Shown here: positions 1 through 26,638 of the stretch, one piece after another
Numbering within the stretch: position 1 is the first letter of the stretch
Layout of the letters: each line of letters starts with the position of its first letter
From: a virus
IMG/VR virus record: IMGVR_UViG_3300008107_000123
Coordinates: 41,630 to 68,267 of that record
Reading direction: 5' to 3' (one strand)
DNA length: 26,638 nt
Notes under the pieces: generated by a model
The model's input: only the letters and a program-made list of their open reading frames with translations
Database searches by the model: none
What the model was told of the DNA's origin: nothing
Position numbers and translations under genes: made by a program

Positions 1-1
1 C

Positions 2-265
2 GGCTGCAACTTCAACGGCGGCGCAGGCAACGACATTCCGGGAGTGATGTCGTTCCTCGTTGGCGGAACCGCAGCGTCGGATAGTGACGCCGTGTGGATT
101 TCGACGCGAGGACCAGGCTACGACTCAACGATAAGCAAGCCAAGCCGTAAGACAGGCATCGCTGCCTCGACCGCGCTAGTGGCTCGGTACAAGTCACCTG
201 CCTCTGCGGGGATGATCTTTGGCCAACGCTTTATGCGTGTAACCCCAATCCGAGTGAGCGCCTAA
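2..265 (+). CDS. C-terminal part of a phage surface/fibre-type protein (5' end outside window)
   Basis: An open frame runs in from the left edge without a start that must be used and ends with a TAA that overlaps the ATG of the next gene (TAATG). The 87 visible residues are rich in Gly, Ser, Ala and Thr and end with RVTPIRVSA, a composition common at the C-terminus of beta-rich phage structural proteins. No catalytic motif is visible. An internal GTG (44) and ATG (47) exist, but the frame stays open upstream with coding-like codons, so I treat this as the end of a longer gene. Its place just before another fibre-like gene and the portal suggests a virion surface protein. This is inference from context and composition. 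Confidence 0.6.
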   Translation, partial: GCNFNGGAGNDIPGVMSFLVGGTAASDSDAVWISTRGPGYDSTISKPSRKTGIAASTALVARYKSPASAGMIFGQRFMRVTPIRVSA

Positions 266-1206
266 TGACCACCCTCACTGACACCCAAGTAGTGACCGCG
301 AGCGGCGGGCTGGTGGAGTTGGGGTACACGGCTCTCACTACCAGCCCAGCGGTCGGCGGGAGTTGGACGACCATCGCCTCCACCACGGTTGTCGCTGATG
401 GCAGCAAGTTGCTTGTGGAGTTTCAGTCACCGTATGTGTCTGCCGCAGCAAACGCTCGTCTTGTAATCGCCGGGACCAACTACCGGTTCGGTGACTTGGC
501 GGCTGCCGGTCCTTTCCGTCAGTCGCTTGTGGTTACCCCAGCGGCTGGCTCCGTTTCCATTTCTGTTGAGTTCATCACCGCTGGGGGTGGCGCGACCATC
601 AACGGGAGCGGCGGTACATACGGCGCGGGCAGCGCCTTCCTCCGCGTCTCCAAGATCGTCCAGGCGACCCAGTGGCCCGCCGTCACGACCGGCACGATCA
701 TCTGCACTTCGACCACGCGGCCCGCGAGTCCGTTTGAGGGGCAGACGATTTATGAGACTGACACTGACTTGGAGCAGCGGTGGACGGGTAGCGCGTGGGT
801 TGTTTCGGGTAGCAACGGCGGTAGTTTTCTAAGCGCGTCCAGCACGACAACCGTTTCTGCTGCTTCAACGATTACCTACACGCAGGCAAGCATCACCCTC
901 ACTCCGGGCGTGTGGGAAGTGACGTCCGCGATGACGCTTATCAACGGCACGACGACCGACAGCGCAGCGGTCGCCATCTACAACCAGACCGCCGCTGCGG
1001 TCGTGTCAGGCTCATATGGGACGCCTGGCTACACCAGCACAACGTGGGCGGCGGCACTTCAGTCAATGCCGACGAAGATGACCGTTACCTCGAATACCCA
1101 GGTCTGTCCTTACGGGAATCGAAACGGTGGATCAACTATCGCTCCCGCTAGTGGCGTCGGCGCGCCTGTGGGGCTTATCACCGCACGAAGGCTTTACGGA
1201 GGATGA
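265..1206 (+). CDS. Probable phage tail fibre / receptor-binding surface protein
   Basis: 313 residues, starting at an ATG that overlaps the preceding stop, so translation is probably coupled. The N-terminal half is Gly/Ser/Thr/Val-rich and beta-like. Around residues 145-180 is a segment reading STTRPASPFEGQTIYETDT, followed by QRWTGSAWVV, a linker type I recognise from many phage minor tail and fibre proteins. The C-terminal part (about 200-313) begins with a Thr-rich stretch and reads like a compact beta-domain (LTPGVWEVTSAMTLING), which could be the receptor-binding or trimerisation head. No enzyme motif is seen. It sits with two other surface-like genes upstream of the portal, which is not the P22 order. 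The fibre role is family-level inference; the exact receptor role is unknown. Confidence 0.6.
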   Translation: MTTLTDTQVVTASGGLVELGYTALTTSPAVGGSWTTIASTTVVADGSKLLVEFQSPYVSAAANARLVIAGTNYRFGDLAAAGPFRQSLVVTPAAGSVSISVEFITAGGGATINGSGGTYGAGSAFLRVSKIVQATQWPAVTTGTIICTSTTRPASPFEGQTIYETDTDLEQRWTGSAWVVSGSNGGSFLSASSTTTVSAASTITYTQASITLTPGVWEVTSAMTLINGTTTDSAAVAIYNQTAAAVVSGSYGTPGYTSTTWAAALQSMPTKMTVTSNTQVCPYGNRNGGSTIAPASGVGAPVGLITARRLYGG

Positions 1207-1733
1207 CTCTCCTCCTCCTCCTCACCAGCTCCGGCGGACCCAAGCCCGTATATGCGGCGATCCCGGCGACCTCCGACCTCACCGCAACTGCAGACGACCG
1301 CTCCGCCGTCTCCCCCGTCGCGGAGATCAACGTCTTCTCCGGTGGTGCTGCGACGTTCGAGTCCCGCGCGGCCGACCAGGCGGCAGCGGTCATCGCCGCA
1401 ACGGCGGACCTTGCCGCACTGCTCAGGAACGCTACTGACCGCGCCGCCGAGCAGATCACCGTCCTGTCAGATGTCGTCGCGACGCTCCGCAGCCCGACGC
1501 TCCGGATCGACGCGCAGGCAATGGCCGTCGCGAACCTCTCCGCATACGCAACGGTAAAGGTTCCCGTAACCGCATCCGCATTGGTACCTGGCTTCTCCGC
1601 CTTCTATATCCGCATCCCGCCCCGCTCGATTGGCGGCGTCGCCACCGCCGCCGCCGGCCGCGCCACCGCCGGTTCCCTCACCGGCTCCGGCCGCGGCGTC
1701 ACCGGTACCGCAACGTCAGCCTCAGGAAGGTAA
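1203..1733 (+). CDS. Ala/Thr-rich small phage structural protein, unknown role
   Basis: 176 residues. Its ATG overlaps the preceding stop (ATGA) and GGAGG lies directly in front of it, with AAGG further back. The N-terminus carries MTLLLLLTSSGG, a short leucine run that resembles a weak signal or hydrophobic anchor but is too short for a confident membrane segment. Residues about 20-125 contain loosely repeated Ala-rich units (SDLTATADD, AVIAATADLAALL, ITVLSDVVATL). The C-terminus is low-complexity Ala/Gly/Thr/Arg. Short phage proteins beginning with a Leu run and Ala/Thr repeats occur next to fibre and minor tail genes in actinophages, so a virion surface accessory role is plausible. I do not recognise a defined family. 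Confidence 0.5.
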   Translation: MTLLLLLTSSGGPKPVYAAIPATSDLTATADDRSAVSPVAEINVFSGGAATFESRAADQAAAVIAATADLAALLRNATDRAAEQITVLSDVVATLRSPTLRIDAQAMAVANLSAYATVKVPVTASALVPGFSAFYIRIPPRSIGGVATAAAGRATAGSLTGSGRGVTGTATSASGR

Positions 1734-1742
1734 CCCGAAACC

Positions 1743-4037
1743 ATGTCGACCGACATCGCAGCCCCCAAGCCGCAGGCGTCTCCGCTGGGCCGTCTCTACC
1801 GCGGCAAGGGCGAAGCCTCGGGCAACCTCATGAACATGGTCACCCAGGGCCGCGAGCTTGCGAAGACCGAGCGCAGCCGCTGGCAGATGAACCGCTACAT
1901 GTACCGGGGCGAGCAGTGGATGCGCGCCCGTCCCGGCACTGGCTTCTCCTCCGGCCGCCTCGAGCTGCTTATGGACACCCCGCGGGCCCGCAGGCGCGAC
2001 ACGTTCAACCGCCTGCGGCAGATGACCGACGGCCGCGTCTCGCTACTGACCGCGCAGCGCCCGCCGTATGAGGTCGTCCCGCGTAGCCGCGAGCAGAACT
2101 CCATCGACGCCGCCCGCCAGGCCAGCAAGCTCATCGCCGCCAAGTGGGACGACTCCGGCTGGGCCGTCGGCTCCGCGATCCGCGACATGGTGCTGAACGG
2201 CGAGATCGACGGCATCTCGTACCTCCACTGCTACTTCGACCCGACGGCCGGCGATGTCACCTACATCCCGTTCTCGGCCGAGACGGGCAAGCCGGTTGAG
2301 TCCCGCGAGCAGTTTGAGGCGCTCTCCGAGGAGGACCCCGAGGGCCAGACGCTCTGGCAGTACCGCCCGATGAAGTTGGGCGAGATCGTCTGGCGCGTCG
2401 TGCGCCCGGGCGCCATCAGTGTCGACCCTTCGGTCACCAAGTGGAGCGACTGCCGCTGGGTCGTGGAGAGCCGCGTCTTCCCGCGCTCGGTGATCGAGCA
2501 GCAGATCGGCAAGAAGATCGATGACATCCTCGAGGAGTCGGCCCAGATGGGCCAGTCGGGCTCCTCCGGCGGATCGTTCAACCGCGCCGATGTCGCCTCC
2601 CCGATCAACGTGGAGGACGAAGGTGGCGGTTCCTCGGGACGCATGGTCCCGGGGCGCGATGAGTTCCTGGTGCATGAGGCGTACATCAAGCCGGGCGGCG
2701 ACTGGCCGCAGGGCGCGCACATCCGCTGGCTGGACCGCGCTCCGAACCTGCCGCTGGTCACCGAGCCGTACATGGAGTACGACCTCCCCTACAAGCCGTT
2801 CAACCCGAAGCCCGACGGCGGCCATTGGGTCCGCTGCCGCGGCACGGTCGATGAGCTTCGCCCGATCCAGCAGCGGTTCAACCGCATCCTCTCGCTGCTC
2901 CATGAGTGGCTCGAGCGCGTGGCCCGCCCGCCGATGATCGTTCCCATCGGGGCCGTGCGGAACCAGGAAATCTTCAACGACAAGGGCATCATCGAAGTCC
3001 ACCCCATCGGGGATCCGCACTTCATGCCTGTGTCATCGGAGCCGACCGCGGTCCTTACGCAGCACCTCCAGTGGTGCGTGCAGCAGATGGCCGAGATCGC
3101 CAACCAGTCGGATGCGATCCGAGGCTTCAGCCCCGGGCAGGGCGTGGAGTCGGCCATCGGCATCCAGACCCTCGCCCAGAACTCTGAGACGCAGCTTTCC
3201 GGTACCGCCGCTCAGGTGGCGAACATCGTGGAGTGGGGGCTCTCGCGCTCGCTCACCCTCGTCGCCAAGCACTACGTCATGCCGCGCCTGGTGTCCTCTG
3301 CCGGCGTCGATGACACCTCAGAGCTTCGCGCCTTCGTCGGCTCCCAGATCAAGGGTGCGGAGGACGTCAAGATCACCGCGTCCATCCTCCCGAAGAGCCG
3401 CGCGCTTCAGTTCCAGACGCTGATGCAGCTCGCACCTCTGGTCGGGCAGGACATTCGCCCGCATGTGGCCCGGTTCGTGGAGGGCTCCTACGACGAGTTC
3501 ATCACCGCCGAGACGGCGCAGCGCAACCGCCAGAAGCGGGAGAACTCCGCCCTCGCGGCGCTTGCCACCTTCCCCCAGCGCGATCAGGTCTACAAGGACT
3601 TCCTCGGCCTCCAGGCCAAGTACATGGAGGCCGTCCAGATCGCCGCCTCGCAGGGGCAGGATCCGATGCAGGCGCTCGCCGCTGCAGGCATCCAGCCGCC
3701 GTCGGTGCTGAACATGCTCCGCGATGCGGGCGTGCAGATCCCGATGGTGGAGGACTACGACGAACACGCCCAGCATCTTCGGACGCTGGACGACTGGCGT
3801 CTGTCCGACGGCTACGACGCCGTCCACCCGCTGGTCAAGCAGGCCGCGCGTGAGCATGCCGAGCAGCACAAGAAGCAGATGACCCAGACCCTCATGGGCA
3901 TCGGCGCGCAGATGCCGATGCCGCAGCCCGGGCAGCAGCAGGGATCGCAGCCCGCACCCAAGGGCCAGCCGTCACCGCCCAAGCAGCAGGGCCAGCCGGC
4001 CGGCCAGTCAACGATGCCTATCTCAGGAGCGAACTAG
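1743..4037 (+). CDS. Portal protein
   Basis: 764 residues, within the size range of podoviral portals. It forms the dodecameric ring at the capsid vertex through which DNA is packaged and ejected. Supporting features in order: a basic helical N-terminus with RSRWQMNRYMYRGEQW (about residues 40-60); a head region RRRDTFNRLRQMTDGRVSLL; the segment MVLNGEIDGISYLHCYFDP (about 140-160); WRVVRPGAISVDP with CRWVVESRVFPR (about 215-250); and a long helical wing/stem region with EWLERVARPPMIVP (about 385-400). The tail is a Gln/Pro/Gly-rich flexible stretch (about 715-764). AGGAAGG lies 12 bases before the ATG. It is followed by a scaffold-like gene and the major capsid gene, the usual head-module order. 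The call rests on the overall portal pattern plus context. Confidence 0.85.
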   Translation: MSTDIAAPKPQASPLGRLYRGKGEASGNLMNMVTQGRELAKTERSRWQMNRYMYRGEQWMRARPGTGFSSGRLELLMDTPRARRRDTFNRLRQMTDGRVSLLTAQRPPYEVVPRSREQNSIDAARQASKLIAAKWDDSGWAVGSAIRDMVLNGEIDGISYLHCYFDPTAGDVTYIPFSAETGKPVESREQFEALSEEDPEGQTLWQYRPMKLGEIVWRVVRPGAISVDPSVTKWSDCRWVVESRVFPRSVIEQQIGKKIDDILEESAQMGQSGSSGGSFNRADVASPINVEDEGGGSSGRMVPGRDEFLVHEAYIKPGGDWPQGAHIRWLDRAPNLPLVTEPYMEYDLPYKPFNPKPDGGHWVRCRGTVDELRPIQQRFNRILSLLHEWLERVARPPMIVPIGAVRNQEIFNDKGIIEVHPIGDPHFMPVSSEPTAVLTQHLQWCVQQMAEIANQSDAIRGFSPGQGVESAIGIQTLAQNSETQLSGTAAQVANIVEWGLSRSLTLVAKHYVMPRLVSSAGVDDTSELRAFVGSQIKGAEDVKITASILPKSRALQFQTLMQLAPLVGQDIRPHVARFVEGSYDEFITAETAQRNRQKRENSALAALATFPQRDQVYKDFLGLQAKYMEAVQIAASQGQDPMQALAAAGIQPPSVLNMLRDAGVQIPMVEDYDEHAQHLRTLDDWRLSDGYDAVHPLVKQAAREHAEQHKKQMTQTLMGIGAQMPMPQPGQQQGSQPAPKGQPSPPKQQGQPAGQSTMPISGAN

Positions 4038-4040
4038 GCG

Positions 4041-4295
4041 ATGTCAAACGAGATCGAAGTGATCACAGGCTTCGAGCAGGGCTTCTCCAAGGAAGTCGCG
4101 GCAATCCTTGAGGTCGCTGACCGTGGCCTCCTCTACCCGCGTGAGATCAGGGAGAACCTCGCCAAGGCGGGGATGATCATCTACGAGGAGATCCCCCTTC
4201 CCGACGTCGATCCTCCCCGCATGGAGGACGCACCGCACACCGTGAATCCCGACGAGTTCGTGGACTCCGATGACGACAACGAGGAGACGTACTAG
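4041..4295 (+). CDS. Small acidic head-module protein, unknown
   Basis: 84 residues, tightly packed between the portal gene (3 bases upstream) and the scaffold-like gene, whose GTG overlaps its TAG (TAGTG). AGGAGC lies about 10 bases upstream of the ATG. The protein is acidic, especially at the C-terminus (DEFVDSDDDNEETY), and contains a likely helical middle (REIRENLAKAGMIIYEEI). No motif for a known enzyme is visible. Its position points to head assembly or packaging support, possibly as a partner of the portal or scaffold, but that is context only. Confidence 0.6.
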   Translation: MSNEIEVITGFEQGFSKEVAAILEVADRGLLYPREIRENLAKAGMIIYEEIPLPDVDPPRMEDAPHTVNPDEFVDSDDDNEETY

Positions 4296-5104
4296 TGAGT
4301 ACCGATTATCACCCGGGATTCGAGGGCGGAGAGCCCGTCCCGCCGCAGCCTGAGGCCGAGGCACAGCCTCAGAACAACCCGTGGGAGCCGTGGCAGCAGG
4401 CCGGCTGGCAGCCGGATGAGGTGAACCCGTATGACGTCCGCCAGGCATACGACGGCTGGCAGGCGCTGGGCAACCGCGACACCCGCGACTACATGATGGA
4501 GCGCATGCTGCAGGGGAATGAACTCCCCGATGGCATGACCTGGCAGGATGCCAAGGAGGCGATCCAGCAGGCATGGCAGATGCGTCAGGACCCGTTCATG
4601 CAGCCGGGGATGGATCCCTACGGTCAGGAGCCCTACGGTCAGCCCGACCAGTACGGCTACACCGAGCAGGACTACGCGCAGGCGGCCGCGCAGGGCGTCG
4701 ACCCGTACCAACTGCGTAACGCATGGCAGCAGGACATCCGCGGTGAGCTTCAGCAGTTCCAGCAGCAGCTTGAGCAGCAGTACGAGGAGCGCGCTCAGGT
4801 TGAGGAGTTCACGCGCTCGATGGACGCGATCAAGGGCCAGTACAACTTGAACGACTCCGATATGTCGTTCATCGCGCCTCGCGCCGCTGAGTACGTCCAG
4901 CCGGGCGTTCCGATGTCGCAGGCCATCGACCAGGCGTACAAGGACTTCGATGAGTGGCGCCGCAACGCCCTCGCGTCCATGGCGAGCCAGCAGCAGCAGG
5001 TTCCCCAGACCTTCTCGCCCGGGGGCATGGCCGCGTCGCCGGATCAGCCTCCCCGGTCGCTGGCCGAGGCCGCCAACATGATGGAGAATCGCTTCGGTCA
5101 GTAG
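4295..5104 (+). CDS. Probable scaffolding protein
   Basis: 269 residues, starting with GTG at the TAGTG junction; GAGGAG lies 8 bases before it, which supports this start. The sequence is very rich in Gln, Pro, Tyr, Asp and Glu, with a disordered N-terminal half, a Gln-rich helical coiled-coil-like stretch around residues 145-175 (QQFQQQLEQQYEERAQVEEF) and a C-terminal region ending MMENRFGQ. Scaffolding proteins of tailed phages are typically acidic, low-complexity and helical, and lie between the portal and the capsid genes, as here. They guide capsid assembly and leave the head before DNA packaging. The gene is followed by a terminator-bearing gap and then the capsid gene. Family assignment is from composition and position, not from a conserved motif. 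Confidence 0.7.
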   Translation: MSTDYHPGFEGGEPVPPQPEAEAQPQNNPWEPWQQAGWQPDEVNPYDVRQAYDGWQALGNRDTRDYMMERMLQGNELPDGMTWQDAKEAIQQAWQMRQDPFMQPGMDPYGQEPYGQPDQYGYTEQDYAQAAAQGVDPYQLRNAWQQDIRGELQQFQQQLEQQYEERAQVEEFTRSMDAIKGQYNLNDSDMSFIAPRAAEYVQPGVPMSQAIDQAYKDFDEWRRNALASMASQQQQVPQTFSPGGMAASPDQPPRSLAEAANMMENRFGQ

Positions 5105-5123
5105 GGTTGCGCTTACGCAGCCC
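5104..5123 (+). other. Hairpin at the end of the scaffold gene
   Basis: GGGTTGCG and CGCAGCCC flank a 4-base loop (CTTA) and pair over 8 bp with one G-U pair, starting on the last base of the scaffold stop codon. There is no clear T-tract after it, so it is more likely an RNA processing or 3'-end protecting structure than a full intrinsic terminator. It may act together with the strong hairpin 65 bases downstream. Confidence 0.45.
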
Positions 5124-5186
5124 TATCCGTAATATCGCGGGCGAGGCGCTTGCGTCTCACCTCCGGTCAAGGGGTTGGTTGGTGGG

Positions 5187-5218
5187 GGAAGGGCTCCTTC
5201 GGGAGCCCTTCCTATTTT
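5187..5218 (+). terminator. Strong intrinsic terminator between scaffold and capsid genes
   Basis: GGAAGGGCTCC and GGAGCCCTTCC form a perfect 11-bp stem closed by a TTCG tetraloop, a very stable loop, followed by TATTTT. The stem is GC-rich near the base of the loop and the T-rich tail follows directly, so it fits the rho-independent pattern on the + strand. It separates the portal/scaffold operon from the highly expressed capsid gene and may allow differential levels of the two. Confidence 0.8.
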
Positions 5219-5235
5219 CCCCCGGCGCAATTAGG

Positions 5236-5241
5236 TATAGT
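5236..5241 (+). promoter_or_regulatory. Possible promoter -10 for the capsid transcript
   Basis: TATAGT sits within GGTATAGTTAAAG, an AT-rich island directly downstream of the terminator and about 115 bases before the capsid start. No convincing -35 is found 16-18 bases upstream, where the terminator tail lies. A similar GTATAG core recurs twice in the repressor-gene control region (21795 and 21847), which suggests a shared promoter element. Weak evidence alone; position after a terminator makes it reasonable. Confidence 0.35.
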
Positions 5242-5288
5242 TAAAGCGCACGGCGGTCGGCTCCGGCGGGTGGGCAAAGTTCCCCGGG

Positions 5289-5334
5289 AGGACGGTGCGG
5301 AATACGCGGGACACAAGTCTCGCTTCCCCGTCCT
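5289..5334 (+). other. Structured 5' leader of the capsid mRNA (nested hairpins)
   Basis: AGGACGG (5289-5295) pairs with CCGTCCT (5328-5334), enclosing a second hairpin GCGGGAC-acaa-GTCTCGC (5306-5323; 7 bp with one G-U). The Shine-Dalgarno AAGGAG starts 8 bases after the outer stem and is left unpaired. Such a leader could stabilise the mRNA or hold the ribosome site open for strong capsid translation. The pairing is read from the sequence; the role is inferred. Confidence 0.5.
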
Positions 5335-5355
5335 TTCGTTCAAGGAGATACCTAG

Positions 5356-6660
5356 ATGTCGCTTTATTCGGCATCCAGCGCATTCGCCAAGGACATCTGG
5401 CTCCCGGGGCTCAACTACGAGCTTCTGAGTGAGCCGGGCACCCTTCTGGGGTGGCTTGGTTCGTACACCGACAGTCGCGTGACTGTCGATGTCGAGGGCC
5501 GTCGGTCCTACATCAAGCTCCGCATCGGTGATTCGCTGGGTCAGGCCACCATCGCACAGGGTGGCAACTACCCCGACCCCGGGGACCCGACGTATGACGA
5601 GGCCCAGCTCAACCTGGCGCACCTGTCGCACGCTCTGTCGTTCACCATGGAGGAGCTGGCGCTCCTCGAGTCTGCTCAGGCCGCTGCCGTCCCGGTGATG
5701 GCTGAGAAGATGACCGCCGCCAAGGAGGCCATGTCCTCCGACATCGAGCGGCAGGCGTGGGGCGATGGCTCCGGCAAGCTCGCCAACGTGGCTTCGGACT
5801 CGGGCAGCACTATCACGCTCGACGCCACGACCTCGTCGCAGATCGACCGCGACCGCTTCATCTGGATCGATGACGCGAACCGCGCTCGCTACGACGTCGT
5901 CCACGGCACGACTGGCGCCCAGCAGGTGACGGGCTTCACCGTGTCGGACATCAACGAGTCGACCAACGTCCTCACCTGCTCGGCCACGATGACCGCCTCC
6001 ACCTCGGATGGCGTCGTCGTTCGTAGCGGGACCTGGGCGTCGGGCGGTGCCTTCTACAGCCTGGAGTTCCCGGGCGTGAAGTCGCTGGTCGCGACCGACA
6101 ACACCTACATGGGCATCGACCGTACCGCTTCCGGTAAGGGGTACTGGCAGGCCATCGTGAACGGCAACTCGGGGACGCTCCGTCCGCTGACCGAGGAGCT
6201 GATTCACCAGACCATGAACAAGGTCGCGCGTCGCAGCGGTCGCCACCCGCAGGGTGACTACGCCGCGTTCGCCTCGCCGGGTTCGTGGACCGCTTACCAC
6301 CAGATCATGACGCCGGGCCTCCGTTACACGGTGGACGGTGCGGCGGACATCGGCTTCGGCCGTCCGCTGGAGATGCTGGGCGTGCCGCTTTACCGCGGCG
6401 TCCGTTGCCCGCGCAACTCGATCTACCTGCTGAAGAAGTCGTCGCTGAAGTTCGTGCGCCCCAAGCACACGAAGCCGGGCGACCTCCTCAACTTCGTCAA
6501 CCTGGGCGGTTCGGAGTTCTTCCTCCAGAACGCGTCCAGCGGTCAGGGCCACGCGGCTGCCGTTGTGGCTTACCTCGACGGGTTCCTCGGCATGATGTCG
6601 ACCAAGCCTCGCGATCACGCGCTGCTGGGTGACATCTCCGAGGTGGCTTCGGCCTACTAG
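5356..6660 (+). CDS. Major capsid protein (probable HK97 fold)
   Basis: 434 residues, with the textbook ribosome site AAGGAGATACCTAG before the ATG and a dedicated leader, both expected of the most abundant phage protein. Seen in order: an N-terminal arm (SSAFAKDIWLPGLNYELL), an early beta/charged segment with PDPGDPTYDEAQLNLAHLSH (about residues 75-95), a long helix rich in Glu/Ala (SFTMEELALLESAQAAAVPVMAEKM, about 97-120), then a Gly/Thr-rich beta domain, and a C-terminal part (about 300-410) with TAYHQIMTPG and EMLGVPLYRGVRCP. The helix plus late P-domain-like segments fit coat proteins of podovirus type such as P22 gp5. Position after portal and scaffold agrees. The fold assignment is inference; a structural prediction would settle it. 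Confidence 0.85.
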   Translation: MSLYSASSAFAKDIWLPGLNYELLSEPGTLLGWLGSYTDSRVTVDVEGRRSYIKLRIGDSLGQATIAQGGNYPDPGDPTYDEAQLNLAHLSHALSFTMEELALLESAQAAAVPVMAEKMTAAKEAMSSDIERQAWGDGSGKLANVASDSGSTITLDATTSSQIDRDRFIWIDDANRARYDVVHGTTGAQQVTGFTVSDINESTNVLTCSATMTASTSDGVVVRSGTWASGGAFYSLEFPGVKSLVATDNTYMGIDRTASGKGYWQAIVNGNSGTLRPLTEELIHQTMNKVARRSGRHPQGDYAAFASPGSWTAYHQIMTPGLRYTVDGAADIGFGRPLEMLGVPLYRGVRCPRNSIYLLKKSSLKFVRPKHTKPGDLLNFVNLGGSEFFLQNASSGQGHAAAVVAYLDGFLGMMSTKPRDHALLGDISEVASAY

Positions 6661-6668
6661 GAGTCCTG

Positions 6669-7079
6669 ATGGCACTCACCGTCACGATCAACAAGACCGA
6701 CACCGTCGGTCGCTACCTCAAGGTCAAGACCGGAACGATCACGTTCGACTCCTCGTACCCCACGGGGGGCGAGTCCCTGTCGAAGAGTGACCTCGGCTTC
6801 TCGTCCTCGGTGGAGACGTTCGTGGCGTCGCCCAACGGCGGCCTCATCTTCGAGTACGACTTCACCAACTCGAAGCTCGAGGCGTTTTACCCCACTGGTG
6901 GTTCGGCCACCCCGGCGTCGCTTGCGGCGCCGGCGGTGACCGTCCCCGCGGGGGCCACGGGCGTGACGTCCAGCGCCGCCCAGCCGAATCTCACCGAGAC
7001 GGCCGGGATCGCGGCAGAGGTTGGTAACACCACCGACCTCTCGACCATCACCACCTACTTCATCGCTTTCGGTTACTAG
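6669..7079 (+). CDS. Small head protein, possibly capsid decoration
   Basis: 136 residues. AGGAG lies 5 bases before the ATG, partly inside the capsid stop region, and the gene begins only 8 bases after it. The sequence is beta-like with alternating polar and hydrophobic residues and many Thr/Ser (TINKTDTVGRYLKVKTGTITFDSSYP), and its C-terminal third is Ala/Pro/Thr-rich before ending in IAFGY. Small beta-rich proteins directly downstream of the capsid gene often decorate the head surface. There is no specific motif, so the decoration role is a contextual guess. Confidence 0.55.
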   Translation: MALTVTINKTDTVGRYLKVKTGTITFDSSYPTGGESLSKSDLGFSSSVETFVASPNGGLIFEYDFTNSKLEAFYPTGGSATPASLAAPAVTVPAGATGVTSSAAQPNLTETAGIAAEVGNTTDLSTITTYFIAFGY

Positions 7080-7556
7080 ATGAAGCTCGCCAGCACTCCC
7101 GTCAATGAACTGCTGTTCCCCGACTGGCGTTTCGTGGAGGAGGATCTCCACAACGTGTCCACTCGGGTGCAGGAGTACGACGCGGAGGCCCGACTGGCCC
7201 GGGACGATGTCTCGGGCCAGTTGGGTCTGGCGAGGCGTATCTCCAACCCCGACCCGACCGGTACCGGTTCCATCTGGGTGATCGCCAAGCGCCTGATGGA
7301 CTCTGAAGACGAGCCCCTTGTGGGCGAGCCCGATGCGCGTGTGCTGGAGCAGCAGCGGGCCTCGGATGCGTTCCGCATCCAGAACATGGCGGCGTGGCAC
7401 CGCACCCAGGAGAAAGTCTGGGAGGCGAATGAGCGCCGCCGCATCCAGCGCGAGATCGAGAAGAACATGGCGAACGCCGAGGAGTTCGTCTGGACGGCAC
7501 GCCGGAAGGACTTGCACCAGGCGGCCCCCATCACCGTTGCTAAGGACGTCGCGTAG
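7080..7556 (+). CDS. Helical head-module protein, unknown
   Basis: 158 residues; the ATG begins one base after the previous TAG and no Shine-Dalgarno is visible, so translation is probably coupled to the upstream gene. The protein has charged residues throughout and is predicted by eye to be mostly helical in its second half (VLEQQRASDAFRIQNMAAWHRTQEKVWEANERRRIQREIEKN), with possible coiled-coil character. It ends with a TAGTG junction to the adaptor gene. Similar small helical proteins occur between the capsid and adaptor genes in podoviruses, but I do not recognise the family. Confidence 0.55.
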   Translation: MKLASTPVNELLFPDWRFVEEDLHNVSTRVQEYDAEARLARDDVSGQLGLARRISNPDPTGTGSIWVIAKRLMDSEDEPLVGEPDARVLEQQRASDAFRIQNMAAWHRTQEKVWEANERRRIQREIEKNMANAEEFVWTARRKDLHQAAPITVAKDVA

Positions 7557-8254
7557 TGGCAAGCGGCGACTTCGCTGACCTCTACACCAAGGCGATCTAC
7601 GGATCGCGCCGCGACCCCTCTGACTCCTTCGACGTCGCCCGCGCGAAGGACGCCGTCAACGAGGCACTGCAGGCCGTCTCCTTCACGGGCGACCCGTGGA
7701 ACTGGCTTGAGCGCGAAGGCGAGATCACGCTGCAGGTCGGCGCTGACGTCTACTCCTACGCGACCATTTCGACCGCCCTCGGCGTGACCATGGCGGAGAT
7801 CCTGTCTCTGGTCATGGACAACCAGGACGGCGGATACCGCCTTGAGTCGATGTCGTGGGACGCCCTCGAGAACGTGACCTACGGAACGCAGGACGACGAG
7901 CAGGCGGGCGAGCCGATCTTCTGGGCTGATTGGGATTCCAAGATCCGCCTCTACCCGAAGCCCGACGAGGCGTACACCCTCGGCGTCTTCTACCGGGCGT
8001 ACCAGTCCGAGCTGGTCAACGACTCCGACACGCCGCTCATGCCCCTTGAGTGGCGCACCCGCCTTGTCGTTCCCTACGCCTGCATGCGTCTGCTCCGACA
8101 GGAGGGCGGCGGCGAGGCTGCGTCTGAGGCCGACCGCTACGCGGGCGAGTACCAGAAGGCGTTCAACGACTGCCGCGCGGTTTGCGCGACGATGCACTCG
8201 CCTGAGATGCGCCTCGCCTCTCCGTCTTGGCGCAGTCAGATGTGGATGGGTTGA
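7556..8254 (+). CDS. Head-tail adaptor protein (P22 gp4-like type)
   Basis: 232 residues from a GTG that overlaps the previous TAG; AAGGA lies 9 bases upstream. It begins with an amphipathic helix containing a short Arg/Asp-rich stretch (KDAVNEALQAVSF), followed by a conserved-looking beta segment GEITLQVGADVYSYAT, a middle DNQDGGYRLESMSWD, the stretch FWADWDSKIRLYPKPDEAYTL, and a helical C-terminus with LEWRTRLVVPYACMRLLRQ. This pattern of helix bundle plus beta insertion matches phage adaptor proteins that extend the portal channel and close the packaged head. It is followed at once by the nozzle-like gene, as expected for a short-tailed phage. Family call is by pattern and order. Confidence 0.7.
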   Translation: MASGDFADLYTKAIYGSRRDPSDSFDVARAKDAVNEALQAVSFTGDPWNWLEREGEITLQVGADVYSYATISTALGVTMAEILSLVMDNQDGGYRLESMSWDALENVTYGTQDDEQAGEPIFWADWDSKIRLYPKPDEAYTLGVFYRAYQSELVNDSDTPLMPLEWRTRLVVPYACMRLLRQEGGGEAASEADRYAGEYQKAFNDCRAVCATMHSPEMRLASPSWRSQMWMG

Positions 8255-8255
8255 C

Positions 8256-10484
8256 ATGAGGCAGATGGTCGTCGCACGACCCTTTGCCGGCGGCTACCGG
8301 ACCGACGTTCCCGACTACGCGCTCAACCCCAACGAGTGTGCGTACTCGCAGGATCTGATCTACCCCTTCGGCATCGCCCAGCAGAGGTGGGGCTGGTCGT
8401 ATGACGGGACCACGGCCGACGTCGCGGCGAACCTCGTTGGCGTCAATAGGTCGCGGTACCCAATCCCCGGTCGCACAGTGACAATCACCGCAGACGCCGA
8501 CGGTGACTTCTGGACCCACAATGCGTCCGCCGCCGGGACACTTGCCTTTAGGGATCGCGCCCCTTCCAGCGCCGTGTGGATTCCGCGCTGCATGTACAAC
8601 GGTGACGTCATTTTCTGCGCCCAAGACGGCGAGACACCGCTCCTTCGTTACTCGGGATCGCAGATGTCCGCCAGTAGCTACATGGGCTCAGGGAGCTGGA
8701 CTTTCAGCATCCCCAACGGTTCCTCGACTATCAAAGTCAACACATCGGTTTCGTGGCCTGCTGGCCCAGATCCGGATCCTTTCCCGCCAACGACAGACGT
8801 TCCGGCATTCGTGTATGTCGACCGTTGGAACGCGACGACGTTCGGTGCATTTGCTCCCATCCCGAAAGTGAGTTTGCGCGCTCTTGCGACCGCCAACTCC
8901 ACCATCTCTGGCAACACCTTCATATCCCAACTGACTCTTGAGGCGGTGAGAAACAACCAAGGTTCCGCGACTTATGGGACTCTCGTTTCCTCACTGAAGG
9001 TGCTTCCGGTGGGTTTCGCGTGGCCCGGGGTATCCATCAACGACACAGGTTCTGTCGTGAGCCGTGCGAGCGCGGTCTACACCCTTGAGGGCGTGAACCT
9101 TTCGGGTATTCCCCTCATCGACAGCAGCAAGGACTACCTGGACGCGCTACTTGTGATCAACCCGACTAACGGGGGCGATCACTACATCACGAACGTCAAC
9201 TCTTACACGGCGACGACAATCAACGGCGACTACTTCCCGTCGTGGTCGGTGAACAACACCCAGTACCGAATCCTGCGCCGCTTGCCGTTCAAGGACGCGA
9301 CCGTCCACAAGAACTCGTTGTGGGGTACGGGCGTCAAGCAGTACCCCAACCGTGTCTACGTTGCCCCACCGCTCTGGAACATGGGCATACCGCCGGGTGC
9401 AGTTGAGCCGTGGGATCCCATGGACGGGTTCCAAGACATTGACGAGTTCACCCTTACTCCCATCGATGTCCCATCGCGTTACGACACCGACCCGGTTGTC
9501 GCCCTCCTTCCCACCCCGGGACCGCTGCTCGTCCTCAAGGGGGCGTCGGTGTACGGGATCTACGGAACCTATCCCAGCTATGAGCAGACGATCCTCACGA
9601 CGGGCGCCGGGTGTATTGACCTCCGCTCTGCAATATCGGTCGACGGCATCGCCTACTGGGCAGGCCGTGACGGCGTCTTCATGTACACGGGCGGACAGAT
9701 CGTTCCGATTAGCCGCGGTCGGATCGAGCGCGAGTGGCAGGCGCTCATGCGTGGCTATGTGCAGGGGACCTCGTATGTGTCTGCCGCTGTGGTCGCAGGC
9801 CACCTGATCATCTCTGCTGGCGGACTGACCAGCACCGCCACCAGTGAAGCCAAGATCGGGCCCGACTCTTCCAATCCGACGGAGCGCACCTTCATCTACG
9901 ACCTCGAGGCGAGGCAGTGGACGTCGCGGATGAGCAACGCCCGCATCCGCAACATGGCGTCGGTGCGCGTGCCGGGTGAGGTCGACTCGATCTTCGCCGT
10001 GAGCGACGACCGGCAGGGTCGGGTCATCGACCTCACGCCGACGATCACCGGCACCAAGTGTACGAACCGCGCGTCGCAGACACTGGCTGACGCCGACTCC
10101 ACCGACGCGGCCGGCACGGGCCCGCGCCTGCGGGCGTGGTCGTCGGCATCCCTTGCTCAGGCAAGCGGGATCGAGGGCGAGGCCCGCATGATGGACATGT
10201 CGATCCACACGAACCTCTACGACTCCGGCACGCCGGCCACCGCGTCTCTTGCGATCAGCACCGCGCATGGCGAATCGCTGAACCAGGACGCGACGGCGGT
10301 CGTGGTTCATTCACCGGTTGCAGGAGACAACACAGACCGCGTCGACCGCAGCAAGCGCCGCATCAACCGGACCGGCCGCCTGCATCAGCTTCGCGTCGAC
10401 CTTGCGACGACATCCGCAACGACCAAGAAGACGCAGATCCCCGAAGTCACGGCGACTTTCCGTGACAACCGGAGGATGACATGA
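8256..10484 (+). CDS. Tail nozzle / DNA-stabilisation protein (P22 gp10-like)
   Basis: 742 residues from the ATG one base after the adaptor stop. The frame is open further upstream, but that part runs inside the adaptor gene and is not used. The N-terminus (RPFAGGYRTDVPDYALNPNECAYSQDLI) is typical of phage proteins that begin a beta-propeller-like nozzle. Around residues 430-480 is YGTYPSYEQTILTTGAGCID followed by VDGIAYWAGRDGVFMYTGG, a signature region I associate with gp10-type hub/nozzle proteins (Gly-Cys-x-Leu/Arg, then WxGRDGVF). The C-terminal 250 residues are beta-rich. In P22-like tails this protein continues the channel below the adaptor and helps to keep the DNA in. Its presence, with no tape-measure gene, supports podoviral form. 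Confidence 0.75.
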   Translation: MRQMVVARPFAGGYRTDVPDYALNPNECAYSQDLIYPFGIAQQRWGWSYDGTTADVAANLVGVNRSRYPIPGRTVTITADADGDFWTHNASAAGTLAFRDRAPSSAVWIPRCMYNGDVIFCAQDGETPLLRYSGSQMSASSYMGSGSWTFSIPNGSSTIKVNTSVSWPAGPDPDPFPPTTDVPAFVYVDRWNATTFGAFAPIPKVSLRALATANSTISGNTFISQLTLEAVRNNQGSATYGTLVSSLKVLPVGFAWPGVSINDTGSVVSRASAVYTLEGVNLSGIPLIDSSKDYLDALLVINPTNGGDHYITNVNSYTATTINGDYFPSWSVNNTQYRILRRLPFKDATVHKNSLWGTGVKQYPNRVYVAPPLWNMGIPPGAVEPWDPMDGFQDIDEFTLTPIDVPSRYDTDPVVALLPTPGPLLVLKGASVYGIYGTYPSYEQTILTTGAGCIDLRSAISVDGIAYWAGRDGVFMYTGGQIVPISRGRIEREWQALMRGYVQGTSYVSAAVVAGHLIISAGGLTSTATSEAKIGPDSSNPTERTFIYDLEARQWTSRMSNARIRNMASVRVPGEVDSIFAVSDDRQGRVIDLTPTITGTKCTNRASQTLADADSTDAAGTGPRLRAWSSASLAQASGIEGEARMMDMSIHTNLYDSGTPATASLAISTAHGESLNQDATAVVVHSPVAGDNTDRVDRSKRRINRTGRLHQLRVDLATTSATTKKTQIPEVTATFRDNRRMT

Positions 10485-11068
10485 GTACGCAGTTCTCATG
10501 GGGCTTCCCCGAGGACGGTGCGGGCGTCGACGTCATGGCTCCGCAGCCCGAGGCCATGATCCGCGAAGCCTTGCGCGTCGGCGTCAACGCATCGACGTTT
10601 CCCCCGATGGAAGCCTCGCCAAACGGTCAAGGTTCCTCGGGGCTTGGCATCCAGAACGTCAAGCGCGGGTACCTCAACCTGGTCGTCCCCTACGACAGCT
10701 CCGTCGTCGGGGTGGACTTCCAGACCTCATCCAAGAGTTTCGTTGATGTCAGCGCGGAGCTGACCGGGTCGCTTCTGACCTCGGGACGGCCGGTCATGAT
10801 CATGATCCGCTGCGGTGAGAATGGGTCACTCGGCGCTAGCGACACCGTCTACTTCAGCGTGCGTATCGACGGTGCCGAGGTAACCGGGAGCCTCGGGCTC
10901 GTCTACAAGAAGGCCGGTCCCGTCCCGATGACGACGGGAGTGTGGTTCGCGCAGCCGAGCGCCGGGACCCACACCTACTCCATGGTCTGGAAGGTCGACG
11001 CGCTTGCCACGACGACGCCGCTCATGACCCGCTCCTCCCGTCCCTTCCTGACAGTGGTGGAACTGTGA
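10481..11068 (+). CDS. Beta-rich virion protein, unknown (possible tail accessory)
   Basis: 195 residues; ATG overlaps the nozzle stop (ATGA) and GGAGG lies 6 bases upstream. The sequence looks like a beta-sandwich (RGYLNLVVPYDSSVVGVDFQT, MIMIRCGENGSLG, VYFSVRIDGAEVTGSLGLVYKK) followed by THTYSMVWKVDA near the end, a pattern seen in C-terminal carbohydrate-binding or fibre-head domains. No cysteine pairs or metal motif. It may be a tail knob or receptor-contact protein. I do not recognise a family. Confidence 0.5.
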   Translation: MSTQFSWGFPEDGAGVDVMAPQPEAMIREALRVGVNASTFPPMEASPNGQGSSGLGIQNVKRGYLNLVVPYDSSVVGVDFQTSSKSFVDVSAELTGSLLTSGRPVMIMIRCGENGSLGASDTVYFSVRIDGAEVTGSLGLVYKKAGPVPMTTGVWFAQPSAGTHTYSMVWKVDALATTTPLMTRSSRPFLTVVEL

Positions 11069-11970
11069 GTACCAACTACTTCAACCCGATCACCTACATA
11101 CCGCGCGCCCCGACGCAGACGCCGGTTCGGCTGCCGAACCAGACGTCGGTTACGTTGCCAACAGCGAACCCCAACTGGACGACCGTAACGGGCTACTCGC
11201 CCATTGGTCCGAACAATCAGGCTGCCGCGCCGAACCAAGGGAACATCGCGTCATTGGCTGCTGGCCTCTACGGATCGGGCACGCCTGGGCAGCCGGGGTA
11301 CGTCCCGGGCTTGAACGAGCGCGTTGCGACGCAACTCGGTCAGGCGCGCAACAACGCACGCGACGCCCTTCGAGGCTTCGGCGGCGTCTCGTTCCGCGCC
11401 GACGACCCGTCGACGCCGAACGTCGATGAGTCACTGATGATGGACTACAGGCCCGACCAGCTCGGCAGGAACGAGCGTCAGGCTGTTCTCAGCGCCCGCG
11501 CTCAGGCGAACGCTCGAGGGATGCTTAGTTCTGGGTTCGCTGATCAGATGGTCGGGTCCGCCCTCCAGCGCGTTGGCGAGCAGGCCCGCGCCATCGTGAA
11601 CCAGTACTCGAACCAGATCAACGAGATCGCCAACCGGAACTTCGATCCGTTGACCGGCCTTGCCGTTCAGACGCTCGGCCAGATCCAGAGCCTGTATGGC
11701 GCTGACACGCAGTGGGCTGCAACTCAGGAACTTCAGCGGCCAGCGCCGACGCCGGCTGCTACGCCGCCTGCGTCGGAGCCCGTGTCTGCAACTCCTCCTC
11801 CCCCGTCAACTCCCGCCCGCGCATCAGGGTCGACCCTCTGGTCGGGTAGGTCGCAGCCGACGACAACGTGGGCCGATAGCCAGTTCGGCCCCGGCAACTA
11901 CCGGATCGTGCAGGAGTCGCAAATCGTCAATGGACGTCGCGTCCCCAAGTGGGTAGTGAGGGCTAGGTAG
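11065..11970 (+). CDS. Probable internal or tail protein with C-terminal GNY module
   Basis: 301 residues from the GTG at the TGTGA junction with the previous gene (MSTNYFNPITY). An ATG at 10942 is in frame but lies inside the preceding gene and is rejected. The N-terminus is Pro/Thr/Asn-rich. Residues about 75-225 are Ala/Gln/Arg-rich and helical (NERVATQLGQARNNARDALRGF; RQAVLSARAQANARGMLSSG), as in internal or ejection proteins. Then comes a Pro/Ala-rich linker (about 230-255) and a 45-residue C-terminal module, LWSGRSQPTTTW with FGPGNYRIVQE, that is also found inside the next gene. The gene order (after the nozzle, before the large ejection-like protein) suggests an ejection-related virion protein. 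Confidence 0.5.
   Translation: MSTNYFNPITYIPRAPTQTPVRLPNQTSVTLPTANPNWTTVTGYSPIGPNNQAAAPNQGNIASLAAGLYGSGTPGQPGYVPGLNERVATQLGQARNNARDALRGFGGVSFRADDPSTPNVDESLMMDYRPDQLGRNERQAVLSARAQANARGMLSSGFADQMVGSALQRVGEQARAIVNQYSNQINEIANRNFDPLTGLAVQTLGQIQSLYGADTQWAATQELQRPAPTPAATPPASEPVSATPPPPSTPARASGSTLWSGRSQPTTTWADSQFGPGNYRIVQESQIVNGRRVPKWVVRAR
11833..11967 (+). repeat. GNY protein module, copy 1
   Basis: The last ~45 codons of the 301-residue protein: [LV]W[ST]GR, then a PxTTT segment, then FGxGNY followed by [IV]xxE. The same order and spacing recurs in the next gene (12363-12473). See that entry; the similarity is at protein level. Confidence 0.6.
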
Positions 11971-11972
11971 AC

Positions 11973-13604
11973 ATGGCACGCCGACGCAGGTACCCCCAGT
12001 TCCGCCTTCCCACCGACAACGGGTTCATCCCGCAGGCGAACTTCGACGCCCCTGGTGGCCCGCGCTTGGTGACCCAGCCGCGCCCGGGGCGCGTCGTGCG
12101 CGAGCGTATGGACACGCCGGAGTTCGCCCTCCCGAACGTCGGTGGCCTGCGCGTCGTGCGCCGCCGCGTCGGCAACGGGGTCCGTGACCTGGTCATGGAT
12201 CAGCAGGGGAACGTCCTCCTCAACATTGCGGGCACCGGAGCGCGCCCGACGATCCAGCGGTCCAACACCGGACCCGATGGCCGCGGGCGCCTTGTCGTCA
12301 GGCGTCCCGGGGCTGCCCCCGGGGCCGGTGCCGCTCCCACCGGCCCCGGCGCGGGCGGCGACGTCGTTTGGACGGGGCGCGTCAACCCGAACACCACGAC
12401 CCTCAACACTCGCTTTGGCGAAGGCAACTACGTCGTCGCACAGGAGAACGGTCGTTACGTCGTGCGCCGCAAGCCCGTCACTGCGCCGGGCCCGCCCGAC
12501 CCCTACGCGGACTACAACGACTACCCCTTCATCAAGAACTACTTGAGGGGGATGGACGACACTTACACGGGCTTCCAGAACTACCTCACCAATACCTACA
12601 ACCCGCAGATCACCGCAGCGTCGCAGGCGCTGACCGCGCAGCGGCTGGCGGCCGGCGGGTCGTACAACAACGCGATCCAGAACTACGCGGGCTCGGCCGG
12701 CAACGTCGCCGCTGCGATGACCACGCCGCAGGTGGCGGGCATGACCGGCGGCACGGTCCAGGCTCCGAACCAGAACGCGCTCGGCGCCGCGCAGTCGATG
12801 GCAGCGACGGCCGCCGCCGCCCGCAATATCGACGCCGGAGCGCGCACCGCGCTCGGCGGGCTCGAGGCCGAGAAGATGGGTCAGTCGTTTCTCGGATCGG
12901 CCATGGGCTACGGAGCCGGGCTCCTCAACCAGTACGGCCAGAAGCGCCAGTCCGAGCGGCTGAAGATGGATCAGTGGATCGCGGAGCAGAAGGCCGCCGA
13001 GAAGGCCGCGAAGGACAAGATGGATCTGGAGATGCTGAAGCTTGATCAGTCGATGATCAACTCGCTGATCGTCTCTGGTGACCGGGCTGCGGCACGCGCT
13101 GTGACCCAGCGCGGTCAGGACATCGCTGCTGCGGATGACGCCGCAGACAACGCCCGCGCCGGCCAGTTGCAGCCAAGCGACCTCTTGCGCGGTTACAGCA
13201 AGCTGCCAAAGGGCGCAGGCGCTAAGTGGCGTAAGCCGGGTGCGGTGCAGGATGCGAACGGCGACTGGTGGAACCCGAAGCCGGGCGGTTCGGGTGGCGG
13301 TTCTGGCGGCGCTCCGTCTGACTCTGCTCGGGCTGCTCGCATCAATGACTTCAAGAACAAGTGGTCACCGGGTGAGACTGACCCAGCGACGGGTCAGGCG
13401 AAGCCCTCTACTTGGGGTAAGACGCCACAGCAAAGGATTTCTGCTGCTGCGGTCTTCATCAAGACGAACATCAGCCTCTTCCCCACCCTCAAGAAGGGTA
13501 AGCGCGGCGAGGTCGACAGTTTCTTGATCTTGGCTGGAGTCACTAACAAGAACGTCAGGAACGCGATCATCGACCAGGCGATCCAGTTGGTCGGCCGTGG
13601 CTAG
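11973..13604 (+). CDS. Probable internal virion (ejection) protein with internal GNY module
   Basis: 543 residues; ATG two bases after the previous stop. Order: a basic N-terminus (MARRRRYP); two short beta-like stretches (FALPNVGGLRVVRRR; LVMDQQGNVLLNIAG); Gly/Ala/Pro linker (about 105-130); the GNY module VWTGRVNPNTTTLNTRFGEG (about 131-167); an Ala/Gln/Asn-rich helical domain (about 190-320); a strongly charged coiled-coil-like helix with QWIAEQKAAEKAAKDKMDLE (about 330-355); a Gly-rich linker (about 430-450); and a small C-terminal helical domain ending IDQAIQLVGRG. Linkers, Ala/Gln helices and coiled coils are typical of proteins that travel from capsid into the cell envelope with the DNA. 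There is no enzymatic motif. Confidence 0.55.
   Translation: MARRRRYPQFRLPTDNGFIPQANFDAPGGPRLVTQPRPGRVVRERMDTPEFALPNVGGLRVVRRRVGNGVRDLVMDQQGNVLLNIAGTGARPTIQRSNTGPDGRGRLVVRRPGAAPGAGAAPTGPGAGGDVVWTGRVNPNTTTLNTRFGEGNYVVAQENGRYVVRRKPVTAPGPPDPYADYNDYPFIKNYLRGMDDTYTGFQNYLTNTYNPQITAASQALTAQRLAAGGSYNNAIQNYAGSAGNVAAAMTTPQVAGMTGGTVQAPNQNALGAAQSMAATAAAARNIDAGARTALGGLEAEKMGQSFLGSAMGYGAGLLNQYGQKRQSERLKMDQWIAEQKAAEKAAKDKMDLEMLKLDQSMINSLIVSGDRAAARAVTQRGQDIAAADDAADNARAGQLQPSDLLRGYSKLPKGAGAKWRKPGAVQDANGDWWNPKPGGSGGGSGGAPSDSARAARINDFKNKWSPGETDPATGQAKPSTWGKTPQQRISAAAVFIKTNISLFPTLKKGKRGEVDSFLILAGVTNKNVRNAIIDQAIQLVGRG
12363..12473 (+). repeat. GNY protein module, copy 2
   Basis: Codes for VWTGRVNPNTTTL, then RFGEGNYVVAQENGRYVVRR, matching the C-terminus of the preceding gene product in the order W-[ST]-GR, PxTTT, FGxGNY, [IV]xxE, R-V. 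Here it lies between linkers and not at the C-terminus. Suggests intragenomic duplication or recombination of a domain. No known function recognised. Confidence 0.6.
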
Positions 13605-16600
13605 CAACCCGCTTGTCGGAGTACTCCAGCGTTCGGGGATTAGCCGACCCGCGCCAAAGGCGCCGCAGAAGCGCAGCCCGCAGAAGCGCACTGACGGCGG
13701 TCGCATACTCCTTGTCGATAAGAAGGGCCGCTCTGTTCGCGTTGCTGGACCGCCGGCGCCGGTAAAGCTTCCCGGCGGTGGCTATGCGCGTATCGGGACT
13801 CAGGTTATCCGCGTTGACCAGTTGCCGAAGAGACGTACACCGGCACCGAAGAAGACTGTTGCTCCTCGCGTGGAGCGCGGGTCCGTCATCCCATTCGTGT
13901 CAGTCGGCGGGCGCCGCATCCCCCTTTGGCAGCCTATCGACGACAGCGGTCGCGAACTCCCGAGGAACATCACTGAGTCAGAGCGCCGCGCAGTCCAGTA
14001 CGCGCGCATTCGCGCTGGCAATCAGCGTGCTGCGCTCCGTGACCAAGGCAACGTCGTCACCAACTACATCGGTGAGACGGCCAGCAACCTTGCGGGGCAA
14101 ACGGCCAAGTTCATCGCTGGCGCTCCGGTCGCCATTGCCGCACCGATCATCGGGACCGCCCGTGACCTGTTCACGGCCACGAACCCGGTATCGCTCACCT
14201 ACGCCAACAAGCAGGAAGGCCGCCAGGCAACCAAGCGACTTGTGACCCGCCCTGCCGACTTCGCGGAGAACGTCGGCCGGCAGACCGTTGACCTTGCGAC
14301 CAACTTCGTCAAGGACCCGCTCGGGACATTCCGCGAGCGCCCGCTCGAAGTCATCCTTACCTTTATGGGCGGGAAGTCGGTGGTGGGGTCCGCGACGGGT
14401 GCCACTTCCCGCACTGTTGGCCGTACCGGACGCCTTGCCCGTGACATCAAGCAGGGCGGCGGCGTCCGTGGCGCCCGCCAGATCAGGCGGAGCCGCCCGA
14501 CCAAGTTGCCGCCCGGTGCGGAGAAGCGGTTCCGTAGCGCGCTTGAGAGCATTGACGACGACCTGCAGGCGTTCGGTTCGGTATTCGGCAAGCGTGCGTA
14601 CCGCGCCAGCCAGCGTGCCGCTGACTTCGGCAGCAAGTCAACGCTGCCCGGCGCCCCTCGCTCCCGGGGCACGCGCACCGTAACCCCTGAGGCCATTGAG
14701 GTTGACGGCCGCATCGTCCGACCTGCAAAGGACATCGAAGTCCCACTGCGCCCGCGGTCCGCTGACCCGATCACTCGCGCAACCCAGCGCCGGGTCTACG
14801 AGCCGATCCGCCGCACCCTTGGCCTTCAGCCCTCCTACCAGTCACTTTCCCGCAAGGACGCTTTGGGCGCGGGATACCAAGTTCTTGAGGACCGCTCCAA
14901 GATCGTTGGTGCCGTCGCAGCTCCCTACATCTCCTCGCTTCGCGCGATCAAGGGCACGGGGAAGAAGGACGGCCTGCCAGCGTCTGAGGTTGAACTGGTC
15001 AGCGAACTGCGCGACCTTGTCCTTTCTGGCAAGGCGCAGCCTATCCGTGGCAGCCGCCGCTTCGGTCTTGATCGCGAGATTGAGAACGTCAAGCGCACCC
15101 TCGCAACCGACGGTTTGTCGCCCAAGGAACGCACGCGCTACGAAGGACGCCTTGAGCGCCTAGAGGCGATCCCCGAAGAGTGGCTTGACCCAGAGACGCG
15201 CCCAGCGCGTGTGCAGCGGGTCATCGACACTGCTCGTCCGCTGTATGAGGGTTCGACCGCCATGAAGTTGAGGAGCCGCGTCATCAGCCCCTCGGCTGCA
15301 CAGTTCGCTGGTGAGCGCCCACTCATCCAGGCGCTGGGCGGAACGTCGGTTATGCGCGCCAAGGCGCAGGCCGCTGGCGACAAGCCCGCCATCAAGGCGA
15401 TCAATGAGGAGGCGCTCCAGCGGAGTACGCGCTACCAGGCAGCCGCTGCACGCCTTGAGGACATCGACGCCGAGATCGCCGCACGCAAGGCTGCCGGCGT
15501 GAAGGTCGGGAAGGATCTCCAGCGCCAGCGCAAGGCTGCGAAGGGCGAGGAGAGGCGGGCCAAGGACTTTGCCAAGAGCAAGATGTATGTGGGCTACGAC
15601 GAGGATGAAGTGGCCCGCCTTGAGCCCGGAACCTACGTCCCGCAGCGCCCCATGTTCGAGGAGCGGCAGGGTTTTATGCGGACGGTCTTTGGCCGTCGTC
15701 CGGTGTCACAGAGCATCGCTGCCCGCGTGTCCTCTGCGCGAATGGCGCCACAGCGGGATAGGTTCAACGCAGGAACCCTCTACGAGCGCGGTGATGTCGG
15801 TGCGACCCCGAACCTCCCTATCACCGCGTTCACGGAGGCCACTGACTCTGTGGTCCGCTCGGAGCAGGCTGCGGGGATCATCGACCGGAACGCCCTCAAG
15901 GACGCGGAGACGGGCCAGCTCATCACCGGGCGGTCCGCTGAGAAGTTGGTGGAACGCAACCCCAAGGACTTCCAGCTCGTCACTCAGGCCCAGCTCGCCA
16001 AGATATCCACCGCGTCGATTGACACCCCCGCGGGTGCGCGCCTAGCTAAGGCAATTGACGAGTCGAACATCCCGGGCGCTGGTCAGAAGTATGTGATTCC
16101 GAAGTCTGTCTATGAAGGCTGGGTCACCGCTCTTGGCCCCTCCCCCACGCGCACCGGTCGCGCCGTCGACTACTTGGTGTCTCTTTGGAAGGGCAACGTG
16201 CTGGCGCTCAACCCGCGCTGGTACATCATCAACATGGTCGGTATGTGGGGCCAGTTCGCGCTTGGCGCGGGAGCCGACCTGCAGGCGATCTCCATGGCCC
16301 GCAACCCGGCACTCCTCACTGCGCTGCCTGGCCGGATCGCGTGGCGCGGCCTTCCTGAGGAGATGGGTGAGTACGCCCGTCGCTCGTCTGGCCTGCCCTC
16401 GCGCAACGTGTACCAGCGAATCATCTACAAGGGCTTCGAGATCAATGAGATGTTCGAGTCCGTCCCGCGCAAGGCGATGTTCTGGCACGCGGCAAAGCAG
16501 GGGCTGCGCGACGCAAACATCATCGGCCCGGGGCCGGTAAGCGAGGCCCGTCTCGCCGCCGCGTGGCTGGACGTTGCGAAGAGCGCAGCGAAGGGTGACA

Positions 16601-17583
16601 CGGGCGCCAACCAGATCATCGACGAGGCGATACTCGTCACCGAGCGGTTCATGGGCAACTACTCCCGGTACAACGGGTTTGAGAAAGCCGTCATGCGGCG
16701 CGTGTTCCCGTTCTACGGATGGATGCGCTCAATCCACCGCTTGGCTTTTGCCCTCCCCTTCAAGCACCCTAAGCGTGCCGCACTCCTCGGGATCGGTTCG
16801 ATGATGGCTTACGACCTCTATGGACTTGAGGCGAGTGAGTCCGCATACAGCCGTCCCGGTGCGATCATGTGGGGCGGGAACCTGCTGACCAATGTAGGCC
16901 CGGCCAACATCTTCGAGTCGGCTCGAGACAGCTCAGATTTCGTTGTCCGCTTCGGCGAGAGGGTCCAGACGGCAGGCAACGACCCGCTTGCATTCGTCGG
17001 TCGCACGGCAACGGACCTCATTCGCTTCGGCGCGCAGCAGGCGGGTCCGGTGTTCGGTGAGCTTTACACCGCTGTCAGCGGAGAGACGCCCGCCGGCGTG
17101 CCGCTCAGGTTCAGCCCGGGCTCACAGGCGCGCTTTGACACGGGGACCGGGAACGTCATTTCATCCAGTCCGACAACGGGTGGTAACCGTTTCGACCGTC
17201 AGGAGACTGACCTCGCTGACCGCGTGATCCGCGCCTTCACACCGCAGGCGCCAACCCTGCGTCGATTCCTCGCAGGCGGAGAGCCCTACGAGGATGCGTC
17301 GATGCAGCAGTTGTTCTCCTACTGGTACGGAGGCCGGAAGCCGGAAGAGACTGCTCGCCTGGTAGCGCCCGACCCACGCATCCCATCGTCTGTGCCGCGC
17401 GACGCCATGGCCTTCATCACAGGGCTCGCTGGTTTCCCGACGACGCGCGTCGACCGAACGCGCACCCCCGGCGCTCAGGCGTACCGATCGCAGGTCCGGA
17501 CGGTCCGCGCACGAACGCGGAATAGGAACGCGCTCAAGCGCGGAGAGAATCAGGCGCGTGCCGCCAAGAGGAAGGAAGGGTAG
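13597..17583 (+). CDS. Large internal virion / ejection protein (1328 residues)
   Basis: The largest gene, from a GTG that overlaps the previous stop region. The N-terminal ~130 residues are basic and Pro-rich, then a hydrophobic stretch FIAGAPVAIAAPIIGTARDLF (about 171-192). A long Arg/Lys/Ala-rich region follows. Around 869-895 is WKGNVLALNPRWYIINMVGM with more hydrophobic residues, and at about 1030-1045 MRRVFPFYGWMRSIHR. Phrases of the LNPRWY and RRVFPFYxWxR type recur in the C-terminal parts of very large phage internal proteins. The hydrophobic segments could interact with the host membrane during DNA ejection. No complete catalytic motif was found by eye, so peptidoglycan activity may be supplied by the next gene. 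Role is inferred from size, position and the aromatic motifs. Confidence 0.65.
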   Translation: MASNPLVGVLQRSGISRPAPKAPQKRSPQKRTDGGRILLVDKKGRSVRVAGPPAPVKLPGGGYARIGTQVIRVDQLPKRRTPAPKKTVAPRVERGSVIPFVSVGGRRIPLWQPIDDSGRELPRNITESERRAVQYARIRAGNQRAALRDQGNVVTNYIGETASNLAGQTAKFIAGAPVAIAAPIIGTARDLFTATNPVSLTYANKQEGRQATKRLVTRPADFAENVGRQTVDLATNFVKDPLGTFRERPLEVILTFMGGKSVVGSATGATSRTVGRTGRLARDIKQGGGVRGARQIRRSRPTKLPPGAEKRFRSALESIDDDLQAFGSVFGKRAYRASQRAADFGSKSTLPGAPRSRGTRTVTPEAIEVDGRIVRPAKDIEVPLRPRSADPITRATQRRVYEPIRRTLGLQPSYQSLSRKDALGAGYQVLEDRSKIVGAVAAPYISSLRAIKGTGKKDGLPASEVELVSELRDLVLSGKAQPIRGSRRFGLDREIENVKRTLATDGLSPKERTRYEGRLERLEAIPEEWLDPETRPARVQRVIDTARPLYEGSTAMKLRSRVISPSAAQFAGERPLIQALGGTSVMRAKAQAAGDKPAIKAINEEALQRSTRYQAAAARLEDIDAEIAARKAAGVKVGKDLQRQRKAAKGEERRAKDFAKSKMYVGYDEDEVARLEPGTYVPQRPMFEERQGFMRTVFGRRPVSQSIAARVSSARMAPQRDRFNAGTLYERGDVGATPNLPITAFTEATDSVVRSEQAAGIIDRNALKDAETGQLITGRSAEKLVERNPKDFQLVTQAQLAKISTASIDTPAGARLAKAIDESNIPGAGQKYVIPKSVYEGWVTALGPSPTRTGRAVDYLVSLWKGNVLALNPRWYIINMVGMWGQFALGAGADLQAISMARNPALLTALPGRIAWRGLPEEMGEYARRSSGLPSRNVYQRIIYKGFEINEMFESVPRKAMFWHAAKQGLRDANIIGPGPVSEARLAAAWLDVAKSAAKGDTGANQIIDEAILVTERFMGNYSRYNGFEKAVMRRVFPFYGWMRSIHRLAFALPFKHPKRAALLGIGSMMAYDLYGLEASESAYSRPGAIMWGGNLLTNVGPANIFESARDSSDFVVRFGERVQTAGNDPLAFVGRTATDLIRFGAQQAGPVFGELYTAVSGETPAGVPLRFSPGSQARFDTGTGNVISSSPTTGGNRFDRQETDLADRVIRAFTPQAPTLRRFLAGGEPYEDASMQQLFSYWYGGRKPEETARLVAPDPRIPSSVPRDAMAFITGLAGFPTTRVDRTRTPGAQAYRSQVRTVRARTRNRNALKRGENQARAAKRKEG

Positions 17584-18690
17584 ATGTCAGTACCCACACG
17601 CGAAGGATTCCGGCGCGCACTGGCCGGCACACCGATGGCACGCGAGGCGGACCGCATCTATGACGTCGCGTCACGCGGAGGGATCAACCCGGCGCTGGTC
17701 GTCGGCATCGCTGGTGCCGAGAGCAACTTCGGTCGTCTCGGCTACGCCGTTGGCAAGAACAACCCCTACGGCCTCATGGGGTTCCGCTTCGGCAACTACA
17801 CCCAGGCAACGCAGAAGCTCGTTGAGACGCTGAATAACAAGGGCCTCGGGTACCGGCAGGCGTATGGCAAGTCGGGGCTCGTAGGGATGATCAACATCTA
17901 CACCCCTCGAGGCGCGGCCAACGGACCGAACAACGACCCTGACGGCCACACGCGGAACATCATCAACATCGGCCGCAAGAGCGGTGGTGACGCGTCGAAG
18001 GCATACATCAGCCCGGGCGCCGTACCGGCCGCTGCGCCTGGTGCGACACCCAGCGGCACCATCGCCGGCGGGCTCAACACAACCAACCTGATGAACCTGA
18101 TGCGCCAGCAGACCGAGCGCATCAAGAGCGGCCAAGGGTACGACCGCGAGCTGGGGCTCAAGATCCGCCAGTCCGTGATCGACGGCATCGGCACTAGGAA
18201 CATCGGCGGGGGGAACGTGCCTGCCGCTGGACCGAACCCGCAGCCGCAGGGCGGCGACATTGACGTTGGCTCGCTCGGCATCCCCTACGGAGGTGTCGAC
18301 TCGCGCGGCATCACTAGGGGTGGCGCGGGTGGCAATTGGGGCGGCTCCATGCCGAGGGCTCTCCAGTTCCTGCAGTGGGCGCAGCAGACCGGCTACAAGC
18401 CGAACACCGCAGGCCGCTGGCTCTCGCAGAAGCGTTCCCGCCAGAACACAGCATCAGGCGGAGTGTCCGACCATTGGCAGGGAAGCAGCACTGCGTATGG
18501 CCTTGATCTCGGAGTCCCGAACGTGGCCGAGGGCGACAAGCTCCTCGGCAACTTGATGCGCTACTTCGGGCAGCCGTCCTACAGGGGCGGCTCCTGGCTC
18601 AATATCAACAAGGGCGGCTACCGCTACCAGATCGGATGGCGCACGCCGGGCCACTTCGACCACATCCATGTGGGCGTCAGGAAGCTGTAG
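17584..18690 (+). CDS. Virion-associated two-domain peptidoglycan hydrolase
   Basis: 368 residues; the ATG follows the previous stop directly and AAGGAAGGG lies just upstream. Domain 1 (about 15-135) looks like a glucosaminidase or lytic-transglycosylase fold: PALVVGIAGAESNFG puts a likely catalytic Glu at 46, followed by NNPYGLMGF. A Gly/Pro linker runs from about 145 to 235. Domain 2 (about 250-368) resembles an M15/LAS-type zinc carboxypeptidase: SDHW at 295-298 (His297), YGLD with Asp308, and the closing GHFDHIHVG with His360 and His362. The His-to-Asp spacing is longer than the usual HxxGxAxD. Position at the end of the structural block suggests a tail-borne enzyme that opens the wall at infection, although a late lysis role cannot be excluded. 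Confidence 0.75.
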   Translation: MSVPTREGFRRALAGTPMAREADRIYDVASRGGINPALVVGIAGAESNFGRLGYAVGKNNPYGLMGFRFGNYTQATQKLVETLNNKGLGYRQAYGKSGLVGMINIYTPRGAANGPNNDPDGHTRNIINIGRKSGGDASKAYISPGAVPAAAPGATPSGTIAGGLNTTNLMNLMRQQTERIKSGQGYDRELGLKIRQSVIDGIGTRNIGGGNVPAAGPNPQPQGGDIDVGSLGIPYGGVDSRGITRGGAGGNWGGSMPRALQFLQWAQQTGYKPNTAGRWLSQKRSRQNTASGGVSDHWQGSSTAYGLDLGVPNVAEGDKLLGNLMRYFGQPSYRGGSWLNINKGGYRYQIGWRTPGHFDHIHVGVRKL

Positions 18691-18734
18691 TTAGGAATGC
18701 GTAACGTCATGCACAAGTGCAAGGATATGAAGCA

Positions 18735-19007
18735 GTGAACCCCGATCCCTCGCCCGTCAACCACGGCCAGATCCAGTGGCGCGTCGATCAGTTGGAGAAC
18801 CGCATGGACCGGCTCGAGCAGTCGGACGCGGCGCGCACCGAGATCCTCGCACGCATGGATGAGAGGCAGAACGTCCTGGCAGAGGACGTCAAGCTGCTCG
18901 GCCGAGACATGGCTGGGATCAAGCGTTCCCTCTACACACTCCTGTTCGCGCTGGCGCTCGCTGTCGTCAGCACCGCCATCGACATCGCAGTGAGGCTGAC
19001 GACATGA
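18735..19007 (+). CDS. Small coiled-coil membrane protein (XhlA-like lysis accessory)
   Basis: 90 residues from the GTG at 18735, with AAGGA 9 bases upstream. An in-frame GTG at 18717 would add six residues but lacks a ribosome site. Residues about 11-60 form a charged helix with heptad-like hydrophobics (IQWRVDQLENRMDRLEQ) and residues about 66-85 are one transmembrane segment (LYTLLFALALAVVSTAIDIA). This layout matches XhlA/hemolysin-type phage proteins that act beside holins. The last codons overlap the endolysin ATG (ATGA), so the two are co-translated. A role as holin partner or anti-holin is inferred from form and position. Confidence 0.7.
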   Translation: MNPDPSPVNHGQIQWRVDQLENRMDRLEQSDAARTEILARMDERQNVLAEDVKLLGRDMAGIKRSLYTLLFALALAVVSTAIDIAVRLTT

Positions 19008-19693
19008 AGCTTGACCCCCGCTGGATCGGACGCAAGAAGCGGCTGAAGGCGTATGCCCTCTCGAAGGGGATCGCCATCCCGAGCGGCTACCGCATCAACC
19101 CCTACTGCGGCTCGGCCTGCCGCGAGCTGATCAAGCGCGTTCAGCGCCACCTCTACGGCGAGGCCGGCGTCACCGGTAAGTGGAACGGCGGCCTTGACGC
19201 CGCCATCGCGCCGAAGCTCACCACTCCGCAGCGCGCTCTGAGGTTCGCGCAGGGCGAGATCGGCATCAAGGAGCATCCGCCCGGCAGCAACAGTGGGCCA
19301 AGGGTCCGCGAGTTCCAGGCGGCATCGTCGCTCGGGGGGACGGGATGGCCATGGTGTGGAGCCCTGATGGCATGGGCGTATGGCAAGGCCGGCAGGCCGC
19401 TCAAGGGCTTCAACAATGCCTACGTCCCTGACTACGTCGCGACCGCCCGGCGCAATGAGGATGGCCTGCGCGTCGTCTCCGCCGAGAGGGCCCGCCCCGG
19501 GGATCTCGTCTGCTTCGACTGGGGCGGAGACGGGACTTCAGACCACATCGGGATTCTGGAGACGCCGGTTCGCAGCGGCCGTTTCCAGAGCATCGAGGGC
19601 AACACCTCGTTCAGCAACAACTCAAACGGCGGAGAAGTGATGCGCCGGGACCGCAACGTGTCCCAAGTGCAGTGCTTCATCCGCGTCGTGTAG
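19004..19693 (+). CDS. Endolysin with CHAP domain
   Basis: 229 residues. The N-terminal part (about 1-72) has a helical Arg/Lys/Gly pattern (RELIKRVQRHLYGEAGVTGKW), similar to a peptidoglycan-binding-1-like domain. The C-terminal part (about 78-229) is a CHAP amidase/endopeptidase: Cys118 in WPWCGALMAWAYGKAG, a following GDLVCFDW, His181 in SDHIGIL and the acidic EGNT at 198-201, which together form the expected Cys-His-acid set. CHAP enzymes cut amide bonds in peptidoglycan for host lysis. No signal peptide is visible, so release through the neighbouring holin is expected. The cassette order (membrane protein, lysin, holin) supports the call. Confidence 0.88.
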   Translation: MKLDPRWIGRKKRLKAYALSKGIAIPSGYRINPYCGSACRELIKRVQRHLYGEAGVTGKWNGGLDAAIAPKLTTPQRALRFAQGEIGIKEHPPGSNSGPRVREFQAASSLGGTGWPWCGALMAWAYGKAGRPLKGFNNAYVPDYVATARRNEDGLRVVSAERARPGDLVCFDWGGDGTSDHIGILETPVRSGRFQSIEGNTSFSNNSNGGEVMRRDRNVSQVQCFIRVV

Positions 19694-19714
19694 CAACCAC
19701 CGAAGGAGCGTTAC

Positions 19715-19978
19715 ATGAAGGTCCCTGTTGGTATCTCGACGGTCGTCGCCGTCCTCACCATCGCTGCCGCCGCCATCGGCGCAGTCATCACCGGGCTTGA
19801 CGGCGCAGGCACCGCCGTGCCGCTCACGCTTTCGATCATTGCCGGAGTCGTCACCAGTGTTCTCTCGGTGCTGCGCTCCTGGCAGGCCAACACGCTCGCC
19901 ATCTGGTCAGACGACGGGCCCGACAACGGCGCGCAGGCGGTCAGCGTTGAGGGCTTCCTCGCCGGGCTTGACGACTAG
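19715..19978 (+). CDS. Probable holin (two membrane helices)
   Basis: 87 residues with GAAGGAG 6 bases before the ATG. Two hydrophobic segments are clear: about residues 6-28 (STVVAVLTIAAAAIGAVITG) and about 34-52 (VPLTLSIIAGVVTSVLSVL), followed by a polar, acidic tail (NTLAIWSDDGPDNGAQ). This size and shape fit class II holins, which make holes in the cytoplasmic membrane so that the endolysin can reach the wall. It directly follows the endolysin gene. A paired XhlA-like protein upstream completes a three-gene cassette. Confidence 0.75.
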   Translation: MKVPVGISTVVAVLTIAAAAIGAVITGLDGAGTAVPLTLSIIAGVVTSVLSVLRSWQANTLAIWSDDGPDNGAQAVSVEGFLAGLDD

Positions 19979-19980
19979 CC

Positions 19981-20877
19981 ATGCGCGTCGTCCATATCTC
20001 CGAGCAGTTCGACACCGGAGATGAGTTCACGCTGATCCCCACGGGCGACTGGCACCTCGGCGCAGCAGACTGCGACGAGGCGCAGATCCGTGCGGATCTC
20101 AAGAAGCACCAGGACAACCCGAACGCCCGCCTGATCCTCATGGGCGACATCGGGGAACTCATCGGGCCCGGCGACAAGCGGTGGCACCCACAGGGCTACA
20201 TGCCCCAGCGGTATGTCGACGCGATGCTTGACCCCGACGGCGGGATCCCGACCGAGACGGTCAAGCACGCCGCGGAGATCCTCGAGCCGTGGGCCGGGCG
20301 CATCTGGGGCGTGGCATCGGGCAACCATGAGATGACCATCTCCAAGCACTGCCAGCGCGATCTGATGACCGAGCTGGCGAAGGAACTCGGCGGAGGTCTG
20401 TTCAACCGACTGATCGGTTACTCCGGCTTCATCCATGTGACCTGGACCCACAAGGTGCAGAAGAAGGTCGTCGGGTCGATGAAGTTCCACATCCACCACG
20501 GCTGGCAGACCGCCGGCCGCGCGGGCTCGGGGAACCTCATCAACGGCATGGAGCGCGAGCTTGGCTACACCGATGCGGATGTCCTGCTGCGCGGCCACAG
20601 CCACGCGCCGCGCATCGCCCAGGTGATCCCGTCGCTTCGGGTCAACCGTACAGGCGTCGCTGAGTGGCCCCGGCTTGTCGCATCGACCGGCACCTACAAG
20701 GTCGGGCACATCGAGCCCAAAGCTGGCGACCACGCGCCGACGACCTACGAGACGTTCAAGAACTACCGACACAAGATGCCCGGCGCGCACCTCGGCCCGC
20801 CGGTCATCACGATCAAGCCTCGCCGGGTAGGCGAGCAGAAGGAGCGCAGCCCATGGACTCTGGAAGTGACGCTGTAG
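19981..20877 (+). CDS. Calcineurin-like metallophosphoesterase
   Basis: 298 residues, ATG two bases after the holin stop. The family motifs appear in order: TGDWH (Asp23, His25), MGDIGE (Asp56), SGNHE (Asn115, His116), HIHHGW (His172/173) and RGHSHAP (His206, His208). These ligate two metal ions in phosphoesterases that hydrolyse phospho-mono- or diesters, including nucleic acids and cyclic or capped nucleotides. The substrate here is unknown. Phage members are often near replication genes; placement beside the lysis cassette is less usual. No signal peptide is visible, so it should act in the cytoplasm. The product is followed by a small protein whose start overlaps its end. Confidence 0.88.
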   Translation: MRVVHISEQFDTGDEFTLIPTGDWHLGAADCDEAQIRADLKKHQDNPNARLILMGDIGELIGPGDKRWHPQGYMPQRYVDAMLDPDGGIPTETVKHAAEILEPWAGRIWGVASGNHEMTISKHCQRDLMTELAKELGGGLFNRLIGYSGFIHVTWTHKVQKKVVGSMKFHIHHGWQTAGRAGSGNLINGMERELGYTDADVLLRGHSHAPRIAQVIPSLRVNRTGVAEWPRLVASTGTYKVGHIEPKAGDHAPTTYETFKNYRHKMPGAHLGPPVITIKPRRVGEQKERSPWTLEVTL

Positions 20878-21146
20878 TGAGCGGGGCCGACCCGTGGCCC
20901 TTCATCCGTGAGGAGATTCCCCGGGCGTGGGTCGAGGTAAAGGCGATCTTCATGGAGCCCCAGCCGGGCTTCATGGAGTTGGCCGAGGCGCGCTTCCGCG
21001 CAGGAGAGAAGGAATACAAGGGCACCTCAGGCGAGTGGCTCAGAAAGCCGCCCGACTGGTTCGACAACGAGCGGTACCAGGAACTCTGCGATTTGGTGCT
21101 GTACACGGCCATGCGTCGGGTGCTGCACCCCGACACCGGTTTCTGA
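20853..21146 (+). CDS. Small phage protein, weakly like MazG-type helical NTP-hydrolase families
   Basis: 97 residues from the ATG at 20853, with AAGGAG 8 bases upstream, inside the end of the phosphoesterase gene. A GTG at 20877 in a TAGTG junction is an alternative (89 residues). The sequence includes IREEIPRAWVEVKAIF and then ARFRAGEKEYKGTSGEW, followed by NERYQELCDLVLYTAMRRV. The pattern (A-x2-RxxxGxxxYGxxxxWL, then ExxDxxxYxAM) recalls all-alpha phage proteins related to MazG-like nucleotide hydrolases, but the metal-binding acidic set is not complete by eye. Function left open. Confidence 0.6.
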   Translation: MDSGSDAVVSGADPWPFIREEIPRAWVEVKAIFMEPQPGFMELAEARFRAGEKEYKGTSGEWLRKPPDWFDNERYQELCDLVLYTAMRRVLHPDTGF

Positions 21147-21154
21147 TCTAAGGC

Positions 21155-21183
21155 TTGCGTACTCGCATCGCGAGGCGTATGAC
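21155..21183 (+). promoter_or_regulatory. Rightward promoter TTGCGT-N17-TATGAC
   Basis: TTGCGT (21155-21160) and TATGAC (21178-21183) are exactly 17 bases apart, in an intergenic gap, 35 bases before the ATG of the small gene at 21218. The leftward repressor promoter has the same -35 and near-identical -10, which strengthens both. Confidence 0.55.
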
Positions 21184-21217
21184 TACTTGTCCTTTCGTAC
21201 TGCAAGTGGAGGGACAT

Positions 21218-21433
21218 ATGTCATTGTCCGAACTGAACCCACCTTCGACTCCCCCCCCTCTCGATTTACAGGCGGCTGAAGTTCGTCGGGTGATCCGCGA
21301 GATGCGACGGTCCGCCCGCAGGCTCGGACCGTGCGCTACTTCTTCTTGGCTGACCGCGGCGGCGGAGTCTGCCGCCCGGGAGCTTTGCCGATGGGAGTCT
21401 CAAGAGCTGACTTCATCGCCGCCGCCGACCTAG
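21218..21433 (+). CDS. Small unknown protein convergent with the repressor gene
   Basis: 71 residues from the ATG at 21218; GGAGGG lies 4 bases upstream and the promoter above fits. An upstream TTG at 21155 is part of the -35 and is rejected. The sequence has a Pro-rich N-terminus (NPPSTPPPLDLQ), a basic helix (AAEVRRVIREMRRSARRL) and a short C-terminus. A C8 tract (21251-21258) in the N-terminal coding part is a potential slippage site. The last 98 bases overlap the 3' end of the repressor gene on the other strand. Transcription of this gene could therefore produce antisense RNA to the repressor mRNA or collide with its polymerase. Nothing else is recognised. Confidence 0.5.
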   Translation: MSLSELNPPSTPPPLDLQAAEVRRVIREMRRSARRLGPCATSSWLTAAAESAARELCRWESQELTSSPPPT

Positions 21434-21668
21434 TTGCCGGCGCGGGGTCATCGGTGATCCCCACCAGGTAGTCGATGGAGACGTCCAGCACCATCGCAAG
21501 GCGCGACAGCGTCTCTACCGATGGGAAGGACTGGCCCTGCTGGATCCGGCACATGGACGCTGATGTCACGTTGGCGATCTGCGCCAGCGCCTTCTGCTGC
21601 GTCGTGCCACTGAGGCCGTAGAGCCTCTCTAAGAACTTGGTCCGGTCGATCAGCGATTCGTCGCTCAT
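21336..21668 (-). CDS. XRE-family phage repressor (HTH)
   Basis: 110 residues from the ATG at 21668; a GTG at 21677 (113 residues) has GGAG 4 bases ahead, so the start is not certain. Residues about 24-70 form a classical helix-turn-helix: QQKALAQIANVTSASMCRIQ followed by SFPSVETLSRLAMVLDVSID, ending YLVGI, close to the XRE/Cro-CI type (the recognition helix carries VTSASMCRIQQG). The C-terminal 35 residues are basic, Pro-rich and probably disordered. It is the only leftward gene here apart from the integrase and is divergent from the early genes, the typical place of a lysogeny repressor. It lacks a visible peptidase-like domain, so RecA-triggered self-cleavage is not evident. Confidence 0.8.
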   Translation of the reverse strand: MSDESLIDRTKFLERLYGLSGTTQQKALAQIANVTSASMCRIQQGQSFPSVETLSRLAMVLDVSIDYLVGITDDPAPATRSAAAMKSALETPIGKAPGRQTPPPRSAKKK

Positions 21669-21707
21669 GGTCGTCACGCTGCTCCGTGTCATTGGTGGTG
21701 TGGTGCG

Positions 21708-21736
21708 ACCATACGCACGCGCAACGGCAAACGCAA
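21708..21736 (-). promoter_or_regulatory. Leftward repressor promoter TTGCGT-N17-TATGGT
   Basis: On the minus strand TTGCGT (21736-21731) and TATGGT (21713-21708) are 17 bases apart. The transcript would start near 21701 and lead into the repressor about 25-35 bases later. The -35 includes the ACGCAA sequence that is repeated upstream of the early genes, so repressor autoregulation is plausible. Confidence 0.6.
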
Positions 21737-21780
21737 TGCGACGAGTGACCCGATGACGAGAATCTGAGACAGCCTGTCCC

Positions 21781-21817
21781 CTTACTAGCCGTAAGTATAG
21801 GTTGTCGCTCGTAGCGA
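21781..21817. promoter_or_regulatory. Two inverted repeats, candidate repressor operators
   Basis: CTTAC-tagcc-GTAAG (21781-21795) and TCGCT-cgt-AGCGA (21805-21817) are perfect dyads 9 bases apart between the repressor and the early operon. Dimeric XRE proteins bind such sites. TATAGG (21796-21801) lies between the two. The dyads are visible; binding is inferred. Confidence 0.4.
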
Positions 21818-21824
21818 GGAAATC

Positions 21825-21853
21825 TTTCTTGCGCGCCCCCCCGTCCGTATAGG
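21825..21853 (+). promoter_or_regulatory. Weak candidate rightward early promoter
   Basis: TTTCTT (21825-21830), 17 bases, then TATAGG (21848-21853). The -35 is poor. The -10 resembles the GTATAG elements at 21795 and upstream of the capsid gene. It would drive the early genes starting at 21922. Confidence 0.3.
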
Positions 21854-21879
21854 TGCCGTCCGACCCCGTCGTTAGGTTT

Positions 21880-21897
21880 ACGCAAACGCATACGCAG
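21880..21897 (+). repeat. Three tandem ACGCAN hexamers upstream of the early operon
   Basis: ACGCAA, ACGCAT and ACGCAG follow one another at 21880, 21886 and 21892, 12 bases before the Shine-Dalgarno of the first early gene. The same ACGCA core lies at 21713 and 21731 in the repressor promoter, and its complement TTGCGT at 21155. Candidate regulator-binding array. Confidence 0.45.
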
Positions 21898-21921
21898 ACA
21901 CATGGGAACAAGGAGGGCACT

Positions 21922-22158
21922 ATGAGACAGCCGGTGGTTGTGACACCTGAGCAGATGCCGCAGCTAGTGGAGTGGGTCAGCGACTTCGGCCTGGACATGC
22001 TCAAGACCGCGTTCCGGTATCGGGACGAGATGAGTTCGGAGGCTCGCGGGGCCTTCGACAGCAACGTCAAGAACTTCACGGCGAAGGTCGGTGAGTTCTA
22101 CCCAATCGAGGATCTCATCGCGGCTGCGATGGAAGAGGGGTCCGACGATGAGTCGTAA
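21922..22158 (+). CDS. Small acidic early protein, unknown
   Basis: 78 residues; AAGGAGGG lies just before the ATG, a strong site that decides this start over in-frame codons further upstream. The sequence is helical (MPQLVEWVSDFGLDMLKTAF; MSSEARGAFDSNVKNFTAKV) with an acidic end (MEEGSDDES). It is the first gene to the right of the switch, so it should be expressed early. Its last bases overlap the start of a 37-residue membrane peptide. No family recognised; early position suits a regulator or host-takeover factor, but that is only inference. Confidence 0.65.
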   Translation: MRQPVVVTPEQMPQLVEWVSDFGLDMLKTAFRYRDEMSSEARGAFDSNVKNFTAKVGEFYPIEDLIAAAMEEGSDDES

Positions 22159-22261
22159 TCGCGTCGACGCCGCAGCGACGGTGTTCTTCGTCGGGGCATT
22201 CCTCGCCGTGATCACCGTCGCCCTGTACTACGCGGTCGACTCCGCGTTTGGTGGCATCTGA
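22148..22261 (+). CDS. 37-residue single-span membrane peptide
   Basis: ATG at 22148 overlaps the previous gene by 11 bases, and its TGA overlaps the ATG of the nuclease gene (TGATG). GAAGAGGGG lies about 7 bases upstream. Residues about 10-30 are one hydrophobic span (AATVFFVGAFLAVITVALYY) after a short basic end (MSRNR), and a few polar residues follow. It is embedded in the early operon with overlaps on both sides, which supports it being real. It could be a small membrane modulator, for example of superinfection; there is no further evidence. Confidence 0.6.
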   Translation: MSRNRVDAAATVFFVGAFLAVITVALYYAVDSAFGGI

Positions 22262-23115
22262 TGCCGCCGCGTACCGCAGTCCAGAAGAAGGGCGGCAAGC
22301 GCCGCTACGTCCGCGTCGTGGACGGGGTCCCGACCGAACACATCAACGTGACCGGTTGCACCCGCTACTGGGGCGAGATGAATTGGGCCGTCCCCTACGG
22401 CGCGAAGACCGTCAGCGAGAAGTTCCGCGCTGGCAAGGAGAGCGGGATCCTTGACGCGCTGTATGACGCCGACCCTGAGTCGGCCGTGCAGTGGCTCAAG
22501 AAGGCCCCGTATGAAGACCGTGACGCCGCCGGCGCCAAGGGCACGAAGGTGCATCAGGCGTTTGAGGAGTACCTCAAGGCGGGCACCGTGCCGGAGATCG
22601 ACGACCTCGACGTCGCGAAGATGGTCGATGACCTGGTCGACATGTGCGGCGTCTACGGCATCGAGTGGGAGCGGTCTGAGCAGACCGTCTTCAACTCCGA
22701 GGTCGGCTACGCCGGGACCATGGACGGGATCATCACGATCCAGTTCCCCGGCGAGACGGAGCGCCGCCGCTGTGTGGCGGACATCAAGACCAGCCGGAGC
22801 GCCAACAAGGCTGAGTACGCACTCCAGCTTGCGGCGCTGAAGTACGGCGCGACCATCGTGCATGACGACGGCTCCGAGGAGCCCATGCCCGAGACGGATG
22901 AGATCGGCGTGATCCTCTGGGTTCGCCCTGAGCAGGATCCGCAGATTCTCCCCGCCGTGCTGGACGACACGACGTTCCAGCACTTCAAGTTCTGCGTGGC
23001 GATGGCCTACGCGGAGAAGGTTGCCGACGACCGGGTGCTGTTCCTGCCCCCGCTTGGCGACCCCACTGACGACACCAAGCTCCTCACGGAGCGGGAGGTA
23101 AGTAGCAATGAGTGA
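22261..23115 (+). CDS. Cas4/RecB-like PD-(D/E)XK nuclease
   Basis: 284 residues. The family motifs are present in order: GTKVHQAFEEYL (His98), the GYAGTMDG segment (Asp155) and VADIKTSRS (Asp174, Lys176), then the ALQLAALKY region (Gln189). These match the RecB/Cas4-like exonuclease core with metal-binding Asp and catalytic Lys. No cysteine cluster for a 4Fe-4S centre is obvious (only scattered Cys), unlike many Cas4 proteins. Phages use such nucleases for recombination and genome processing. The end of the gene overlaps by 8 bases the start of an SSB-like gene, so the two are probably made together and work on the same DNA ends. Confidence 0.82.
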   Translation: MPPRTAVQKKGGKRRYVRVVDGVPTEHINVTGCTRYWGEMNWAVPYGAKTVSEKFRAGKESGILDALYDADPESAVQWLKKAPYEDRDAAGAKGTKVHQAFEEYLKAGTVPEIDDLDVAKMVDDLVDMCGVYGIEWERSEQTVFNSEVGYAGTMDGIITIQFPGETERRRCVADIKTSRSANKAEYALQLAALKYGATIVHDDGSEEPMPETDEIGVILWVRPEQDPQILPAVLDDTTFQHFKFCVAMAYAEKVADDRVLFLPPLGDPTDDTKLLTEREVSSNE

Positions 23116-23605
23116 TGTGATCATCAGCGACGACGTTCTCGCCGGCCTTCGCGCCGAGGCGAGCAGCAAGGGTGGCGGAGGAGACTGGGTCCGCCTCCAG
23201 GCCAAGGGTGAGTGGGTATCCGGCGTGGTCGTGGACCGCGGCATGGAGGAGGCCCCCTTCGGTGAGGTGGAGACACTGATCCTCAAGGGCGTCCGCACCC
23301 ACGACGAGGACTACGACGCCGACCGCGAGATCGAGTTCCGCCTGGCGTCGACCGTTCTCCAGCGCGAGCTGGGCGAGCAGGCTGAGGACGGCGGCGCGAA
23401 GCCGGGGCTCCTGATCTTCGTGGAATGCACGGGCGAGCGGATGTCCAAGGCCGGCCGCGCCTACCTCGGGTTCAAGTGCGTGAAGATGGACCCGAAGTCC
23501 GCTGACAAGGCGGGCAAGGAGGCGGCGAAGGCCGCGCCCAAGCCGAAGCGCAAGCCGGAGGACGTCCTCAAGGAGGACTTCGGCGGCGAAGAGGCGCCCT
23601 TCTAG
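23108..23605 (+). CDS. Probable single-stranded-DNA-binding-type protein
   Basis: 165 residues; GGGAGGTAAG lies upstream of the overlapping ATG. A beta-rich core (about 27-125: VRLQAKGEWVSGVVVD, ETLILKGVRTH, EIEFRLAS, GLLIFVECTGE, YLGFKCVKM) fits an OB-like fold. A Lys/Ala/Pro-rich linker (about 131-150) leads to an acidic tip EDFGGEEAPF ending in Pro-Phe, which resembles the C-terminal protein-docking tail of SSB proteins (DDDIPF). Its co-translation with the PD-(D/E)XK nuclease suggests a recombination pair. No tyrosine or zinc motif. The SSB-like function is inferred from the tail and context. Confidence 0.6.
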   Translation: MSDVIISDDVLAGLRAEASSKGGGGDWVRLQAKGEWVSGVVVDRGMEEAPFGEVETLILKGVRTHDEDYDADREIEFRLASTVLQRELGEQAEDGGAKPGLLIFVECTGERMSKAGRAYLGFKCVKMDPKSADKAGKEAAKAAPKPKRKPEDVLKEDFGGEEAPF

Positions 23606-23609
23606 AGGA

Positions 23610-23813
23610 ATGCCTGTCGCCGGGATCGGGTGGTCCGAGGAGCGGACGGCCACGGGAGCGCGCAAGCGCCGTCGCCGTAGCCGCGGACGCCCGGTCCCCG
23701 GCGGTGGGTGCGCCTGCTGCCAGGACCGCAGACGGATCCTTGAGCGGTGGGTGCTGGAGGACCGGTACGGCCCGTATGTCTGGGTCGTGTGTCGATGGTG
23801 CGACGAGGAGTGA
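23610..23813 (+). CDS. Small zinc-ribbon protein
   Basis: 67 residues. Basic N-terminus with an Arg/Lys run (ARKRRRRSRGRP, 17-28) followed by Cys34-x-x-Cys37 (GCACCQ) and, 24 residues later, Cys61-x-x-Cys64 (CRWC), a CxxC...CxxC zinc-ribbon arrangement. The first pair has an extra Cys36. It starts 4 bases after the SSB-like gene and is followed by the excisionase-like gene. Basic region plus zinc ribbon suggests nucleic-acid binding. No family named. Confidence 0.6.
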   Translation: MPVAGIGWSEERTATGARKRRRRSRGRPVPGGGCACCQDRRRILERWVLEDRYGPYVWVVCRWCDEE

Positions 23814-23817
23814 AGTG

Positions 23818-24042
23818 GTGGAGAAGATGGTTTCGGTGGGCGAGGCAGCCGAGGTTGTTGGCGTCCACCCAAAGACGCTCGGGCGACTGATCCGAAACGG
23901 CGAGGTTCCTGCCGTGCGCGTCGGCCGGCAGTGGCGCATCCGCCTGTCCGACCTCGAGCCGGGCTACCAAGCCCCGAGGAAGGCCGCCGCGAAGCGCGAG
24001 CCGACTGGCACGTTCACGCGGATCGCAGCCGAGCTTCCGTAA
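23818..24042 (+). CDS. Excisionase-like MerR/HTH protein
   Basis: 74 residues from the GTG at 23818; GAGGAG lies 7 bases ahead. A GTG at 23815 and an ATG at 23827 are alternatives. The N-terminal half reads VSVGEAAEVVGVHPKTLGRLIRNGEVPAVRVGRQWRI, the pattern of winged helix-turn-helix proteins of the excisionase and MerR families (helix, turn, RLIRNGEVPAVRVGRQWRI wing). The C-terminal tail is Arg/Lys-rich. It overlaps the 3' end of the integrase gene by 29 bases in convergent orientation, a position expected for Xis, which switches integrase from integration to excision. Confidence 0.75.
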   Translation: MEKMVSVGEAAEVVGVHPKTLGRLIRNGEVPAVRVGRQWRIRLSDLEPGYQAPRKAAAKREPTGTFTRIAAELP

Positions 24043-25033
24043 ACAGATGCGCGTAGTGATCAAGAGTCACCTTGGGCGAGTGCCCGAGCCACGACGCGAC
24101 GGTCATGAGGTCGTGCCCGTCCGCGATCCATTGGCTGGCCGCCGTGTGCCTGAGGTCGTAGGGCACGCCCGTGAGGCCGAGCGTGGTGCGGGCCGGGGAC
24201 CAGACCTTGCGCGTCCACATCTGCCAGTTGAGGTACTTGCCCCTGAGCGGCGGCGCGACCAGGTCGTACTGGTTTCGGCCCTCGGGTCCATACTTGGCGA
24301 TGGCCTTCTTGAGCAGCGGGTCGGTTGGGATCGCCCGCTGGTGGACGCCCTTCGCCAGTTTCTCAGCCCCGTACTGCACGGAGCGCCAGACGCGCACCGA
24401 CTCACCGATGTCGCGCCACTCGAGGGCCACCACCTCGGCGGGGCGCAGACCGGCGTAGGCCATGACGGCCACGATGAGGCGGTCACGGTCGGTCGGCATG
24501 GCCGCGATGATCTTGGCGACGGTCTTCCGGTCCCATGCGCGTCGGTCGGTCGGGGGCTCGGGCACCTTGCCGAGCAGCCTGACCGGGTTCCCGGGGATGA
24601 GCCCGTCGGACTCGGCAACTCCGAGCGCGGCGGACAGGACCCGCGTGGCGTTGTTGGTGTTGACCGGCGGCGAGCCGTCACGCACGATCTCCGCGCGCCA
24701 CTCCCTGACCCGGGCCCGACCCAGCTCGCGCAAGGGAACGTGCCCGATGTAGGGATCTATCCACTTGTCCATGAGGGACGCCCGGCTGGTGCGCGTGGTC
24801 TTGGCCCACGCCACGCCGCTGGTGCGGACCCACTGGATCAGCCAGTCATGCAGCGGCATGTCCGACGGCTCGGTCGGAGCGAATGCCCCGAGCCGCCGGC
24901 GACGGAGCATCTCGCCCTCATGGGCCTTGGCTTCGTCTTCCGAACGGAATGTTCGCGACCGGTTCCTGGTGCCCTCGCGCCAGCGAACCTCGAAGCTTGT
25001 CCCGCCCTTCCCCTCACGGCGATGTATCGACAT
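24014..25033 (-). CDS. int: Tyrosine-type site-specific integrase
   Basis: 339 residues. N-terminal DNA-binding part (about 1-60) has the basic HRREGKGGTSFEVRWRE pattern of arm-binding domains; a core-binding domain follows (about 60-150) and the catalytic domain (about 160-339). Catalytic residues in order: Arg197 in AYAGLRPAEV, a likely Lys near 225-228, Tyr292/Arg295 of the YDLRH segment (box II; His of HxxR replaced by Tyr), His318 in WLGHSP, and Tyr327 in DHYAHLF. It catalyses integration at the tRNA site. Its 5' end faces attP about 115 bases away. The ribosome site before the ATG is weak. Its 3' end overlaps the excisionase-like gene. Confidence 0.92.
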   Translation of the reverse strand: MSIHRREGKGGTSFEVRWREGTRNRSRTFRSEDEAKAHEGEMLRRRRLGAFAPTEPSDMPLHDWLIQWVRTSGVAWAKTTRTSRASLMDKWIDPYIGHVPLRELGRARVREWRAEIVRDGSPPVNTNNATRVLSAALGVAESDGLIPGNPVRLLGKVPEPPTDRRAWDRKTVAKIIAAMPTDRDRLIVAVMAYAGLRPAEVVALEWRDIGESVRVWRSVQYGAEKLAKGVHQRAIPTDPLLKKAIAKYGPEGRNQYDLVAPPLRGKYLNWQMWTRKVWSPARTTLGLTGVPYDLRHTAASQWIADGHDLMTVASWLGHSPKVTLDHYAHLFTEARLRSA

Positions 25034-25093
25034 GAGCAGGAAGGTACCCCAAGGAACAGAAGGATGTACGGATCCGTTCGCAACTGGGGAAAT

Positions 25094-25109
25094 CAGGTTG
25101 ATGGTCTAA
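25094..25109 (+). repeat. attP-flanking direct repeat, copy 1
   Basis: CAGGTTGATGGTCTAA. Copy 2 at 25342-25357 differs in one base. The pair flanks the tRNA-derived core; candidate integrase arm sites. An unrelated fit: its end lies just before the AGGAGG of the Rpf-like gene. Confidence 0.45.
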
Positions 25110-25124
25110 CTAGGAGGGAAGTCC

Positions 25125-25742
25125 TTGTTTAGCAGGCGATTCAAGAAAAGCGGGCGACCGGGCTCGAACCGGCGACCGTCAGCTTGGGAAGCTGTTTCTG
25201 GGCAACGTCGCCCTGTTCCCAACGGTACCCGATCCTCCCGTCGCACGGGGCGATCCGGCCATTCCGTCATCCGTCGTGGTCCCTTCGTGTTCCTCTCTGC
25301 GGCGGGCCTCATGTTCGGAATCGGTTCGCAGATCGGCGTGGCAGGTTCATGGTCTAAGGCTTACGCAACTACATGTGCAAAGCATCAGGCACAGGAGAAG
25401 CGCGCCTGCGTCAAGCAGGCCAAGCGAGACGCCGTCCGCTGGCCCGCGTACCCCGTCACCACGACGGACCTCACTCGCCGTGACGTAGCGATCTCACGCT
25501 GGGTGAACCTCGGCCGCTGCGAGGCGGGCCACGGCTCGGGCTACGGCGGCGTGCGTTGGAACACCCCGAGCGGCTGGCGGTATCAGGGCGGCCTTGGCAT
25601 GTACGACCGCAGCCACGCCTCCACCAGCCACCCCTACGGGTATGACGCCGGGCAGTGGAACTGGCAGACCCAGGTTCTTGTCGGCCAGAGGCTGATGGAG
25701 AAGTACGGGATCACTGCGTGGTCCGCATGGAGGTGCTGGTGA
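25125..25742 (+). CDS. Secreted Rpf-like transglycosylase (gene spans attP)
   Basis: 205 residues if it starts at TTG 25125, which has an AGGAGG 7 bases upstream, the only good ribosome site; GTG 25287, ATG 25311 and GTG 25338 are alternatives without one. Residues 1-50 are basic; residues 6-20 are the antisense translation of the attP tRNA copy. A hydrophobic segment (FVFLSAAGLMFGIGSQIGVAG, about 54-74) acts as signal or membrane anchor. The C-terminal half holds RCEAGHGSG (likely catalytic Glu), YQGGLGMYDRS and a WNWQTQVLVGQRLMEKYG end with AWSAWRCW, as in resuscitation-promoting-factor/lysozyme-like domains. The next gene overlaps by 4 bases (GTGA). It may be a lysogeny-associated moron or lysis helper. 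Confidence 0.6.
   Translation: MFSRRFKKSGRPGSNRRPSAWEAVSGQRRPVPNGTRSSRRTGRSGHSVIRRGPFVFLSAAGLMFGIGSQIGVAGSWSKAYATTCAKHQAQEKRACVKQAKRDAVRWPAYPVTTTDLTRRDVAISRWVNLGRCEAGHGSGYGGVRWNTPSGWRYQGGLGMYDRSHASTSHPYGYDAGQWNWQTQVLVGQRLMEKYGITAWSAWRCW
25149..25197 (-). other. attP core: 3' half of a tRNA-Gly(CCC) gene
   Basis: Read on the minus strand, the sequence gives the anticodon loop TTCCCAA (anticodon CCC) between CAGC and GCTG, a variable region, a perfect T-arm (GCCGG-TTCGAGC-CCGGT) and the acceptor strand CGCCCGC with a T as discriminator base. The D-arm and 5' acceptor half are absent upstream, so this is not a complete tRNA gene. Tyrosine integrases of temperate phages often use the 3' part of a tRNA gene, and the phage copy restores the gene after integration. 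Its position about 115 bases from the integrase start matches attP. Confidence 0.85.
25342..25357 (+). repeat. attP-flanking direct repeat, copy 2
   Basis: CAGGTTCATGGTCTAA, one base different from 25094-25109. It lies inside the N-terminal coding part of the Rpf-like gene (codons for AGSWSK). A looser relative occurs at 21138 (TCTAAGGCTT shared with the bases after copy 2). Confidence 0.45.
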
Positions 25743-26605
25743 ATGCCTCCCCACCCCTCACAGCCGGATCTCTTTTCTCAGGCGTCGGTGGCATGGACAT
25801 CGGGCTCGAGTGGGCCGGGTTCCAGCACAAGTTCTTCGCTGAGATCGATCCCTACTGCCGAGCAGTCCTTGAGGCACGGTTCCCCGGCGTCCCTGTCTAC
25901 GAAGACGTCAAGCTCGTCGACGCCGACGCGGGCTACGTCGACCTCCTCTGCGGAGGCTTCCCCTGCCAGGACCTCAGTGTCGCCGGCAAGCGAGCCGGGC
26001 TCGCAGGCGAGCGCAGCGGACTCTTCTTCGAGTTCATGCGAATCGTTGACGCTCTTCGTCCCCGAGCCATCCTCATTGAGAACGTCGAAGGGCTCTACAG
26101 CTCTGGAAGCCCTAAAGGCGCAGACTTCGGGGTCGTCCTCGACTCGCTGGCCGAACGCAGGTATCTGGCGTCGTGGCGAACTCTTGACGCGCAGCACTTC
26201 GGGGTGCCACAGCGAAGGCGACGCGTGTTCGTGTGCGCCATCGCTGACGGAGATCCTCGAGCCGAACGCATCGGAGAAGTACTCGCTGTCGCAGAAGGCA
26301 GCGGCGGGGATTCTTCGACGAGCGACCCGGCGTGGCCGCTCTCTGCCTCCGCAGTTGGACGAAGCACTGAGGGCAGTGGCGGGCGAATCGTCGGAGCCCT
26401 GTCAGGACGAAGCGTGACGCGCTTGGACGAACAGTGCGTGGGGGGGGGTCAGCTTGTGACTGCGGCTGTGACCTCCAAGTGGGCAAAGGGGAGCGGCGGC
26501 CCTGCCGGCGACGAGATCCAGAACGTCGTGTGGTCGGCGCGCTCTCCGCTCGCGGATACACCAAGTACACCGATCAGGAGTTCGTCCGACGGGGGCAACT
26601 CGTGA
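25739..26605 (+). CDS. C5-cytosine DNA methyltransferase, apparently frameshifted
   Basis: 288 residues from the GTG at 25739 (GTGA overlap with the previous stop; GGAGG 5 bases ahead; ATG 25727 is an alternative). Motif I SLFSGVGGMDIGLE (11-24), motif IV GGFPCQDLS with the catalytic Cys76, motif VI ENVEGL (114-119) and motif VIII QRRRRVFV (158-165) are clear. After motif VIII the target-recognition region begins, but the frame stops at 26605 before motifs IX and X. A second reading frame continues the protein from about 26530 (see next entry). So a -1 (or +2) indel is likely near 26525-26533. Possible role: host-modification or protection of phage DNA. A G9 tract lies at 26440-26448. Confidence 0.8.
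   Translation: MNASPPLTAGSLFSGVGGMDIGLEWAGFQHKFFAEIDPYCRAVLEARFPGVPVYEDVKLVDADAGYVDLLCGGFPCQDLSVAGKRAGLAGERSGLFFEFMRIVDALRPRAILIENVEGLYSSGSPKGADFGVVLDSLAERRYLASWRTLDAQHFGVPQRRRRVFVCAIADGDPRAERIGEVLAVAEGSGGDSSTSDPAWPLSASAVGRSTEGSGGRIVGALSGRSVTRLDEQCVGGGQLVTAAVTSKWAKGSGGPAGDEIQNVVWSARSPLADTPSTPIRSSSDGGNS
26387..26461 (+). repeat. Internal repeat unit A of the methyltransferase
   Basis: 25 codons, IVGALSGR to GGQLVT, in the frame of the gene. Its second copy lies at 26530-26607 in another frame. Contains the G9 tract. Confidence 0.55.
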
Positions 26606-26638
26606 CGAATCACGACGTTATCCGCACCGGCAAGAACG
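26530..26638 (+). other. Out-of-frame continuation of the methyltransferase (runs out of window)
   Basis: In the frame starting at 26530 the translation VVGALSARGYTK then DQEFVRRGQLVTNHDVIRTG is open to the window end. It repeats the pattern of 26387-26461 (VGALSxRxxTxxxD...GQLVT) and has G/C at most third positions, whereas the annotated frame over the same stretch does not and hits TGA at 26603. I take it as the true coding continuation, so the gene carries an indel, a sequence error or a programmed shift; no classic slippery heptamer is seen. Confidence 0.6.

Follow-up and report, generated by a model that had tools for sequence, protein, structure and literature searches.

The window analysed here is a stretch of 26,638 nucleotides that corresponds to bases 41630-68267 of a 68,267-base IMG/VR record. 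The record (G000) is a scaffold with 26 Ns at 41604-41629 between two related phages, which are 73-88% identical over their matching segments. At G000:C1:41580-41653 an identical 24 bases flank the gap on both sides, and the window begins directly after the Ns. A tandem prophage was considered for this record and dropped, since the record represents two related phages joined across the 26 Ns. The window is thus the second piece of the scaffold, a fragment of a temperate phage. It carries portal, capsid and lysis-type genes, an HTH repressor-like ORF (21336-22079), an excisionase-family protein (23704..24042, plus strand; TIGR01764 excise, E 4e-13; start of the ORF uncertain), a tyrosine integrase (24014..25033, minus strand; PHROG 1 integrase, E 3.7e-44), an Rpf-like gene and a C5-cytosine methyltransferase (25739..26605, plus strand; PF00145, E 4.6e-47). 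The methyltransferase gene begins with a GTG overlapping the stop of the Rpf-like gene and is preceded by a GGAGGT of its own. Its 3' part is unreliable; a run of about nine Gs at 26435-26450 lies near the onset of divergence from a second phage record, L002 (IMGVR_UViG_3300008266_000398), and the end of the gene in the window may reflect an assembly-error shift or true divergence. L002 is 98.8% identical to the window and has the same locus.

The attP core was located at 25148-25194 on the minus strand and consists of the 3' part of a tRNA-Gly(CCC), bases 28-73 (73 being the discriminator), plus one flanking base. An earlier note on this DNA, made from the letters alone, had recognized this tRNA copy; its bounds of 25149-25197 are to be shifted slightly. 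The core is single-copy within the 68-kb record and is identical at 46 of 47 positions to the tRNA-Gly(CCC) of Miltoncostaeales, the sole difference falling at tRNA position 44. The locus has two properties of a tyrosine integrase with a tRNA attB: the integrase contains the catalytic domain (PF00589, E 1.4e-13), and the core corresponds to the 3' part of the host tRNA, which is restored on integration in silico, as the host 5' half joined to either known allele of the core gave a full tRNA with ARAGORN.

The tRNA-derived core lies in frame within the Rpf-like ORF (25125..25742, plus strand; stop 25740-25742), which is open throughout and encodes 205 amino acids in its virus form. The Shine-Dalgarno (SD) sequence AGGAGG (25112..25117, plus strand), 7 nt 5' of the proposed virus-form start TTG (25125..25127, plus strand), and the open frame that runs from there through the tRNA copy to the Rpf-like domain are all present as the earlier note had described them. 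This TTG is the only in-frame start between the stop at 25107 and a GTG at 25287. A signal-peptide-like segment follows on the plus strand (25269..25364), whose first codon, ATC, is aligned with the ATG start of the homologue L158, and then the mature Rpf-like domain with a CE motif (25365..25742, plus strand). By codon usage, 25125-25268 is non-coding-like, resembling wrong reading frames, and the sequence from 25269 on is coding-like, and the codon score of 25197-25268 is below that of all 24-codon windows of the phage's own genes.

The Rpf-like label given to the protein by the earlier note proved to be right, in the sense of a distant relationship to PF06737 seen through a profile bridge. 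The window protein itself gave no Pfam match even at E 10 and so did not pass the cut-off of PF06737, and its homologues reached this family at E 0.023-0.05 only, short of the cut-off. On the other hand, a profile built from the phage proteins found a protein of the host class, L165, at E 4e-13, and L165 is a clear member of PF06737 that passes the cut-off (E 2.4e-10). The CE motif, in which the catalytic glutamate of Rpf proteins sits, is aligned in all members. Among PDB sequences the Rpf domain matched RpfE alone, at an E of 5.6 that is not evidence by itself; no relative of the protein was found in 50,697 phage records, and two AlphaFold models were poor (pLDDT 40 and 46). From these comparisons we infer a secreted muralytic enzyme, which would benefit lytic growth and be a burden to a lysogen. 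The window also shows a weak glucosaminidase match at 17584-18690, an amidase/CHAP-like ORF at 19004-19693 and a small membrane ORF at 19715-19978, the latter two judged by eye only. Since the phage has these other possible lysis genes (17584-19978), the Rpf-like protein is not its sole candidate lysis enzyme.

Repeats around the core suggest how far the attachment site reaches. A 38-nt direct repeat on the plus strand has its left copy at 25072..25109 and its right copy, within the coding sequence, at 25320..25357 (IGSQIGVAGSWSK), with an offset of 248. The copies are identical at 28/38 positions with a best 16-mer of 15/16, and neither value was reached in 1000 shuffles. A 17-nt inverted repeat across the core (25043..25059 and its partner 25213..25229, both plus strand) is weak, with 76% complementarity. 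A related phage contig described below, L173, has a perfect 21-bp direct repeat of other sequence at the corresponding positions (offset 246), and L174 showed no arm repeat above chance. The direct repeats flanking the core are candidate arm-type sites of the integrase, and the right-hand one coincides with an insertion in the window protein relative to its homologues L158 and copy 1. Thus, attP probably spans about 25070-25360, taking in the first 78 codons of the Rpf-like ORF. Scans for sigma-70 promoters and terminators over 24950-25450 found none.

A profile search of IMG/VR for related integrases yielded three further phage contigs, L173, L174 and L175, whose integrases are 56% (L173) and 57% (L174/L175) identical to that of the window. 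In L174/L175 the divergent ORF reads MRISRFFTSSGRPGSNRRPSAWEG..., followed by a signal peptide, an Rpf-like domain and a methyltransferase; in L173 it reads VAFSRGNNQSGRRDSNPRHSAWEC..., followed by a signal peptide and a diverged Rpf-like domain. The earlier note had singled out homologues that all begin after the tRNA-derived segment as one observation that would speak against its reading, and this is not what we found, as the ORFs of L173 and L174/L175 begin before the core. The upstream start codon is TTG in the window, ATG in L174 and GTG in L173. It is preceded by an SD match of 6 bases in the window, of 6 in L174, where AGGAGG again stands before the aligned ATG, and of 4 in L173, which is weak, while starts 3' of the core have matches of at most 3 bases. 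Requiring a 6-base SD match for the window and L174 and a 4-base match for L173, an upstream in-frame start with SD arose in 2.0%, 1.2% and 4.3% of shuffled left flanks, respectively. The product of about 1e-5, which assumes independence, makes the common layout of three diverged lineages unlikely to be a product of chance, and we are highly confident that the layout is real and conserved.

These data also bear on the main rival explanation, in which translation begins beyond the core, near 25269-25287, the open frame upstream is a by-product of the proximity of attP, and integration would alter only transcription from upstream. The onset of the coding signal at about 25269, the alignment of this codon with the ATG of L158 and the fact that the copy-1 and L177 homologues begin at the signal peptide are all what such a short protein would predict. 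However, codon 25269 is ATC, and the GTG at 25287 falls within the hydrophobic stretch of the signal peptide, with neither an SD nor a basic n-region before it. Moreover, in three lineages an SD is found before the upstream start and none before any downstream start, and all three share one reading frame through the core, though such a segment can be open in each of the three frames. We therefore regard the short form as unlikely and a virus-form start upstream of the core as probable. The homologues without this attP (copy 1, L158 and L177) have the signal peptide at their very N-terminus, with an SD of their own in copy 1 and L158, and the peptide around the core, outside the core itself, is poorly conserved between lineages. 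In our reading, an attP module was placed onto an ordinary gene for a secreted protein, whose original start was lost and replaced by one beyond the core. Two things would leave the lead free to vary, its removal as a cleavable n-region and the attP functions of its DNA.

The host order is likely Miltoncostaeales. The earlier note had proposed to find the tRNA-Gly(CCC) attB in a host genome and to reconstruct the junctions; of the 42 genomes of one order, 15 have a tRNA-Gly(CCC) that differs from the core at a single base, and junctions could be modelled from it, but there was no exact match. Among the members of this order are a Lake Erken actinobacterium and MAGs that bear the name Miltoncostaeales. 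Exact attB was absent from 84,980 species genomes and from 399 genomes of the class, and the exact core, with C at tRNA position 44, did not occur in any sampled genome. Sampling 396 genomes across the phylum gave four matches only, all from the Miltoncostaeales order. Equally close tRNAs occur outside the phylum, in some Gemmatimonadetes and others, so the assignment to the phylum is based on the integrase: enzymes at 38-43% identity occur in the same host order, several of them adjoining tRNA-Gly(CCC), while those of isolated phages are at about 30%. Searches of the host order with the capsid protein, the integrase and Rpf profiles revealed no prophage copies with the Rpf gene, nor an integrated copy of the window phage. 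Among the 42 genomes of the order, profiles A2 and A5 found no Rpf-like protein, a search that had no positive control within the order, and the phages may carry a gene type that their hosts lack. Rpf-like proteins occur in other genomes of the host class.

In one genome of this order, G027, a 40.6-kb element has an intact tRNA-Gly(CCC) at one end and, at the other, the 3' part of this tRNA repeated over 49 bp. Its integrase and excisionase are about 40% and 36% identical to those of the window, and the integrase adjoins the intact tRNA in the same direction. This is the geometry predicted for the window by the earlier note, with the SD, the TTG and int at the junction with the intact tRNA and the Rpf-like gene at the other, so that the element agrees with this prediction. 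It resembles the window in its tRNA target, its core (49 bp), the position of int by the intact tRNA and its related excisionase. It differs in its far-end gene, which is RusA-like and whose start seems to lie at least about 150 nt from the core, leaving attP outside the gene. This difference is informative about another explanation, that a compact attP simply shares DNA with the gene and that the change of state is invisible to selection. The repeats do place a DNA constraint inside the gene and the peptide before the signal is hardly conserved, as this explanation would have it. On the other hand, the related attP sites of G027 and L177 overlap no gene, and the SD and an in-frame start have been retained beyond the core in three lineages; we consider a purely structural overlap highly improbable.

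To see what integration would do to the gene, 15 host flanks were modelled before the core. An in-frame TGA directly precedes the core in 7 of them, and the few in-frame starts in the other flanks have no SD. A gene downstream of the tRNA could be called in 11 host loci, and in 7 of them it converges on the tRNA. These 7 loci are L146, L148, L151, L152, L153, L155 and L157; in two of them the gene ends directly at the tRNA end. As transcripts of such converging genes may enter the prophage end, the loss of expression would be translational and not necessarily transcriptional. The same arrangement allows an opposite switch, a lysogenic conversion in which host transcription across the junction activates the Rpf-like and methyltransferase genes in the lysogen. 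The converging host genes, which would read into the prophage end, and the methyltransferase's own SD are in keeping with it, but the enzyme would have to come from a weak or non-standard start, as none of the 15 modelled junctions offers an in-frame start with an SD and 7 have a stop directly before the core. We judge this opposite switch improbable. The earlier note had also suggested that both cargo genes could depend on the integration state; this probably holds for the Rpf-like gene, which would lose its start, and is less certain for the methyltransferase gene, because its GGAGGT and GTG would make it translatable from any transcript that crosses the junction.

We favor, with moderate confidence, that an attP built into the 5' end of a gene for a secreted Rpf-like peptidoglycan hydrolase acts as a switch set by the state of integration. 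Translation in the virus genome would start from TTG 25125 by use of the AGGAGG, and the tRNA-derived core would be translated as part of a long, basic lead to the signal peptide. As the lead would be cleaved off with the signal peptide, the exported enzyme would be independent of the core. The integrase would recombine the core with the tRNA-Gly(CCC) gene of a Miltoncostaeales-like bacterium, by which the tRNA is rebuilt at the int side, where the ribosome site and the start codon would stay, and the gene body would move to the other junction, behind host sequence that lacks an in-frame start with an SD. The hydrolase would thus be off in the prophage, and excision would restore the gene. The benefit would be that no cell-wall enzyme is made during lysogeny. 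Comparison at the sequence level shows the layout, the frame, the conservation in three lineages, the host tRNA and the geometry in a related element. That silencing of the Rpf-like gene in the prophage is the very function of the arrangement seems to us somewhat better than an even bet. We see the chances as evenly balanced for the fuller proposal, a conserved switch without a repressor, in which integration removes the ribosome site and start of the hydrolase and the signal peptide hides the tRNA-encoded lead.

In integration-dependent immunity, attP lies within the coding sequence of the repressor, whose 3' end is lost on integration (PMC4557955, PMC9934374). In mycobacteriophage BPs and in clusters G, I, N and P, integration drops a C-terminal degradation tag and thereby activates the prophage form of the repressor (PMC4557955). 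The earlier note had drawn a parallel with these systems, and it stands for the layout, as in both cases attP lies in a phage ORF and integration alters the product of that gene. It does not extend to the target or to the end of the gene concerned: here a gene for a secreted enzyme, the Rpf-like gene and not a repressor, has attP at its 5' end and would lose the ribosome site and start. Neither an attP within a repressor nor the removal of a C-terminal ssrA-like tag was found, and the HTH repressor-like ORF lies away from attP. The window system resembles integration-dependent control, yet it falls outside the BPs-type immunity family. In Myxophage Mx8, attP lies within the integrase gene and integration gives it a new 3' end (PMC6070905). 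Like the window, Mx8 has attP in a coding sequence and integration creates a recombinant gene, but its target is the integrase, which gains a 3' end and stays functional with altered specificity. Use of an Rpf-type domain by phages is also known, from the Rpf motif in the tape-measure protein of mycobacteriophage Barnyard (PMC1796659). The two share an Rpf-type peptidoglycan-degrading domain, but the window protein is free-standing, small, secreted, distant in sequence and encoded beside int.

The genes so far known to be controlled by integration, repressors and an integrase, are affected through the loss of their 3' ends, and a search of the open-access literature turned up no account of a secreted enzyme gene controlled at its 5' end. 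If the present reading is true, the attachment site also serves phages for switching the translation of cargo or lysis functions on and off. The removal of the tRNA-derived stretch with the signal peptide would make its presence within a gene tolerable, and frames of this kind, as a rule set aside as spurious, can be genuine. The setting is a family of freshwater actinobacterial phages, in which the switch is so far seen in sequence alone. Finally, of five differences between the window and L002 in about 1.45 kb, four fall within 85 bp around the core (25121-25205; binomial p of about 6e-5). One distinguishes core alleles at tRNA position 60, C or T in the window and L002, each of which is also present in host tRNAs. 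As the phage difference mirrors the host tRNA alleles, attP may track host tRNA variation.
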